Shown here: in pieces, positions 1 to 64,000 of the stretch
Layout: each line of letters starts with the position of its first letter
How positions within the stretch are numbered: position 1 is the first letter of the stretch
From: Chryseobacterium antibioticum
Lineage (GTDB): Bacteria; Bacteroidota; Bacteroidia; Flavobacteriales; Weeksellaceae
Direction: 5' to 3'
Length of the DNA: 64,000 nt
NCBI RefSeq assembly: GCF_012927325.1
Contig: NZ_JABBGI010000019.1
Location: 1 to 64,000 of the forward strand
The notes under the pieces: model-generated
Seen by the model: the letters and a program-made list of their open reading frames with translations, nothing else
Database searches by the model: none
Told to the model about the DNA's origin: nothing
Made by a program: the position numbers and the translations under genes

Positions 1-114
1 TTTTTTCTTCTCGATTTAACTGCTTGATTCACTGTTAAATATACAAAAAACAAACCAAAAAAACAATTAAAATAACTGATAATCAACGTATTAAATCCAT
101 AACTTAATGACATT

Positions 115-161
115 GGGCTTTAGCCCGTTCACCTTAAAAGCATAATCCAAAGGCTTTAGCC
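115..161. repeat. two copies of a GGCTTTAGCC palindrome
   Basis: The palindrome GGGCTTTAGCCC lies at 115-126 and a shorter copy, GGCTTTAGCC, at 152-161, in a gene-free stretch at the window edge. Short intergenic palindromes of this kind are scattered in Chryseobacterium genomes as I recall them; that recollection was not checked. No coding potential is seen in 1-239. Confidence 0.4.
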
Positions 162-184
162 AAAATATCATCTTTATACGAAAC

Positions 185-221
185 AAAAAAAATGTGCTTC
201 ATTTCTGAAACACATTTTTAT
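185..221 (-). terminator. intrinsic terminator of the Nif3/coiled-coil operon
   Basis: Arms AAAAATGTG (189-197) and CACATTTTT (212-220) are perfectly complementary, and TTC/GAA pairs extend the stem inward. Read on the minus strand, the stem is followed by a T run (A's at 185-192 on plus), just after the stop codon of the minus-strand gene ending at 240. Confidence 0.8.
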
Positions 222-239
222 ATTATTTAAAAATCGAAA

Positions 240-1016
240 TTAGAATTTAATAACCGATTTCATTCTATCGTTTTCTTCCATTACCAATTCGTCATCTACA
301 AGAATTTTTCCTGAATGCTCATCAATAATGATTTTCTTTCTCTGTGCAATCTCCATCTGCTTCTGAGGAGGAATGGTAAAGAATGAACCTTTTGGTGCTC
401 CTCTTTCTAATCCTACAACCGCTAATCCGTTGATAGAGCTCTTTCTGATTCTGTTATATGAAGCTAGTAATCTTTCGTCAATCTTACTTGCATACTCTTT
501 AGACTGCTCTATTAAGTATTCCTCTTCTTTTTTAGTTTCAGAGACAAGACCATCCAATTCTACTTTTTTGAATTTTAAATGGTTTTTTAGGTCACTGATT
601 TTCCCGTTAAGTTCGCTTAAAGTTTCATTTTTGTGAGCAATTTTAACTCCGAATTCTTTAATTCTCTTGTCAGCAAGCTGAATTTCCAGCTCCTGGAATT
701 CCATTTCTTTTCCTAATGCTTCAAACTCTTTATTGTTTCTTACCGTATCCTGCTGAGATTTGTATTTTTCAATTAAAGTTTTTGCATGGTTGATCACTTC
801 ATGCTTGGTTTTGATCTGGTCGTCCTGATCTTTGATATCTGCATGAAATTTTTCAGCTCTTTTTTCAAGTCCTTCAATCTCAATTTCAAGATCTTCAACT
901 TCAATTGGCAATTCTCCTCTGGTATTTCGGATTTCATCCAATCTTGAATCAATGATCTGCAAATCGTATAAAGCTCTTAATTTTTCTTCAACTGAAATAT
1001 CGTTGGTTTTTGCCAT
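240..1016 (-). CDS. coiled-coil protein of the COG1579 zinc-ribbon family, cysteines lost
   Basis: 258 residues. Residues about 30-185 are a long, charged, heptad-rich coiled coil (many E, K, L, I). Residues about 195-245 (NGLAVV-type start, then SFFTIPPQ, then DEHSGKILVDD) match the place where COG1579 relatives carry a C4 zinc ribbon just after the coiled coil. Here the protein has no cysteine at all: the usual CxxC sites read A-P-K-G-S and D-E-H-S. It therefore should not bind zinc there. The gene follows the Nif3-family gene by 3 bp, so the two are almost certainly one transcript; this pairing is common in flavobacteria. Members of the family have been proposed to bind nucleic acid or act as scaffolds; the function in this organism is unknown. 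Confidence 0.8.
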   Translation of the reverse strand: MAKTNDISVEEKLRALYDLQIIDSRLDEIRNTRGELPIEVEDLEIEIEGLEKRAEKFHADIKDQDDQIKTKHEVINHAKTLIEKYKSQQDTVRNNKEFEALGKEMEFQELEIQLADKRIKEFGVKIAHKNETLSELNGKISDLKNHLKFKKVELDGLVSETKKEEEYLIEQSKEYASKIDERLLASYNRIRKSSINGLAVVGLERGAPKGSFFTIPPQKQMEIAQRKKIIIDEHSGKILVDDELVMEENDRMKSVIKF

Positions 1017-1019
1017 ATC

Positions 1020-2117
1020 TTAAATGAAATAATTTACTGGGTTTGTTTTTTCAATAGATTTTGAAATTGCAAATGTACTAAATTTTTGTGACAAAATTTC
1101 AAATAATTGTTGAGTTACAAATTGTTCTGATTCATAATGGCCTATGTCGCAGATCAGCATTTTGGATTCTGCCATAAAATAGTCGTGGTATTTGATATCT
1201 CCGGTAAGATAGGCATCACATTTCTGTGACAAAGCTGATTTTATTCCGCTGGCTCCGGATCCTCCAAGAACACCTACTCTTCTGATTTTTTTCTGCGTAA
1301 AATCAGAATGTTTAATCACTTCAAGTCCGAATTTTTCTTTCACGAGTCTTAAAAAATCCTGTTCATCCATCTCTTCCTCAAAATCGCCATACATTCCCAA
1401 TCCTGAATGCTGGTTTTCGTTATCCAGCTGATAAATCTGATGGGCTACCTCTTCATAGGGATGCGCTGCCTTCATCGCTGAAATAATACGTCCCTGTTTA
1501 TAGCTTTCAAAAATAACGGATACCATATCTTCATCTGCCTGTTCACGGATATTCTGCTGTCCTGAAAATGGATTGGAACCTTCCCCCGGTCTGAAAGTAC
1601 CATTCCCGTTCAGTGTAAAACTACATTCATCATAGAAGCCTATATTCCCCGCTCCTGCAGAGAAAAGAGCCTCTCTCACTTTGTCCGAATGATCCTTCGG
1701 CACAAAAACCGTTAACTGTTTTAAATTATTTTTTTTAGGCTGAAGAATTTTCAGATCTTTTAATCCTAAATGGCTGCAGATTCCATGATTGACTCCAAAA
1801 AAGTCATTATCAAACGCCGTATGTATCGCATAAATGGCTATTTTATTCTCAATAGCTTTTAGCACAGCTCTTTCCACATAATTCTTCCCCGTCAGAGATT
1901 TTAATCCTGAGAAAATAATGGGATGAAAACATACAATCAGATTACAGTTTTTCTGGATAGCCTCATCCACCACATTCTCCAGTACATCATGGCATACCAG
2001 TATACCGCTGACATTTCGGCCTGGAACTCCACAGAGCAGTCCTACATTATCAAAGTCTTCCGCCAGCTGCAGAGGAATACGGTTCTCTATTTTTGAAATT
2101 ACTTCGCTTATTGTCAT
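1020..2117 (-). CDS. Nif3-like dinuclear metal-centre protein (DUF34)
   Basis: 365 residues, the usual length for bacterial Nif3/YqfO proteins with a central PII-like insert (about residues 130-240). Family motifs are visible: FHPIIFSGLK near residue 64, HTAFDN near residue 99, and the C-terminal GHYESEQF that supplies the last His and Glu metal ligands. The first motif has Phe where many relatives have a His (HHP). The family forms hexameric rings with a two-metal site. Its role is unsettled, and the older name 'GTP cyclohydrolase I type 2' is not well supported. First gene of a two-gene minus-strand operon with the coiled-coil protein 3 bp downstream; divergent from the K+ channel gene. Confidence 0.9.
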   Translation of the reverse strand: MTISEVISKIENRIPLQLAEDFDNVGLLCGVPGRNVSGILVCHDVLENVVDEAIQKNCNLIVCFHPIIFSGLKSLTGKNYVERAVLKAIENKIAIYAIHTAFDNDFFGVNHGICSHLGLKDLKILQPKKNNLKQLTVFVPKDHSDKVREALFSAGAGNIGFYDECSFTLNGNGTFRPGEGSNPFSGQQNIREQADEDMVSVIFESYKQGRIISAMKAAHPYEEVAHQIYQLDNENQHSGLGMYGDFEEEMDEQDFLRLVKEKFGLEVIKHSDFTQKKIRRVGVLGGSGASGIKSALSQKCDAYLTGDIKYHDYFMAESKMLICDIGHYESEQFVTQQLFEILSQKFSTFAISKSIEKTNPVNYFI

Positions 2118-2178
2118 TTTATTCTGTATGTTTGCTACGAAAGTAACGATAATTTGTTAATTTTAAAAAACATTAAAA

Positions 2179-3006
2179 ATGGAAAGAGAACATAATCTTG
2201 TTCCTGAAGACAAGCTTTGGAAAAGGTTTCTTTACAGAGTCATCTATCGTGCCGACACCAGACTCGGGAAGTTATTTGACATTACATTATTATCTCTGAT
2301 CCTGATAAGTACGGCCATTATTATGATGGAAAGTGTACCTCAAATCGACAAAAGATTTCACAGAACCTTTCTGATCCTGGAATGGATTATTTCTATCTTC
2401 TTCACCGTCGAGTACTGGATGCGTATCAGTGTGGTAAAAAATAAGAAAAACTATATTTTCAGCTTTTTCGGAATCATCGATTTTTTGGCACTGGTTCCTT
2501 TCTTCCTCAGTTTTTTCTTTCCGGTCACAAAATATTTTCTGATTTTCAGAATGCTGCGAATGCTGAGAGTTTTCAGAATTTTCAATCTTCTGGATTTCAT
2601 GAATGACGGCTACCTCATCGTGAGAGCCTTAAAACACAGTTCCAGAAAGATCTATATTTTTCTTTTATTCCTGATTATTTTCTCAGTGATCGTAGGCTCC
2701 CTCATGTTTATGGTGGAAGGCGGAAGACCCGGTTTTGAAACGATTCCGCAGTCTATTTACTGGGCGGTAGTTACTGTAACCACAGTGGGTTATGGTGATG
2801 TCTCCCCTATTACGCCAATGGGTAAATTTTTTGCTGTTATTTTAATGCTTGCCGGATATTCTATCATCGCCGTTCCTACGGGAATTGTAACGGCAGAAAT
2901 GCGGAACAAAAGACAGAATCTGGAAAAGATCTGTGACCAGTGTGGCAACGAAGATATAGATGACGACGCGAGATACTGTAAACAGTGTGGCAAGAAATTA
3001 GCTTAG
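2179..3006 (+). CDS. voltage-gated potassium channel with C-terminal zinc ribbon
   Basis: 275 residues, six transmembrane segments (S1-S6) in the KvAP/Kch pattern. S4 carries arginines every third position (R124, R127, R130, R133). The pore loop has the K+ filter TVGYGD (202-207), followed by S6 (about 216-240). After S6 comes a short linker and a double CxxC ribbon, C252-C255 and C267-C270, fourteen residues apart in total linker plus knuckle. That cytoplasmic ribbon is absent from classic bacterial Kv channels and suggests metal-dependent assembly or gating; this part is inference. It would act in the inner membrane. The next gene, 46 bp downstream, encodes a 52-residue membrane peptide that may be cotranscribed. 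Confidence 0.92.
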   Translation: MEREHNLVPEDKLWKRFLYRVIYRADTRLGKLFDITLLSLILISTAIIMMESVPQIDKRFHRTFLILEWIISIFFTVEYWMRISVVKNKKNYIFSFFGIIDFLALVPFFLSFFFPVTKYFLIFRMLRMLRVFRIFNLLDFMNDGYLIVRALKHSSRKIYIFLLFLIIFSVIVGSLMFMVEGGRPGFETIPQSIYWAVVTVTTVGYGDVSPITPMGKFFAVILMLAGYSIIAVPTGIVTAEMRNKRQNLEKICDQCGNEDIDDDARYCKQCGKKLA

Positions 3007-3052
3007 TATTTGGTATTGATATTAATCTATTCACCAAAATACCACAAAAATC

Positions 3053-3211
3053 ATGGAACCACAAAAGAAAAATAAACCCAATAGTCTGGTCATTATACTT
3101 TTCTCTTTAATCGTATTAATGATCATTATTTATTTTATACTCGTAATGTTTTTCCCAACTGTCTTTGAGCATATGAACACAGGAGATATACAACCAGTAC
3201 CCAATAAATGA
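3053..3211 (+). CDS. small single-pass membrane protein, 52 residues
   Basis: ATG at 3053, TGA at 3209-3211. The product begins MEPQKKNKPN, then has one strongly hydrophobic helix (about residues 11-35, rich in I, L, V, F), then a polar tail of about 17 residues. Basic residues before the helix predict the N-terminus in the cytoplasm. It starts 46 bp after the K+ channel stop and ends just before a strong hairpin, so it fits as the last gene of that transcript. I do not recognise a family. A small channel-associated subunit is possible but unproven. Confidence 0.6.
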   Translation: MEPQKKNKPNSLVIILFSLIVLMIIIYFILVMFFPTVFEHMNTGDIQPVPNK

Positions 3212-3225
3212 TAAGGATGAGTAAT

Positions 3226-3261
3226 ATAGAGAAAGCCGGCCATATGGCCGGCTTTCTCTAT
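3226..3261. terminator. 36 bp perfect palindrome between convergent genes
   Basis: Arms 3226-3241 and 3246-3261 pair over 16 bp around an ATAT loop, with a GCCGGCC core. It sits between the plus-strand small membrane gene and the minus-strand T9SS gene ending at 3281. There is no clear T run on either side, so it may stop both transcripts or mainly protect 3' ends. Confidence 0.65.
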
Positions 3262-3280
3262 GAATGTGAGTATTTTCTTT

Positions 3281-3489
3281 TTATTTTTTGATGGCTTTAA
3301 TCATCTGTTTAGAACCGTCTTTCATATTTAAAGTCACAAAATACAATCCTTGTTTCAGGTCTCCCAAATGAAGAGCAGAAGAAGGAGTATCAATAGTTTT
3401 CACCAATCTTCCGGAAACATCAGAAACTGAAACCGACTTCACAAGATCTGCTTTTGAAATGTTCAATACATCTGTGAAAGGGTTTGGAT
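3281..3489 (-). repeat. 209 bp exact repeat, copy 1 (T9SS sorting domain)
   Basis: Compared base by base with 5866-6074: no difference is seen across 209 bp. The match starts at the stop codon and ends inside the sorting domain, after the codons for NPF. Sequence on both sides differs. The third paralogue (7727 onward) is clearly diverged over the same segment. Confidence 0.95.
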
Positions 3490-5788
3490 GAACATTGATA
3501 TTATTACCCTTTACCTCCACGTCATCGGTTGCTAATAAATTACCCGGATCATATACTGAAATTTTAAATTCCCCTGCCTTAGGATTAGGGATACCATTAT
3601 AAGGTTTCACTGATCCGTTGCTTGCAACAGCAAACAGAATGGTTTCACCCGGGACTCTTCCGGTTAATATTACTCGTGAAAATAAATTAGTTGGAGAAAT
3701 ATTATCATTACAAAAGCTAATTGTGCTCCCACATCTTCCTGAATTTGTAATTACAGAATCAACAAATGGAGAGCCTGCTACAGGAGCTGTTTCAATAATC
3801 ATACCTCCTGAAGCCGGAACTACAGCTTTAAACCAAGCGTAGAAACTGCCATAACTTGAACAGATAGGATTCGAACGAATGCCTCCAACGTTTGATGCCG
3901 TAACAGCACCAGCATCAAAACTGTCTGCGACCGCTAATGATATAGGATTATTACATATAGTATTTGTAAGCGGGGAGGTTATACATAAATCAAATGTATA
4001 TGCGAAGGGACCGCTTCTTTCAGTATAAATCCTTATATAGTACGTTTCACCTGGTACAAACCAAGGACTATTTACGTAGCCAAAAATACTGTCATAATTA
4101 TACATTTCCTGACGAGTACATTCGAAATCGACCAGCGCCCCACAATCAGAACCTTTATATATCTTTATCCAAACTTCTGAAAGGTTATTTCCCACAGGGG
4201 TAAGGTTTTTTAAACTAATTCCATGAACATTTTGAGTTGCCGTAAATTTATACCATATATCATCATCGATGAATGTATTACTTGTTGTATTACATCCCAC
4301 CAAATTAGGATTAGATTCCGAAGCATCATAAGTCGTACCTGGAACTGTTAAATTACAGGTTGTTCCAGGATTTACAGGTACAACAATGGCGTTGCTACAA
4401 TAATCATTGACCGGAGCATTCGGAGTACCTATACAAATATTAAAATTATGCGCCATATTTGTAGTTGATGCATAAACCCTTATATAATATGTTTCTCCAG
4501 GAGTAAGACCTACCAAATTCGTAGGACTTGAATAGTATCCACCACCAGTTGCCATAATACTGATGCTGATACATTTAATACTCGTTAAATTTCCTAAAGT
4601 CCCACTATACACTCCTGCTGCAAAATAATTTGAATACATAGGCCCAACAGAAGTAATGTTTTTAAAATCAATAGTATGTAAGGTTTTGGTAGCCTTAAAT
4701 TTATACCAAACATCATTAGATATACTTCCTGTACATGGTGACACTATTGAAGGGACGGATTCAGACGCTCCATAAGTTGTTCCTGAAGTCGTGAATACAC
4801 AATTTTTATCAGGGTTTATGGGTAATGAAGTCGCATTGACAAAGTCATTATTAACCGGAGTCGGCACAGCAATAGTACCAATACATATATCAAATGTATA
4901 GGCATGAAGTATTGTAGGCGTAGTACTGCCATAACTGTAAACCCTAACATAATATGTTTCTCCGAGATTTAGTCCAGACATAACGGATGCTATATCATTA
5001 GCAGTAATACAAATCGTACTTACTAAGCTTCCACAGCTTCCTTTAAATACTTGTGCATATAGTTTAGGGCTTAAATAAGGGCTTAAAGCAACCGTATTTT
5101 TCAACCATAGCGTATGCGTATTCGCAGTTGCAGTAAATTTATACCAAACATCATCATCAGGACTTCCCGTACAGGGAGATGTCAACATTCCTGAATAAGT
5201 AGCAGAAAGTGTAGTTCCGGATGTAACAATCCCACAATTTGAATCTGGGTTCACCGATAAAGAAATTGCATTTGCGCATTCATCATTTGGAGGAGGAGTA
5301 TGAGTACCTACGCATAATTTAAAACTAGCAGCGCTGCCCATTCCTGAGCCTGTGGTATAAACTCTGATATAATATTTTTCTCCCGGGGTAAGATTCGTTA
5401 GCGAAGCAAAATCCCATTCACAGCAAAGTAGATCAGTTAGCGCTCCACAGCCACCCTTCATTATCTGAAACGATAAATATTGTGAGCCGGTCATAGATCC
5501 GGTATTGACAATATTTGAAATGCTAACAGTATGTGAGGTTGCAACCGCTACAAAACTAAACCAAACATCATCATCTGTATTACCAAAACATGTAGAAGGT
5601 ATTCCAGAGGATGTAGCACCTAGTGTATTTCCGAAACTACTCACCGCACAGTTCATATCTCCGTTTACCGTTAAAGGGATTGCGTTGACACAATCATCAT
5701 TGGTAGGAGGAGGGAATGTTTGTGCTGATATAGATATATTAAGGGTTAATATTAATAATAGTAATAATCTGTTTAATAGTTTTTTCAT
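3281..5788 (-). CDS. secreted multi-module protein with T9SS type A sorting domain
   Basis: 835 residues. Signal peptide at 1-22 (ends SISAQ). Five repeats of a module of about 145 residues follow, starting near residues 31, 167, 312, 460 and 608 (the last is degenerate). Each opens with N-D-[DE]-C or similar, then DDDVWY/FKF, a GSCG motif and a GETYYxRVY motif, and ends xICIGT. Several conserved cysteines per module suggest disulfide-linked beta sandwiches. The C-terminus (about 766-835, [11 protein letters not shown] to KAIKK) is a T9SS sorting domain, so the protein should cross the outer membrane and be anchored or released. The function is unknown; adhesion or polymer binding is a guess. 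Its last 209 bp are identical to the end of the next gene upstream (5866-6074). Confidence 0.9.
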
Positions 5789-5817
5789 GTTAATCTTTTT
5801 TCAATATGGAAAGATAA

Positions 5818-5850
5818 AAAAAAACGGTTATGATATAACCGTTTTTTTTA
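5818..5850 (-). terminator. intrinsic terminator after the GEVED/FnIII T9SS gene
   Basis: Arms 5818-5831 and 5835-5848 (core AACGGTTAT / ATAACCGTT) form a 14 bp stem with a three-base loop, flanked by A and T runs. It lies just past the minus-strand stop at 5866 and before the next gene, whose start is at 5788, so that gene probably needs its own promoter or read-through. Confidence 0.8.
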
Positions 5851-5865
5851 TGATAAATGACAAGA

Positions 5866-6074
5866 TTATTTTTTGATGGCTTTAATCATCTGTTTAGAAC
5901 CGTCTTTCATATTTAAAGTCACAAAATACAATCCTTGTTTCAGGTCTCCCAAATGAAGAGCAGAAGAAGGAGTATCAATAGTTTTCACCAATCTTCCGGA
6001 AACATCAGAAACTGAAACCGACTTCACAAGATCTGCTTTTGAAATGTTCAATACATCTGTGAAAGGGTTTGGAT
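5866..6074 (-). repeat. 209 bp exact repeat, copy 2 (T9SS sorting domain)
   Basis: Identical to 3281-3489, offset 2585 bp, same orientation. It encodes the last 69 residues of the sorting domain. Confidence 0.95.
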
Positions 6075-7452
6075 ATGCTTTAATATCTTCTTTTGCTTTG
6101 GAAACTTCAGATGTAGCCAATGATGCAGATTCTACTTTAAAGTTATCTACGAAGAATTCGTAGTCTTCAGGATCGTTCACAGACCCGTCCGAGGCATAAA
6201 ATGCAAAGATCGTATTCGCTCCCGTATAAGATGTCAAATTATAAGAATAGGTCGTAGAGGTATTAGATGGTCCACTCGCATTATCCCACGTCTGAAGGAC
6301 AGTCCATGTACTTCCTCCATCACCTGAAACCAAGAACTGAACCACGTCGTCAGATCCCATAGCAGAAGCAGTAGTCTCCAAAAATTCTGTAACTCCATAA
6401 TCAAATTTAACCCTGTATCCTCCTGCAGACAAATTGAAAGGTAAGGTTTTCAACCATGCTTTAGTTCCGGTAAAGTAAAGGTTTATTTTTGCCGCATTAT
6501 CACCGGAATTCAGGAAGTCTCCATCAAACCATAATTCTTCCGTATCGTCAGGTCCTGTACTGGCATCCCCACCCGAAGCTTGTTCCCAACAGTTTCCAGG
6601 GAATGTTGAAAAATCGTTTGTATAGGTTACGGAAGGTACTACAACGGCACAAAGTGTTGTAAATGATGTTCCTATCGACCATGCACTTTTATCAGAAGCA
6701 CTGCATACAGATCTCACCCATACATAATAAGTAGTAGCAGAAGATAGCGTAGACAGAGGCACCGATGTAGAAGATGCTCCTACACTTCCTGTTGCTGCAG
6801 TAGTACTGGTGGGTGCTGTATTTGTTTGAGAATAATAATATTCGTAACCTACCCCTACGGTACTCGTTGAAGCTGTCCATGCAACAGATGCTGAGCTTGA
6901 AGTGACTGCACTGGAAGATAGATTACTCGGTGCCAGACAGCTTGGTACAGCTCCTATAGTCACTGTGTAATCATGTGCTTCTCCATACCCAGATGTATTA
7001 CAAGGTTCTGGTTGACTGGAATATCGGTCCCCTACTCTCATTCTGTAAGTTCCGGGTGTCACTGTAGCAGGAATAATGATACTCCCGTTAGTAATTGAAT
7101 TATCATCAGGTCCCACACTGCTTGCCGCTGCAACCAGTTCTGGCGCTGCATCATCAAAGGTTCCATTATTATCAAAATCGATCCAGATACGCACATTCTG
7201 ATTGGAATAGTCATGGCCAATAGAAAAGGCATAATTAACTCCGGCACTCATGTTAATCGTCTGTGAGGTATAATCTCCGTACGCTCCCTGAGAGCAGCCT
7301 GTATCCAAATGACTAAATCCCGCAGATGGAATCGCAAAGCTGTCGATCATGTCCCCTCCATCGCAACCGCTAGAAAATTCGGGTATGCAATAGGTCTGAG
7401 CAAATGCACACGTGCCAATCATTAGTAAATTCGCAAGTAAAATCTTTTTCAT
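5866..7452 (-). CDS. secreted GEVED/fibronectin-III protein with T9SS sorting domain
   Basis: 528 residues. Signal peptide at 1-18 (ends TCAFAQ). Residues about 60-168 are a GEVED-type domain (WIDFDNNGTFDD, later GEAHDYTV). Residues about 172-266 form a fibronectin type III domain (APSNLSSS start, WTASTS, YYVWVRSVC). Residues about 275-445 look like a jelly-roll or MAM-like beta sandwich ending FFVDNFKVE. The T9SS type A sorting domain follows from about 455 (YPNPFTDVL). The protein should be exported by the type IX system. No catalytic motif is seen; a binding or adhesion role is likely but unproven. The last 209 bp are identical to those of the neighbouring gene at 3281-3489, which points to recent gene conversion or duplication. 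Confidence 0.9.
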   Translation of the reverse strand: MKKILLANLLMIGTCAFAQTYCIPEFSSGCDGGDMIDSFAIPSAGFSHLDTGCSQGAYGDYTSQTINMSAGVNYAFSIGHDYSNQNVRIWIDFDNNGTFDDAAPELVAAASSVGPDDNSITNGSIIIPATVTPGTYRMRVGDRYSSQPEPCNTSGYGEAHDYTVTIGAVPSCLAPSNLSSSAVTSSSASVAWTASTSTVGVGYEYYYSQTNTAPTSTTAATGSVGASSTSVPLSTLSSATTYYVWVRSVCSASDKSAWSIGTSFTTLCAVVVPSVTYTNDFSTFPGNCWEQASGGDASTGPDDTEELWFDGDFLNSGDNAAKINLYFTGTKAWLKTLPFNLSAGGYRVKFDYGVTEFLETTASAMGSDDVVQFLVSGDGGSTWTVLQTWDNASGPSNTSTTYSYNLTSYTGANTIFAFYASDGSVNDPEDYEFFVDNFKVESASLATSEVSKAKEDIKAYPNPFTDVLNISKADLVKSVSVSDVSGRLVKTIDTPSSALHLGDLKQGLYFVTLNMKDGSKQMIKAIKK

Positions 7453-7498
7453 GTAATATTATTTTATGGTAATCGCTAATTTAATAAAAAAAACACAA

Positions 7499-7528
7499 TA
7501 TCTATTTTTTTTGTTAAAAAAATAGATA
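7499..7528. repeat. 13 bp inverted repeat upstream of the GEVED gene
   Basis: TATCTATTTTTTT (7499-7511) and its complement (7516-7528) with a four-base loop lie about 50 bp before the minus-strand start at 7452. It could be a leader hairpin or part of the promoter. The rest of 7453-7670 is AT-rich with no gene seen. Confidence 0.55.
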
Positions 7529-7670
7529 GCTCCTTAAGTTTTGTATAAAAAACTTTGTAAATAATTAATTTTTAATTGATTATATAAATAAGCCTTCCAC
7601 ATATATAAACATAAGCAGTATAAAAGTTTTTGCATCAATCATTAATGCACATCATTACACTTATAAATAC

Positions 7671-7699
7671 AAAAAAATAGCAGCTTTTCAGCTGCTATT
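7671..7699 (-). terminator. intrinsic terminator of the 1183-residue T9SS gene
   Basis: Arms AATAGCAGCT (7676-7685) and AGCTGCTATT (7690-7699) with a TTTC loop; A's at 7671-7675 give a T run on the minus strand. It lies 28 bp past the stop at 7727. Confidence 0.85.
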
Positions 7700-7726
7700 C
7701 TATAAAATAATAGGGTCAATAAAATT

Positions 7727-10700
7727 TTATTTCTTAATGCCCTTGATAATTTGTTTTGATCCGTCTTTCATGTTAAGAGTGACAAGATACATTCCTTGTT
7801 TAAGGTCTCCTAGTTGAAGAGCTGAAGAAGGATTATCGATAGTTTTCACTATTCTTCCTACAAGATCAACAATTGATACTGATTTTACTTTAGAGATATC
7901 AGAAATATTCAAGACATCTGTAAATGGATTTGGATACGCTTTAAGATTATTCTCTTTTTTAACATCAGATGTACCCATTGTAGAGCAATCCTGTGTCACA
8001 GAAATAGTATATTTTCCAAATCTCGTGGCAGCATAACCAGTCAGTAATACATAATACGTTGTACCTGCTGTTGCATTGAATGTTAAAGTAGATGAATCAT
8101 TAAGATTAACACCAGGACATCCGCCATCAGCATATCCAACTCCTGACGTATTACTTACACATGTAAGTGCTGCACAACTTCCTGAATACACCCTTAAGTA
8201 GCTGTCAAATTCTGCTCCACAAGCACTTACTGTAATAGCCCCTGCTACATTAGCTTTTACAGTATACCACACTCCTTTATAACTTGCCGTAGTAGTTGTA
8301 CCACCACAAGTACTGCTAGGTAAAGTTTCATTGGCAGCAAGCGCATTGTTACCTTCTACTGTTCCTCCGCAAGGAATTGCTATTGCAGTATCACAGGTAT
8401 CATTAGCAGGAGCCACTGGTGATGTAACACAGATGCTGAAAGTTGAAGCTGTAGCAGCTGTACTTGATGAAGAATATACTCTTACATAATAAACCTGACC
8501 TACGGTCAAGCTCTGCAACAGTACATTTGAGTTACCAAAACCTCCATCTGTACACGCAACTGTTGTAAAACTTCCGCAAGATCCTGAATAAACCTGTGTT
8601 GCTGTAGCATTATCAGTATAATTTACTGTTACCAAATGAGTAGTCGCAGTAGCCGTAAATGAATACCAAACATCATCATTGATACCAGAAGCAGCACATG
8701 TTGGTGTTGTTCCAGTACTTTGAGTCGCACTATAAGTAGAACCGCTTACTGGATTCATACAAGTTCCTGTACTACCTACAGTTAATGAAACAGCATTAGC
8801 ACAGTCGTCATTAGCTGGAGGAGGAGGCAGAGTACCGATACATATACTAAATGTATTGGCATAAACCGTTGTAGAAGTATTTGCGCTGGAGTTATAAACT
8901 CTTACGTAATAAGTCTCTCCAGCTGTAAGACCTGTCAGTGTAGTATAATTTGTATTAGATGTGATGCATGTTTTGTTTACCAAAGCTCCACATCCTCCTG
9001 TGAATACCTGAGCATACAAGCTCGTAGATGAGCTGCTTCCTACAGATACCACATTTTTTAACCAGATTGTATGCGCAGTACCTGTTGCAGTAAATGCATA
9101 CCAAACATCATCATCAGGAGTGCCTGTACAGGTACCTACAGGAATTGAAGAATTGGTTGCTCCCAAAGTAGTTCCAGAAGCTACAGATCCACAGCTCATA
9201 TCTGGGTTCACAGTCAAGGTAACAGCACCTGCACAATCATCATTTGCAGGAGGCGCAGGAAGCGTTCCGATGCAAAGATCAAATGAATTTGCATATAGTG
9301 AAGCTCCTGAATTAGCATTTGAATTATAAACTCTTACATAATAAGTATCCCCTGCTGTCAGATTAGACAAAACAGTATAACTTGTATTTGAAGTGATACA
9401 TGTAGTGCTGGTCAATGTACCGCAAGCACCACTAAATACCTGAGCATATAGTGAAGTAGATGAAGATGTTCCAACAGAAACTACATTTTTCAGCCAAATC
9501 GTATGTTTGGCACCTGTAGCAACAAATTTATACCATACATCATCATCCGGAGTACCAGAACAAGCACCTACTGGTACATTGGAGTTAGTTCCTCCTGAAG
9601 TGTTTCCTGAAGTTACAGAACCACAGTTCATATCAGCGTTCACCGTTACCGTTACAGCATTTACACATTCGTCATTCGCAGGTGGTGGTGGTGGCGTAGA
9701 TATACAGATAGTAAAGCTTGCATTGGTATTTGCATTAGGTGAATAAGTATAAACTCTTACATAATAGGTCTGACCCACGGTAAGTCCTGTCACTATATTT
9801 AAATCCGCATCAGAACACAATAAGTTGGTCATACTACCACAGCTTCCTCCAAGAACCTGAAAGTACATGTCAGTGTCTGAACTGACACCAGTAGAAACTA
9901 CATTGGAAATGGTAATCAGATGACTGCTTCCTGTAGCTGTAAATCTATACCAAACATCATCTCCCGGGTTACCACTACAAGGTGTAGCTGCCATAGAAAA
10001 AGTAGCCCCAAGGGTATTCCCTGGTGTTGTAGCAGTACAAGTCAATCCTGAATTAACCGTTAATGAAACCGCTGCCGAACAATCGTCATTAGCCGGAGGT
10101 AATGTTGCTCCGGTAGTAAAGTTCCTTTCAGTACATCCCGTAGAAGTAGCACTTCCGGTATAAGCTGTTATCGTATAAAAATATTGAGTAGAAGGATTAA
10201 GCTGCTGTGCAGTGGTTAAAGTGTAAGTTAAAACATTTCCTAAGTCAAAATTACTCAAGACATTATTAGCGCCTGCAGATGTTCCGATACTCAAACGGTA
10301 TCCCAGCACTCCTGTTACAGCAGACCATGTAAATGTAGGTTTTACCGAAGTTCCCAGTACAGATGCTGCAGGAATACTCACGGAAGGACATCCCAACGAA
10401 ACAGTAGTAAAGCTCCTTTCTGTACATCCGGTACTTGTTCCTGTTGAGTTTAAAGCATTCACCGTGTAATAGTACTGAGTACTGAAGCTAAGAGCACTCG
10501 TAAATGTATAGCTGGTTACATTTCCCAAATCTACCATATTCATTACATCTGTACCTCCTGGTGTAGTTCCTACGCTCAACTTGTAAGAAGATGCAGAGTT
10601 GGACCCGGCCCAGGTAATAGTAGGTAAAACAGACACATTGGTAGCATTCACTGCGGGAGCTGAAACAACCGGACAAAGCGGCGCCGCCGGAGAAAGACCC

Positions 10701-11278
10701 AACAATGCGGTAATAGATTTGGTAGCCACACGTGTTCCTGAAGGAGGAGCTGTAGGATCCGGGTTTATGGTATCACTTCTGTACGCCAATCCGGAATTTG
10801 AAGATCCTGTATACGTGTAGAACTTATTACTGGTACCCGTAAAGTCTGCCGTATTTTCATCAATAGCGATAATCAGGTTATCTGTATTGTTATAGGCAAA
10901 AGGTGAACTGAAATTGACAGTAACTTCACTACCTACTATACTTACCGCTCCTGAAAACACCTGGGTCATACTGGCTAAAGGAACCCAGTCTGTACCAGAG
11001 CTAAAAGTTGTTTTAGTGGTATGTCCTACATAAACCACCCAATCAACAGATTTAGAAATATCTGCAGTATTCGGGAGAAAAAATTTAACACCCGTAATAT
11101 TGCCAGCTGCTGTTGTATTAATTTCAGTCTTGGTAAAAATCTGCTGACTGTAATTATAGCCAAAATTCACATCCACGGGCATATACCCGCCTTGTGTAGT
11201 CCCACTGCCCAAGACAACCTGGGCATTGATGAGTGTCGCCATGAGAAAAAATAAACACGACAATAGAGTTTTTTTCAT
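7727..11278 (-). CDS. very large secreted multi-module protein with T9SS sorting domain
   Basis: 1183 residues. Signal peptide at 1-19 (ends LINAQ). Residues about 20-200 form an N-terminal beta-rich domain. Two fibronectin-III-like repeats follow (about 203-295 and 296-390; both end TGCTER-FTT). Then come five cysteine-containing modules starting near residues 394, 534, 678, 822 and 958, of the same family as those in the 3281-5788 gene (NDDC, DDVWY, GSCG, TYYVRVY). The fifth is divergent and resembles a PPC-type domain. A T9SS type A sorting domain closes the protein from about 1113 (YPNPFTDVL). It should reach the cell surface through the type IX system. The repeat architecture suggests an adhesin or matrix protein; no catalytic residues are seen. 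A good flavobacterial promoter precedes it. Confidence 0.9.
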   Translation of the reverse strand: MKKTLLSCLFFLMATLINAQVVLGSGTTQGGYMPVDVNFGYNYSQQIFTKTEINTTAAGNITGVKFFLPNTADISKSVDWVVYVGHTTKTTFSSGTDWVPLASMTQVFSGAVSIVGSEVTVNFSSPFAYNNTDNLIIAIDENTADFTGTSNKFYTYTGSSNSGLAYRSDTINPDPTAPPSGTRVATKSITALLGLSPAAPLCPVVSAPAVNATNVSVLPTITWAGSNSASSYKLSVGTTPGGTDVMNMVDLGNVTSYTFTSALSFSTQYYYTVNALNSTGTSTGCTERSFTTVSLGCPSVSIPAASVLGTSVKPTFTWSAVTGVLGYRLSIGTSAGANNVLSNFDLGNVLTYTLTTAQQLNPSTQYFYTITAYTGSATSTGCTERNFTTGATLPPANDDCSAAVSLTVNSGLTCTATTPGNTLGATFSMAATPCSGNPGDDVWYRFTATGSSHLITISNVVSTGVSSDTDMYFQVLGGSCGSMTNLLCSDADLNIVTGLTVGQTYYVRVYTYSPNANTNASFTICISTPPPPPANDECVNAVTVTVNADMNCGSVTSGNTSGGTNSNVPVGACSGTPDDDVWYKFVATGAKHTIWLKNVVSVGTSSSTSLYAQVFSGACGTLTSTTCITSNTSYTVLSNLTAGDTYYVRVYNSNANSGASLYANSFDLCIGTLPAPPANDDCAGAVTLTVNPDMSCGSVASGTTLGATNSSIPVGTCTGTPDDDVWYAFTATGTAHTIWLKNVVSVGSSSSTSLYAQVFTGGCGALVNKTCITSNTNYTTLTGLTAGETYYVRVYNSSANTSTTVYANTFSICIGTLPPPPANDDCANAVSLTVGSTGTCMNPVSGSTYSATQSTGTTPTCAASGINDDVWYSFTATATTHLVTVNYTDNATATQVYSGSCGSFTTVACTDGGFGNSNVLLQSLTVGQVYYVRVYSSSSTAATASTFSICVTSPVAPANDTCDTAIAIPCGGTVEGNNALAANETLPSSTCGGTTTTASYKGVWYTVKANVAGAITVSACGAEFDSYLRVYSGSCAALTCVSNTSGVGYADGGCPGVNLNDSSTLTFNATAGTTYYVLLTGYAATRFGKYTISVTQDCSTMGTSDVKKENNLKAYPNPFTDVLNISDISKVKSVSIVDLVGRIVKTIDNPSSALQLGDLKQGMYLVTLNMKDGSKQIIKGIKK

Positions 11279-11303
11279 ACGTAGTAAAAATAAAACTAGA
11301 GGG

Positions 11304-11336
11304 CAAAAGTAAACAAATATTTAATCTAAACTCAAA
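11304..11336 (-). promoter_or_regulatory. flavobacterial promoter for the large T9SS gene
   Basis: On the minus strand, TTTG (11333-11336) is followed after 21 bases by TACTTTTG (11304-11311), matching the Bacteroidota -33/-7 consensus TTTG-N(19-21)-TAnnTTTG. The start codon is 25 bases further on. Confidence 0.65.
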
Positions 11337-11560
11337 AATTATCATAAAATATTAACAATAAAGTCGTAAAATAGTTTATTTATTAATTAAAAGTAAATAC
11401 GCGTTTAATTTTAACATTAAATCATTAATAATTGAATTTAATTCAAAATACTGATTTACAGGCAATTAAATTAAAAACAAAAATCCAAAATAATGGATAA
11501 ATCCCGATTTAACGTAAAAAAGATATTTATTTTTTCACCAAGCAACGACTTAAAATCAAC
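11337..11560. other. AT-rich intergenic region, no gene seen
   Basis: Between dnaE and the large T9SS gene there are 329 gene-free bases (11279-11607). Apart from the promoter at 11304-11336 and the terminator at 11561-11585, this part is very AT-rich and shows no convincing ORF, repeat or RNA. Confidence 0.5.
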
Positions 11561-11585
11561 AAAAAAAGCGACAAAATGCCGCTTT
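11561..11585 (-). terminator. intrinsic terminator of dnaE
   Basis: AAAGCG (11565-11570) pairs with CGCTTT (11580-11585), with extra CA/TG pairs inside the loop. A's at 11561-11567 give a T run on the minus strand, 22 bp past the stop. Confidence 0.7.
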
Positions 11586-11607
11586 CTATTTTAATATTTC
11601 ACTTTTC

Positions 11608-14600
11608 TTAATTCAAATAAAACTCATACTTATTAAGAAGCTGAATTTCCTTAATGAGATCTCCATTCAGATCTACAGAATGTTTCATAGACTGAACTTC
11701 AATTTGTGAATCATCTTCAATATTTTTAATAAAGAATTTAAGTTTTTGATTCCCTTTATTCCGGTCAAGAACGGTCCTGAAAAATTCCAGATCTTCAGCA
11801 CGTACATCCATGACATCCATTACCAGAGAGATACTTTTTGCAAATCTTTCAAAAGCTTCCTGAAGCTCAATAACATCATTTACATTCACAAAGACTCTCC
11901 CATCCTTCACCTGTGCAAACTTTATTTTGAAAATCACAAATCTCTGAACCTCCAGTTTTTCTTTCAGTCGCATATAATCTCTGTCTCCAAGCCTGAAAGA
12001 ATAAGACCCGGAATAATCTTCCAGCGTAACAAAGGCTACCTTCTCACCGCTTCTGAAACCATCCTGAACCCTATACTCAGTGATCAGTCCGGCTACGGTA
12101 TATTCTTTTCCGCCTCCGCCATTCTCTCTTTCTTTCTGAAGTGTTTTCCAGTCTTTCTTTTTTTCTTCAAACAGCTCTTCCTGCTTATTGGCAAAAGCCT
12201 GCTCTTTGTAAGCATCTACCTCATCAAGATTTAAAAACATGAAATTTCCTTTTGGTTCAGCCTTTTTCATAACCTCTTCTATGATCTCTTCCTCACCTAT
12301 GGACATTTCATCAGAGACAATTTCGATAAGATCTACCGTTTCATCCTGTGAATCCTTTTCTAAAATAGGAACTTCATCCGTCACCAGCTTTTCTTCTTCA
12401 TCTTTTTCCAGTACATTCTTTTTAGACAACTGCCCTTGCATAAACTGAAAATGGTATTTGAATTCATCCAGCGGATGTGCAGAAAGATAGAACCCGATGA
12501 TTTCCTTTTCTTTATTAAGCTTATGCATATTTGGCCATTCCGGGCAAGGTGGTAATTTAGGCTGCTCAATCTGTACTTCATCGGCAAAATCAGCAAAGAG
12601 AGAGTGTTCCATTTCGTTTTTGCTTTCCTGAAAACTCTGTCCGTATCTGATCAATCTTTCAAGATTCGTTTTTCCGGCCATATCAATATCAAAATACTGA
12701 CCTCTGTGGTAAGAGCCTAATTCATCGAAAGCTCCTGCCAGCACTAAACTTTCTGCCACTCTTTTATTCATCTGAGAAGGCAAAATCCTTTCAAAGAAAT
12801 CATAAACATTTTTGAACCTTCCGTTGGTCCGTTCTTTTGTAATAGCTTCACTCGGCCCTTCCCCAATTCCTTTAATGGCTCCTAAACCGAAACGGATCTG
12901 ACCTTTTTCGTTTACTGAGAATTTATATTGAGATTCATTAACATCCGGCCCTAAAACATCTACTCCAATACTTTTACAATCTTCCATGAACAGGGTGATA
13001 GAATCTGTATTGTTAATATTGTTACTCATCACACTCGCCATATATTCTGCCGGAAAATTAGCTTTCAGATAGGCTGTATGATACGCAATCAATGCATAGC
13101 ATGTAGAGTGAGATTTGTTGAAGGCATATTCTGCAAAGGCCTTCCAGTCATTCCATATTTTTTCTAACCGCTCTTCGTTAAGATTGTTTTTCCGTCCGCC
13201 TTCTATAAATTTAGGGTACATTTTATTAAGAACATCAATCTGCTTTTTACCCATCGCTTTTCTCAGCGTATCGGCTTCACCTTTGGTAAAGTTGGCCAAT
13301 TTCTGGGACAAAAGCATTACCTGCTCCTGATAAACGGTAATCCCGTAAGTTTCTTTTAAATATTCTTCAGTTTCCGGTAAGTCATAAACAATTTCTTCAA
13401 TTCCGTGCTTTCTGTTGATAAAGTTCGGAATATATTTGATTGGTCCCGGACGGTACAATGCGTTCATAGCAATAAGATCGGCAAAAACGGTAGGTTTAAG
13501 CTCTCTCATGTATTTCTGCATTCCCGGGCTTTCATATTGGAAAATCCCGATCGTCCTTCCTTCTTTAAATAACTGATAAGTTTTTGCATCATCAAGCGGA
13601 ATATCATCCGGATCAAGATCTATATTATGTCTTTGTTTGACCAGTTTCATAGCATCTTTAATGATCGTCAAAGTACGCAGCCCTAGGAAGTCCATTTTCA
13701 GAAGCCCTGCACTTTCTGCCACCGAGTTGTCAAACTGTGAAACAAGAATGTCCGCATCTTTCGCCGCAATCGTTACCGGAACAAGATTACTTACATCCTC
13801 AGGGGTAATGATTACCCCACAGGCATGAATTCCTGTATTCCTGATACATCCTTCCATTTTCTTGGCACTCGCCAATACATCGAAACGCGGATCATCAGGA
13901 TTACTGAGTACCATTCTCATTTCATCCACAAGCATCTGCTCTTCAGGCTTTAGCTTATCATATTTTGCCAGTGCTTTGGCAATATTCATTCCGGGACTGG
14001 CCGGGATCAGTTTCGCGATATTATTGGTATCAGGAATGGGAAGATCCAATACCCTTCCTGCATCTTTAATCGCAGATTTCCCTCCCAAAACGGAATAGGT
14101 AATAATCTGCGCTACCTGACTTTGTCCGTATTTTTCGATAACCCATTTAATCACCCTGTCACGCCCTTCATCATCAAAGTCAATATCAATATCGGGCATC
14201 GAAACCCTTTCAGGATTCAGGAATCTCTCAAAAAGGAGATCATACTTAATCGGGTCAACGTTGGTAATTCCAATACAGTACGCTACTGCGGAACCTGCCG
14301 CGGAACCCCTTCCTGGTCCTACCCAAACGCCCATATTACGGGCTTCGTTACAGAAATCCTGTACAATAAGGAAATATCCCGGATAACCGGTATTGGCAAT
14401 TACGTCAAGCTCAAAGTCTAAACGTTCTTTAATTTCATCAGTAATTCCGGTATCTGCATATCTTTTTCTGGCGCCTTCGTAAGTTAAATGTGTTAAATAG
14501 GCCATTTCACCACGTTTTCCACCATCAATCTCATCTTCGGCATGAATAAATTCCTCCGGAATGTCAAATTTTGGAAGTAAAACGTCTCTCTTTAAGGTGT

Positions 14601-16275
14601 AAGGTTTAAATTTTCCTGTAAATTCTTCGTATGCATCAAAAGCATCAGGATAATTTAAGAAAGCTTCTTTTATTTCATGAGAATTCTTAATAAAATACTC
14701 TCCTGAAGCAAGACCTCTTCTTTTACCAAAACCTTTACCAACCGGCGTTGTCAGCTTTTCTCCATCTTTGATACAACTTACAATATCCTGAATATTAGAA
14801 TCGTCTTTATTGGTATAATAAGTCTCGTTTTGAGCTAAAATTTTAACATCATATTTATCTGCAAAATGCAGTAAAACATCATTTAAATGCTCTTCTTCCG
14901 GAAGATTATGGTTTTGAATCTGAACATAAAAATCGTCTTTAAAAGTTTCTTTCCACCATTTGAAAAGCTCTTCCCCTTTTTGTTCCCCTGTATTTAAAAT
15001 CGCATCGGGAATATCTCCGTTGATTCCGGAAGTCAGGGCAATTAATCCTTCTTTATATTGAGAAATCAACTCCCGGCTGATCCTCGGAACTCCAAAATAG
15101 AATCCTTTTAAGAATCCTATACTTGAAAGTTTTGCTAAATTTTTATATCCGTCAAAATCCTTAGCCAAAAGAACAACCTGTGTTCTTCTGTCCGGATCAT
15201 CTTTGGTAAACTGCTTCTGCTCGTAACGGTCTGAAATATAAAATTCACAGCCAACAACAGGGATTAAAGGCTCGGAAATAGGTTCTTCTTCCGTAAACTC
15301 CGTTCCACTTTCTTCTGCTTCCTGTTTTTTGGCAAGGAATTCTTTATGCTTCTTTGAACGGTCAGAATTGGCAGATTCCACTGCTGACACGAATTTAAAA
15401 GCCCCCATCATATTCCCGATATCCACCATTCCTACTGCAGGAAAGTTTTCATCGGAAGCTTTTTTGATCAGGTCATTAATGCTGGAAGTAGCCATTAAAG
15501 TAGAGAAAACACTGTGGCTGTTAAAATTGAAATATTTTCCGATATCAACTTCATCAATATTCCCGGTGTCAGCCTGTTTTTTCTTATTATTGAAGTCTGC
15601 AACCTGTCTTCTGATGACAATATGAAACGGCTTTATCGGATCGGGATAAAGTGTTTTAAAGTACGCCAGCTGATCCTCAGAAGTTTTCAGAACTTCAGCA
15701 GGAATGATCCCGATTCTCATCATTTCAAAGAATACCCTAGCAGTTGCATTTACGTCGGCAGCAGCATTGTGGGCTTCGTCAAATTTGTGACCATACAGTT
15801 TTTCGTACAACTCTTCCAGTTTGGGAGATTTATATCTTCCTCCTCTTCCACCGCCAAGCTTACAATAGTCTGTTCCTAAAACCATAGTATCGGCTTTAGG
15901 TTTATCCTGAAGATTGTCTTTTAAATTTTTTCTGTAAAGCTCTGCTCCTACAATATTGTAATCGAATTCTACGTTGTGTCCGGAAACTACTCTTACCCTG
16001 TCCAGCACTTTAGAAAATTCTTCTAAAATCTCCTGGAGATCCTGTCCTTCTTCATTGGCTATTTTGGTGGTAATTCCGTGAATTCTTGCTGCATTAAAGG
16101 GAATATCATATCCTTCAGGTTTTATTATATAATCCTGATTTTCAATTAATTTACCATCATCATCGTGCACCTGCCATGCAATCTGAACCATTCTTGGCCA
16201 GTTGTCTGAGTCTGAAAGGGGTGCATTGAAATTTTTAGGTAAACCAGTTGTTTCTGTGTCAAAAATTAAATACAT
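11608..16275 (-). CDS. dnaE: DNA polymerase III subunit alpha with N-terminal proofreading exonuclease
   Basis: 1555 residues, longer than the roughly 1160 of E. coli DnaE. Residues 1-190 are a DnaQ-type DEDDh 3'-5' exonuclease: FDTETTG (D6, E8), HNVEFD (D105), HNAAAD (H169, D174). All five catalytic residues are present. A PHP domain follows (about 250-540), but its metal ligands look lost: the usual HxH reads N252-S-H254, and TDHGNM reads VDIGNM (His to Ile286). The polymerase core has GPGRGSAAGS and MPDIDIDF with D695 and D697. A helix-hairpin-helix (GLGAIKGIGE) and an OB fold (YTVAGLITEYR) lie near the C-terminus. It is the replicative polymerase, and proofreading is supplied by the fused domain rather than the PHP domain. 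Monocistronic, ATG start. Confidence 0.95.
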   Translation of the reverse strand: MYLIFDTETTGLPKNFNAPLSDSDNWPRMVQIAWQVHDDDGKLIENQDYIIKPEGYDIPFNAARIHGITTKIANEEGQDLQEILEEFSKVLDRVRVVSGHNVEFDYNIVGAELYRKNLKDNLQDKPKADTMVLGTDYCKLGGGRGGRYKSPKLEELYEKLYGHKFDEAHNAAADVNATARVFFEMMRIGIIPAEVLKTSEDQLAYFKTLYPDPIKPFHIVIRRQVADFNNKKKQADTGNIDEVDIGKYFNFNSHSVFSTLMATSSINDLIKKASDENFPAVGMVDIGNMMGAFKFVSAVESANSDRSKKHKEFLAKKQEAEESGTEFTEEEPISEPLIPVVGCEFYISDRYEQKQFTKDDPDRRTQVVLLAKDFDGYKNLAKLSSIGFLKGFYFGVPRISRELISQYKEGLIALTSGINGDIPDAILNTGEQKGEELFKWWKETFKDDFYVQIQNHNLPEEEHLNDVLLHFADKYDVKILAQNETYYTNKDDSNIQDIVSCIKDGEKLTTPVGKGFGKRRGLASGEYFIKNSHEIKEAFLNYPDAFDAYEEFTGKFKPYTLKRDVLLPKFDIPEEFIHAEDEIDGGKRGEMAYLTHLTYEGARKRYADTGITDEIKERLDFELDVIANTGYPGYFLIVQDFCNEARNMGVWVGPGRGSAAGSAVAYCIGITNVDPIKYDLLFERFLNPERVSMPDIDIDFDDEGRDRVIKWVIEKYGQSQVAQIITYSVLGGKSAIKDAGRVLDLPIPDTNNIAKLIPASPGMNIAKALAKYDKLKPEEQMLVDEMRMVLSNPDDPRFDVLASAKKMEGCIRNTGIHACGVIITPEDVSNLVPVTIAAKDADILVSQFDNSVAESAGLLKMDFLGLRTLTIIKDAMKLVKQRHNIDLDPDDIPLDDAKTYQLFKEGRTIGIFQYESPGMQKYMRELKPTVFADLIAMNALYRPGPIKYIPNFINRKHGIEEIVYDLPETEEYLKETYGITVYQEQVMLLSQKLANFTKGEADTLRKAMGKKQIDVLNKMYPKFIEGGRKNNLNEERLEKIWNDWKAFAEYAFNKSHSTCYALIAYHTAYLKANFPAEYMASVMSNNINNTDSITLFMEDCKSIGVDVLGPDVNESQYKFSVNEKGQIRFGLGAIKGIGEGPSEAITKERTNGRFKNVYDFFERILPSQMNKRVAESLVLAGAFDELGSYHRGQYFDIDMAGKTNLERLIRYGQSFQESKNEMEHSLFADFADEVQIEQPKLPPCPEWPNMHKLNKEKEIIGFYLSAHPLDEFKYHFQFMQGQLSKKNVLEKDEEEKLVTDEVPILEKDSQDETVDLIEIVSDEMSIGEEEIIEEVMKKAEPKGNFMFLNLDEVDAYKEQAFANKQEELFEEKKKDWKTLQKERENGGGGKEYTVAGLITEYRVQDGFRSGEKVAFVTLEDYSGSYSFRLGDRDYMRLKEKLEVQRFVIFKIKFAQVKDGRVFVNVNDVIELQEAFERFAKSISLVMDVMDVRAEDLEFFRTVLDRNKGNQKLKFFIKNIEDDSQIEVQSMKHSVDLNGDLIKEIQLLNKYEFYLN

Positions 16276-16669
16276 ATAAGTTTCTAACTTTTTTAAAAAA
16301 GAGAATGTAAAGTTACTTCATTTTTTCAAAAATTCAGCAGTAAAATACAAAGAAAGGCTAATAACTTTTTACAATTTCTATCTTATAAATAAAAAATAAA
16401 ATTTCATTTAAAAACAATGCTAGATACCGGCTAATATTGCCCATTTTTATTTGTAATTATCATTCTATTGTGCCATGACACCGTCTCTGATCAATTTTGA
16501 AGTACAAATTCACGTTTTAACAGGGCTATTAGCCACAATATTGCTTTTTTAAACGTATAAAAGACATCAAAATACATAATACATATAAAATTATAAACAT
16601 ATTTATAAAAATAAATTTATAATTTAAATCAATCAACTAAAATACAGAACATTATATCTATATGTTCAA
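16276..16669. other. long AT-rich divergent intergenic region
   Basis: No ORF or RNA gene is convincing here. An imperfect inverted repeat is visible: GGCTAATATTGCCC (16429-16442) against GGGCTATTAGCC (16523-16534). The region must hold the promoters of dnaE (minus) and the subtilase (plus). Confidence 0.45.
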
Positions 16670-16677
16670 TATCTTTG
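16670..16677 (+). promoter_or_regulatory. -7 element of the subtilase gene
   Basis: TATCTTTG matches TAnnTTTG exactly, 25 bases before the ATG. No clear TTG is seen at the expected -33 position, so this is half a promoter only. Confidence 0.4.
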
Positions 16678-16702
16678 GCGTCTCAAAACACAATACAATT
16701 TA

Positions 16703-18832
16703 ATGAAAAAAATTTTTATTCTAGTGGGTACCTTAGGTATTACACTAGGTAACGCACAAAAAAATGAAAACCTTAAAAGAGAGTTTGAGAAACAGACTGT
16801 TGAAAATAATAAAAAGCTCGATCTCTATTTTCTCAAACACTATGGCAATAACAAAAACCAGGAAACATCAAAAGAAATTCAGGAAAAAAGAAGCACCCTC
16901 GCCGGTTTCCTGCCTGATGATAAACCTTACTTTCTGGAGGCTACAGATAAAGACCAGATTTTAAATTCAAATGCTGATTTTTTACAGGAGGGCAATATTT
17001 CAGGATTAACAGGTTCTTTTAATGGCGAAAATATCAAGTTTACGATTTTTGATGGCAGCTCTGCAACAAGCGAAGCAAGAGTCTATGCCGACCATATGTT
17101 TTTTAATAATTTCCCCAACAGAATAAGCAACAAGGAAAGCAGCAGCTTCATCTATGGTGATCATGCAACTGCTGTTGCCGGATTTATCGGCGCCAAAAAT
17201 TATCCCTCCACGATCACATCCAATAATGGAACAACCAGACAGGTCAATTTTAAAGGAATTGCTCCTAATTCAACGATAGATGCTTATTCCTTTGGAACAA
17301 CCCCACTCCCTGGAAATTCTGCAGCCAGCAGTGTATTTCAAAAATTAGTGATCGCACAGCCCAATATATCAAACCATTCTTATGGCATCAATAGTGGATG
17401 GACCTACCGGCCGATTGCCGGAGTAGGAGCCTGGGTTTGGCAGGGAAGCTTTACAAGTCCTAACATTTATTATGACGCCCAGGGAGTTTATCTCACCAAC
17501 GACCAAAATTATGATCGAATCGTCTATGACAATCCTTCATTCATTATTGTAAAATCTGCCGGTAACTTTTTTGGAGACGGGCCGCAAGCCAGTGCTGAAA
17601 AAAAATATTATGAAAATTCCAACGGATATTTTGTGGAATTCTCATCTACAGATACTATACCTCCAAACAACTGCTCTCAAGGGTATGACTGCATTGGTAC
17701 AGGTTCTTTGGCGAAGAATATTATTGTAGTGGGAGCAGCAGACATTGTTACCACCAACGGAGGCAGATACATCTCATCACCTGACATCATACATTCCAGC
17801 TACAGCAGTGCAGGACCGAGGGATGATGGAGCTATCAAACCGGACATCATCGCAGTTGGAACAAACGTCAGTAGTGCCAACAGCGCCAATAATACAACGG
17901 GAAGCAGCATTATTGCTACAGGAAGCGGCACTTCTTTTTCAGCCCCGGTTGTTACTGGAATTATAGGACTTTGGACACAAATCAGCAAACAGCTATTTTC
18001 AGGAAACGTTTTAAATGCAGCCTCTGCTAAAACATTAATGATACATTCAGCATCAGAAGCAGGAAATACAGGTCCCGACCCTCAATTTGGCTGGGGTTTT
18101 ATTAATGCGAAAAAAGGGGCAGAATTATTGGTGGGAAAATCAAATAATACGGTTCTTTTTAATGATGAAAAGCTCGATAATGGTACTATCAATCAGAAAA
18201 GCGTCATTGCTTCCGGCTCCGAACCACTAAAAGTAACCTTATCCTGGATAGATCCTGAATTCACTAATTTCGGCAGTCTGTGGACTGAAATTCATAATGA
18301 TCGAAATTCCAAACTGATCAACGACATTGATGTAAGAATTATAGATACCGTCACCAATACAGTATACACTCCATGGAAACTTAATCCTCTCAGTCCCATG
18401 ATACCCGCCACCAAAGGAGACAATACAGTAGACAATGTGGAACAGGTTATTATAAATGCCCCAGCAGGAGGCAGAAAATACCGGATTGAAATTTCTCATA
18501 AAGGAACAATAAAAAACAATTCAGGGGCTACGGCACCTCAAAACTATTCAATTATCATAACTGGCCAAAATGGAGTCCTTGGAACCGCTGAAGCTTCACC
18601 TTTAAGTAACCTTTCTGTGGCACCAACTGTCACAAAAGATATAGTTTATATATTGAAAGCACCTCAACAATCTGTATTTACTGTTTATGATATTTCAGGT
18701 AAAAAGATATACAGTGGTATGATTAGCAGTGATAAAGAACCCATAGATTTTTCAACCTTCAATAACGGAATTTACATCATTGAAATAAAAACCGGAAAAG
18801 AGGTCATTTCTAAAAAAGTCATTAAGGAATAA
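16703..18832 (+). CDS. secreted S8 (subtilisin-like) serine peptidase with T9SS sorting domain
   Basis: 709 residues. Signal peptide at 1-18 (ends LGNAQ), then a charged N-terminal stretch (20-90). The catalytic triad is readable: D117 in TIFDGS, H154 in GDHATAVAG, S411 in SGTSFSAP. Residues about 490-640 form a C-terminal beta domain typical of Bacteroidota subtilases. The final 75 residues (from about 635, ending KKVIKE) are a T9SS type A sorting domain with VYDISGKKIYSG. The enzyme should be exported through the outer membrane and digest extracellular protein. Length and triad look intact. The exact substrate is unknown. It is followed 75 bp later by the E1 dehydrogenase gene, which has its own promoter. 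Confidence 0.93.
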   Translation: MKKIFILVGTLGITLGNAQKNENLKREFEKQTVENNKKLDLYFLKHYGNNKNQETSKEIQEKRSTLAGFLPDDKPYFLEATDKDQILNSNADFLQEGNISGLTGSFNGENIKFTIFDGSSATSEARVYADHMFFNNFPNRISNKESSSFIYGDHATAVAGFIGAKNYPSTITSNNGTTRQVNFKGIAPNSTIDAYSFGTTPLPGNSAASSVFQKLVIAQPNISNHSYGINSGWTYRPIAGVGAWVWQGSFTSPNIYYDAQGVYLTNDQNYDRIVYDNPSFIIVKSAGNFFGDGPQASAEKKYYENSNGYFVEFSSTDTIPPNNCSQGYDCIGTGSLAKNIIVVGAADIVTTNGGRYISSPDIIHSSYSSAGPRDDGAIKPDIIAVGTNVSSANSANNTTGSSIIATGSGTSFSAPVVTGIIGLWTQISKQLFSGNVLNAASAKTLMIHSASEAGNTGPDPQFGWGFINAKKGAELLVGKSNNTVLFNDEKLDNGTINQKSVIASGSEPLKVTLSWIDPEFTNFGSLWTEIHNDRNSKLINDIDVRIIDTVTNTVYTPWKLNPLSPMIPATKGDNTVDNVEQVIINAPAGGRKYRIEISHKGTIKNNSGATAPQNYSIIITGQNGVLGTAEASPLSNLSVAPTVTKDIVYILKAPQQSVFTVYDISGKKIYSGMISSDKEPIDFSTFNNGIYIIEIKTGKEVISKKVIKE

Positions 18833-18861
18833 CCCTTTAGCTCCTATAATTTTTACAAAAT

Positions 18862-18877
18862 ACTAACGCTTGTTAGT
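18862..18877. promoter_or_regulatory. palindromic operator ACTAAC-N4-GTTAGT
   Basis: Perfect 6 bp arms (18862-18867 and 18872-18877) with a GCTT centre overlap the -33 element of the E1 promoter. The shape fits a TetR-type repressor site. The regulator is not in this window. Confidence 0.55.
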
Positions 18878-18901
18878 GTTTTGTTTTTTTGTGTATATTT
18901 G
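18870..18901 (+). promoter_or_regulatory. promoter of the E1 dehydrogenase gene, near-leaderless
   Basis: TTG (18870-18872), 21-base spacer, then TATATTTG (18894-18901), an exact TAnnTTTG. The chosen ATG is at 18908, only six bases after the -7 element, so the mRNA should have almost no leader. An in-frame start at 18881 would lie inside the promoter and is rejected. Confidence 0.65.
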
Positions 18902-18907
18902 CTTCCT

Positions 18908-20980
18908 ATGGAAAATACACTTCACGAAAAAGTTTCTCAGGATATTTTGCTTAAAGCGTACAATCATATGATGCTGGCTAAAGCTATGGCGGATATCTAT
19001 GAAGAAAACAGAAATATATGTAAATATGTTCATAGTACTTCAAGAGGTCATGAAGCCATTCAGCTGGCCACTGCTTATCAGCTTAAAAAAGAAGACTGGA
19101 TTTCTCCTTATTACAGAGACGAAAGTATTCTTTTGGGTATCGGTTTTGAACCTTATGAATTAATGCTTCAGCTGCTGGCCAAAGCAGAGGATCCTTTTTC
19201 AGGTGGAAGATCGTATTATTCTCACCCTTCAAGCCGTGATGAAAACAAACCTAAAATCATCCACCAGAGTTCTGCAACAGGAATGCAAACCATCCCAACG
19301 ACTGGGGTTGCACAGGGGATAAAATATATTCAGGATTTCAATTTACAGACCTTCGAAAACAACCCTGTTGTGATATGCAGTCTTGGGGACAACTCTGTAA
19401 CAGAAGGTGAAGTAAGTGAAGCTTTGCAGTTTGCAGCTCTTCATCAGCTTCCTATTATATTTCTGGTACAGGATAATGAATGGGGAATTTCTGTAACCAA
19501 AGAAGAAGCAAGAACCTGTGATGCTTACGATTTTGTGGCAGGATTTACAGGCCTTAGCAGAATGCGTGTAGACGGAACTGATTTTGTGGAAAGTTTCGAG
19601 GCCATGAAAAAGGCTGTCGATTTTGTAAGAAACGAAAGAAAACCTATTGTGGTTTGTGCTAAAACGGTTCTTATCGGTCATCATACATCGGGGGTAAGAA
19701 GAGAATTCTATAGAGATGAGGAAGATTTAACAAAACATAGAGCTAAAGATCCGGGTGAGATCCTTAGAAAACAACTTCTGGAATCAGGGACGGATGAAGA
19801 TCTTCTAAAACAGATTACTAAAAAAGCCCGTCTTGAAGCAGAAGAAGCTTTCGAAAGAGCACAAAATGCTGAAGACCCGAAACCTGAAACCGTTATGCAG
19901 CACGTTTTTGCTCCTACTCCGATCACGGAGGAAACGGGAACGCGCGAACCTGCAGGTGGTGAAAAAATCGTCATGGTAGACGCAGCTATTCATGCGGTTC
20001 AGGAAATAATGTGGAAACATCCTGAAGCCCTTCTTTACGGACAGGATGTGGGAGAAAGAATCGGAGGTGTTTTCAGAGAAACGGTTACTTTAGGAAAAAA
20101 ATTCGGAAGTAAAAGGGTTTTCAATACCGCTATTCAGGAAGCGTATATCATTGGATCAACCGCTGGAATGAGTGCTGTAGGATTAAAGCCTATCGTAGAA
20201 GTTCAGTTTGCCGATTATATTTATCCAGGAATCAACCAGCTGATCACTGAAATCTCAAAATCCAGTTATTTAAGTCAGGGAAAATTTCCTGTAAGCAATA
20301 TTATCCGTGTACCGATTGGTGCTTATGGAGGTGGCGGACCTTACCACAGTGGAAGTGTTGAAAGTATTTTAGCCAATATTAAAGGGATTAAAATCGCTTA
20401 TCCAAGCAACGCAGCTGATTTCAAAGGTTTATTAAAAGCAGCCTATTACGATCCAAACCCTGTGATCATGCTTGAACACAAAGGTTTATACTGGAGTAAA
20501 GTTCCGGGAACTGAAGATGCTAAAACCATTGAGCCGGCAGAAGATTACATCCTTCCTTTTGGAAAAGGCAAGGTGATCATTGAAGCGGATCAAAATGAAA
20601 CGGAAAAAGGAAGAACTTTACTGGTTGTTACCTATGGAATGGGAATTTACTGGGCAAAAGAGGCAGTTAAGAATTTTAACGGAAGAGTTGAAGTGATCGA
20701 CCTGAGAACTTTAATTCCTCTTGATGAAGAACTTGTTTTTGAAAGGGTAAAAGCTCATGGAAAATGTATCGTTCTGACAGAAGAACAGCTGAACAACTCA
20801 TTTGCCGAAGCATTTGCGCACCGTATCTCGAAAAACTGCTTCAAGTATCTGGATGCTCCTGTGGAAACAATGGGATCTCTGGATGTACCAGCTGTTCCGA
20901 TCAATCTGGTTCTGGAAAAAGAAATGCTTCCAAACGCTGAAAAGCTTAGTAAAAAAATCGAAGAAATGCTGAAATATTAA
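18908..20980 (+). CDS. 2-oxoacid dehydrogenase E1, fused alpha and beta subunits (branched-chain type)
   Basis: 690 residues from the ATG at 18908. Residues about 1-330 are E1-alpha: SRGHEA, YYRDES, and the thiamine diphosphate site LGDNSVTEGE ending QDNEW (GDN instead of the usual GDG). Residues about 355-690 are E1-beta: YGQDVGER, NTAIQEA, GAYGGGGPYHS, VVTYGMG. Together they catalyse thiamine-dependent oxidative decarboxylation of a 2-oxoacid and acyl transfer to the lipoyl E2. The fused form with YYRDES and GQDV resembles the branched-chain enzymes of Bacteroidota, so branched-chain oxoacids (precursors of iso-fatty acids) are the likeliest substrates, but pyruvate cannot be ruled out. E2 and E3 genes are not adjacent. 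Confidence 0.9.
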   Translation: MENTLHEKVSQDILLKAYNHMMLAKAMADIYEENRNICKYVHSTSRGHEAIQLATAYQLKKEDWISPYYRDESILLGIGFEPYELMLQLLAKAEDPFSGGRSYYSHPSSRDENKPKIIHQSSATGMQTIPTTGVAQGIKYIQDFNLQTFENNPVVICSLGDNSVTEGEVSEALQFAALHQLPIIFLVQDNEWGISVTKEEARTCDAYDFVAGFTGLSRMRVDGTDFVESFEAMKKAVDFVRNERKPIVVCAKTVLIGHHTSGVRREFYRDEEDLTKHRAKDPGEILRKQLLESGTDEDLLKQITKKARLEAEEAFERAQNAEDPKPETVMQHVFAPTPITEETGTREPAGGEKIVMVDAAIHAVQEIMWKHPEALLYGQDVGERIGGVFRETVTLGKKFGSKRVFNTAIQEAYIIGSTAGMSAVGLKPIVEVQFADYIYPGINQLITEISKSSYLSQGKFPVSNIIRVPIGAYGGGGPYHSGSVESILANIKGIKIAYPSNAADFKGLLKAAYYDPNPVIMLEHKGLYWSKVPGTEDAKTIEPAEDYILPFGKGKVIIEADQNETEKGRTLLVVTYGMGIYWAKEAVKNFNGRVEVIDLRTLIPLDEELVFERVKAHGKCIVLTEEQLNNSFAEAFAHRISKNCFKYLDAPVETMGSLDVPAVPINLVLEKEMLPNAEKLSKKIEEMLKY

Positions 20981-21000
20981 TCAGAAATATGAATTATATG

Positions 21001-21030
21001 AAACCTCTAATTTTTTAGAGGTTTTTTTTA
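21001..21030 (+). terminator. intrinsic terminator of the E1 gene
   Basis: AAACCTCTAA (21001-21010) and TTAGAGGTTT (21015-21024) around a TTTT loop, then a T run, 20 bp past the stop. Confidence 0.9.
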
Positions 21031-21105
21031 TTACATTTAATCAACATTAAAATACCGCTTTTGGTATTTCTTTTGTTTATATGCCATCAAATTTCACACA
21101 GCAAT

Positions 21106-22140
21106 ATGATCACCACAAAATACGTCAACTACAAACAGGTTTTAAACTTATCCGGCATTCATTTGATCTGGATTTCGATTTGGTGTACATTGATTACAGG
21201 TCTCTTTTATTTTTTTAACTGGCATTGGATGATCATTCCCTGGGTTCCGGTTGCATTGATTGGTACCGCAGAGGCTTTTTTAGTAGGTTTTAAAAACAAT
21301 CAGGCCTATGACAGATTGTGGGAAGCACGAAAAATATGGGGTGGAATCGTGAACTCAAGCCGCTCGTTCGCTTCGATGATCTACGCTTTTGATACCGAAA
21401 ATGAAGGAGTAGGATCATTTGAGGTCGAAGATTACAGAAAAAGAATTATTTACCGTCATATTGCATGGCTTTATGCTTTCCGTGAACAGCTTCTGGTTCC
21501 TGCAGAATGGGAACACATCAGTAATGAAGAGGATGATCAATTTAAAAATATTGATCTTAAACGTCACAGACTGATCAAAGCAGGTTTTCCTGACTATGGA
21601 AGAACACCTATCTTTTTACATAAATACCTTTCAGAGGAAGAATTTGAACTGCAATCGGATTATAAAAATTTCGCCACTTATCTGATCTCAAAGCAGGCCA
21701 AAGAGATCAATGAATTAAAAAATAAGAAGATCATTTCTGAGTTTAACCAGGTACAACTTCAAAACTGCTTAAACGAGTTTTATAATTATCAGGGGCAAGC
21801 CGAAAGAATTAAAAAATTCCCTTCACCAAGGCAGTTTGCCAGTACTGCATTCGTATTTAACATCCTTTTTATCCTCTTGCTTCCGCTAGGTTTGGTGAAT
21901 GAATTTGCTAAACTCGGTGACTGGGGAATCTGGACTTCCATTCCTTTCTGTATTATTATCGGGTGGATTTATATTATTATGGAACTGGTAGGCGATTATT
22001 CTGAAAACCCTTTCGCTGGATTAATGTTTGATGTTCCGATGCTTTCTATTTGCAGAGCTATAGAAATTGATCTTTTACAGATGGGGGGAGAAACAGACAT
22101 TCCGGAGTCCATTTCATCTAAAAATGGAGTTTTAGTATAA
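21106..22140 (+). CDS. bestrophin-family membrane protein
   Basis: 344 residues from the ATG at 21106; the longer reading from 21061 would use a TTG and add 15 residues with no family support. Two N-terminal membrane helices (about 18-65), then the family signature FLVGFKNNQAYDRLWEARK-WG, a long cytoplasmic helical part, and two further helices (about 255-310). Bacterial bestrophins form pentameric channels in the inner membrane; characterised ones conduct cations, while animal ones conduct chloride. Ion selectivity cannot be read here. Convergent with the Lrp regulator gene, with only two bases between the stop codons. Confidence 0.85.
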   Translation: MITTKYVNYKQVLNLSGIHLIWISIWCTLITGLFYFFNWHWMIIPWVPVALIGTAEAFLVGFKNNQAYDRLWEARKIWGGIVNSSRSFASMIYAFDTENEGVGSFEVEDYRKRIIYRHIAWLYAFREQLLVPAEWEHISNEEDDQFKNIDLKRHRLIKAGFPDYGRTPIFLHKYLSEEEFELQSDYKNFATYLISKQAKEINELKNKKIISEFNQVQLQNCLNEFYNYQGQAERIKKFPSPRQFASTAFVFNILFILLLPLGLVNEFAKLGDWGIWTSIPFCIIIGWIYIIMELVGDYSENPFAGLMFDVPMLSICRAIEIDLLQMGGETDIPESISSKNGVLV

Positions 22141-22142
22141 AT

Positions 22143-22601
22143 TTAAAGCACAATAGCGGTTGTATTTTTCACCTCGGAGATCATAAAAGAGCTGTGGGTA
22201 CTCGCTATATGCTGGAGTGCCGTTAATTTGCTCAGCATAAAATTACGGTAATCCTCCATGTCTTTTACGCCTATTTTAAGGATATAGTCGTAATCACCGC
22301 TTACATGGAAACATTCTGTAACTTCCTGTAAATTCATAACTTCTCTCTCAAACTGCAGTACAAATTCTTTTTTGTGCTGGGTCAGCTTGATGTGGCATAA
22401 AACAATAAAATCCCTGTTGATCTTGTGCCGGTCCAGCAACGCTACATATTTTGAAATCACGCCAAGGTTTTCCAGCTTTTTTATACGTTCATAAACAGCC
22501 GTTACAGATAAACCAAGCTTGTAAGACAGTTCTTTGGTAGTCTGTTTGCAGTCTTCCTGCAGGAACAGAAGCAGTTTTTTATCAGTTTCATCAAAATTCA
22601 T
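22143..22601 (-). CDS. Lrp/AsnC-family transcriptional regulator
   Basis: 152 residues. An N-terminal winged helix-turn-helix (about 1-60: TTKELSYKLGLSVTAVYERIKKLE) is followed by an RAM-type ligand-binding domain (about 65-150: GDYDYILKIGVKDMEDY). It is divergent from the methionine gamma-lyase-like gene. The same layout is known in Pseudomonas putida, where mdeR (Lrp type) activates mdeA. Regulation of the neighbour by a sulfur amino acid is therefore a good hypothesis. Confidence 0.9.
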   Translation of the reverse strand: MNFDETDKKLLLFLQEDCKQTTKELSYKLGLSVTAVYERIKKLENLGVISKYVALLDRHKINRDFIVLCHIKLTQHKKEFVLQFEREVMNLQEVTECFHVSGDYDYILKIGVKDMEDYRNFMLSKLTALQHIASTHSSFMISEVKNTTAIVL

Positions 22602-22632
22602 AGATAAATTTTTGGATAAAGTTTAACAAATT

Positions 22633-22662
22633 CAAATATAATAAACATTTTTTCTATTCAAA
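22633..22662 (-). promoter_or_regulatory. promoter of the Lrp-type regulator gene
   Basis: On the minus strand, TTTG (complement of 22659-22662), 18 bases, then TATATTTG (complement of 22633-22640). The start codon is 31 bases further. The decamer TTCAAATATA at 22631-22640 recurs at 22692-22701, giving two candidate binding sites for autoregulation. Confidence 0.5.
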
Positions 22663-22759
22663 ACAAAAATATTAGATTTATATTCTACATATTCAAATAT
22701 ATGTTGTAATAATTATGAAAACGGAGCATATTTAGACTGACAAATAAAATCTAAAGCTT

Positions 22760-23986
22760 ATGGAAAATTTTAATGCGGCTAATGAGATCCAGGATCTGCA
22801 ATATTTTGGTGAATTCGGAGGAGTGAATCCATCGATTTCTGACAGCTCCACCTATACGTTTCTTTCTGCAAAAACAATGTTTGACACCTTTGAAGGGAAT
22901 GCTGAAGGATGTTATTTATATTCCAGACATTCATCCCCAATGAATCTGTACCTTGCACAAGCATTGGCCAAAATGGAAAACACGGAGGCTGCCAACGTTA
23001 CGGCATCAGGCATGGGAGCTATTACTTCTGTTTTGATGCAGGTATGTAAAAGCGGCGACCATATCATTTCCAGTAGAACCATCTACGGCGGAACTTATGC
23101 TTTTCTTAAAAATTTCCTTCCTCCTTTTCATATTGACACTACTTTTGTAGACATCAGCAATTTTGAGTCTATAGAAAATGCAATAACACCTAATACCAAA
23201 GTGATTTACTGTGAAAGTGTAAGTAATCCCCTTCTTGAAGTGGCAGACCTTAGAAAACTTTCCGAGATCTGTAAAAAGCACAATTTAAAACTGATTGTAG
23301 ATAATACATTCTCCCCTCTTTCTGTTTCACCTACATTATTAGGTGCTGACATCGTCATTCATAGTTTAACCAAGTTCATTAACGGAAGTAGCGATACGGT
23401 AGGTGGTGTATACTGTGGAACTCAGGAATTCATTAATGATACCAAAAATGTCAATAACGGAGCATGTATGCTGTTGGGTCCAACGATGGACAGTTTCCGC
23501 TCTGCAAGTATTTTGAAAAACCTGAGAACATTGCACATCAGAATGAAACAGCACAGTCACAACGCGATGTACCTTGCTGAAAGATTTGAAAAAGATGGGC
23601 TTAAAGTTTCTTATCCGGGACTAAAATCCCATAAGGATCACGAACTGATGAAAAGCATGATGTATGAGGAATACGGATTTGGAGGACTACTTACGGTAGA
23701 TGCAGGCACCACTGACAAAGCGAATGAGCTGATGGAAATGATGCAGCAGGAAAACTTAGGCTACCTAGCAGTAAGTTTAGGATTCTACAAAACTTTATTT
23801 TCATGCTCGGGAAGTTCTACTTCATCGGAGATTCCGGAAGAAGAGCGTGAAGCCATGGGCATATCAGACGGACTGATCAGATTCTCAATCGGACTGGACC
23901 ATGATATCGCCAGAACTTATGAAAAAATGCGGGAATGCATGCTAAAAACAGGCGTTCTCAACCATGAAACTCTATACATATCCTAA
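22760..23986 (+). CDS. Cys/Met-metabolism PLP enzyme, methionine gamma-lyase-like
   Basis: 408 residues, the usual length for the cystathionine gamma-synthase/lyase superfamily. Recognisable segments: YSRHSSPMN, ASGMGAITSVL, CESVSNPLLEV, VDNTFSPL, and the PLP lysine K205 in IHSLTKFINGSSDT. A C-terminal substrate loop is also present (SCSGSSTSSEIPEEER, then GLIRFSIGLDH). The closest type by eye is methionine gamma-lyase or an O-acyl-homoserine sulfhydrylase relative. Cytosolic. The divergent Lrp-type regulator supports a role in breakdown of methionine or a related amino acid to 2-oxobutyrate, ammonia and methanethiol. Exact substrate is uncertain. Confidence 0.85.
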   Translation: MENFNAANEIQDLQYFGEFGGVNPSISDSSTYTFLSAKTMFDTFEGNAEGCYLYSRHSSPMNLYLAQALAKMENTEAANVTASGMGAITSVLMQVCKSGDHIISSRTIYGGTYAFLKNFLPPFHIDTTFVDISNFESIENAITPNTKVIYCESVSNPLLEVADLRKLSEICKKHNLKLIVDNTFSPLSVSPTLLGADIVIHSLTKFINGSSDTVGGVYCGTQEFINDTKNVNNGACMLLGPTMDSFRSASILKNLRTLHIRMKQHSHNAMYLAERFEKDGLKVSYPGLKSHKDHELMKSMMYEEYGFGGLLTVDAGTTDKANELMEMMQQENLGYLAVSLGFYKTLFSCSGSSTSSEIPEEEREAMGISDGLIRFSIGLDHDIARTYEKMRECMLKTGVLNHETLYIS

Positions 23987-23998
23987 TTTTATTGTTAT

Positions 23999-24035
23999 AA
24001 AAGCTGTCGGAATTTCTGACAGCTTTTATTTTTTT
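23999..24035. terminator. terminator between convergent genes
   Basis: AAAAGCTGTC (23999-24008) pairs with GACAGCTTTT (24018-24027), with GGAA/TTTC pairing inside, then a T run. It serves the plus-strand lyase gene and could also act for the minus-strand glycosyltransferase gene ending at 24040. Confidence 0.85.
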
Positions 24036-24039
24036 TAAT

Positions 24040-25044
24040 CTATTTTTTATGGAAATGTTTCGGGAAAGCATCTTCGGGCTTCATTCTGAAAATATTCAGG
24101 AGCACCCATGATTTAAGAAAACCGTATCCGTAAGAAAACATCTGGATGTAGGTAGAGATGACCGCCATTCCGGCGATGCTTATATTCTTCGTCACAATCA
24201 TGGCATGGAATAATACAAGGAAGGTATACAATCCGTAAAACGCCAGAATAATACCTCTTCCTAAAATAAAATATTCTATAAAGCCTAAAATATACCCTAG
24301 CATGAACAGTGTAGGAAATGCAAATGAGATCTTGACATAATTGGGATGCCTTTGATTGAGAATGGGTCTTGCGCATCCAAACTGATATACCTGCTTAGAA
24401 AACTTACCCAGATCTACTCTTCTCTTATGATACACTGCGATATCGTCGAAAAATGCAGTAGTAAAGCCTTTCTCCCAGAGTGTCATCGACAGATCCGGAT
24501 CTTCCCCGATCCTCATTTCGGAAAAACCACCGACCTTTTCAAAAACGGCTTTGTTTACCCCCATATTAAAACTTCTGGGTTGAAATCTGGATACCGCTTT
24601 TTTACTTCCCCTGATTCCTCCCGTTGTAAAAACAGAGGTCATGGAATAGGAAATCGCTTTCTGCATCAGGTTAAAACCTTTGTGGGCCTTATCTGCTCCT
24701 CCGAACGCATCACATGGAATGGTCTCTATATCTTTTTTAATATTTTCGATATAATCTTTTTCTACAATCACATCGCTGTCTACAAAAAGCAGCCAGTCAT
24801 TCTGGGCTCTCTTCGCACCGTAATTTCTGGTAAGACCGGGACCTGAATTGTCTTTTCTGAAGTATTTGATCTCTAATATCCCATCAAAATTCTGAATAGT
24901 CGGCTTAAGATCAATAAGAGAACCATCGTCTACGATAATAACTTCAAACGCTTTATCTGTCTGAAAAGTCAAAGAATTCAGCAGCTCAAAAAGTTCGTCT
25001 TTTCGGTTAAAAATAGCAACAACGATGGAAATAGTAGGTCTCAA
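24040..25044 (-). CDS. membrane-associated glycosyltransferase, family 2
   Basis: 334 residues. GT-A fold: TISIVVAIFNRKDEL at the start, VDDGS (38-42), and the metal-binding VDSD (88-91). A later GEDPDLSMTLWEKG segment holds the likely catalytic acidic ED. The last third has two to three membrane helices (about 235-315) with a short cytoplasmic tail. It should transfer a sugar from a nucleotide sugar at the inner face of the membrane, for an envelope polysaccharide or glycolipid. No polysaccharide cluster surrounds it, so the acceptor cannot be named. Confidence 0.9.
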   Translation of the reverse strand: MRPTISIVVAIFNRKDELFELLNSLTFQTDKAFEVIIVDDGSLIDLKPTIQNFDGILEIKYFRKDNSGPGLTRNYGAKRAQNDWLLFVDSDVIVEKDYIENIKKDIETIPCDAFGGADKAHKGFNLMQKAISYSMTSVFTTGGIRGSKKAVSRFQPRSFNMGVNKAVFEKVGGFSEMRIGEDPDLSMTLWEKGFTTAFFDDIAVYHKRRVDLGKFSKQVYQFGCARPILNQRHPNYVKISFAFPTLFMLGYILGFIEYFILGRGIILAFYGLYTFLVLFHAMIVTKNISIAGMAVISTYIQMFSYGYGFLKSWVLLNIFRMKPEDAFPKHFHKK

Positions 25045-25214
25045 ATTGAAAATTTTTCAAAATTACTTATTCGCTGAGGAACCCGCAAACAGTTTAACAG
25101 CTTATTCAAAGAAATTAACTTTTTAAATAAGCATTGTAAAAGACTTTTATTACTCCCCTGATTTAACAAAAGAAGAAAACAATGGGCTTAATTCGATGAA
25201 ACGTTCCTTCTTAA

Positions 25215-25619
25215 CTACAAAAACAAACCTGATCTAAAGTAAACACACAATACCAGAGAAATAAAAAAAACGATGACAGAGCCACTGAAAAACAAAAGTT
25301 TAAAAAGACTTTTAAAATAATACAGCTCCATAACATTCAGAAGAAAAAACAATATAGATGAAATGGCAATTCCGATCAAAGAAATTACAATTAAGGTTTG
25401 CACGTAATTTTCTTCCGGAAGCGGATCTTTAAACACAATAAAGAGGAAAACTGCAGCAACTGCTATAAGACCGGAACTTACTTTTTCAGTAAAATATTTC
25501 GATTTTCTCTTTTTTGCAGATTTGTTATTATAATTCAGGCGTGCAGAAGAAGAACTGCCGGAAAAAAGATCCAACACGTTTACTACATTTCCTAAAGCTT
25601 CAAGAAGATCCCAGGCCAT
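25215..25619 (-). CDS. hypothetical membrane protein, 134 residues
   Basis: I do not recognise a family. The N-terminal 40 residues are polar, with a Ser-rich stretch and a basic patch (KSAKKRKSK). Three hydrophobic segments follow (about 47-62, 73-95, 104-128), so it should be an inner-membrane protein. It lies after the methyltransferase gene ending at 25683, past a terminator, and so may be separately transcribed. Codon use looks like that of its neighbours. Confidence 0.65.
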   Translation of the reverse strand: MAWDLLEALGNVVNVLDLFSGSSSSARLNYNNKSAKKRKSKYFTEKVSSGLIAVAAVFLFIVFKDPLPEENYVQTLIVISLIGIAISSILFFLLNVMELYYFKSLFKLLFFSGSVIVFFISLVLCVYFRSGLFL

Positions 25620-25640
25620 ATTTTAAATTTAACAAAAATA

Positions 25641-25668
25641 AAAAAACCTTCCGTAAACAGGAAGGTTT
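25641..25668 (-). terminator. intrinsic terminator of the RNA methyltransferase gene
   Basis: AAACCTTCC (25644-25652) and GGAAGGTTT (25660-25668) around a seven-base loop; the A run before it gives T's on the minus strand. It is 15 bp past the stop at 25683. Confidence 0.85.
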
Positions 25669-25682
25669 CTATGTAAAACTGA

Positions 25683-26846
25683 TTATTCTTTTTCAATTTT
25701 ATGAAGTTTTTTCGTTCCTTCATACATTTCGTACTGTAAAAATCTCGTTTCCAGTTTCCCGTTGAAAAGCTTGATTTTTCTTGAAGGACGTAAACCAATT
25801 TTTTTCACCGCCTCCAGATCTGAAGAGATCAGCCAGGCTAATGTATTAGGATAGTTTGTTTTGAATGTATCTCCTATTTTTTTGTAGAAATCCTCATCAT
25901 TAATAGAAATTCTTTCATCGTAAGGCGGATTGAAAACCATTAACAGCGGGAAAAGGTCTTTTTTGGATTCAAAGAAGTCTTTTGTTCTCAATTCGATCAC
26001 ATCTTCCATTTCTGCGGCTTCGATATTCGTTCTGGCCGCGTTCAGCATTCTACCGTCAATATCATAACCCACGATCTTTCCAGTAAACTCTCTTACTCTG
26101 TTTACTCTTACTTCTTTGATCTTTGCAAAAAGATCAGCATCATAATTCGCCCAGTTCTGGAAAGCAAATCTCCTTCTGAAAATCTGTGCAGGAAGATCCA
26201 GTGCAATCATGGCTGCTTCAATAAGAAGAGTCCCCGAACCGCACATTGGATCCAGGAAGTTTCCTTTTCCGTCCCAGCCTGCAAGCTGAAGCATTCCGCT
26301 TGCCAGCACCTCATTGATAGGTGCTTCACCCTGTTCTTTTCTGTACCCTCTCTTAAATAGTGCATCTCCGGAAGAATCCATAGAAACCGTTACCAATTCA
26401 CGGTCAATATGCAGGTGAAATTTGATGTCAGGACTTTTTGTTTCTACATCCGGACGTCTGTGGAATTTATCCTGAAAATAATCCACAATAGCATCCTTCA
26501 TTTTAAGAGTGACGAACTGAGAATGTTTGAATGTCTCAGAATTTACCGTAGCATCAATCGCGAACGACTGATCAACATCCATATATTCTTCCCATGCAAT
26601 GGCTGAAAGTTTCGTATAAAACTGATGCTGATTAAATGCTTTAAATTCAAAAACAGGAATTAATATTTTTAATGCTGTTCTTGCAGAGTAGTTAATTTTA
26701 TAAAGAAAACCGAGGTCACCTTCACAATTGACCGCACGGTTTTTAATTTCAACGTTCTTTCCGCCTAATTTTTTGATCTCTTCAGCAAGAATCTCCTCCA
26801 GTCCGAAGAATGTCTTTATCTGAATCTTTAGATTTTCTGTGTCCAT
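25683..26846 (-). CDS. THUMP-domain RNA methyltransferase (RlmL/Trm14 type)
   Basis: 387 residues. The N-terminal THUMP/ferredoxin-like RNA-binding part spans about 5-155. A Rossmann-type methyltransferase follows, with DPMCGSGT (199-206, SAM motif I), YDIDGRML (261-268) and the N-methylation motif NPPY (306-309). This matches the N-terminal half of E. coli RlmL, which makes m2G2445 in 23S rRNA; the RlmK half is absent, as in many bacteria. The rRNA substrate is inferred from family; a tRNA target (Trm14 type) is possible. ATG start, single gene between terminators. Confidence 0.88.
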   Translation of the reverse strand: MDTENLKIQIKTFFGLEEILAEEIKKLGGKNVEIKNRAVNCEGDLGFLYKINYSARTALKILIPVFEFKAFNQHQFYTKLSAIAWEEYMDVDQSFAIDATVNSETFKHSQFVTLKMKDAIVDYFQDKFHRRPDVETKSPDIKFHLHIDRELVTVSMDSSGDALFKRGYRKEQGEAPINEVLASGMLQLAGWDGKGNFLDPMCGSGTLLIEAAMIALDLPAQIFRRRFAFQNWANYDADLFAKIKEVRVNRVREFTGKIVGYDIDGRMLNAARTNIEAAEMEDVIELRTKDFFESKKDLFPLLMVFNPPYDERISINDEDFYKKIGDTFKTNYPNTLAWLISSDLEAVKKIGLRPSRKIKLFNGKLETRFLQYEMYEGTKKLHKIEKE

Positions 26847-26943
26847 AAATTATTATTAAAAGATTTAACAACTTAATAATCAAAAGATTACATATTCAAT
26901 TTTACAATTAATTGAATCTTTCGATCTTTCAATATTTAAATAC

Positions 26944-26977
26944 TTTGCTTTTAACCGCACAAATTTAGTTATTTTTG
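26944..26977 (+). promoter_or_regulatory. promoter of the methyltransferase-ZIP operon, leaderless
   Basis: TTTG (26944-26947), 22-base spacer, TATTTTTG (26970-26977). The ATG at 26982 is four bases after the -7 element, so transcription should begin at or within a base or two of the start codon. Confidence 0.65.
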
Positions 26978-26981
26978 CATT

Positions 26982-27710
26982 ATGGAATGGTTTGAATCTT
27001 GGTTTGATACACCTTATTATCATCTTCTTTATAGTAACAGAGACTATACGGAAGCCGAAAATTTCATTACGAAGCTTACTGAAGACCTTCAGTTGCCCCC
27101 TTCATCCAAGATTATTGATCTGGCATGTGGAAAAGGAAGACACTCTGTTTTTTTGAATAAATTGGGGTACGATGTATTGGGACTTGATCTTTCCAGACAG
27201 AGTATTGAATTCGATAAACAGTTTGAAACCCAAACGCTTCTTTTCAATGTTCACGACATGCGGAACCCAATTGATGCCGATCCTATGGATGCGGTATTCA
27301 ATCTATTTACAAGCTTCGGATACTTTGATAACGAAAGTGATGACAAAAAAGTATTTCAGTCGATTTACAATGCTTTAAAACCGGGAGGATATTTTGTACT
27401 GGATTATCTGAATGAAGAATTTGTAAGAAAAAGTATAGTCCCTGAAACCACAATCACCCGTGGTGACATTGATTTTAAAATTCTAAAAAAGATCGAAGGG
27501 AGACATATCATCAAAGACATTCGTTTTGAAACGGACGGAAAATCTTTTCATTTCTTCGAAAAAGTAAAACTTCATACGTTGGAAGCGATTCATTCCTATG
27601 CAGCAGACTGCGGTTTTGAAAGATTGAAGATATGGGGTGATTATCAGCTGAATGAATTTGACCGTGAGGTTTCACCACGCTGTATCAATTTATTTAAGAA
27701 AAAGGCATGA
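26982..27710 (+). CDS. class I SAM-dependent methyltransferase
   Basis: 242 residues. SAM motif I IIDLACGKGRHS (44-55), then VLGLDLS (acidic end of beta 2), VFNLFTSFGYF, and LKPGGYFVLDYL (post-motif). This is a small-molecule-type methyltransferase of the Methyltransf_11/25 kind; the substrate is unknown. Its stop overlaps the start of the ZIP transporter gene by four bases (ATGA), so translation of the two is probably coupled. Nothing in the sequence links it to metal transport beyond that arrangement. Confidence 0.85.
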   Translation: MEWFESWFDTPYYHLLYSNRDYTEAENFITKLTEDLQLPPSSKIIDLACGKGRHSVFLNKLGYDVLGLDLSRQSIEFDKQFETQTLLFNVHDMRNPIDADPMDAVFNLFTSFGYFDNESDDKKVFQSIYNALKPGGYFVLDYLNEEFVRKSIVPETTITRGDIDFKILKKIEGRHIIKDIRFETDGKSFHFFEKVKLHTLEAIHSYAADCGFERLKIWGDYQLNEFDREVSPRCINLFKKKA

Positions 27711-28435
27711 TAACCGTCGTTTTACTGATATTAAGCGTTATTACAGGAGTTTTTCTCGGCAAGCATTTCGGAAAAAAGGAAAAACTTGCCAAAAATCTGT
27801 TGGTGCTGAGTGCCGGATTTCTGATTACCATCTGTCTGAATGAAGTTTTCCCGCAGGTCTACACCTCCGAAGTCGGGAGCAGCCTTGGAATTTTCGTGAT
27901 TGCTGGAGTTCTGCTTCAGATGATTCTGGAAGCTTTAACGAAAGGTTTCGAACATGGGCATTTTCACCATCACAGTGAGAACAACATCCTTCCTATGGCA
28001 CTGATGGTAGGTTTATTTATACATGCTTTTATCGAGGGAATTCCTTTGGCTAACGAGAAAGAACAGCTATCGCCTTATCTTTTAGGAATTGTATTTCACA
28101 ATCTTCCTATTTCATTTATTCTTGGAGCCTTTTTATTCAACAGAAAAAATGAATCCAAAAATTCACATTATCCTTCCATTCTGATTGTTGCTTTATTTGC
28201 GCTTGCCTCTCCGATGGGAATGCTGCTTGGAAATTATTTCAACCCTAATCTTCAGCCTTATTTTCTGGCTATCGTGGGGGGAATCTTCCTGCATATTTCA
28301 TCGGTTATCATTTTTGAGAGCAACAAAAACCATAATATAGACTGGGTAAAGATAGGCCTTGTAATCCTGGGTGTTTCTTTAGCCCTGATCATGCATCTTT
28401 TCCATCATCATCCTCCAGCAGGACATTCTCATTAA
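27707..28435 (+). CDS. ZIP-family metal transporter
   Basis: 242 residues, about seven to eight membrane helices. A histidine-rich loop (FEHGHFHHHSE, about 83-93) sits between helices 3 and 4, as in ZIP proteins. The metal-site helices carry HAFIEGIPL and HNLPISF, and the C-terminus ends in a second His cluster (HHHPPAGHSH). The protein should import zinc or another divalent metal through the inner membrane. Translationally coupled to the upstream methyltransferase. No Zur box was recognised. Confidence 0.92.
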   Translation: MITVVLLILSVITGVFLGKHFGKKEKLAKNLLVLSAGFLITICLNEVFPQVYTSEVGSSLGIFVIAGVLLQMILEALTKGFEHGHFHHHSENNILPMALMVGLFIHAFIEGIPLANEKEQLSPYLLGIVFHNLPISFILGAFLFNRKNESKNSHYPSILIVALFALASPMGMLLGNYFNPNLQPYFLAIVGGIFLHISSVIIFESNKNHNIDWVKIGLVILGVSLALIMHLFHHHPPAGHSH

Positions 28436-28460
28436 TACTATTATAATTCAACGAAAATAA

Positions 28461-28490
28461 AAAGCTCCGGATCTTACGATCCGGAGCCTC
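28461..28490. terminator. terminator between convergent genes
   Basis: GCTCCGGATC (28464-28473) and GATCCGGAGC (28478-28487) around TTAC, between the ZIP gene and the FadL-like gene (minus, ends 28520). Confidence 0.8.
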
Positions 28491-28519
28491 AATTTAATCA
28501 CTCATTACACAATCTGGAA

Positions 28520-29926
28520 TTAGAACTTCCAGCCGAATGTAATAAAGAAGTTATTTCTGTTATTTTTCACTTCTGAGACAGCAAAGTAATCAGATGACAT
28601 AATAGTATTAGGAGAATAATAAGCAGTATCAGTAGCAGGATTCCCTGTTTCAATACCTCTTAAGAAAGGATTGCTGTATTTGGATGTTACATACTGATAA
28701 GATGCATCTACGTAGAACGATTTGAAATCATATCCCAAACCAACTGAAGCAAGATTTCTGCTATTAAGCATCATATTGCTGTATGACTGGTCTGATGTAG
28801 AAGCGTCCGGATTTACCTGGCTTACCGTCAAAGCATCAAAAGGATTAGATACATAAGAGTAACCTCCTCTCAATCTAAACTGTTTCATCCTGTATTCAGC
28901 ACCTATTCGTACTTCTGATACGTTTTTATAATTATCTTTAAAGAAACTGTTCAATTCACTTTCAGCACCTGTAACTACCTCATATTTAGGTCTTGTTAGT
29001 CCCAGCGTATAATCTACGTTCAATGAAAAGTTTTTACTGGCAACAAATGCTGCACTGACGGTCGCTTTAAGAGGTGTCGTAAGATCTCTGGATTCACCCC
29101 CGGAACCATCTCCATAAGTTGGATCATTATAGAAATTATATACTCTGTCTATACGCCAGAACGTAGGTGTTTCTATTGCACCCCCAATCCTGAAGTTAGG
29201 ACTCAATTTCCCAATTACCCCTAGAGTAGCAGAAAATCCGGAAGACCTTTCAGTAAAAGGTGTATTTTGTCGGTCAAAATATTCTAAAGAACCATTCTGA
29301 AGAGATTGGAAAGCCGCTCTGTCAACCTGATCAATGTCTGCATTGAAAAAGTTAAATGAAGCACCAAGATATACATTATGATTATAGTTGGCTCCTACAC
29401 CAAAACTTGTTTTTGACAGATTTCCATACCTGTCATAAGCATGTCCTGCAAATGATGAACTCTTATCAACATCAAAATCCTTGATGACATTATTACTTCC
29501 GGGAGATTCAACATAGTTATCAAGCGACTGGTTGGAGTAATTAATTCCTATGTTAATAAACTTCCACCCTGTTTCACTCATTAGTGGAAAAGCTATTACG
29601 GCTCCTACATTTCCAAGATCTGTATTGGTTTGACTGTAATCAACAGTAGATCCCGCCCATGTACTTTTATTCTTATTCCCTGCGATAGACAGTGTTCCGG
29701 AAACTTCTCCGGAAATGGCAACTCCCAAACCTGCAGGGTTCGTAAGCAGTGAGTTGGCATCACCTCCTAATGCTCCGTTAGCTCCAGCCATTGCATTAAA
29801 TTTCGACGAACCCACCATTGGAGTACTGGAATAAACATCTACAGTATTTCTTAATACAGAAACATCCTGAGCCTGCGCAAAAAATGCAGCAGAAACACTC
29901 ATTAATACTAAAGATTTTCTTAACAT
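28520..29926 (-). CDS. FadL/OMPP1-type outer-membrane transporter
   Basis: 468 residues. Signal peptide at 1-19 (ends FFAQA). The N-terminal hatch region contains NAMAGANGALGGDANSLLTNPAGLG, the Bacteroidota version of the FadL N-P-A-x-[LA] motif. The rest alternates beta strands and ends in phenylalanine (GWKF), as outer-membrane barrels do. It should be a 14-strand barrel for hydrophobic compounds such as fatty acids. Its gene starts 28 bp after the GGFR-repeat lipoprotein gene, so the two are likely one operon. Confidence 0.88.
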   Translation of the reverse strand: MLRKSLVLMSVSAAFFAQAQDVSVLRNTVDVYSSTPMVGSSKFNAMAGANGALGGDANSLLTNPAGLGVAISGEVSGTLSIAGNKNKSTWAGSTVDYSQTNTDLGNVGAVIAFPLMSETGWKFINIGINYSNQSLDNYVESPGSNNVIKDFDVDKSSSFAGHAYDRYGNLSKTSFGVGANYNHNVYLGASFNFFNADIDQVDRAAFQSLQNGSLEYFDRQNTPFTERSSGFSATLGVIGKLSPNFRIGGAIETPTFWRIDRVYNFYNDPTYGDGSGGESRDLTTPLKATVSAAFVASKNFSLNVDYTLGLTRPKYEVVTGAESELNSFFKDNYKNVSEVRIGAEYRMKQFRLRGGYSYVSNPFDALTVSQVNPDASTSDQSYSNMMLNSRNLASVGLGYDFKSFYVDASYQYVTSKYSNPFLRGIETGNPATDTAYYSPNTIMSSDYFAVSEVKNNRNNFFITFGWKF

Positions 29927-29954
29927 TATTTTTTAATAGTTATTTAGTTTGAAA

Positions 29955-31049
29955 TTATCTGCCGCCTCTGAAGCCGCCGCCTCCGCCGCCAGATCTCATA
30001 CCTCCGCCACCACCGGACGAACCACCGCTTCTGAAACCTCCTCCTGAAGAACCTCCACTTGATCTGAAGCCTCCATTGTCATTGGATCTGAAACCGCCAT
30101 TGTTATTGTTGTTATAGTTAGGTTGAGAATTATAATTAGGTCTTGGTTGAGAACCCGAATTACGGAATCCACCAGACTGTTGCTGCGGTCTGTAACCACC
30201 ATTCCCGTTTCCTTGTCTGAAGCCGCCATTATTTGAACCATTGGTTCTAAAACCGCCATTTGAACCGTTTCTAAAACCGCCATTTGTACTGCTATTTCTG
30301 AAACCGCCATTATTATTTTGGAAACCGTTTCCGTTACTGTTTCTGAAGCCGCCTCTGTAAGTATTTGTTCTATATACAGCATTGGTTAAGCCTGGATTAC
30401 TGAATCCTCCGCCACTGCTTCTTCTGTAAACGGGCCTGTACCCATTCCCCCAGTAGCCGCCATTCCAGCCCCAATATGGGTTACCGTAACCGCCACCCCA
30501 GAACGGATCATAATATCCTCCCCAATAAGGTGAATATCCATATCCCCAGTAAGGACTTCCCCAGCCCATAGAGCCTCCCCAGCCCCAGCCAAAAGATCCG
30601 CCCCAACCGAATGATGCACCCCAGCCGCGGTTCATCCCCCAATATGGACTATAACCTCCCCATCCCCAAGGAGATCCCCAGGAATTGTCGTAAAAGTTGG
30701 TCTGAGCTCCGGCAAATGCGCCCCAGTCTGAGTTGGTAGCATTGGTATCCCAATTGCTATCACTCCATGTACTGTATTTATTATCTTGTTCCTTAGAATT
30801 AGCCTGTGCATTCTGTATCACATTAGAGTCCTGGTAATAATCATAATATTCTCCAACTCTGTTTCCGCCATCATTGATGATTACTCCTTCTGGCAGTGTA
30901 TCTTTATTAGGGTCATAGTACACCCCATCGGTCTCTGTATATCCTCCCATCTGGGCGCCACAAGACACAAGTAGCAATCCACCTGATATTGCTAAAATCC
31001 CTTTGGACTTTAACAAACCGAGTAAATTTTTATGTATATTTTTTTTCAT
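29955..31049 (-). CDS. lipoprotein with Trp/Gly-rich and GGFR-repeat regions
   Basis: 364 residues. A lipoprotein signal peptide ends in a lipobox at LVSC (about 27-30). Residues 31-120 are acidic and Asn/Asp-rich. Residues about 120-205 are extremely rich in W, G, Y and S/P (repeats such as WGGSFGWGWGG and SPYWG). From about 225 to the end there are about twelve spaced GGFR or GGFRN/GGYR units in Gly/Asn/Ser sequence, close to eukaryotic RGG boxes in look. It should be tethered to a membrane lipid after export. I know no function for it; low-complexity aromatic/Arg composition hints at surface coating, polymer or nucleic-acid binding, or phase-separating behaviour, all guesses. Upstream of, and probably cotranscribed with, the FadL-like gene. 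Confidence 0.82.
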   Translation of the reverse strand: MKKNIHKNLLGLLKSKGILAISGGLLLVSCGAQMGGYTETDGVYYDPNKDTLPEGVIINDGGNRVGEYYDYYQDSNVIQNAQANSKEQDNKYSTWSDSNWDTNATNSDWGAFAGAQTNFYDNSWGSPWGWGGYSPYWGMNRGWGASFGWGGSFGWGWGGSMGWGSPYWGYGYSPYWGGYYDPFWGGGYGNPYWGWNGGYWGNGYRPVYRRSSGGGFSNPGLTNAVYRTNTYRGGFRNSNGNGFQNNNGGFRNSSTNGGFRNGSNGGFRTNGSNNGGFRQGNGNGGYRPQQQSGGFRNSGSQPRPNYNSQPNYNNNNNGGFRSNDNGGFRSSGGSSGGGFRSGGSSGGGGGMRSGGGGGGFRGGR

Positions 31050-31089
31050 GATAACGTAAAGATTTTTAATTTAAATTATATTTGCAATC

Positions 31090-31110
31090 TGTACCAAAAA
31101 TGTACCAAAA
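31090..31110. repeat. direct repeat TGTACCAAAA, two copies
   Basis: Copies at 31090-31099 and 31101-31110, an 11 bp period (one helical turn), 41 bp before the lipoprotein start on the minus strand. Could be a regulator site. Confidence 0.4.
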
Positions 31111-31119
31111 CACTGGTAG

Positions 31120-31150
31120 AAAAATCTATCAAAAATAGATTTTTATTTTT
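31120..31150 (+). terminator. terminator-like hairpin in the proS leader
   Basis: AAAAATCTAT (31120-31129) and ATAGATTTTT (31135-31144) around CAAAA, followed by T's. It stands 50 bp before proS, between divergent genes, where no transcript end is expected; attenuation of proS is possible. Confidence 0.45.
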
Positions 31151-31193
31151 AGATTACAATAATGTACAAAAGTTAAAAAAATTTTAAAAAATA

Positions 31194-32669
31194 ATGGCAA
31201 AATTAACCTCAAGAAGCGAAGATTACAGCAAATGGTATAATGAGTTGGTGGTAAAAGCTGACTTAGCTGAAAACTCTGGAGTGCGAGGATGCATGGTGAT
31301 CAAACCATACGGCTATGCAATCTGGGAAAAAATGCGTGATGAAATGGATAAAAGATTCAAAGAAACAGGTCACGTTAATGCTTATTTCCCGCTTTTTGTG
31401 CCCAAAAGCCTCTTTGAGGCAGAAGAGAAAAATGCAGAAGGTTTTGCTAAAGAATGTGCAGTAGTTACTCACTATAGATTAAAAACAGATCCGGACAATC
31501 CACACAAACTTATTGTAGATCCGGATGCTAAATTAGAAGAAGAGCTTATCGTGCGTCCTACTTCAGAAGCAATTATCTGGAATACATACAAAAACTGGAT
31601 CCAGTCTTACAGAGATCTTCCGATCCTGATTAACCAATGGGCAAATGTTGTTCGTTGGGAAATGAGAACCCGTCTGTTCCTGAGAACAGCAGAATTTTTA
31701 TGGCAGGAAGGACACACAGCACACGCTACCAAAGATGAAGCAATAGAAGAAGCTGAAAAAATGAATGATGTATATGCAGATTTTGCAGAAAAATTCATGG
31801 CTATGCCTGTTATTAAAGGAGTAAAAACACCATCTGAAAGATTTGCAGGAGCTGATGATACTTATTGTATCGAGGCATTGATGCAGGATGGAAAAGCTCT
31901 TCAGGCAGGAACATCTCACTTCCTTGGTCAGAATTTCGCGAAAGCGTTTGATGTAAAATTCACCAATAAAGAAGGTAAAATTGAACACGCATGGGCAACA
32001 TCATGGGGAACTTCCACCCGTTTGATGGGCGCTTTGATCATGACCCATTCTGATGATTTCGGATTGGTACTTCCTCCTACTCTTGCTCCAATCCAGGTGG
32101 TTATTGTTCCCATCTTCAAAGGTGAAGAGCAATTGACTCAGATCAGCGAAGTAGCCCTTGGTATCGTGGCTAAATTAAAAGCGAAAGGCATCTCTGTAAA
32201 ATTTGATGATGATACACATAACAAACCAGGATGGAAATTTGCAGAATACGAATTAAAAGGTGTTCCGGTAAGAATTGCAATGGGACCAAGGGATCTTGAA
32301 AATAAATCTGTGGAAATCGCAAGAAGAGATAATCTGACTAAAGAACTTCGTTCTATTGAAGGAGTAGACACTTATATCGAAGAATTATTGCAGACGATTC
32401 AGAAAGATCTTTATGAAAAAGCATTAAATTTCAGACAAGATAACATCACAAAAGTGGATTCCTATGAAGAATTCAAGAAAGTTCTTGAAGAAAAAGGAGG
32501 TTTCATCTATGCACATTGGGATGGAACAGCTGAGGAAGAAGAGCAAATCAAGGATGAAACGAAGGCAACGATCAGATGTATTCCTTTAGATGATGATGTT
32601 GAAGAAGGTATTTCTTTAGTAAGCGGTAAACCGTCTCAAAGACGTGTATTATTCGCAAAAGCTTATTAA
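31194..32669 (+). CDS. proS: prolyl-tRNA synthetase, archaeal/eukaryotic-like (type 3)
   Basis: 491 residues, the short form without the bacterial editing insertion. Class II motifs: [15 protein letters not shown] (motif 1 area), [10 protein letters not shown], and [31 protein letters not shown] (motif 2). An anticodon-binding domain follows (about 300-400), then the C-terminal extension typical of this type, ending LFAKAY. It charges tRNA-Pro with proline in the cytosol. ATG start; the gene is divergent from the lipoprotein gene. Confidence 0.95.
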
Positions 32670-32787
32670 AATATTTGGCTCATTTTCAAAAACTTTCCTA
32701 AAAATTAAATAAATATTCAAAAAAAGTGACTTTTGGACAGATTTTTGTTTAAATTTATTCAACATTAATCTAAAAAAATAATTTATT

Positions 32788-34086
32788 ATGTCTTTAAATG
32801 TCATTGATTTAATTAAAGGACAGTTAGGTCCCGCTTTGGTTTCACAAGCAGCTTCTCAATTTGGAGAGAGTGAATCCGGTATTTCAAAAGCAATTGGAGG
32901 TTTACTTCCTGCCATTGTTGGAGGATTAGCAAATAATTCTGATAACCCGGGAGTTTTGGATGCAATTACCAATGCCTCGTCGAGCGGAATTTTAGGAAAT
33001 TTATTAGGTGGTGCATCCAGCAGCCCTGTGATTTCCACTTTGTTGACCTCTATTTTTGGAGACAAAATCAGTGGAATAGTGAATGCTATTGCTACCTATG
33101 CAGGAATCAGCAATAACTCTTCAAGTTCGCTGTTGAATTTAGTAACGGGAGCTACGGTAGGTTCTATCGGAAAATATGCTGCTGATAATAATTTAGACAA
33201 ATCAGGTATTTCAAGTCTGCTAGGTGAGCAAAAAGGAATTGTTTCTTCACTTCTTCCGGCAGGACTATCTTTAGCCTCTCTAAATTTAGGAAGCTGGTTC
33301 GGAGGAGGTACAACAACTTCCCATGCAGAAGCAGCACCAAAGCCAGAGCCTAAAATAGAAGTTACAAGAAGTACTACATCTGCAGGAACCAATCCTGACA
33401 GAAATAATAATGAAGGCGGAGGTTCAATCTGGAAATGGTTGCTTCCGCTTTTACTTTTAATTGCCGCAGCTTATTTCATTTGGAAACAGTGTGACAAGAA
33501 ACAGACTACCACCACCACTACAACCACTGATTCTACAGGATCAACAGCAGATACTGCTGCTACCATCACTCCTGCAGATACTTCGGCACCAACTGCAACA
33601 CCGGTTGCTAAAACAGATGAGAACATTGATCTTAACGGGGTTATGCTGAAAGGTTACAAAGGAGGAATGGAAGATCAGATGATTACCTTCCTGAAATCAG
33701 GAAATTATAAAAATGCTGCTGACGATGCTGCATTAAAAGATAAGTGGTATGATTTTGACCATGTAAACTTCAAAATGGGAAGTTCTACTGAACTGGAAGC
33801 AGGTTCTCAGGGACAGCTTGATAATTTAGTAGCAATTTTAAAAGCATTCCCGGATGCAAAAATTAAAATTGGAGGGTATACTGATAAAGTAGGAAACGAA
33901 GCCAACAACGTAAAATTATCTAAATCAAGAGCTGAATTTATTAAGGCAGCTTTAGCGAAAGCCGGAGTAGGAACTCAGGTTTTAGAAGCAGAAGGTTACG
34001 GTAGCAAGTTTGCTACAGTAGATGCTAAAGCTTCTGACGCAGAAAGAGCTGCAGACAGAAAAATGTCTGTAAGATTTGCAAAATAG
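32788..34086 (+). CDS. DUF937-OmpA fusion membrane protein
   Basis: 432 residues with no signal peptide. Residues about 1-170 are DUF937-like (LIKGQLGPALVSQAASQFGES, then GGLLPAIVGGLANN). A Pro/Asn/Gly-rich linker leads to one membrane helix (about 215-232, WLLPLLLLIAAAYFIW). A threonine run and Ala/Pro/Thr linker follow. The C-terminal OmpA domain (about 325-432: FKMGSSTELE, GYTDKVGNEANNVKLSKSRAE) should bind peptidoglycan in the periplasm. So the DUF937 part would be cytoplasmic and the OmpA part outside, linking cell interior to the wall. Its role is unknown. ATG start 118 bp after proS. Confidence 0.88.
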   Translation: MSLNVIDLIKGQLGPALVSQAASQFGESESGISKAIGGLLPAIVGGLANNSDNPGVLDAITNASSSGILGNLLGGASSSPVISTLLTSIFGDKISGIVNAIATYAGISNNSSSSLLNLVTGATVGSIGKYAADNNLDKSGISSLLGEQKGIVSSLLPAGLSLASLNLGSWFGGGTTTSHAEAAPKPEPKIEVTRSTTSAGTNPDRNNNEGGGSIWKWLLPLLLLIAAAYFIWKQCDKKQTTTTTTTTDSTGSTADTAATITPADTSAPTATPVAKTDENIDLNGVMLKGYKGGMEDQMITFLKSGNYKNAADDAALKDKWYDFDHVNFKMGSSTELEAGSQGQLDNLVAILKAFPDAKIKIGGYTDKVGNEANNVKLSKSRAEFIKAALAKAGVGTQVLEAEGYGSKFATVDAKASDAERAADRKMSVRFAK

Positions 34087-34110
34087 ATCTCTAGAATCCA
34101 TAAAAATAAG

Positions 34111-34141
34111 ATCCCGAAATTTAGTTTTCGGGATTTTTTTT
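34111..34141 (+). terminator. intrinsic terminator of the DUF937-OmpA gene
   Basis: ATCCCGAAA (34111-34119) and TTTCGGGAT (34126-34134) followed by a T run. Confidence 0.9.
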
Positions 34142-34173
34142 TCACCTTACTTTCGTATTTACATTTATTTAAG

Positions 34174-34197
34174 TAAATTTGTTAGTCATTTCTAACA
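34174..34197 (+). promoter_or_regulatory. mntH promoter with palindromic operator
   Basis: TAAATTTG (34174-34181) matches TAnnTTTG. Overlapping its end, TGTTAG (34180-34185) and CTAACA (34192-34197) form an inverted repeat with a six-base centre over the expected transcription start, four bases before the ATG. This suits a repressor such as an MntR/DtxR or Fur-family protein; the identity is inference. Confidence 0.5.
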
Positions 34198-34200
34198 TTT

Positions 34201-35532
34201 ATGAATTTCAATTTAAATAACGCCTGGCGTAAAGATAAAACTTCCCACTCCCTGCCGGAGGTATATTCATCTATAAAAGTCCCAAAAAATGGTTCATTTT
34301 GGAGAAAATACCTTGCTTTTGCAGGCCCGGGACTGATGATTGCCGTAGGATACATGGATCCCGGAAACTGGGCGACTGATATTGCAGGAGGAGCTCAATT
34401 CGGATATACATTGCTTTCGGTTATTCTTATTTCAAACATTTTCGCAATGGTTTTGCAGCACCTTTCTGTGAAATTGGGCGTTGTTGCGGAAAGAGATTTG
34501 GCACAGGCATGCCGCGACCATTTCAGCCCTACGACCAATTTTATCCTATGGGTATTTTGTGAAATAGCGATTGCCGCCTGCGATCTCGCCGAGGTCATAG
34601 GTTCTGCCATTGCTTTAAACTTACTCTTCCACATTCCTCTGACTTGGGGAATTGTGATTACAACCGTAGATGTTTTGATCATACTTTTGCTTCAGGCCAA
34701 AGGTTTCCGATGGATAGAAAGTATTGTTGGCGGTCTTATTTTCATTATTCTCGCCTGTTTTATTTATGAGATTGTGATTTCACAACCTGCCTTTAATGAA
34801 ATACTGGGTGGACTTGTTCCTCAAAAGGAAATTATTCAAAATCCGGCTATGCTGTACATCGCCATAGGAATTTTGGGAGCTACGGTTATGCCTCACAATC
34901 TATATCTGCACAGCAGTATTGTTCAGACCAGAGATTATACGCGTGACAAAGAAGGAAAAAAAGAGGCCATAAAATTTGCCACTTTAGACAGTACCGTTTC
35001 ATTGATGCTTGCTTTCTTTATCAACGCTGCGATCCTTATTTTAGCTGCTGCCACCTTCCATACTACAGGAAATAAGCACGTAGCTGACATTCATGATGCC
35101 TACAAAATGCTTACTCCGATTTTAGGTGCTTCCATGGCAAGTATTGCCTTTGCAATTGCTTTGCTGGCATCAGGACAAAATTCAACGCTTACGGGAACGC
35201 TTGCAGGACAGATCGTTATGGAAGGCTTCCTGAATATCAGATTAAAACCATGGCTGAGAAGATTGATTACAAGACTGATTGCTGTAATTCCCGCTTTAAT
35301 AGTGGCCATTATTTATGGTGAACAGGGAACCACTGATTTATTGGTTTTAAGCCAGGTAATCTTATCTATGCAGCTGAGTTTTGCGGTAGTTCCTTTAGTT
35401 ATGTTTACCAATGATAAAGCTAAAATGGGAGAATTTGTAAATAAACCTTTCTTAAAAATCATTGTCTGGATTATTTCTCTTGTCATCATTGTTCTAAACC
35501 TTTACCTTCTGTACCAGACGTTTGCCGGATAG
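34201..35532 (+). CDS. mntH: Nramp-family divalent metal (Mn/Fe) importer
   Basis: 443 residues, eleven membrane helices. The metal site is complete: D53-P-G-N56 in helix 1 and M230 in VMPHNLYLHSS of helix 6, the same residues that bind Mn2+ or Fe2+ in characterised Nramps. Other family marks are GPGLMIAVGYMDPGNWATD and LASGQNSTLTGTLAGQIVMEGFL. It imports divalent metal with protons through the inner membrane. Monocistronic, ATG start; the palindrome over its promoter suggests metal-dependent repression. Confidence 0.95.
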   Translation: MNFNLNNAWRKDKTSHSLPEVYSSIKVPKNGSFWRKYLAFAGPGLMIAVGYMDPGNWATDIAGGAQFGYTLLSVILISNIFAMVLQHLSVKLGVVAERDLAQACRDHFSPTTNFILWVFCEIAIAACDLAEVIGSAIALNLLFHIPLTWGIVITTVDVLIILLLQAKGFRWIESIVGGLIFIILACFIYEIVISQPAFNEILGGLVPQKEIIQNPAMLYIAIGILGATVMPHNLYLHSSIVQTRDYTRDKEGKKEAIKFATLDSTVSLMLAFFINAAILILAAATFHTTGNKHVADIHDAYKMLTPILGASMASIAFAIALLASGQNSTLTGTLAGQIVMEGFLNIRLKPWLRRLITRLIAVIPALIVAIIYGEQGTTDLLVLSQVILSMQLSFAVVPLVMFTNDKAKMGEFVNKPFLKIIVWIISLVIIVLNLYLLYQTFAG

Positions 35533-35542
35533 AAAAAATAAC

Positions 35543-35910
35543 GGTGAATGAGGGTGAATAGTCAATGGTGAATCATGCCAACAACTAAGATTGACTATTG
35601 CCCTGCGAAGCAGAAGTGACTATTCACATTTAAAAATGATGGTGAATGGTGAATAGTAAATTGTGAACCATACCAACAACCAAATTGACCATTGCCCTGC
35701 GAAGCAGAATTGACTATTCACATTTAAAAATGATTGTGAATGGTGATTAGGCAATTGTGAATTATACCAACAACTAAGATTGACCATTGACCTGCGAAGC
35801 GGAATTGACCATTCACATTAAAAAAATGGTTGTGAGCAGTGAAAAAGTAATGGTGAATCCAAATTACACCCAAAATCAACCATTAGACTGTGCTGCAAAA
35901 TTGACAATTT
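35543..35910. repeat. tandem intergenic repeat, three units plus a decayed fourth
   Basis: The anchor CCTGCGAAGC occurs at 35592, 35696 and 35791, giving periods of 104 and 95 bp; a decayed unit follows near 35888. Each unit runs from a GTGAATAGT-like start through ACCAACAACTAAGATTGAC-like sequence to TGACTATTCACATT. The ends of a unit are mutually inverted: GTGAATAGTCA (35554-35564) against TGACTATTCAC (35607-35617), so single units can fold. It fills the gap between mntH and grpE. There is no ORF; not CRISPR, because units are long and abut without spacers. Confidence 0.85.
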
Positions 35911-35949
35911 CTCTTTCCCTTTTTCTGCCTTAATGTCCATTTTTTCTAT

Positions 35950-35967
35950 TTGGCAGGCTCTTTGTCA
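35950..35967 (+). promoter_or_regulatory. possible sigma-54-like site upstream of grpE
   Basis: TTGGCAGGCTCTTTGTCA resembles YTGGCACG-N4-TTGCW with GG and the downstream element correctly spaced, but the key GC at -12 reads GT and one upstream C reads G. The ATG is 27 bases later. Treat as a weak candidate. Confidence 0.3.
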
Positions 35968-35994
35968 AACAACTATTTAAATAAATATTGAATT

Positions 35995-36531
35995 ATGGAA
36001 AATCAGGATATTAACGAAGAAAGCATCAATAATCACGAAGAAAACAACATTCAGAACGAAGTGGTAGCTGAGGAAAATGTGACAGCAAAACCTTCTGCAG
36101 AGGAACTTTTGGCAGAAGAGAAAGACCGTTACATCAGATTATACGCTGAATTCGAAAACTATAAAAAAAGAACGGCAAAAGAGAAGATGGAATTCTTCCA
36201 GTATGCCAACCAAGATATGATGATTTCTATGCTGGGAATTTTGGATGATTTCGAAAGAGCTTTGAAAGAAATTGCTAAAAACGGAAATTCATCTGACCTT
36301 CAGGGTGTAGAACTGATCTATCAGAAATTGAAGAACAGACTTACCGAAAAGGGCTTAAAAGCTATGGAAGTCAATGCAGGTGATACATTCAACGTAGATT
36401 TCCATGAGGCAATTACTCAGATTCCTGCACCATCGGAAGATCTAAAAGGCAAAATCGTAGATGTTATTGAAACAGGATATACTTTAAGTGATAAAGTGAT
36501 CCGTTTTGCAAAAGTAGTAACAGGAAACTAA
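35995..36531 (+). CDS. grpE: nucleotide exchange factor GrpE
   Basis: 178 residues. An acidic, disordered N-terminus (1-35) leads to the long dimer helix (about 36-85, KDRYIRLYAEFENYKKRT), then the four-helix and beta-wing part (FNVDFHEAITQIP, IVDVIETGYTLSDKVIRFAKVVV-like end). It speeds ADP release from DnaK. It sits 80 bp before dnaJ, so the two cochaperones are likely cotranscribed; dnaK is not in the window. Confidence 0.95.
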   Translation: MENQDINEESINNHEENNIQNEVVAEENVTAKPSAEELLAEEKDRYIRLYAEFENYKKRTAKEKMEFFQYANQDMMISMLGILDDFERALKEIAKNGNSSDLQGVELIYQKLKNRLTEKGLKAMEVNAGDTFNVDFHEAITQIPAPSEDLKGKIVDVIETGYTLSDKVIRFAKVVTGN

Positions 36532-36547
36532 AATACCCATGATCAAT

Positions 36548-36591
36548 GATGGGTCATCAATGGTGAGACAATATCTCATTGATGACTCATC
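36548..36591. repeat. intercistronic hairpin between grpE and dnaJ
   Basis: Arms 36548-36568 and 36574-36591 pair over about 18 bp (core GTCATCAAT / ATTGATGAC), with a small bulge and a short AT loop. It could tune the grpE to dnaJ ratio or protect the upstream mRNA. Confidence 0.6.
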
Positions 36592-36611
36592 AATAATCAA
36601 TTATAAGCATT

Positions 36612-37730
36612 ATGTCAAAAAGAGATTATTACGAAGTTCTTGAGATCAGTAAATCTGCATCGGCCGAGGAGATAAAGAAATCATACCGAAAAATGGCCAT
36701 TAAATTTCACCCTGATAAAAATCCTGGTGATAAAGAGGCTGAGGAAAAATTTAAAGAAGCTGCAGAAGCCTATGAAGTACTGAGCGACGACCAGAAACGT
36801 GCCAGATATGACCAGTTCGGCCACGCCGGAATGAGTGGTAACGGTGGTTTTGGAGGCGGAGGCTTCGGTGGAGGTATGAATATGGAAGATATTTTCAGTC
36901 AGTTTGGAGATATTTTCGGAGGCGGAGGAGGCTTCGGAGGTTTTGGAGGCGGAGGACGCCAGCAGGTAAAGGGATCTAACTTGAGAATCAGAATCAAACT
37001 GAATCTTGAGGAAATAGTGAACGGAACCCAAAAAACCATCAAAGTAAAGAAAATGAAGATGGCTGAAGGGGCTACTTCAAAAGTATGTCCTACCTGTAAC
37101 GGGTCCGGTGTTCAGATGAAGGTCATGAATACGATGTTCGGACAGATGCAGACACAGACTACCTGTGGATCTTGTCAGGGAATCGGAAAAGTAGCTGATA
37201 AAATTCCTGCAGGTGCCAATGCACAGGGACTGATCAAAGATGAAGAAGAAATTTCAATTAACATCCCGGCAGGTGCAAGAGACGGCATCCAGCTTAATGT
37301 AAGAGGAAAAGGAAATGACGCTCCGTTCGGAGGAATTCCCGGAGACTTATTGGTAATCATTGAAGAGGAAGTAGATAAAACCATCAAGAGAGAAGGGGAC
37401 AATCTTCATCAGGAATTATATATATCTTATGCAGAAGCTGCTTTAGGAACTAAGAAAGAAATCCCTACGGTAGGTGGTAAAGTGAAAATCACGGTTGATC
37501 CGGGGACTCAGTCCGGAAAGATCCTTAGACTAGCCGGAAAGGGGCTTCCAAGCATCGACAGCTATGGAAAAGGAGATATGTTCATCCACATCAATGTATG
37601 GACACCACAAAAACTGAATAAGGAACAGAAAGATTTCTTTGAAAAACAGATGTCAAGCGGAGATATGGTTGCAGAACCTTCCGGAAAGGAAAAAACTTTT
37701 TTTGATAAAGTGAAAGATTTATTCAATTAA
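36612..37730 (+). CDS. dnaJ: chaperone DnaJ with half-size zinc region
   Basis: 372 residues. J domain at 1-70 with HPD (33-35), then a Gly/Phe-rich linker (about 74-116), the substrate-binding domains, and a C-terminal dimer segment. Only two CxxCxGxG repeats are present, C159-x2-C162 and C185-x2-C188. Classic DnaJ has four, forming two zinc sites. Spacing and sequence match repeats 2 and 3, so zinc site 2 is kept and site 1 (repeats 1 and 4) is missing. In E. coli site 2 is needed for work with DnaK, so cooperation with DnaK should be retained. This reduced form appears usual in flavobacteria, from memory. Confidence 0.95.
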
Positions 37731-37735
37731 AATAT

Positions 37736-37768
37736 AAAAAAGAGGCTTTTAAAAAGCCTCTTTTTTTT
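37736..37768. terminator. terminator between dnaJ and the DUF808 gene
   Basis: AAAAAAGAGGCTTTT-type left arm (37736-37750) pairs with AAAAGCCTCTTTTTT (37752-37766), with T's beyond. It suits both convergent transcripts. Confidence 0.85.
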
Positions 37769-37780
37769 GATCTTAAACGA

Positions 37781-38680
37781 CTATTTCTTCTTTACTAAAG
37801 AAACAACTCCTTTTCCCATTGTAAAAAGAGCTACAGCAAATAAGCCCCCTATAAGTCCGAGAATAATTTCTTTTAAAATAGTAAGCATCTCATTAGAAGA
37901 CCAGGAAGGCAAAACATGGTGAAGAAATTCTATTCTATGGGCAAAAATACCGCCGGCTACCATAATCAAGGCAATGGTACCTATCACTCCCAAAGCTTTA
38001 ATAACAACAGGTAAAGCTTTCACCAAAAAGTGTCCAAGCTTTCCAAAGAAACCTTTGTCATTACTCTTTTTGATTAATTTGAATCCTGCATCATCCATCC
38101 TTACGATCAAAGCAACAATTCCGTACACGCCCACTGTAGCTATAAAAGCAACCAGACTCGTTACCAAAATCTGGGTAATGAAAGGATGACTTTCTTCCAA
38201 AACCGTTCCCAAAGCAATGATGACAATCTCAACAGATAAAATAAAATCTGTGGTAATGGCCGATTTTATCTTTGATTTTTCTATTTCTTCATCACTCTTT
38301 TCATCTTCTATAATTTCTTCTACCACTTCGTGACCTTTTTTATCCCTGTGAAAAAGAAATTCTATTATTTTTTCAACACCTTCAAAGGCCAGATATAATC
38401 CACCCAGAATCAACACATAGTTAATTGCCGGAGCATAGAGCCAGTTGAGAAGGAATACAACGGGAAGAATGATCAGCTTATTGATAAAGGAGCCTTTGGT
38501 AATAGCCCATAAAACAGGGATTTCCCGTGAAGAAAGAAAACCAGTAGCTTTCTCTGCATTCACAGCTAGGTCATCGCCCAGAATACCGGCTGTTCTCTGT
38601 GTAGCTATTTTACTCGTAACAGCTACATCATCCATCAGTGCCGCAATATCATCTAAAATCGCAAAAAAACCAGATGCCAT
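37781..38680 (-). CDS. DUF808-family inner-membrane protein
   Basis: 299 residues. The start MASGFFAILDDIAALMDDVAV is the family hallmark, followed by KIATQRTAGILGDDLAVNAEKATGF. There are five to six membrane helices, with a charged cytoplasmic loop (EIIEDEKSDEEIEKSK, about 120-138) between helices 2 and 3. E. coli YedI is the family example. The function is unknown. Single gene, ATG start, convergent with dnaJ. Confidence 0.9.
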   Translation of the reverse strand: MASGFFAILDDIAALMDDVAVTSKIATQRTAGILGDDLAVNAEKATGFLSSREIPVLWAITKGSFINKLIILPVVFLLNWLYAPAINYVLILGGLYLAFEGVEKIIEFLFHRDKKGHEVVEEIIEDEKSDEEIEKSKIKSAITTDFILSVEIVIIALGTVLEESHPFITQILVTSLVAFIATVGVYGIVALIVRMDDAGFKLIKKSNDKGFFGKLGHFLVKALPVVIKALGVIGTIALIMVAGGIFAHRIEFLHHVLPSWSSNEMLTILKEIILGLIGGLFAVALFTMGKGVVSLVKKK

Positions 38681-38962
38681 ATTATTTTAATGTTTTTTTA
38701 ATATATGTTAAGTAGGGCAAAAATAATTATTAAAATCTATTTTTATTTGTTTCTGAATATTAATTTTAAATATTTTATGCCGATGGGGCGTTCATCTGAG
38801 CAAAACTCTGCTTACTTTTAACTGTTTTTAATATGATCAAAAAAGGACTTTCCTCTAAAACCACTGAAAAGCTTTAAACAGAACTTAAATATGGGTCATA
38901 AAACTTGTGTGTAATTGCGTATATTCGTGATAATCACCAAAATATTAAACCCAATCACCAAA

Positions 38963-39780
38963 ATGAGACCCGTTCTATTATTCCTGACCCTTTTTTCATA
39001 TCATTTATTCTTAAGCCAAAACAAAGAGTTTATTTATGAATATCGCTTTATCCCAGATTCAACACAAAGAGATCAGATTGAAAAAGAAATAATGATTCTT
39101 TCATTGGGAAAAGACAAATCTGAATTCTATGGTCAAGAATGGTAGAGATCAGATTCCACCATGATCAGTGAAAGTGCAAAAGGAAATTTTCCTATGCCAT
39201 CCAATAAGAGAATGATTAGTGAACGAATTATAAAATATTCCAATTCTTCTGCAATAGATTTTGTAAAAATGATCGCTTCTGATCAATACATAATCAGCGA
39301 GACAATGAATTTACAGTGGAAACTGATTCCTGAATTCAAAACGATTATGAATTATAAAACACAGAAAACCACCATTGCCTATAGTGGAAGAAACTGGACC
39401 GCATGGTTTTCAAAAGATATCCCATTTCAGAACGGGCCATATAAATTTGGAGGGCTTCCGGGGCTAATCCTTGAAATGGAAGACAGTACGAAAAGTCATT
39501 ATTATATCATTACAGCTATTAAGAGTATTCAGGACGACTTTACGTATCCTGTTTCGAACAATAATAAAGAGATTAAGATATCCCATCCGCAGTATATCAA
39601 GCTTTATAAAAATTACCGTGTTAATCCTGTAGCGCATTTAGTGGGGAAAATCCCTGATTTAAGGATCAGTATGGAACTACAATCAGTGGCCAGCAGAAGG
39701 TCCGGGAATTGGAAAAAATCAGGAAAGAAGCCATAAGGAAAGATAATAATATCATTGAAATGGATCTGCTGAAAAAATAA
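38963..39780 (+). pseudogene. GLPGLI-family gene, broken by a stop and a frameshift
   Basis: The ATG at 38963 opens a signal peptide (ends LFLSQ) and the family start KEFIYEYRFIPDST. An in-frame TAG at 39143-39145 (codon after GQEW) interrupts it. The same frame then continues RSDSTMISES, with KWTAW-like NWTAWFS and the family signature KFGGLPGLILEMED. Near 39657-39660 a second lesion shifts the frame: one extra T in the GATTT run would restore a family-like end (QQKVRELEKIRKEAI, then IIEMDLLKK) with a stop at 39778-39780. GLPGLI proteins are secreted Bacteroidota proteins of unknown function. Two lesions make a true pseudogene more likely than a single sequencing error. Confidence 0.8.
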
Positions 39781-39938
39781 ATAGGATTTTAATTTTTTCA
39801 GGTTCAAAAATTTAACAAAAGAAATAATAATAATACATTTATAAACAACAACATCGCTAATATCAATATTGCTTCGGACATAGTAAAAATCATGCTTCAA
39901 AGCTCCTTGATATGACAATTTTTCTTTACATTTAATTA

Positions 39939-40808
39939 ATGAAAAAGCTCGTTCTCAGATACCATTTTTTTGTTGTAGGCTGTTTAAGCTTTCTGATGCA
40001 GTCTTGCCATACAAAATTCAAGGTTTGGGTGGGCGAAGGTGGCCAGCAGAAAATATATAATTTGAAATATGGTGAGCATAAAAGACAGAAAATGGACGTT
40101 TTTCTTCCGCTGGATTATGCTGAAGATGCTCCCGTAGTTCTTATTGTACACGGCGGTGCTTGGACTCTCGGGAAAAAAGAGCACATGATCCAAATTCAGA
40201 AAATGCTTTTTAAGCATAAGATTCCGAGTGTCAATATGAATTACAGACTTGTTTCCAAACGAAAAAACATTACTTATAAACAACAGTTGGAAGACATTGG
40301 CCTCGCCATTGAAAAATTTAATTCCCTGGCTGGAAAAGCAGAACTTCAACCGGATAATTATATACTTCTGGGAGAAAGTGCCGGAGGGCATCTTGCCCTT
40401 CTTTACGGTTATCGTCATCCTGAGCAGATCAGAAAAATCATTTCTCTGAGCGGGCCAACAGATTTTTACAGTCCGGAATATCTTAATTCATTTTATTCAA
40501 AATACACCTCTCCTACTTTTCAGAAAGTAGTAGGAACAAAACTTGATCGTAAAAATATATCTGAAGCATTTAAGGAAGCCAGTCCCATCGCTAATATATC
40601 CAATGTTCCTACACTGCTTTTTCAAGGAAATAATGACTTCTTGGTCAATCAGCATCAAGGATTGTCCATGGATTCTGCTCTTTCCAAACAGAATATACCC
40701 CACAAACTGATCTTTATGAAAAGAACAGGCCATGTACCACGATTTTTCAGCAAAGTAAAAAGAGACAGCATTATCTATCCCAACATTCTTAACTGGATAA
40801 AAAAATAA
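39939..40808 (+). CDS. lipoprotein alpha/beta hydrolase (carboxylesterase type)
   Basis: 289 residues. Lipoprotein signal with lipobox ending at C23 (LMQSC). HGGAW (71-75) gives the oxyanion hole, as in the hormone-sensitive-lipase/BD-FAE group. The nucleophile is S147 in GESAGG, with D233 (GNNDFLV) and H265 (TGHVPRF) as the likely rest of the triad. An envelope-anchored esterase for small acyl or aryl esters, or for acetylated sugars, fits; the substrate is unknown. It follows the broken GLPGLI gene by about 160 bp. Confidence 0.88.
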   Translation: MKKLVLRYHFFVVGCLSFLMQSCHTKFKVWVGEGGQQKIYNLKYGEHKRQKMDVFLPLDYAEDAPVVLIVHGGAWTLGKKEHMIQIQKMLFKHKIPSVNMNYRLVSKRKNITYKQQLEDIGLAIEKFNSLAGKAELQPDNYILLGESAGGHLALLYGYRHPEQIRKIISLSGPTDFYSPEYLNSFYSKYTSPTFQKVVGTKLDRKNISEAFKEASPIANISNVPTLLFQGNNDFLVNQHQGLSMDSALSKQNIPHKLIFMKRTGHVPRFFSKVKRDSIIYPNILNWIKK

Positions 40809-40832
40809 CCTGCCGGAAAGCAGGTTATCTAT
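40805..40832. terminator. terminator between convergent genes
   Basis: ATAACCTGC (40805-40813) and GCAGGTTAT (40820-40828) around CGGAAA, overlapping the hydrolase stop and before the DedA gene (minus, ends 40850). Confidence 0.7.
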
Positions 40833-40849
40833 ATAATTGTGTGGTAGTA

Positions 40850-41545
40850 TTAATCTAAATCTTTGTTCTCGTATTTGGAATGATCTTCTTTTTTACCGAA
40901 TACAAATTTGATGATCACCGGAAGCGTTGTTACTAAAACGATAATGATGATGATCAGTTCAAGTTTCTCTTTTAAATTGATCCCGAACTGCTCCTGGAAC
41001 AATTTATCTAAATAATGTCCGGCAAAGATCAGAATAAACGACCAAAGAATAGCCCCTATAACGTTATCTCTTAAAAATTCTCTCTTGTCCATTTTTACAA
41101 TACCTGCAACAATGGGAGTAAATGTTCTTACTACCGGTAAGAATCTAGCCATAATGATCGCCAGTGCACCATGTTTTTCAAAAAAGTCATGAGCCTGATA
41201 AAGATATTTCTTTTTAAACAGCATGGTGTCTTGCTTTTTGTATAAAGCAGGACCTGCCTTCACTCCAAAATAATACCCTACCTCGTTTCCAATAATGGCA
41301 GCAATTGCCACGCAGGAAGCCAGAATAGTCGTATCCAGGAAGTCGCTCCCTGTGGAGCCAAAAGTCGCTTTGATGATATCAACCGCATAAATTCCTGACA
41401 CAAACAGTAATGAATCTCCAGGTAAGAAAAACCCTACAAAAAGACCTGTTTCAGCAAAAACAATAAATAAAATAAGCCAGAACCCACCCATTTTAATATA
41501 AAACTCGGGGTTCAGTAAATCTCTCCAGCTATTGAAATCTTCCAT
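40850..41545 (-). CDS. DedA-family membrane protein
   Basis: 231 residues, about five membrane segments including re-entrant loops. The two family motifs are present: ETGLFVGFFLPGDSLLF (about 31-47) and ARFLPVVRTFTPIVAG (about 131-146), both carrying the membrane-embedded charged residues. DedA proteins recycle lipid carriers or flip phospholipids, and are needed for membrane energisation and envelope integrity; some recycle undecaprenyl phosphate. Which lipid this one handles cannot be read. Charged C-terminal tail. Single gene. Confidence 0.92.
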   Translation of the reverse strand: MEDFNSWRDLLNPEFYIKMGGFWLILFIVFAETGLFVGFFLPGDSLLFVSGIYAVDIIKATFGSTGSDFLDTTILASCVAIAAIIGNEVGYYFGVKAGPALYKKQDTMLFKKKYLYQAHDFFEKHGALAIIMARFLPVVRTFTPIVAGIVKMDKREFLRDNVIGAILWSFILIFAGHYLDKLFQEQFGINLKEKLELIIIIIVLVTTLPVIIKFVFGKKEDHSKYENKDLD

Positions 41546-41632
41546 ATATAACGATTAACAACAAAAGTAAGCGTAAAATATCTTAAACAAAAATTAATTA
41601 TAAGATTTTAACTAAAATAAGGACATGATATT

Positions 41633-42745
41633 TTACAAGTCCATGTCATCGTCTGAAACGGCGGTACCATCGGCCATCAGGAAGGCTTTCAGGAATGGTG
41701 TGATATTTCCGTTCATCACAGAATCCACATCTGAAGTTTCATGAGCAGAACGTACGTCTTTCACCAGTTTATAAGGATGCATCACGTAGTTTCTGATCTG
41801 GCTTCCCCACTCTATTTTCATCTTATTGGCTTCTATCTCGGTTCTTGCTTTCATACGGGCTTCAAGTTCCATTTCATAAAGTCTTGAACGAAGGAGCTGC
41901 ATGGCTTTTTCCTTATTTTGAAGCTGAGATCGGGATTCGGAGTTTTCAATGATAATTCCGGTTGGTGCGTGGCGAAGACGTACGGCAGTTTCTACCTTGT
42001 TTACGTTCTGCCCTCCCGCTCCGGATGACCTCATCGTTTCAAATGAAATATCTGCAGGATTAATGTTGATTTCAATAGTATCATCCACCAAAGGATATAC
42101 ATACACAGAAACGAAGCTGGTATGTCGTTTTGCATTGCTGTCAAACGGTGAAATTCTTACCAGTCTGTGTACCCCGTTCTCGCCTTTCAGATATCCGAAA
42201 GCATATTCACCATCGATCTCTAGCGTTACAGTTTTCACTCCGGCAACTTCACCTTCCTGATAGTTAAGTTCACGAATCTTGTAACCCTGCTTTTCAGCCC
42301 ACATTGTATACATTCTCATCAGCATTGAAGCCCAGTCACAACTTTCTGTCCCTCCTGCTCCGGCAGTAATCTGAAGAACAGCAGAAAGCTCGTCTCCCTC
42401 ATTAGAAAGCATATTTTTGAATTCCAGGTCTTCTATTTTTTCTACAAGCTTCGGAAATGTTTCATCCAGCTCTTTCTCAGAGTCCGGGTCTTCTTTGGCA
42501 AATTCTGCTAGTACCTGCAGGTCTTCAAACTGGGTACTGATCTCTTCATAATCTTCTACCCATCTCTTTTTAGAGCGGAGTTGCTTCAGAAAGACTTCTG
42601 CTCCTTTTGGACTGTCCCAAAATTCTGGAGCAGCTGTTTTTTCATCATCATTCGCTATTTCTATCTTCTTTTTTTCGATCTGAAGGTATTTATGTAAGTC
42701 TCTGATTCTGGACTGAACTTCTTTTATCTGGTCGTTGTTGATCAC
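41633..42745 (-). CDS. prfB: peptide chain release factor 2
   Basis: 370 residues, read in one frame from a GTG start at 42745. The stop-codon tripeptide SPF (199-201) marks RF2, which reads UGA and UAA. The peptidyl-hydrolysis GGQ is at 244-246. An N-terminal coiled-coil domain spans about 1-110. No programmed +1 frameshift is needed, unlike the E. coli prfB gene, so the usual UGA autoregulation at codon 25 is absent here. Cytosolic translation termination. Confidence 0.95.
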
Positions 42746-42789
42746 GAATTTTTTATTTTATGCAAAAATACGGAATTCTTTTGTGAGTT

Positions 42790-42880
42790 GCTTTCGAGTT
42801 TGAGAGTTTAGGTGTAGAAGAGTTTGCAAGTTGCAGGTTTGAGTGTAGGAGAGTTTGGGAGAGAAAGAGGGTTTGATTTC
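42790..42880. repeat. G-rich degenerate intergenic repeat (GAGTTT / GTGTAGGAGAGTTT units)
   Basis: Short, imperfect units of GAGTTTG and GTGTAGGAGAGTTT are scattered through the stretch upstream of prfB. The unit GTGTAGGAGAGTTT recurs in inverse orientation at about 45228-45243. No ORF. The prfB-flanking gap also has GATTTCAAC (42875-42883) inverted at 42922-42930. Confidence 0.4.
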
Positions 42881-42944
42881 AACATTCGAGGTTTAAACAG
42901 GACCGTTGTTGTTATATCCCAGTTGAAATCTAATTATCTTAAGT

Positions 42945-43988
42945 CTACTCTTTCAGTTTATCCGTAAATCTTTTGATCAGAGAATCTATTTTATCACCAT
43001 AAATTTTCTTTGCACTTTCATAGGTCTGATTATTATTCAGCTCAAGAAATTTAGCTTTATCATAATCAATTAAAGTCTGTACAAATGCTCCTGAAACTGG
43101 ATATAAGATATCACTGTTGATATTCTGATTTTCTGCCCATACTTTTTGTATATCCAGTGGAAATTTTTTATAGGCTTCCCTGGCAGCTTGAAGTTTATCA
43201 TTTCCACTTTGATCGAAGCAGACCCCAATTCCTTCATTGATTAATGCTGTTTTGATTTTTCCTATACTTCCCTGCCAGAAACTGAGATTATGTGTGATCT
43301 CGTGTCCTGCAGTCTGATTTAACCGATTATGAGAAATGGCATAATTAGGCACTGTAAATCCTAAACTTTGCTTTAAAAACTGATTATATACATCATTGGA
43401 ACCCCAGACAAAAAAGTCAATTTTCTTAGGTAGGTTTGCCTGAAAAAATTCATTGATTTTCACAAAGGCATTTTGTCGAGTTTTCACTATCTTATTTCTG
43501 GTTTCCTGATTGATTGAACTTTCAAAATGAAATATTATATTTTCTGTTTCTACAGTAATCCATTGGTCATAAAAGCCGTCAAAACCCATCAACCTTCCCA
43601 AATTATCCAATTCTAATGCAGCTTTTCCTGTTTGCTGAATGTTTTTCGCCTTTTCATAGTATTTCCTCGCAGCTTCTTTATTTCCAAGTCCATAATTCAC
43701 AGCCATTAACTGCATTAATGTCCAACTCTTCTCCTGATCACTTTTCGCTATATTTTCAAGTTTTCCTGAATACAGAAGGGCATTCTGAAAATCACCAAGA
43801 CTATTATACGAAGCAGAAATGATAAGATTAGTTTCAAAATCTTCCGGAGTAGTTTCAAGGACTTCTTGTCCTAAAGAAACTGCTTCTTTATAATCCTTCG
43901 TTTTAAACGCATCCTTCATTTCTTTTTTCTGAGACAGGCAAAAGGCCGAACAGGCCAAGCCTAAAATAAGTAGTATTTTTTTCATCAT
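42945..43988 (-). CDS. secreted TPR protein with gluzincin-type HExxH motif
   Basis: 347 residues. Signal peptide at 1-19 (ends AFCLS). Residues about 20-130 look like two to three TPR units (YKEAVSLGQEVL, AARKYYEKA). A metallopeptidase-like part follows: H229-E-I-T-H233, then 18 residues, then E252 in INEGIG. That HExxH-18-E spacing is the one used by M1/M61 gluzincins, so a zinc site is plausible. It should act in the periplasm or at the surface. I do not recognise a named family; a peptidase-MA-like domain is the best description. Followed by prfB, about 200 bp away. Confidence 0.78.
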   Translation of the reverse strand: MMKKILLILGLACSAFCLSQKKEMKDAFKTKDYKEAVSLGQEVLETTPEDFETNLIISASYNSLGDFQNALLYSGKLENIAKSDQEKSWTLMQLMAVNYGLGNKEAARKYYEKAKNIQQTGKAALELDNLGRLMGFDGFYDQWITVETENIIFHFESSINQETRNKIVKTRQNAFVKINEFFQANLPKKIDFFVWGSNDVYNQFLKQSLGFTVPNYAISHNRLNQTAGHEITHNLSFWQGSIGKIKTALINEGIGVCFDQSGNDKLQAAREAYKKFPLDIQKVWAENQNINSDILYPVSGAFVQTLIDYDKAKFLELNNNQTYESAKKIYGDKIDSLIKRFTDKLKE

Positions 43989-44000
43989 TCGTTAATTATA

Positions 44001-45107
44001 TCAAATCATCTCAGCCATCATCTCCCCTACTTCCGGAGCCAGCGCCACTCCCATTCCTGAAAGTCTTACTGCGCAGAACTGCCTTTCTGAAAGCTTTTTT
44101 ACAATGGGTGTTTTTTCTGAACCCATCGCCATAATGCCTGACCAACGGAGAGAGATTTTCACGTCCTGATCAGGCAGAATCACTTCTTTTAAAAAGTTTT
44201 CCAGGTGATTTTGTAAAAATTCTGTAGTTTCAAAATCTGTGGTTTCTTCTCTTTTAAAATCCTGATTTCTACCACCGCCCAGCAAAATTCTGTTTCCCAG
44301 ATTTCTGAAATAGTAAAATCCTTCATCGTAATGAAATGTTCCTTTGAGCTTTAAGCCATCAATGGGTTCCGTCAAAAGAATCTGTCCGCGCGCCGGAATA
44401 ATTTCTTCTTTTTCCAGGAATTTTGAGATGAAGGCATTCGTACAGTAAATAATTTTGTCCGCCTTTACAGAAAGAGTCTCAGAAAGATGGATTTCTACTT
44501 CGTTCGCTTTTTCATTAACATACTCTACCTCCGTTCCGAAAAGAAATTCTACCTTCAGTTCGTAACATTTCTCCAGAAGTTTCTGCAGCAGTTTACCGGA
44601 ATGCAGACTTCCTTCACATGAGTTCTCAATTAAAAACTCCGATTTTCCGAGACCGAATTCTTTGATCTTTTCCTGATTCAGAAAGTAAGTTGTATCAAGA
44701 CCGGTTATCGTTTTCAGCTTTTCATTAACGGTATCTAAATGCTCTAAAGGCTCAGCATTATTTAAAATTTCATAGCCTCCATTCAATTCAAAATCTATTT
44801 CATCACTGTTAAAATATCTTTTGATTTTCTGCAGACCTTCAAACCTCATCTTTACGAGTTCCCATGTCTTTTGCCAGCCCATTTTCTGAGAATCGGCAAT
44901 CACTTCCGTAAGACTTCCGAAACAGGCAAAACCGGCATTCCGGGTCGAGGCTCCAAGAGGAATGGTACTTCTTTCAATAATTAAAACAGATTTTTGAGGA
45001 TATTTTTCCTTAATGGATATAGCAGTCCAAAGCCCGGAAAATCCAGACCCGATAATGATAATATCTCTTTTTCTGTAAAAAGTTTCAAGTTCCCAGATGC
45101 TATTCAT
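44001..45107 (-). CDS. FAD-dependent amino-acid/amine oxidoreductase (DAO family)
   Basis: 368 residues. The N-terminal dinucleotide fold has IIIIGSGFSGLWTA (GSGFSG at 20-25), an acidic end LIIERS, and GASTRNAGFACFGS, which is typical of the D-amino-acid/gamma-glutamylputrescine oxidase group. The C-terminal FAD signature is RLSGMGVALAPEVGE. It should oxidise an amine or amino acid in the cytosol with FAD; the substrate is not known. It lies 12 bp upstream of the gluzincin-like gene on the same strand, so the two may be one operon. Confidence 0.88.
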   Translation of the reverse strand: MNSIWELETFYRKRDIIIIGSGFSGLWTAISIKEKYPQKSVLIIERSTIPLGASTRNAGFACFGSLTEVIADSQKMGWQKTWELVKMRFEGLQKIKRYFNSDEIDFELNGGYEILNNAEPLEHLDTVNEKLKTITGLDTTYFLNQEKIKEFGLGKSEFLIENSCEGSLHSGKLLQKLLEKCYELKVEFLFGTEVEYVNEKANEVEIHLSETLSVKADKIIYCTNAFISKFLEKEEIIPARGQILLTEPIDGLKLKGTFHYDEGFYYFRNLGNRILLGGGRNQDFKREETTDFETTEFLQNHLENFLKEVILPDQDVKISLRWSGIMAMGSEKTPIVKKLSERQFCAVRLSGMGVALAPEVGEMMAEMI

Positions 45108-45256
45108 TTTTTGTAAAACTTATTGATGTATTTGAAAAGTTAAGAGCCAAGAAACAAGAGCCAGGAATAAAGACTTTAGATGCTAGATATCAGATTTTAG
45201 ACTTGCTGATAATCAAACCCTCCTACTCTAAAACTCTCCTACACGCAAAACCCGTA
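45108..45256. repeat. intergenic stretch with dispersed repeat units
   Basis: AGAGCCA-type units occur twice (near 45145 and 45160), and the end of the region carries the inverse of the GTGTAGGAGAGTTT unit found near 42844. No ORF or RNA is seen. Confidence 0.35.
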
Positions 45257-46621
45257 TCATCCCTGTGCACTATCATCTTCCTTTTCTCCGTTATGATGAA
45301 AACCAATGGCTCTTCTTGGTTCTTCTACGACTTTATAGGTTTCCAGTTCTTTTTTCAGAGCCTGGATTCTTAATTTAAAATCGTCGAAATTATTGATAAT
45401 AGCATCTGCAAGGAATCTTGCTACCTGATCAAGATATTCTTCGGTAAGCTTTCCTCCTGCATCTTTTAAAGCTGCATTCAGGAGAATCTGATCGATCTTA
45501 AGGTTTTCGTTTTTAGTCTTCTGGTATTGATTTTTAAGGCGCTTTTTAAGACTCTGTGTAAAATCGATAAGCATGGTGTTGCTGAACGCCTTCATTTTAG
45601 AAGAGATCTCATGCCAGAACGGAACTTTATCTGCTTTGTTCTTTTTAAGAATCTTATAGAGAAGAGAGTCTTCTTCAAGCCCTCTGGTCATCACATAAAG
45701 AATGATTTCCGAACGTTCTGCTGCATTGGGTGGGAATATAGGAATCATGACATCAAATCTTCCCTGAGCAAGAATTTCTTCGTCGATCTCCGAAACGGTA
45801 TTAGCGGAACCCACCATCAGCAATTCTTCTTTTCCAAATTTTCCAATATAATGCAGGATCAGTTCCTGAGTTTCCAGATTACAGGAAGCGAGATCTGTTT
45901 CTGCTTTCCTTTCCATCATAATTTCATCAAAATCATCAAGGAAAAGCAGGACTTTTTCTTCTTTCATCATAGTGAGCAGAAAATCAGTAAAATTGGTTTG
46001 GTTTCCATCTATGAAAGATGTCCCCAGATAATGTTTTTTCACTTCTTTGAACTTATACCCGATAATCTCAGCTATTTTGGTGGCCCAGAATATTTTCCCA
46101 CTGCCCGGAGGTCCGTACAGAATGACCCCGGCAGGTTTGTGAATTCCCCAGTCTTTGATCTGCTGTGGATTGAGGAACGGCTCTAAAACCGCCGATATAT
46201 AAAAGAAAAGATCTCTGTATCCAATGAAATCCCGATGCTGCAGACTGGTCTTATGTCCGAAATAATCGTAGACAAATTGGTAGTTGCCGCCGAGTTTATT
46301 ATCAATCCCATAACTTGAAATTGATGAACGGAAAAAACCATTATCAAAAATATTGGGGTTGTCTTCTTTGATGACTTCTTCTACTTTTTCCTTTGGCTGG
46401 TTGATCACTCCAGCGATCTGTTCCAGGGTTTTACTTTCGTCAAGATCTTTTTCATACAATTTTAAAAAATCCAAGTTTTCACGGGCAAATTTTTCAAAAT
46501 CTTCCTTCACTTCAAAGTTGGTACTGATACAGATTGCCAACTCAAGATCAAAATCCTGAATAAACTGTTTGATGGCTTCTGCCGAAACATTAAGCTCTTT
46601 TGCTAACTCAATTAACTTCAT
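45257..46621 (-). CDS. AAA ATPase with IF2-N-like start and altered Walker motifs
   Basis: 454 residues. Residues 1-50 (MKLIELAKELNVSAEAIKQF) look like the IF2 N-terminal subdomain, followed by an acidic helical stretch. The AAA module starts near 115. Walker A is GPPGSGKI: K176 is present, but the following Thr/Ser that binds Mg2+ is I177. Walker B is LLFLDDFDE: the catalytic Glu position is Asp (D229-D230). Sensor 1 (VGSANT) and a second region of homology with arginine (AQGRFDV) remain. A C-terminal helical lid and charged tail follow. It could bind ATP but hydrolyse it slowly. The partner and process are unknown. Single gene on the minus strand. Confidence 0.85.
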   Translation of the reverse strand: MKLIELAKELNVSAEAIKQFIQDFDLELAICISTNFEVKEDFEKFARENLDFLKLYEKDLDESKTLEQIAGVINQPKEKVEEVIKEDNPNIFDNGFFRSSISSYGIDNKLGGNYQFVYDYFGHKTSLQHRDFIGYRDLFFYISAVLEPFLNPQQIKDWGIHKPAGVILYGPPGSGKIFWATKIAEIIGYKFKEVKKHYLGTSFIDGNQTNFTDFLLTMMKEEKVLLFLDDFDEIMMERKAETDLASCNLETQELILHYIGKFGKEELLMVGSANTVSEIDEEILAQGRFDVMIPIFPPNAAERSEIILYVMTRGLEEDSLLYKILKKNKADKVPFWHEISSKMKAFSNTMLIDFTQSLKKRLKNQYQKTKNENLKIDQILLNAALKDAGGKLTEEYLDQVARFLADAIINNFDDFKLRIQALKKELETYKVVEEPRRAIGFHHNGEKEDDSAQG

Positions 46622-46759
46622 AAACTACCGATTAATTCTATCAAATTTAATATTTTAATCTTGAACATCTGTTGAAAATAACTAAAATAACATAGCAGAT
46701 TAAAAAGTTTGTTTAATGAAGGTTGAGATTGAGGCTCAGATTATAAGTCATCCATTCAG

Positions 46760-47755
46760 CTATTGGACTGTGATTTTTTTCACCATATCATTCACAGCAT
46801 CTTCTATGGCTTCAGGCTGGTCCTGATTGATGTAATGACCGCTTTTTTCAACTATAATTTGTCTGCTGTCGGTAGATAGATTCAATAGATCTTTCTGCAT
46901 TTTATCCCATGCTGTAAGTATTTCGTTTTTTATTTTTTGATCTTTAATGAAACTATTATATCTTGTCTTATCTCCTGCTGTAATGACGAAAAGAGGAATA
47001 GAACCAAAAGAATTGATCGCAGCAGCTTCTGTTTTAATGGATTTCATATGATCCTGTTCTTCCAGTGTGGCGTCGGCACTTTTATAGAGCAGTGCAGGCA
47101 TAATAGAATTTTGGTATTGATATTGCGCAGTGGCCGGAAACATATTGCTGAACATAAGCCTTGCTGCTCCAAACGTATTCGCAAACTTTAAGAAACCACC
47201 AGGAAGTCCCTGATTCACCATTTTGTATAATTCCGGGGACAGGTATTTTTCATCAGATGGATATTGACTGTCTACCAAAATCACTCCGGCAACATCCTGA
47301 GGATATTTTTTGACAAAAAACCGGGTAAGCATTCCCCCGAAAGAATGTCCGACAAGAATGTATGGTTTGGGTACTTTTGATTTTTCAAGCAGCGTGTGAA
47401 GCTCTTCTGCTATTTTCTCTCCTGTTTTAGGATTTGCTCCCCGTTCACTCCACAAAATTCCGGATCTGTCATAGGAAAAGGTAGTGTAGTTTTTGGGAAG
47501 ATCCTGCTGGATATGGTACCATTGAAGGTGACCTGCCGGATCGAAAGCCGTTTCAAAAACTACTGTCGGTCCACCGATTCCTTTCTGAAGGTAATGCATC
47601 TTATGATTTTCAACTTCTGCAAACTGACCGTCAGCCTGAATTTTTTCAGCTTTTGAGCGGGATAATTCTTCGAAAATAAATCCTGTAATTAAGACCAGGA
47701 TTATGATTAAAAGGAGTGCCATGCCTATTCTTTTGAGCCATTTAGCAATTTTCAT
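46760..47755 (-). CDS. membrane-anchored alpha/beta hydrolase
   Basis: 331 residues from the ATG at 47755; an in-frame TTG at 47788 would add 11 residues with no support. One membrane helix (about 10-29) anchors the protein, with the catalytic domain outside. The nucleophile is S138 in VGHSFGG, the acid is likely in VDSQYP (D162), and the histidine is in KSGHYINQ near the C-terminus. Oxyanion-side residues lie in VVFETAFD. This is the generic alpha/beta hydrolase 1/6 type (esterase, lipase or peptidase); substrate unknown. Divergent from the ABC transporter genes. Confidence 0.87.
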   Translation of the reverse strand: MKIAKWLKRIGMALLLIIILVLITGFIFEELSRSKAEKIQADGQFAEVENHKMHYLQKGIGGPTVVFETAFDPAGHLQWYHIQQDLPKNYTTFSYDRSGILWSERGANPKTGEKIAEELHTLLEKSKVPKPYILVGHSFGGMLTRFFVKKYPQDVAGVILVDSQYPSDEKYLSPELYKMVNQGLPGGFLKFANTFGAARLMFSNMFPATAQYQYQNSIMPALLYKSADATLEEQDHMKSIKTEAAAINSFGSIPLFVITAGDKTRYNSFIKDQKIKNEILTAWDKMQKDLLNLSTDSRQIIVEKSGHYINQDQPEAIEDAVNDMVKKITVQ

Positions 47756-47934
47756 AGTTATATTTTTTGATCTGGTTGATAATTTCAAAGCTAAAACGTA
47801 GTCAATAGGTCTATGTCCAACAAAAATAGTTACACAGATAAAACAATGACAATCTGAATCTTATTACATTCAATATAGAGAAAATTAATTTTATCATCCC
47901 TGAAAAAATATCAGGATCTGTAACAATCCTTCAA

Positions 47935-47957
47935 TTACATAGACTACTACTATGTAA
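47935..47957. promoter_or_regulatory. inverted repeat TTACATAG-N7-CTATGTAA before the ABC operon
   Basis: Perfect 8 bp arms (47935-47942, 47950-47957), 10 bases before the ABC start codon. It looks like a dimeric regulator site; no regulator gene is adjacent. Confidence 0.5.
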
Positions 47958-47967
47958 AACAAATTAC

Positions 47968-48879
47968 ATGGAAAAAATTTTGTCAGTAAAGAATTTAACC
48001 AAAAAATTCAAAAGAACTGTAGTCAACAATATCTCCTTTGATGTAGAAAAAGGAAATGTATATGGTCTGTTGGGGCCTAACGGAAGCGGGAAATCTACCA
48101 CATTTGGGATGCTTCTGTCTACCATCAATCCTACCAGTGGTGACTGGTACTGGTTTGGAAAGAAAGGAACGGAGCCTGATACCCTGAAAAGAATAGGAGC
48201 CATTATTGAGCAACCTAATTTTTATCCTTATCTGGATGCCGAAACCAATCTTAAGATTGTAGCGGAGATCAAAGAAACTCCTTATACCAGAATTGCTGAA
48301 GTTCTGAAAACCGTAGGTCTTTTTGAAAGAAAAAATGATGCTTTCAAAACGTATTCATTGGGAATGAAGCAGCGTTTGGCCATCGCTTCAGCTATGCTGA
48401 ATAATCCTGAGGTGATGATCCTCGATGAACCGACTAACGGGCTAGATCCCGAAGGAATTATCCAGATCAGGGAGATCATCAGTAATATCGCAAAGCAAGG
48501 CATTACCATTATCATAGCCAGCCATCTTCTGGATGAGATCGAAAAGATCTGCAGTCACGTGATTGTCCTGAAAGAAGGAAATGCCATCTATAGCGGAAGA
48601 GTGGATGAAATGACGGCCAACAACGGATATTTTGAATTAAAAGCAGACAATAATAACCAGCTTTTAAGCGCTTTGGAAGAACTTCAATGGTTCAGCGCAG
48701 TAAAAATAGATGGAGAAATCATCAAAGCTCAGATCCGCGAAGATGCTTCTATATCTGCTTCGGCTTTAAATCAGAAACTGGCTGAAAAGGGAATTTTTCT
48801 GTCCCATTTAATGAAGAAAAAACTGTCTCTTGAAACTCAATTCCTTGAACTTGTAAAAAACACGAATACCCATGCTTAA
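47968..48879 (+). CDS. ABC transporter ATP-binding protein (BcrA/lantibiotic type)
   Basis: 303 residues. Walker A GPNGSGKS (36-43), ABC signature YSLGMKQR (129-136), Walker B VMILDEP (149-155), followed by TNGLDPEG. After about 215 comes a C-terminal extension typical of drug and bacteriocin exporters of the BcrA/CcmA group. It energises the membrane protein encoded next; the two genes overlap by 8 bp. Such systems export antibiotics or peptides or serve in envelope maintenance; the substrate is unknown. Confidence 0.93.
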   Translation: MEKILSVKNLTKKFKRTVVNNISFDVEKGNVYGLLGPNGSGKSTTFGMLLSTINPTSGDWYWFGKKGTEPDTLKRIGAIIEQPNFYPYLDAETNLKIVAEIKETPYTRIAEVLKTVGLFERKNDAFKTYSLGMKQRLAIASAMLNNPEVMILDEPTNGLDPEGIIQIREIISNIAKQGITIIIASHLLDEIEKICSHVIVLKEGNAIYSGRVDEMTANNGYFELKADNNNQLLSALEELQWFSAVKIDGEIIKAQIREDASISASALNQKLAEKGIFLSHLMKKKLSLETQFLELVKNTNTHA

Positions 48880-49717
48880 ATTATTAAAACTTGAATATTA
48901 TAAAAACCTGAACTACCGACCGTTTAAGGTTTTCACGGTCTTATATTTTGCTATTCTGATCGCTCTTCTGTTCATAGGACTGGTAGATCTGGATGTTTTT
49001 GGAGGAACCATCAATTTAAAGGAACAGGGAATTTATAATTTCCCTGAAATATGGAATTTCACCACATGGATCGTCGCGCTATTGAAAATTTTCCTGGGGC
49101 TGATCATTGTATTTTCAATCTCCCAGGAGTTCACGAACAGGATGTTTAAGCAAAATACTATAGACGGACTGAGCAGAAAGGAATTTATAGGGTCAAAACT
49201 TCTAACCATTACGATCTTTACGACTGTTTCTACATTGATTGTATTTATTATCACCATGTTTTTGGGACATCAATATTCTAAGGTCACCGATTCTGCCAAA
49301 GTGTATGAGGAGGTTTACTATATTGGAAATTATTTTGTGAAACTATTTACGTTCTTTTCTTTCCTCATGTTCCTTTCGGTATTGCTGAGAAAATCAATGT
49401 TTGTATTTCTTGGTTTCTTCGCCTACTGGATCGCTGAAAAGATTTTAGCAGGTATCGAAGCCTACCAGAAATTAACAGGAATGCAGGGGGAACAAAGAAA
49501 AGCCGTTCTCGAGAATGATTTCTTCATCACCAATCTTTTACCTTTAGAGAGCATGTCTAATCTAATTCCAAATCCACTGATGCGATTGAATCTTGTGAAG
49601 GTGATGGGGGTGAAATATGAAGCTCATTATCCTACAGAAAGTATGATCGCATGTATCATCTGGTCTGTGGTCTTTATTTGGGGTTCTTACTGGATCCTGA
49701 GAAAAAGGGATTGGTAG
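48872..49717 (+). CDS. ABC transporter permease (ABC-2 type)
   Basis: 281 residues with six membrane helices. The first, second and later helices surround FSISQEFTNRMFKQNTIDGLSRKEF, the ABC-2 segment that contacts the ATPase. The start overlaps the ATPase gene by 8 bp, so the products are translationally coupled partners. A hairpin terminator follows at 49754-49774. Confidence 0.9.
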   Translation: MLKLLKLEYYKNLNYRPFKVFTVLYFAILIALLFIGLVDLDVFGGTINLKEQGIYNFPEIWNFTTWIVALLKIFLGLIIVFSISQEFTNRMFKQNTIDGLSRKEFIGSKLLTITIFTTVSTLIVFIITMFLGHQYSKVTDSAKVYEEVYYIGNYFVKLFTFFSFLMFLSVLLRKSMFVFLGFFAYWIAEKILAGIEAYQKLTGMQGEQRKAVLENDFFITNLLPLESMSNLIPNPLMRLNLVKVMGVKYEAHYPTESMIACIIWSVVFIWGSYWILRKRDW

Positions 49718-49753
49718 ACATCTGAGATTTAAAAATTGAAAAATTAAATAATG

Positions 49754-49787
49754 AAGTGGTCCCTTGGATCACTTTATTTGTTTTTTA
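49754..49787 (+). terminator. intrinsic terminator of the ABC operon
   Basis: AAGTGGTCC (49754-49762) and GGATCACTT (49766-49774; one G-T pair) around CTT, then a T-rich tract. Its presence argues against translation starting at 49751. Confidence 0.65.
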
Positions 49788-49852
49788 TGGCTGGAATGTT
49801 AAAAATAGTGGCTACCCATTCGTGTATTAAATTTTTCATTAATTTTATAAAA

Positions 49853-50572
49853 ATGACAGGAGTGAAAAAAATATACTATTTACCGGGGCTGATCAGTGCT
49901 GTATTAATTCCAGTGTTGTTCTGGTATTATGGCAACCAGAGGGTACAACCCCAATATACAGTTCTGGATTTTGCACTTCCTTCAAAAGAAGCCTACAATC
50001 CGAAGAATACCTTTGAACCGTATAGAAACTGGAAGTATAAAAAAATCATTGTAAAGCCTAATACATTCACCCAAAATCAAGGATATTATATTTCTGAATT
50101 AAAGAAACTTCAAACAAGAAATGAAAGAGAAACCGGAATTGAGTTTGTTATCGACGATCATAACAGTTATCTGGATTTTATAGCACTCATTAATACTATG
50201 CAGCTGGCCCAACAGGAAACTTATGCAATTGATGTAGAGAAAACAGGTCATTTTTTTGCTGTCCATTTTTATAAAGATCCTAATAAAAACTATGCTACTT
50301 GCGGAGGAACAGTGGGACCAGATCCTTACTATAAAGAAAGAGAAACCAAGAATTTTTCTGATCCAGAAAATGTGATAAAAAATCTACCTAAACAGGCATT
50401 TTATATCCTATTCGGATTTTTATTTTTGGTGAATATGTCTATGTCAGCATTAAAGAAAATCTTCAGATCCAAAGAAAAACATTTGTATGAAAAAGATGTA
50501 TTACTTTCCGGGACTGATCAGCGCTGTTATTATTCCGCTACTGTTCTGGTATTATGGCAACCGGAAGTTTGA
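49853..50572 (+). CDS. unknown two-helix membrane protein, tandem paralogue A
   Basis: 239 residues from the ATG at 49853; the upstream ATG at 49751 lies within the ABC terminator and its 34 extra residues have no match in the paralogue. Structure: an N-terminal membrane helix (LISAVLIPVLFWYYG), an outer domain of about 150 residues starting FEPYRNWKYKKI, and a C-terminal membrane helix (AFYILFGFLFLVNMS). The outer part has a strand-helix-strand unit (GIEFVIDD, then LINTMQLAQQETYAID) that recalls ExbD/TolR periplasmic domains, a weak impression only. The last 86 bp overlap the start of paralogue B in another frame, so the tail is unlike B's. Function unknown. Confidence 0.7.
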   Translation: MTGVKKIYYLPGLISAVLIPVLFWYYGNQRVQPQYTVLDFALPSKEAYNPKNTFEPYRNWKYKKIIVKPNTFTQNQGYYISELKKLQTRNERETGIEFVIDDHNSYLDFIALINTMQLAQQETYAIDVEKTGHFFAVHFYKDPNKNYATCGGTVGPDPYYKERETKNFSDPENVIKNLPKQAFYILFGFLFLVNMSMSALKKIFRSKEKHLYEKDVLLSGTDQRCYYSATVLVLWQPEV

Positions 50573-51122
50573 GGAAATCAATGTTTCTGTTATGGATATC
50601 TGGCTTCCAGCAAAAGCAAAAACTGGAGAGAAGCCATCCTTTTTAAGTTTTGAGCCGTATAGAAACTGGAAGTATAAAAAAATAAGAGTGGCTCCCAATA
50701 AAGCAAGGGAAAATACAAAGCTCTATGTTGCTGAAATTAAAAATTTGCAGAAAAGAAATGAGAAAAATTCAGGTATTGAATTTATTTTAGATAAGAACAA
50801 TACCTATGGAGATTTTGCGTCTTTATTGAATGATATGGCAATTGCCAAGCAGGATACTTATGAATATGATTTAGAAAAGACAGGACATTTATTTGCAACC
50901 GTTAATTACATCGATCCAAATGTCAAACAATTTGAATATGATTGTCTACTTTGCTATGATGTTATTTCTTTAAATGAAGTTTATAGAGTAAATTTATTTG
51001 ATAAAATTCAGCTGTTTTTAACCAATCTTCCCAAAGAAGGATATTATATCATATTCGGATTTTTATTTCTACTGAATATCTCAATGCTCGGTATTAAAGA
51101 AAGATTTCAAATTCATTACTAA
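50487..51122 (+). CDS. unknown two-helix membrane protein, tandem paralogue B
   Basis: 211 residues. Same layout as its neighbour: N-terminal helix (LISAVIIPLLFWYYGN), FEPYRNWKYKKI at the start of the outer domain, EKTGHLFATV, and a C-terminal helix (GYYIIFGFLFLLNIS) with a short tail ending RFQIHY. The two proteins are clear paralogues and the DNA is also similar around the N-terminal helix. B starts in frame +1 relative to A, inside A's last 28 codons; an ATG three codons later is also possible. A small Cys pair (DCLLCYD) is present in the outer domain. I know no function. Confidence 0.75.
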   Translation: MKKMYYFPGLISAVIIPLLFWYYGNRKFEEINVSVMDIWLPAKAKTGEKPSFLSFEPYRNWKYKKIRVAPNKARENTKLYVAEIKNLQKRNEKNSGIEFILDKNNTYGDFASLLNDMAIAKQDTYEYDLEKTGHLFATVNYIDPNVKQFEYDCLLCYDVISLNEVYRVNLFDKIQLFLTNLPKEGYYIIFGFLFLLNISMLGIKERFQIHY

Positions 51123-51171
51123 AAGGTCTTTTATTTTGAGGCCTGTCTTGGTTAATAATTACACAATAATT

Positions 51172-51204
51172 AAACCTTATAGGTTTTAGAAACCTATAAG
51201 GTTA
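51172..51204. repeat. 14 bp hairpin element AACCTTATAGGTTT
   Basis: AACCTTATAGGTTT (51173-51186) and its complement (51190-51203) around TAG. It follows paralogue B and may end that transcript. The same kind of AAACCTATAAGGTT hairpin is scattered between genes in this group, from memory. The next bases (51215-51250) hold another short repeat-like stretch with no ORF. Confidence 0.6.
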
Positions 51205-51275
51205 TAATCAATAAAACACAAACATCCTCGTCATCCGCAAAATCAGCGGGACAAGTTTTATATTTTAGTCTAGGC

Positions 51276-51301
51276 AAAAAAAGACCGCCTCTCGGCGGTC
51301 T
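51276..51301 (-). terminator. intrinsic terminator of the msrAB operon
   Basis: AGACCGCC (51282-51289) and GGCGGTCT (51294-51301) around TCTC; A's at 51276-51282 give a T run on the minus strand, 11 bp past the stop. Confidence 0.9.
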
Positions 51302-51311
51302 CTCCTTCATA

Positions 51312-52427
51312 TTACTTTTTATCCAACAACGGAATATAATCTCCGTAGCCTTTTTTCTCCATTTCAGCTTTTGGAACAAACTTCAGTGAAGCACTGTTGA
51401 TACAGTATCGAAGTCCTCCTTTATCCGTAGGTCCATCGGTGAAAACATGCCCCAGATGGGCATCTCCGGTTTTACTTCTTACTTCCACTCTGATCATTCC
51501 GGCGGTTTTATCCATTTTCTCATCGATCAGCTTTTTAGTAATCGGTTTTGAAAAACTTGGCCATCCGCAACCTGATTCAAACTTATCTGTAGAAATAAAT
51601 AAAGGTTCACCCGTCGTGATATCTACATAGATTCCTTCACGGGTTTCGTTCCAATATTCATTCTGGAAAGGTCTTTCTGTTCCGTTTTCCTGCGTTACAT
51701 TGTATTGTTCAGCAGTTAGTTTTTCTTTTAAAGCATTTTTATCCTGCTTTTCGTATTTTGCTTTAGGAAGAGGGTTTGCATTTTTGGCTATTTCAAAAAG
51801 TCCCGGTTCGATATGACAGTAACCTCCCGGATTTTTATCCAGATAATCCTGATGATAATCTTCAGCTTTGTAGAAGTTTTTCAACGCAACGGTCTCTACC
51901 ACTACCGGTTGAGAATAGTTTTTAGCCAATTTCGAAACCTCATTTTTCACAACTGTTTCATCTTCTTTATTGGAGAAATAAATTCCTGTTCTGTATTGAT
52001 TTCCTCTGTCATTCCCTTGTTTGTCAAGAGTTGTAGGATCTATCGTTTTAAAATAAAGATCGATCAGCAGTTTAAGATCAACCTGTTCAGGATCATATTT
52101 TACTTTTACCGTTTCTGCAAAACCTGTGGTATGGCTTACCACTTCCTCATAGGTTGGATTTTGAGTATTTCCGTTCGCATATCCTACTTCAGTTCCCACG
52201 ACTCCGCGGATCTGCTGAAAGAAGTGTTCCGTACCCCAAAAACATCCGCCTGCAAAATAGATTTCTCTGACATTTTTATTATCCATAATGTTCTGATTTT
52301 CCTTTTCTTTTGTTATTTCTTTAGACTTTGAATTTTTAAAAAGCCCCGATCCTGCAGCAAAAACTGCGATACCCAGAATAATTCCGAGTACGATAAATAT
52401 ATTTTTCATTTTTTTCTTTTTATCCAT
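51312..52427 (-). CDS. msrAB: membrane-anchored methionine sulfoxide reductase A/B fusion
   Basis: 371 residues. An N-terminal membrane helix (about 9-30) anchors it, so both catalytic domains should face the periplasm. MsrA: nucleophile C62 in GGCFWGTE, with YHQDYL and a GYCH segment. MsrB: C287 in SGCGWPSF (recycling Cys) and C342 in RYCINS (nucleophile), plus HLGHVF. The zinc CxxC of many MsrB proteins is missing ([12 protein letters not shown]), as in the PilB-type MsrB. Together they reduce both sulfoxide forms of methionine in envelope proteins. It lies 3 bp after the RclC/YkgB-like gene and downstream of an ECF sigma/anti-sigma pair. Confidence 0.93.
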
Positions 52428-52430
52428 TAC

Positions 52431-52877
52431 TTATTTATTGTTTTGAACGATCATCAAACCGAATCCCAATAACATCAGATCTTTTAGAATAAAAAAATCT
52501 GTGATAGGAACGCCATCCACTATTTTCCAGATTCCGGGAGTGGTGAACAGATAGCTCAGTGTTACCAAAAATGTGACAATCATTCCGATTCCGGCATACT
52601 TCTTTAGAGATGCAAATTTCACACTAAATACCAGCAGTAAGGCAATGATAATTTCTATCACTCCGATAGCATTTGACACCGTCTGCGCACTGGCTATTTT
52701 ATATACGAAGAAAGTAAGAAAATGGTTTTCGACCAAAGGTTTAATGGCAGCAGCCTCAGTGGGCGTAAATTTGAATATCCCGATCCAGAGCAGAATCAAT
52801 GCAGCTCCGAAAAGTGAAATATAATACCCTGATTTGTACGTCCCCGATTCGACGTTAAGTGGTGATGCTCCGTTCAT
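52431..52877 (-). CDS. YkgB/RclC-family (DUF417) membrane protein
   Basis: 148 residues, four membrane helices. The family marks are IGIFKFTPTEAAAIKPLV near the N-terminus and FFILKDLMLLGFGL near the end. E. coli RclC (YkgB) belongs here; it is part of the rclABC reactive-chlorine-resistance operon, though its own activity is unclear. It is followed 3 bp later by msrAB and preceded by the anti-sigma gene, 79 bp away. That context suggests an envelope protection role against oxidants. ATG start. Confidence 0.85.
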   Translation of the reverse strand: MNGASPLNVESGTYKSGYYISLFGAALILLWIGIFKFTPTEAAAIKPLVENHFLTFFVYKIASAQTVSNAIGVIEIIIALLLVFSVKFASLKKYAGIGMIVTFLVTLSYLFTTPGIWKIVDGVPITDFFILKDLMLLGFGLMIVQNNK

Positions 52878-52911
52878 GTCTTTAAGATTTTGAATGATAC
52901 TTTATGATTTT

Positions 52912-52947
52912 CAAAAGTATAGTCGGAACCCTTTCAAAATCCTGACA
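52912..52947 (-). promoter_or_regulatory. possible promoter of the ykgB-msrAB genes
   Basis: In the 79 bp gap before the RclC-like gene, on the minus strand: TGTCAGGAT (complement of 52939-52947), 12 bases, CCGACTAT (complement of 52919-52926). Overlapping it is TACTTTTG (complement of 52912-52919), an exact TAnnTTTG. The first pair could be an ECF promoter recognised by the neighbouring sigma factor, the second a housekeeping site; neither is proven. Confidence 0.35.
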
Positions 52948-52956
52948 GTTTTTTAT

Positions 52957-53229
52957 CTAAAGATCCAGTTTTTCTAAAAATTTATTTTTAAAACCCTGAA
53001 TATCAGAATCATTAATTTCAGTATTTTCTTTTTGAGAAAGCTTTCTTTTTAAAATATCATCCAAAATTTTGAGTTTTTCTTCATAAGCACGGCACCATTT
53101 ACAGATTTTCAAATGCACGGAAAGTTGCCAGTCTTCCTTTCGGGATATCAGTTGTGCGTTCCTTTTTTCCATCAGCATTGTAGCTTTGCTGCATGGCAGG
53201 AACAGAATATGAATAAATTTTCTCAACAT
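52957..53229 (-). CDS. ZAS-type anti-sigma factor (predicted)
   Basis: 90 residues. The signature is H39-x3-C43-x2-C46 (HLKICKWC), the zinc-binding anti-sigma (ZAS) motif, with an extra C13. Charged helices before and after it would wrap the sigma factor. It begins 14 bp after the ECF sigma gene, the usual layout for a sigma/anti-sigma pair. ZAS proteins such as RsrA release sigma when their cysteines are oxidised; whether this one senses oxidant is inference, supported by msrAB downstream. No membrane helix. Confidence 0.75.
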   Translation of the reverse strand: MLRKFIHILFLPCSKATMLMEKRNAQLISRKEDWQLSVHLKICKWCRAYEEKLKILDDILKRKLSQKENTEINDSDIQGFKNKFLEKLDL

Positions 53230-53243
53230 GTTTTATGATAGGG

Positions 53244-53798
53244 TTATAAGTTGGCAAACCAGTTAGCATCCAGACATTCCCTCAGCTGCATTCTGCTTCT
53301 CTGAAGGATCTTCCATAGATTGGTCGCAGAAATTTCCAGTTCCTGACTCACTTCCGGTGCTTTTTTCTCCTGAAGATAATACATTTTCAACGGAATCTTC
53401 CATCTGGAGGGCAAATCCTCGATACAATCTTCCAGCGTTTTATTGAAATCATTATCGTCTAAAAGTTCAGATTCTTTCTCTGAAACATTCCAGTCGTTCA
53501 AAACACCATCATTTTTCCAGGAACCCGTTTCATCAAAAAAATGATCCAGCTTGATCTGCGGTTCTGATTTATATTTTTTCCGGTAAAAGTCAGCGGCTTT
53601 TCTATTTAAAATAGCCATCAGCCAGGTCAGCGGCTGGCTTTTCCCTTCAAAAGAATCGTAGGACGAAAATGCAGCTAAAAAAACTTCCTGTACTATATCT
53701 TCTGCTTCTATTTTATCTGAAAGTACATACGCTGCTCTTTTCAGAAGAGGCCCTGAATATTGTTCTACCCAGCTTTTCAGCACTTCATTTTTCGTCAT
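53244..53798 (-). CDS. ECF RNA polymerase sigma factor
   Basis: 184 residues, the usual ECF length. Region 2 covers about 10-75 (AEDIVQEVFLAAF, then PLTWLMAILNRKAADFYRKK). Region 4 covers about 120-175 (LEDLP-type LPSRWKIPLKMYYLQ, PEVSQELEISATNLWKILQRSR, a helix-turn-helix). Region 3 is absent, as expected. It should direct RNA polymerase to a small regulon and is held by the ZAS protein encoded next. Likely targets are the downstream ykgB-like and msrAB genes and its own promoter. Confidence 0.92.
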   Translation of the reverse strand: MTKNEVLKSWVEQYSGPLLKRAAYVLSDKIEAEDIVQEVFLAAFSSYDSFEGKSQPLTWLMAILNRKAADFYRKKYKSEPQIKLDHFFDETGSWKNDGVLNDWNVSEKESELLDDNDFNKTLEDCIEDLPSRWKIPLKMYYLQEKKAPEVSQELEISATNLWKILQRSRMQLRECLDANWFANL

Positions 53799-54229
53799 TT
53801 CTTATTCTTTAATATGATAAAAACTAATTTTTCAATTTTGGAGAAGATTGATTATATCGCCCCTCCAAATCGTAAAATCTATTGAGTCTTTATGTAATAT
53901 TAAAACGAATATAAAAAGTTAAATCATACCATGCAAAATTTTTATTACGCATGTCACTGCGAACCATAGGTAAAAAAATTTTAATTGCTAATCTGAGTTC
54001 GGAGTAAGGGAATTAAAAGAAGCTGAGAGAGGGAGATTAGGAATTACTAAGTATCCTTGTCAAAGTTTAAAACCTTGACAAGGATACTTCCTGGAAACTT
54101 TGCGCCCTTGTGCTAATGCAACAATCCTCTATCCACTTTAAAACAAACTGAAATGTCTTCTATAACAAATCTGCTTCCTACCCCATTCAAAACATAGCAT
54201 AAAATGATTTACAAATCGCTTAAAAACAT
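53799..54229. other. 482 bp intergenic region with a long hairpin element
   Basis: Divergent gap between the sigma factor and alaS. No ORF is seen. It holds the 15 bp inverted repeat at 54049-54089 and, further on, an AT-rich stretch up to the alaS promoter. The short sequence near 54105-54120 (TTTGCGCCCTTGTGC) looks like part of a dispersed flavobacterial repeat, from memory. Confidence 0.5.
54049..54089. repeat. 15 bp inverted repeat AAGTATCCTTGTCAA
   Basis: AAGTATCCTTGTCAA (54049-54063) and its exact complement (54075-54089) with an 11-base loop. There is no T run and no gene end nearby, so it is more likely a dispersed palindromic element than a terminator. Confidence 0.7.
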
Positions 54230-54237
54230 TAAATTTG
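54230..54237 (+). promoter_or_regulatory. -7 element of alaS
   Basis: TAAATTTG matches TAnnTTTG, 43 bases before the alaS ATG. The leader then has the 16 bp palindrome TATCAAAAATTTGATA (54243-54258). No strong -33 element. Confidence 0.4.
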
Positions 54238-54280
54238 CATCTTATCAAAAATTTGATAGTTTTAAAAGCAAAGCAATACT

Positions 54281-56884
54281 ATGACATCACAAGAGATACG
54301 TCAAAAATTTTTAGATTATTTTAAAAGTAAAGACCACCTGATCGTTCCTTCAGCACCCATCGTTCTGAAAGACGACCCTACCCTTATGTTTTCCAACTCG
54401 GGAATGACGCAGTTCAAAGATTTTTTCTTAGGCTATAAAACACCTACGGCACCAAGAATTGCCGATACCCAGAAATGTCTTAGAGTTTCAGGAAAGCACA
54501 ATGACCTGGATGATGTGGGAAGAGATACCTACCACCATACCATGTTTGAAATGTTAGGAAACTGGTCTTTTGGTGATTATTTTAAAAAAGATGCTATTGC
54601 TTTTGCCTGGGAATTACTGACTGAAGTATTCGGAGTTCCCAAAGAAAATTTATATGTAACGATTTTCGAAGGGGATGCCTCTGAAAATCTTGAAAGAGAT
54701 CAGGATGCTTACGATTTCTGGAAATCTCATATTTCTGAAGACAGAATTATCAACGGAAACAAGAAAGATAATTTCTGGGAAATGGGGGAAAGCGGACCGT
54801 GCGGACCGTGTTCAGAAATTCATATTGACCTTAGAACACCTGAAGAAAAAGCTAAAATTTCAGGACTTGACCTGGTTAACAATGATCACCCTCAGGTGGT
54901 GGAAGTATGGAACCTGGTTTTCATGGAATTCAACAGAAAGGCAGATAAGAGTTTAGAAAAGCTTCCTCAACAGCACGTTGATACAGGAATGGGCTTTGAG
55001 CGTCTTTGTATGGCACTTCAGGGTAAGTCTTCCAACTATGACACTGACGTTTTCACACCGCTTATTGCTAAAGTGGAGGAACTTTCAGGAAAGAAATATA
55101 CCGGAATTTTAGAAGACGAAAAAGATATTGCAATCCGTGTTGTGGTAGACCACATAAGAGCTGTTTCGTTTGCCATTGCAGATGGGCAGCTTCCTTCAAA
55201 CGGAGGTGCAGGATATGTGATCAGAAGAATTTTAAGAAGAGCTATTTCTTATTCATACCGATTTTTAGGAATGAAAGAACCTTTCCTTTTTGAACTGGTC
55301 GCTGTTCTTAAAGATCAGATGGGACCTTTCTTCCCTGAATTGGAAAAACAAGGCAACCTGGTCACTGAGGTTATTAAAAGTGAAGAGGATTCATTCTTAA
55401 AAACCATTGAAAATGGGTTAATAAGAGTTGAAAAATTAATTGAGCAGACGATTGCAGACGGTTCAAAAGTATTACCAAGCGAAGAAGTTTTCGAATTATA
55501 TGATACTTATGGATTCCCGGATGATTTAACGAGAATTATCGCGGAAGAAAAAGGTCTTACCATTGATGAAGCCGGATTTAAAGCTGAAATGGAAAAGCAA
55601 AAACTTCGTTCAAAGGCGGATTCTGCTCAGAAAGTATACGACTGGGTCACTTTGGAAACAAAACCTGAAAACTTTGTAGGCTACGATCAGATCGAATCGG
55701 AAACGTATATTACAAGATACAGAAAAGTAGAAAATAAAGACGGGGAATTCTACCAGGTGGTATTGAGCAGTTCTCCTTTCTATCCTGAAGGCGGTGGCCA
55801 GGTGGGAGACAAAGGGGTTCTGGAAAATGCTGTAGAAAGCTTTGAGGTTTTAGAAACTAAAAAAGAAAACGGACTGATCATTTCATTGATTAATGGTCTT
55901 CCGAAAGACGCAGGAGCTGTTTTCTATGCTAAAGCAGATGCTACCGACAGAAAAAATTCTCAGGCTAACCACTCTGTGACTCACCTTTTACATGAGGCAT
56001 TAAGAGAGGTTTTAGGCACTCACGTTGAGCAGAAAGGGTCTTACGTAGGTCCTGACTATCTCCGTTTTGACTTCTCACATTTCAATAAAATGACAGAGGA
56101 AGAATTGGCGTTGGTAGAAGAAAAAGTAAATCACAAAATAAAGGAAAGCATTGCTTTGCAGGAATTCAGAAGTATTCCTATTCAGGAAGCTCTGGATAAA
56201 GGAGCCATGGCATTGTTTGGTGAAAAATATGGTGATAGCGTGAGAATGATTCAGTTTGGAAGCTCTAAGGAACTTTGTGGTGGAACTCACGTAAAAAATA
56301 CCATTGAGATCGGTCATTTCAAAATTACTTCTGAAGGTTCTGCTGCTGCAGGAATCAGAAGAATTGAAGCGATTTCCGGAGACAAGTCTGAGGAATATTT
56401 CAAAAACCTGGAAAATCAAATTCACGAGCTTTCTCAATTATTGAAGTCTAAAGATGTGGTAAGATCTATCGAGAAACTGATGGAAGAAAATGCTTCTTTA
56501 AAATCTGAAGTAGAAGCTCTAAAAAAAGAAAAAGCAAAAGGCGAGATCGGCGAATGGAAAAACGCTTACGAGCAGAAAGGAAACAAACAGTTATTGGTGA
56601 AGAAAACTTCTCTGGATGCTGGTTCTGTAAAAGATATTGTTTTCCAGTTGAAGAAAGAAATCCCGACTTCCGTAACCATCATTCTTTCTGATGCCGACGG
56701 AAAACCAATGATTACAGTTGGCGTTTCTGAAGATCTGGCAGCAGATTATCAGGCCGGAGCTATCGTCAAAGACCTGGCAAAAGAGATCCAGGGCGGCGGC
56801 GGCGGAAACCCGGGCTTTGCAACCGCAGGAGGTAAAAACCTTGATGGTTTAGAAAATGCTTACCAAAAAGCTCTAAATCTTTAG
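54281..56884 (+). CDS. alaS: alanyl-tRNA synthetase
   Basis: 867 residues, the full bacterial length. The class II catalytic domain runs to about 250 (MFSNSGMTQFKDFFLG, GPCGPCSEIH). Then come the tRNA-recognition helices. The editing domain carries the zinc-ligand pairs HSVTH and CGGTH. A coiled coil follows, and the C-Ala domain ends GGGGGNPGFATAGGK. It charges tRNA-Ala and edits Ser/Gly errors. Monocistronic, with a strong terminator. Confidence 0.97.
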   Translation: MTSQEIRQKFLDYFKSKDHLIVPSAPIVLKDDPTLMFSNSGMTQFKDFFLGYKTPTAPRIADTQKCLRVSGKHNDLDDVGRDTYHHTMFEMLGNWSFGDYFKKDAIAFAWELLTEVFGVPKENLYVTIFEGDASENLERDQDAYDFWKSHISEDRIINGNKKDNFWEMGESGPCGPCSEIHIDLRTPEEKAKISGLDLVNNDHPQVVEVWNLVFMEFNRKADKSLEKLPQQHVDTGMGFERLCMALQGKSSNYDTDVFTPLIAKVEELSGKKYTGILEDEKDIAIRVVVDHIRAVSFAIADGQLPSNGGAGYVIRRILRRAISYSYRFLGMKEPFLFELVAVLKDQMGPFFPELEKQGNLVTEVIKSEEDSFLKTIENGLIRVEKLIEQTIADGSKVLPSEEVFELYDTYGFPDDLTRIIAEEKGLTIDEAGFKAEMEKQKLRSKADSAQKVYDWVTLETKPENFVGYDQIESETYITRYRKVENKDGEFYQVVLSSSPFYPEGGGQVGDKGVLENAVESFEVLETKKENGLIISLINGLPKDAGAVFYAKADATDRKNSQANHSVTHLLHEALREVLGTHVEQKGSYVGPDYLRFDFSHFNKMTEEELALVEEKVNHKIKESIALQEFRSIPIQEALDKGAMALFGEKYGDSVRMIQFGSSKELCGGTHVKNTIEIGHFKITSEGSAAAGIRRIEAISGDKSEEYFKNLENQIHELSQLLKSKDVVRSIEKLMEENASLKSEVEALKKEKAKGEIGEWKNAYEQKGNKQLLVKKTSLDAGSVKDIVFQLKKEIPTSVTIILSDADGKPMITVGVSEDLAADYQAGAIVKDLAKEIQGGGGGNPGFATAGGKNLDGLENAYQKALNL

Positions 56885-56913
56885 GATTAGAGGTCCTTTA
56901 TCATAAAAAAAGT

Positions 56914-56944
56914 AAAAACTCCTGAAAATTTCAGGAGTTTTTTT
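56914..56944 (+). terminator. intrinsic terminator of alaS
   Basis: AAAAACTCCTGAAA (56914-56927) and TTTCAGGAGTTTTT (56929-56942), then T's. Confidence 0.9.
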
Positions 56945-57044
56945 ATTTATATCCATTCTAATTATTGATCTTATCTTAACAAACCATTACCTAAACTTAA
57001 ACTATTTGTTTCGTCCCCTTAAAATACAATTCACAATAGACCTT

Positions 57045-57052
57045 TAGCTTTG
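57045..57052 (+). promoter_or_regulatory. -7 element of the PhoX-like gene
   Basis: TAGCTTTG matches TAnnTTTG, 27 bases before the chosen ATG at 57080. It overlaps the in-frame upstream start at 57050, which is therefore rejected. Confidence 0.45.
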
Positions 57053-57079
57053 CTACTATCGAAATCAATAAAAGTAATT

Positions 57080-58561
57080 ATGAAAATTAACAAAACTATT
57101 GGAGCTCTATTGTTTACTTCTATGGCATTTCAGGGTTGTAATGACGACAATACCGATCAGCAGGAAACCACTCCTGTCAATCAGAATATAAAGATTGAAA
57201 ATTTTTCACAGGAACCAGCTTTCGTTTTTGGAATGACGGGTTTTGAAAATCTGAGCATCACTACCCTGATCTCAAGTTCTGATGTACTTTCAGGAACTCC
57301 GAATTTTGTTTTCGCAGGACAGCCGGACGGCATGGGAATCATGAAAGATCCTAATTCTGACGGCTACTTAATGATCACCAATCATGAGATCACCCAATCT
57401 GTTTCCAGAGTTTATTTAGATAAAACATTTAAGCCTATCAAAGGAGAATACATCTTGAACGGAATGGGCGGTATGACCAGATTATGCTCTGCTACGCTGG
57501 CCACCCCGGAAACCCACGGATTCAGTGCGTTTCTTACCGCTGGCGAATCTGGTGAAGAAAGTATGGTTCACGATCTTAATCCATTGGCACCTGCTTCCCA
57601 GGCCTCTGATCAGTCAAGAGTAAAACCGGCTTTGGGAAAAGCTTCTATGGAGAATGCGGTTCCGCTTCCTAAGGATATTTCAGGTGGAAAAACATACATT
57701 ATGATTGGTGAAGATCAGTCTTATTCTTCTTCACATCAGTCTGCAGGACAGCTGATCATGTATGTTTCGACAACGCAGGGAGACCTTGATCATGGAAAAC
57801 TGTATGCTTTAAAAAGAACAAACAGCAATTATACAGAAACGGATATGGTAAAAGGCAATTCTTACGATGTAGAATTCGTGGAAATTCCAAATTCCAAGAA
57901 CCTTACAGGTGCTCAAATCAATCAGAAAAACATTGATAATAATGCGATCCGTTTTTCGAGAGTTGAGGACGTAGATTATAGAAAAGGAGCAGGAAAAGGA
58001 AGAGAAATTTACTTTACGGCAACGGGAGAATCTTCAGATGGTGTTACTCCAAAGCCGGGATTGACGATGTGGGGAAGAGTTTACAAGCTGGTACTTAACG
58101 AAAATAATATGCTGGCTGGAAAACTTGAAGTAGCCGCAGAAGGAGATTCTAATCCGGGACACAACCTGATCAATCCTGATAATTTATGTGTGACCGAAAA
58201 CTTTGTCTATATTCAGGAAGACGGTGACTCTTATTATACAGCAGCAGCACACGATTCTTATATCTGGCAGCTCAACATTGCTACAAAGCAATACAAACCA
58301 TGGCTGAACATGAAACACAACAGAACAGATACAGCTTGGCAAACGGCTTATAATCAGTCCGGCACCCTTCAGAAGTTCGGTTCATGGGAGTATGGAGCGA
58401 TGGTGGATATTTCAGATATCATAGGAATTCCAAACACTTTTGCCGTGAATATTCACTCGCATACATGGCAGAAAGATAAGTTCAAGAATGCTGACGGAGC
58501 AGGTGTGAATACCAATAAGGAAGGTGGGCAGATCGTAATCATCAGAAACGTAGAGAAATAA
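57080..58561 (+). CDS. PhoX-like (DUF839) lipoprotein
   Basis: 493 residues from the ATG at 57080. A lipoprotein signal ends at the lipobox FQGC (about residue 19). The mature part resembles the PhoX/DUF839 beta-propeller group: GYLMITNHE, GGMTRLCSATL, GEDQSYSS, and NPDNLCVTENF with VYIQEDGDS, where PhoX binds metals. PhoX is a Ca/Fe-dependent alkaline phosphatase, so a phosphatase or phosphodiesterase in the envelope is plausible but not shown; ligand conservation could not be checked. A terminator lies between it and the next gene. Confidence 0.75.
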   Translation: MKINKTIGALLFTSMAFQGCNDDNTDQQETTPVNQNIKIENFSQEPAFVFGMTGFENLSITTLISSSDVLSGTPNFVFAGQPDGMGIMKDPNSDGYLMITNHEITQSVSRVYLDKTFKPIKGEYILNGMGGMTRLCSATLATPETHGFSAFLTAGESGEESMVHDLNPLAPASQASDQSRVKPALGKASMENAVPLPKDISGGKTYIMIGEDQSYSSSHQSAGQLIMYVSTTQGDLDHGKLYALKRTNSNYTETDMVKGNSYDVEFVEIPNSKNLTGAQINQKNIDNNAIRFSRVEDVDYRKGAGKGREIYFTATGESSDGVTPKPGLTMWGRVYKLVLNENNMLAGKLEVAAEGDSNPGHNLINPDNLCVTENFVYIQEDGDSYYTAAAHDSYIWQLNIATKQYKPWLNMKHNRTDTAWQTAYNQSGTLQKFGSWEYGAMVDISDIIGIPNTFAVNIHSHTWQKDKFKNADGAGVNTNKEGGQIVIIRNVEK

Positions 58562-58584
58562 TTTTAAATATCCAATAAATAGTA

Positions 58585-58619
58585 AAGTATCAGCGGGAAA
58601 ATTCCCGTTGGTACTTTTT
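58585..58619 (+). terminator. intrinsic terminator between PhoX-like and peroxidase genes
   Basis: AAGTA...CGGGAA and TTCCCG...TACTT pair over about 14 bp with two G-T wobbles, followed by TTTTT at the very start of the next gene. Confidence 0.65.
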
Positions 58620-58620
58620 C

Positions 58621-60441
58621 ATGCTTATGAAAATACTTTCAAAATATCCGGTTCTCATTATTTTATTCACTGTAACGGTTCTTTTTGTTCTTTTTCAATG
58701 CAAAAACGACAAACATCAGCCCATTAATGAAGATCTGAGTGCTGTAAAAAATGAAATAGCCAAAACCAATGTTTCGTTTGAAAGGCAGATCATTGAACTG
58801 ATGGCTCTTGTCTCAAAAAATGCAGATGAAAAGACAATTCAGAAGAAATTTGAAGATCTCAGAATAACGTATAAAAAAATGGAATGGGCGGTAGAATATT
58901 TCCTGCCTAATTCTGCCAGATTCATCAACGGTCCGGCCCTTCCTGAAATTGAAATGGACGAGCATACAGAACTTGAGCCGGAAGGTCTTCAGGTTTTGGA
59001 AGAACTTTTCTATCCCTATACTGCTGAAAACAAAGATGAAGCTGTACGGTTTCTGAAGAAACTGACCAATAAAAGCAATACTATAAAGGTCAATTTTCAG
59101 TCAATCTCCGTGAGTAAAGATCAGGTTTTTGATGCAGCAAGACAGGAGATTTTCAGGATTTCTAGCTTAGGAATTTCAAGTTTCGATACGCCAATATCAG
59201 GGACTTTTTTGAAAGAAATGCCTTATTCTTTGGAAGCGGTTAAACAGACTTTACAACAGATTTCCACCGATAAATCTACGGACAAAGCCTTGAAAAATAT
59301 CAATACTGCCATTGATTCAGCCATTGCTGTTTTAAAGAAAAATACAGACAGAAATACTTTCGATTATGTCAATTTTATTCCAGATCATTTAAATAAAATC
59401 TCTTCTTTACTGCTGGAATTTAAAAAGCAGGAAGGTATCCCGGATATTGAGGTTACTTCCGCCTTAAACAAAAACGCAGCTTCTTTTTTTTCAAAAAATG
59501 CTTTCAATCCCAATGCATTTGTTCCCGGAAAAGAATTTGCATTCTCTGAAGACAAGGCCGCTCTGGGGAAAAAACTGTTTAATGACAAAATTCTTTCCAA
59601 CAGCAATAACAGAAGCTGTGCAACGTGTCATATTCCCGAAAAGGCTTTTACGGACGGGCTCGCCAAGTCTATGTCTTTGGAGAATGCAGAGTTGCAGCGA
59701 AATACACCATCGCTAAATTATGCAGGTTTCCAGCACGGACAGTTCTGGGATATGCGAAAAGATGATCTTGAAGGGCAGAGTTCAGACGTGATCTCCAATA
59801 AAGAAGAAATGCACGGCGATATGAATGTTATTCTTGGTAAAATTAATCAGGACACAAAATATCTTCCGGAATTTAAGAAAATCTATAAAACTTCAAAAGC
59901 TGAAACCTGGCAGCTTCAGAATGTACTGGCAAGCTACATCCGTTCTCTGGCGAAATTCAATTCTAATTTTGATGAGTATATGAGAGGAAACAGATCTGCC
60001 ATGACGGAAAGCCAGAAACAGGGATTCAATCTTTTTGTAGGAAAAGGTCAGTGCGCACTATGTCATTTCATTCCATTATTCAATGGAACTGTTCCTCCCA
60101 ATTTCAAAAAAACAGAACAGGAAATCTTGGGAACTGCTGTCAACGGTGACAATAAGATGTTTGATCAGGATTTGGGAAGAGGGAAATTCCATGAAACGGT
60201 TGAAGCTTTACAGCATTCTTTTAAAACACCAACTCTTAGAAACATCAGCAAAACAGCTCCCTATATGCATAACGGAGGTTACAAAACGCTAAGAGAGGTG
60301 ATGAATTTTTATAATAAAGGAGGTGGAAAAGGCTTCGGTTTTAAGGTAGAGAACCAAACGCTTTCTGATACACCCTTGCAACTTACCGACAACGAAATAG
60401 ATAAAATGATAGACTTCATGAATACCTTAGATGATCGATAA
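58621..60441 (+). CDS. di-haem cytochrome c peroxidase-like lipoprotein with N-terminal extension
   Basis: 606 residues. A lipoprotein-like signal ends LFQC (about residue 27). Residues about 30-310 are a helical extension with no haem site, reminiscent of imelysin-type domains. The C-terminal half is a MauG/cytochrome c peroxidase: haem 1 at C333-x2-C336-H337 (CATCH) and haem 2 at C478-x2-C481-H482 (CALCH), then TPTLRNISKTAPYMHNGG, the usual distal region. It should reduce hydrogen peroxide, or oxidise a partner, in the periplasm. An ATG two codons later (58627) is an alternative start. Confidence 0.87.
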   Translation: MLMKILSKYPVLIILFTVTVLFVLFQCKNDKHQPINEDLSAVKNEIAKTNVSFERQIIELMALVSKNADEKTIQKKFEDLRITYKKMEWAVEYFLPNSARFINGPALPEIEMDEHTELEPEGLQVLEELFYPYTAENKDEAVRFLKKLTNKSNTIKVNFQSISVSKDQVFDAARQEIFRISSLGISSFDTPISGTFLKEMPYSLEAVKQTLQQISTDKSTDKALKNINTAIDSAIAVLKKNTDRNTFDYVNFIPDHLNKISSLLLEFKKQEGIPDIEVTSALNKNAASFFSKNAFNPNAFVPGKEFAFSEDKAALGKKLFNDKILSNSNNRSCATCHIPEKAFTDGLAKSMSLENAELQRNTPSLNYAGFQHGQFWDMRKDDLEGQSSDVISNKEEMHGDMNVILGKINQDTKYLPEFKKIYKTSKAETWQLQNVLASYIRSLAKFNSNFDEYMRGNRSAMTESQKQGFNLFVGKGQCALCHFIPLFNGTVPPNFKKTEQEILGTAVNGDNKMFDQDLGRGKFHETVEALQHSFKTPTLRNISKTAPYMHNGGYKTLREVMNFYNKGGGKGFGFKVENQTLSDTPLQLTDNEIDKMIDFMNTLDDR

Positions 60442-60572
60442 AAAAATTATGGTTTTCAAAAATTATATTGAATATTCTCATCTCTATTTTTACTGCATTT
60501 TTCTATCAAAAATTTAGATTAAATCAATGTCATAACATATCATAAAAACTTTCTCAACACAAGAAATATCAT

Positions 60573-60580
60573 TACTTTTG
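60573..60580 (+). promoter_or_regulatory. -7 element of the DUF5686 gene
   Basis: TACTTTTG matches TAnnTTTG, 14 bases before the ATG; TTTC at 60550-60553 stands 19 bases upstream in the -33 position. Confidence 0.55.
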
Positions 60581-60594
60581 ACCTAGTTTTTTAC

Positions 60595-63006
60595 ATGAAA
60601 AGGTTTTTAGTTTTATTATTTTTAATAATGTATTTCTTTGGTTATTCACAATCAAAGATCAGGGTTATTGACGAAACTGACCAGAAACCGATATCCCATG
60701 CAAAAATATCCTGCGATGGAAAAGTCATTGGCTTTACAGACATTCAGGGCTTATTGGAATTTAAAGCATCATGCAACAGCATTGAAGTCCAGGCGGAAAA
60801 TTACCAGAAAGAAACGGCAACCGCAGAGGCTGACATGGAAGTTTCTATGCAAAAAAAGGCATCAAAAACCACTGATATTGAAGCTGTGGTGATTGAAGAC
60901 CGCAGCGACCCAAGAGCGCTGGAAATCCTTAAAAAAGTCAACAAACTGTTCAGGGACAATTCACCAAAAAGCCTGGAATCCTATTCTTTTAAATCTTACG
61001 AAAAAATATCTCTGGACATCGATCAGGATAGTATTAACCAGTTTAATACTTTTTTTAACAACACCGATTTTATCAAGAAAAAAAGGGAAAAAGATTCATT
61101 AAATAATATCTCGGCAAAACAAATTTTTTCAAAAAGCAAACTCTTCCTGTGGGAAAGAGCTCAGGAGTTTCTGTATTCTAAACAATACGGTGAAAAGATC
61201 AATATCCTGGACAACAGAATTTCCGGGCTTAAGCAGCCTATCTACGAAATGATTGCGGTTCAGCAAAGCAACAGGGATAAAATTCCAAATCAGATCAAAC
61301 AGGAAAACAGAGGCCTTTACCGCTTTTTTCTTTCGGATACCCTTGAAGTGAACGGAAGAAAAACATTCGTCATCCGCTTTCGTGAGGTCAATTATAAAAA
61401 ACAGGACAAAAAAAGAAAATACAACGGTGCGATCTACATAGATGCGGAAACCTATGGCATTCAGAAAATCGAAAACTTCAGCAAGAATAAAAACGACGGA
61501 ATTATCACAAGTACCTGGGTTTTCTACAATAATAAATGGTTTCTCGCTCAGGAAAAGGTAAAACTGAGAATGAGCAAAGTGGCCATGGAAGAGGAAAACA
61601 AAAAGAAAACGGAAGAGCATGAAAAAAGGGACAGAACCAGTTTCGGCACCTATGCTTTCCTGACTTCCAACTATTTTGACTTCAAATCACCTATCGAAGA
61701 AGATCGAAATGATTTTAAAGGCTACACATTTTCCGTAAAAAATGCTGACGGGCATCTGCTGGATCAATACAGAACCGACCCTCTGACGGAAAGGGAACGT
61801 AATACCTACACTACGATCGACAGCCTGGGTAAAAAATATAATATTGACAACAAGGCCAAAATTCTGACCGGACTTATCAACGGGCAGATCAGGATGGGTA
61901 TTGTGGATTTTGCGGTAGATGAAATTGTCAATTTCAACTTGTATGAAGGTTTTAGAGTTGGTTTAAAAGCTAAACTGAATGAGACTTTCAATCCCTATTT
62001 TTCACCGGATTATTATTTTGCCTACGGTTTCAAGGACGACAAATGGAAATACGGAATCGGTTTGGATATGAAGACCACACTGGATAAAAATTCATTCTTC
62101 AGGGTTGAATATTATAATGATGTAACAGCGTCCGGAGAGTTTTACAGAAGACTCTGGAATTTTAAGATGAGAACGATGAATTACGGAAACAATCTAAACA
62201 ATGATAAATACTATCATTACAGAGGTGCTTCCCTATCCTATCTGAATGACGTAACGAACGGACTTACACTGGTTTTTGCTGCCAAAAGAAATATTGAAGA
62301 AGCTAAATTTGACTATCAGTTCAGAGGAAGAGGTGGCCAGTTTGATAATTTCAATACGCTGTTTACCTTAAAATATTCTCCCAATTCTACGAATATCATG
62401 ACGCCACAGGGGAAATCGATCATCGATCAGAAGTATCCTGAGCTCTATCTCAACTATGAACAGAGTTATAAAATACTAGGTGGAGATTTCAACTATACCC
62501 GTTTTGATGCACTTTTCGTCCATAATTTTAAGACGATGCTTGGAACTACCGGATTCAGATTGTACGGTGGAATCGTTTTAGGGGAAGCTCCCATCTGGAA
62601 GCACTTTACAATGAACGGATTGGCTTCTCCGAGCAAGGACTTTAATTTCAACCTTACTTCTTATCTGGGGTTTGCAACACTGGAGGGTGGTAAATATTAC
62701 AATGATAAATTCGTTGCCTATTATTTCACCCACAAACTTCCTCTGTACTTCAAAAGTTTCGGACAGAATATCTCCAGCTTTGATTTTGTATTAAGAGGAA
62801 CAATCGGAGATATGAAGCATCCGGAATACCATGAATTCAGGTTTAGAAAATTGGACCATCTGTATCAGGAAGTCGGTCTGGAATGGAATAATTTCCTGTC
62901 CAGTTATTTCAATTTAGGACTCTTTTATAGAGTTGGATACTACACCACTCCCAATTTTAAACAAAATTTTGCCATCCAGTTTAAGTTGAAAGTGCTAGAA
63001 TTTTAA
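60595..63006 (+). CDS. DUF5686 protein with carboxypeptidase-regulatory-like domain
   Basis: 803 residues. Signal peptide at 1-18 (ends FFGYS). Residues about 20-90 are a CarboxypepD_reg-like beta domain (RVIDETDQKPISHAKISC), common at the front of Bacteroidota outer-membrane proteins. The rest is DUF5686: LEILKKVNKLFRDNSPKSLESYSF near residue 104, then a mixed beta region. The strand-rich last 350 residues look like an outer-membrane barrel, as in the family, ending KLKVLEF with a terminal Phe. The function of DUF5686 is unknown. Confidence 0.88.
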   Translation: MKRFLVLLFLIMYFFGYSQSKIRVIDETDQKPISHAKISCDGKVIGFTDIQGLLEFKASCNSIEVQAENYQKETATAEADMEVSMQKKASKTTDIEAVVIEDRSDPRALEILKKVNKLFRDNSPKSLESYSFKSYEKISLDIDQDSINQFNTFFNNTDFIKKKREKDSLNNISAKQIFSKSKLFLWERAQEFLYSKQYGEKINILDNRISGLKQPIYEMIAVQQSNRDKIPNQIKQENRGLYRFFLSDTLEVNGRKTFVIRFREVNYKKQDKKRKYNGAIYIDAETYGIQKIENFSKNKNDGIITSTWVFYNNKWFLAQEKVKLRMSKVAMEEENKKKTEEHEKRDRTSFGTYAFLTSNYFDFKSPIEEDRNDFKGYTFSVKNADGHLLDQYRTDPLTERERNTYTTIDSLGKKYNIDNKAKILTGLINGQIRMGIVDFAVDEIVNFNLYEGFRVGLKAKLNETFNPYFSPDYYFAYGFKDDKWKYGIGLDMKTTLDKNSFFRVEYYNDVTASGEFYRRLWNFKMRTMNYGNNLNNDKYYHYRGASLSYLNDVTNGLTLVFAAKRNIEEAKFDYQFRGRGGQFDNFNTLFTLKYSPNSTNIMTPQGKSIIDQKYPELYLNYEQSYKILGGDFNYTRFDALFVHNFKTMLGTTGFRLYGGIVLGEAPIWKHFTMNGLASPSKDFNFNLTSYLGFATLEGGKYYNDKFVAYYFTHKLPLYFKSFGQNISSFDFVLRGTIGDMKHPEYHEFRFRKLDHLYQEVGLEWNNFLSSYFNLGLFYRVGYYTTPNFKQNFAIQFKLKVLEF

Positions 63007-63077
63007 TTATCCAAACATCGATTCTTTCAAAGAAAAACGAAATTTAAGCAACATTATAAATACATAAAAAACGAAAT

Positions 63078-63314
63078 ATGCAGCGAATAGAAATAAAAGC
63101 GGAACAGTTTTTTGAATTATTAAAACTGAAAGACACCCCGATGTGGGAAATTTTCGCACAAATGATTGATGGTAATGAAAAGGAAATGGTATTTCTAGAT
63201 AATGAAGACAAAGTCCTTTTTAACTATATCCTTCCTGCTGACCAGGAAAAACTGGAGGAGGACAGAAAAGAGTTTTCAAAACAGTTTTCAGATAAATTGG
63301 CTAACTTCAATTAA
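63078..63314 (+). CDS. small acidic hypothetical protein, 78 residues
   Basis: I do not recognise a family. It is hydrophilic, with acidic and lysine-rich helices (DQEKLEEDRKEFSKQF near the end) and no membrane segment or signal, so it should be cytosolic. It lies 71 bp after the DUF5686 gene and 10 bp before the M28 peptidase gene, on the same strand, so it may share their transcript. Confidence 0.7.
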   Translation: MQRIEIKAEQFFELLKLKDTPMWEIFAQMIDGNEKEMVFLDNEDKVLFNYILPADQEKLEEDRKEFSKQFSDKLANFN

Positions 63315-63324
63315 AAATGTTTAG

Positions 63325-64000
63325 ATGAATAAAAATTACGTATTCTCTATAGTAAGTATTCTCCTGTTCAGCCTCGGCCATGCTCAAAATTATAAAAAAC
63401 CTCTGGTCTCTGCTATCAAAGAAGCTGATCTGAGAAAAGATATGTATGAACTCGCTGCGGATCAGTTTTGGGGACGTGAGGCCGGAACTTTAGATGAATT
63501 AAAAGTATCCATGTGGCTGGCTGACAAAGCCAAAGAAGCAGGAATGAAACCAGCAGGTGACAACGGTACATTCTTCCAGTTTTTTGATATGTACAGACAT
63601 CAGGTCATTCCTCAAAGCAGTTTAAAAATTGGTGACAGCAGCTTGAAATTATGGAAGGATTTCCTGGTTGCAGAACCTGTCAATGCAGCTATTGATACTG
63701 AGATTGTGTACGCAGGAACTACAGAACCTGAAGAACTTTCAAAATTGAATATCAAAGGAAAAGTTCTTGCCGTTAATGCTTCTGATAAAAACATCGACAA
63801 AGAAATGACTCTTTTAGTAAGAAGATATCCCGGATTTGTAAGGACTAAATATTACAATAAAGCCTATGAATTAGGAGCTAAAGCCGTTATTTTTATCACA
63901 GACGATATTTCCGAAAAAAGCTGGGTAGAAGTTCTTCCCCAAATGACAAGAGGAACCTACGGTGTAGAAGGACTGAGAGAGAAAATAACGAATAATATTC
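63325..64000 (+). CDS. secreted M28-family metallopeptidase, 3' end beyond window
   Basis: The ATG at 63325 opens a frame that stays open to the window edge (225 codons). Signal peptide at about 1-21 (ends SLGHAQ). The mature start has WGREAGTLDELKVSMWLADKAKEAGMKPAG, the usual N-terminal segment of secreted M28 aminopeptidases, followed by the beginning of a PA-type insert (NIKGKVLAVNASD and GAKAVIFITDD). The zinc ligands lie beyond the window. It should release N-terminal amino acids outside the inner membrane. Confidence 0.82.
   Translation, partial: MNKNYVFSIVSILLFSLGHAQNYKKPLVSAIKEADLRKDMYELAADQFWGREAGTLDELKVSMWLADKAKEAGMKPAGDNGTFFQFFDMYRHQVIPQSSLKIGDSSLKLWKDFLVAEPVNAAIDTEIVYAGTTEPEELSKLNIKGKVLAVNASDKNIDKEMTLLVRRYPGFVRTKYYNKAYELGAKAVIFITDDISEKSWVEVLPQMTRGTYGVEGLREKITNNI

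Follow-up and report, generated by a model that had tools for sequence, protein, structure and literature searches.

A probable ExbD-descended tandem gene pair in Chryseobacterium whose 86-nt overlap is best explained by a one-base deletion

We analyzed a 64,000-nucleotide stretch of Chryseobacterium antibioticum DNA (the window; positions 1 to 64,000 of contig NZ_JABBGI010000019.1), and in particular two overlapping genes, A and B, that encode paralogous, putative inner-membrane proteins with two predicted membrane helices. Taken as a whole, the picture that we consider likely is of an old tandem pair descended from ExbD, ancestrally coupled through a shared ATGA, in which a single base of A has been deleted in the window, and for which we propose a role as a periplasmic partner without a motor. 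The overlap itself is ordinary: the genes of such a pair normally share an ATGA, and here one base has been deleted. It is the family that is of interest. (Of the points discussed below, the family and the ancestral form of its junction, the deletion, the old age of the duplication and the missing aspartate are shown computationally.) The features that we refer to, all on the plus strand, are as follows.

47968 to 49717, plus strand: upstream ABC transporter (ATPase 47968 to 48879, permease 48872 to 49717), a neighbor that we do not count as a partner.
49750 to 49778, plus strand: hairpin resembling an intrinsic terminator, separating the ABC permease gene from A, with a similar hairpin sequence in close relatives.
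49862 to 50572, plus strand: gene A, starting at a GTG (or possibly at the ATG at 49853) and encoding an ExbD-like two-helix protein of 236 aa in the assembly.
49952 to 50287, plus strand: ExbD-like extracytoplasmic domain of A.
50444, plus strand: site of the one-base deletion in A; the window reads ATGTCAGC where most relatives read ATGTTCAGC, all of them one base longer (alignment with eight relatives).
50444 to 50569, plus strand: frameshifted tail of A, 42 codons versus the usual 15 or so, with the last 28 codons inside the 5' end of B; the tail peptide of the extended A would read ...SGTDQRCYYSATVLVLWQPEV.
50487 to 50572, plus strand: out-of-frame overlap of A and B, 86 nt, the two genes being read in different frames.
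50487 to 50490, plus strand: ATGA, in which the start codon of B overlaps the ancestral TGA stop of A; intact in the DNA, outside the present frame of A.
50487 to 51122, plus strand: gene B, a paralogue of A, 211 aa.
50505 to 50576, plus strand: predicted membrane helix 1 of B, residues 7-30.
50577 to 50924, plus strand: ExbD-like extracytoplasmic domain of B, beta-alpha-beta-alpha-beta-beta in the model (pLDDT 91.3 for the domain alone).
50586 to 50615, plus strand: VMDIWLPAK motif of B, counterpart of VMDLGLPAK in Bacteroidota ExbD, beside the strand termed NIBS in ExbD.
51033 to 51113, plus strand: predicted membrane helix 2 of B, residues 183-209, with no ExbD counterpart.

An earlier description of this DNA, made from the letters alone (the sequence-only reading), had presented A and B as tandem paralogues with two membrane helices that have an N-helix, FEPYRNWKYKKI and a C-helix in common. 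This description holds; these blocks are common to the two genes at the DNA level, where the repeats are 79-83% identical, the proteins are 46% identical, and the two helices stand as predictions. Both open reading frames and their coordinates were also confirmed, with the stop codon of A at 50570-50572 and the ATG of B at 50487, and we refined the start of A to 49862. This GTG is most likely the true start because relatives start there (most with ATG, L048 also with GTG); the ATG at 49853 is possible. A longer in-frame ORF that begins at 49751 was rejected as the true extent of A, since it traverses the terminator hairpin and is noncoding in relatives, in most of which stops interrupt it. No other copy of the family was found in the genome of this species, the copy number being two. 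When compared to orthologues, the part of A upstream of the deletion has a dN/dS of 0.13-0.18, which indicates purifying selection similar to that on intact relatives, and B has a dN/dS of 0.10-0.19.

The out-of-frame overlap, in which A reaches 28 codons into B, is present at the coordinates first reported for it, and it almost certainly arises from a one-base indel in the tail of A. The base that is absent at about 50444 is one T, at the site of a two-T run, and the DNA of the junction in the window otherwise matches that of relatives almost exactly (L041, for instance, has AAAGAAAATCTTCAGATCCAAAGAAAAACATTTGC-ATGA). It had been proposed that a tandem duplication consumed the stop codon of A. 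We find instead that the ancestral triplet is retained in the DNA at 50488-50490, inside the ATGA of B, and that A misses it through a change of frame. As a result of the deletion, A would lose its normal last 15 residues, pass the TGA in the ATGA and, by reading into B, make a net gain of 27 residues. The deletion is positioned 3' of the second helix of A, and both the domain and the second helix would remain intact. Note that in 71 copies the shifted frame of A runs on past the start of B for a median of 28 codons before meeting a stop; the length of the overlap is thus a by-product that needs no selection, because the conserved 5' sequence of B leaves this frame open.

The ancestral form of the junction is evident from relatives. 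We read 41 tandem junctions, 40 besides that of the window, and found a 4-nt ATGA stop/start overlap in 31 of the 40, with the rest spanning from a 30-nt gap to a 5-nt overlap. None of these 40 has a long overlap, so that 86 nt is unique to the window, where the 4-nt sharing that is present in most relatives is missing owing to the deletion. The family is found in 123/173 genomes of the genus, in one to three tandem copies, and arrays with broken or truncated copies occur in several relatives (L057, L059, L058, L065, L067 and L070). Because it is absent from some genomes and several of its copies are broken, the family is dispensable, and because other arrays in the genus carry broken copies, damage to the array in the window would not be unusual.

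The sequence-only reading had allowed that relatives might show A ending earlier, with the overlap being due to a sequencing indel. Much of this is borne out, since relatives do end A earlier and an indel does account for the overlap. If the missing base were a sequencing or assembly error, the real A would end at the ATGA as it does in relatives, and we regard this as unlikely though a serious contender. The analysis covered a single assembly of the species, a draft of 73 contigs, and the rest of the junction has the ancestral sequence, both of which favor an error. On the other hand, the site is a two-T run and not a long homopolymer, other genomes show disruptions of their own in the array, and a comparison of the whole window with two syntenic relatives (about 50-65 matched pairs) revealed no other gene-sized ORF with a frameshift-like end or split. 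The remaining differences among the ORFs of the window concern mostly short, noncoding-looking ORFs, together with one gene of near-equal length that has a diverged end. The comparison therefore favors a low error rate, without proving the deletion. (Elsewhere in the window, the neighboring stretches 5869-7452 and 7757-8128 on the minus strand match the same 527-aa protein of a relative, at 84% and 49% identity, respectively, and are possibly a case of a partial tandem paralogue.)

We entertained the idea that A is turning into a pseudogene and that B alone is functional, which we consider about as doubtful as an error in the assembly. The occurrence of a broken or truncated copy in the six arrays named above is in keeping with such decay. 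However, the constraint on A ahead of the deletion is that of an intact relative, and the deletion falls after the second helix.

Arrays in Chryseobacterium are mostly flanked by an ABC transporter and msrAB. Most of these arrays, and those of one other genus, have the transporter genes immediately upstream, as would be expected if A and B were accessory subunits of an ABC-2 exporter. We think this improbable. A terminator-like hairpin lies in between in the window and close relatives; the family is equally common in genomes without the permease (14/19) as in those with it (109/154), so that its presence is independent of the transporter; the transporter and the family are at distant sites in G036, G064 and G093; and in other genera, as well as in Flavobacterium, the transporter is mostly not adjacent. 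The ABC transporter was accordingly rejected as a partner, there being no co-occurrence bias and, with the hairpin, no evident shared transcription unit. The positions away from the transporter in these same three genomes point to a second chromosomal site in part of the genus. In other Weeksellaceae genera the family often adjoins alaS, sometimes with a YkuD_2 gene, and overall the neighbors vary by genus, including an ABC transporter, a YkuD_2 gene, alaS and a TonB receptor. A gene for a YkuD_2-like (L,D-transpeptidase-type) lipoprotein adjoins the family gene in L109, L110, L055, L064 and L066, with a Pfam match for L109 only. In the gap that separates B from msrAB there is a perfect inverted repeat of 14 bp (51173-51203), terminator-like on the minus strand.

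The family is one that no library names, as had been suspected. No match above the Pfam or NCBIfam cut-offs was found; searches of PHROGs, PADLOC, NCBIfam and plasmids gave no match above noise; and no ExbD-like protein with two helices from Bacteroidetes turned up in a search of the literature. Neither A nor B matches Pfam ExbD (PF02472) at E up to 1, and four of 73 members do so at E below 0.1, the best at 0.0061. Weak and scattered Pfam matches to SpoIIIAH, DUF7529, BatA and YldA were discounted as chance, as was MALT1, the only match in a search of PDB sequences (E 0.5 or worse).

Comparisons at the profile level strongly support descent of the A/B family from ExbD. When the family profile was run against the whole genome of this species at E up to 10, it matched only A, B and two ExbD genes (C1:202569-203111 and C1:219469-219990), and both of the latter matched at the LPAK and Y-x-x-F-V-x-I-L-x-x-M-A-I segments. 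A profile-profile comparison with the class of Bacteroidota ExbD that bears the LGLPAK motif gave a probability of 96.3% and an E of 1.8e-9, with a score of 65.5 versus a best score of 28.1 in 100 column shuffles. When the family and ExbD are aligned, VMDLGLPAK and YKNFVDILDEMAITKSEQYGVTD are collinear with VMDIGLPAK and YGDFxSLLNDMAIAKQxTYxxD. Moreover, a wider profile matches ORFs of ExbD length in other genomes, from helix 1 through the end of the domain. By the profile-profile score, the shuffle control and the ranking within the genome, the periplasmic domain qualifies as a probable homologue of the ExbD/TolR (PF02472) domain. The sequence-only reading had noted a weak resemblance to ExbD/TolR; the resemblance stands, and at the profile level it is stronger than that word suggests. 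When the search was reversed and a seven-row ExbD profile was run against the same genome, neither A nor B was recovered. (Outside the window, G000:C49:3893-4027 has a weak match to the ExbD profile, with an internal stop.)

The sequence-only reading had also proposed a structure prediction, and AlphaFold2 run on 73 sequences returned a helix at residues 7-30, an alpha/beta domain and a helix at residues 183-209 (pLDDT 82.6), the second helix being conserved in the family. None of the 73 rows has an acidic residue (D/E) in helix 1 (positions 5-26). In the LPAK region, D37 is kept in 70/73 rows, P41 in 73/73 and K43 in 72/73. Fold searches with the whole model and with the domain alone found a widespread beta-alpha-beta-alpha-beta-beta arrangement, for which Smr, IF3-C and SepF were the top-ranking matches; ExbD (8pek) matched collinearly with a Z of 5.2 over 88 residues (rmsd 3.7, 17% identity), scores that Smr, IF3-C and SepF equal or exceed, and a second ExbD structure (8vgd) was also among the matches below these three. 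Note that residues 153-156 of B (50943-50954) form a C-x-x-C ahead of helix 2 that is present in B-type copies, and that the Cys at its second position is kept in 60/73 rows.

These data bear on whether the likeness to ExbD could be a convergence of short hydrophobic-plus-LPAK patterns in proteins of unrelated origin. The lack of a Pfam call, the failure of the reverse profile search to recover A and B, and the preference of the fold search for other folds of like general arrangement would all be consistent with convergence, but the shuffled profiles score far under the true one, the two ExbD genes are the only extra matches in the whole genome, several separate conserved blocks keep their order, and the wider profile finds ORFs of ExbD length elsewhere that match from helix 1 to the end of the domain. 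We therefore regard convergence as quite improbable and descent from ExbD as the better account.

In a tree of 87 proteins, the A protein of the window falls within a clade of mostly first copies (34 rows, SH-aLRT 100) and the B protein falls elsewhere; identity to the nearest relative is 80% for A and 78% for B. Given these separate positions and nearest relatives, the duplication took place before the species arose, and the overlap came later. Coupling of expression through ATGA is the ancestral state and not, as had been suggested, a result of the duplication. Overlaps of 4 or 1 nt occur much more often than those of any other length, subunits of heteromeric complexes are enriched among pairs with short overlaps, and in six gene pairs of E. 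coli and Haloferax coupling falls steeply with the distance between stop and start (PMC10666635); Shine-Dalgarno motifs are hardly used by Bacteroidetes (PMC6728339). Because published reinitiation depends strongly on this distance, coupling has probably been weakened in the window. That the tandem duplication removed the stop of A and that the long overlap is a selected device for coupling or overprinting is very improbable, for although the overlap exists and the body of A is under purifying selection, the TGA is retained in the DNA, long overlaps are absent from every other array read, it is the conserved 5' sequence of B that keeps the stretch open, the duplication long predates the overlap, and coupling declines steeply with stop-start distance in the six tested pairs (PMC10666635).

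Distant members of the family occur in 22/150 Flavobacterium genomes and in a few other Bacteroidota. Eighteen of the 22 Flavobacterium members that were fetched lie directly downstream of a gene with a TonB-dependent receptor C-terminus, 11 of them with a 4-nt overlap, and both of the upstream receptor-type genes that were scanned (n=2) have a Plug domain. One Flavobacterium genome has three tandem copies linked by ATGA. At loci L201-L219, L134-L136 and L220-L223, members follow genes of TonB-dependent-receptor type with ATGA or near-zero spacing, and the next gene downstream is short and conserved, is lipoprotein-like and has no match in Pfam.

The periplasmic domain of ExbD binds TonB and peptidoglycan, its residues 44-49 form an intermolecular strand that TonB displaces, and Asp25 is its proton carrier (PMC10771500). 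By collinear alignment, the 44-49 strand would be placed just before the counterpart of the LPAK motif in the family. The predicted topology would put both ends of A and of B in the cytoplasm and the ExbD-like domain in the periplasm, anchored by one helix before it and one after it. Lacking the membrane Asp, A and B would be unable to serve as a proton-driven rotor of the ExbD type. Tentatively, the family may instead provide an ExbD-like periplasmic partner, devoid of a motor, for the Ton system or for peptidoglycan. Such a partner could dimerize (A with B, or with ExbD), could engage TonB, ExbD or peptidoglycan, and could adjust outer-membrane transport or anchoring of the envelope. More speculatively still, ExbD homologues of Bacteroidota that lack the motor and are anchored at both ends might serve TonB/ExbD as decoys or as dedicated partners in the periplasm, co-translated with a receptor (Flavobacterium) or a sister protein (Chryseobacterium), that give individual outer-membrane transporters a control of their own on the shared Ton motor. 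An ExbD-derived domain that has no proton-carrying Asp, that is held by a second helix and that in Flavobacterium is often translated together with a gene of TonB-dependent-receptor type would uncouple what ExbD does as a binding protein from what it does as a motor, a separation that is testable in genetically tractable Flavobacteriia.

Several known systems help to place the pair. The junctions of most relatives are exactly the arrangement of termination-reinitiation pairs that share an ATGA (PMC6728339, PMC10666635), whereas in the window the stop of A lies 86 nt beyond the start of B and the canonical geometry is gone. With the VMDLGLPAK class of Bacteroidota ExbD, the A/B family shares an LPAK motif that follows helix 1, the Y-x-x-F-V-x-I-L-x-x-M-A-I block, and a periplasmic domain that aligns collinearly. 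In contrast to this class, the family has no membrane Asp and no cytoplasmic N-terminal segment (the helix of B begins at residue 7, whereas about 20-25 residues precede it in ExbD homologues), its linker is variable and often contains Cys, and a C-terminal helix has been added to what in ExbD is a single-helix protein; no exbB-like neighbor was found in the neighborhoods that were read. With TolR and other members of PF02472 the family shares the broad architecture of helix 1 and a small periplasmic alpha/beta domain, but it falls under the Pfam cut-off and the motor residues are missing. Finally, another family that has been recombined with parts of the ExbD/TolR type retains the transpore helix with its Asp and alters the periplasmic part; the A/B family, by contrast, has retained the periplasmic part and lost the Asp.
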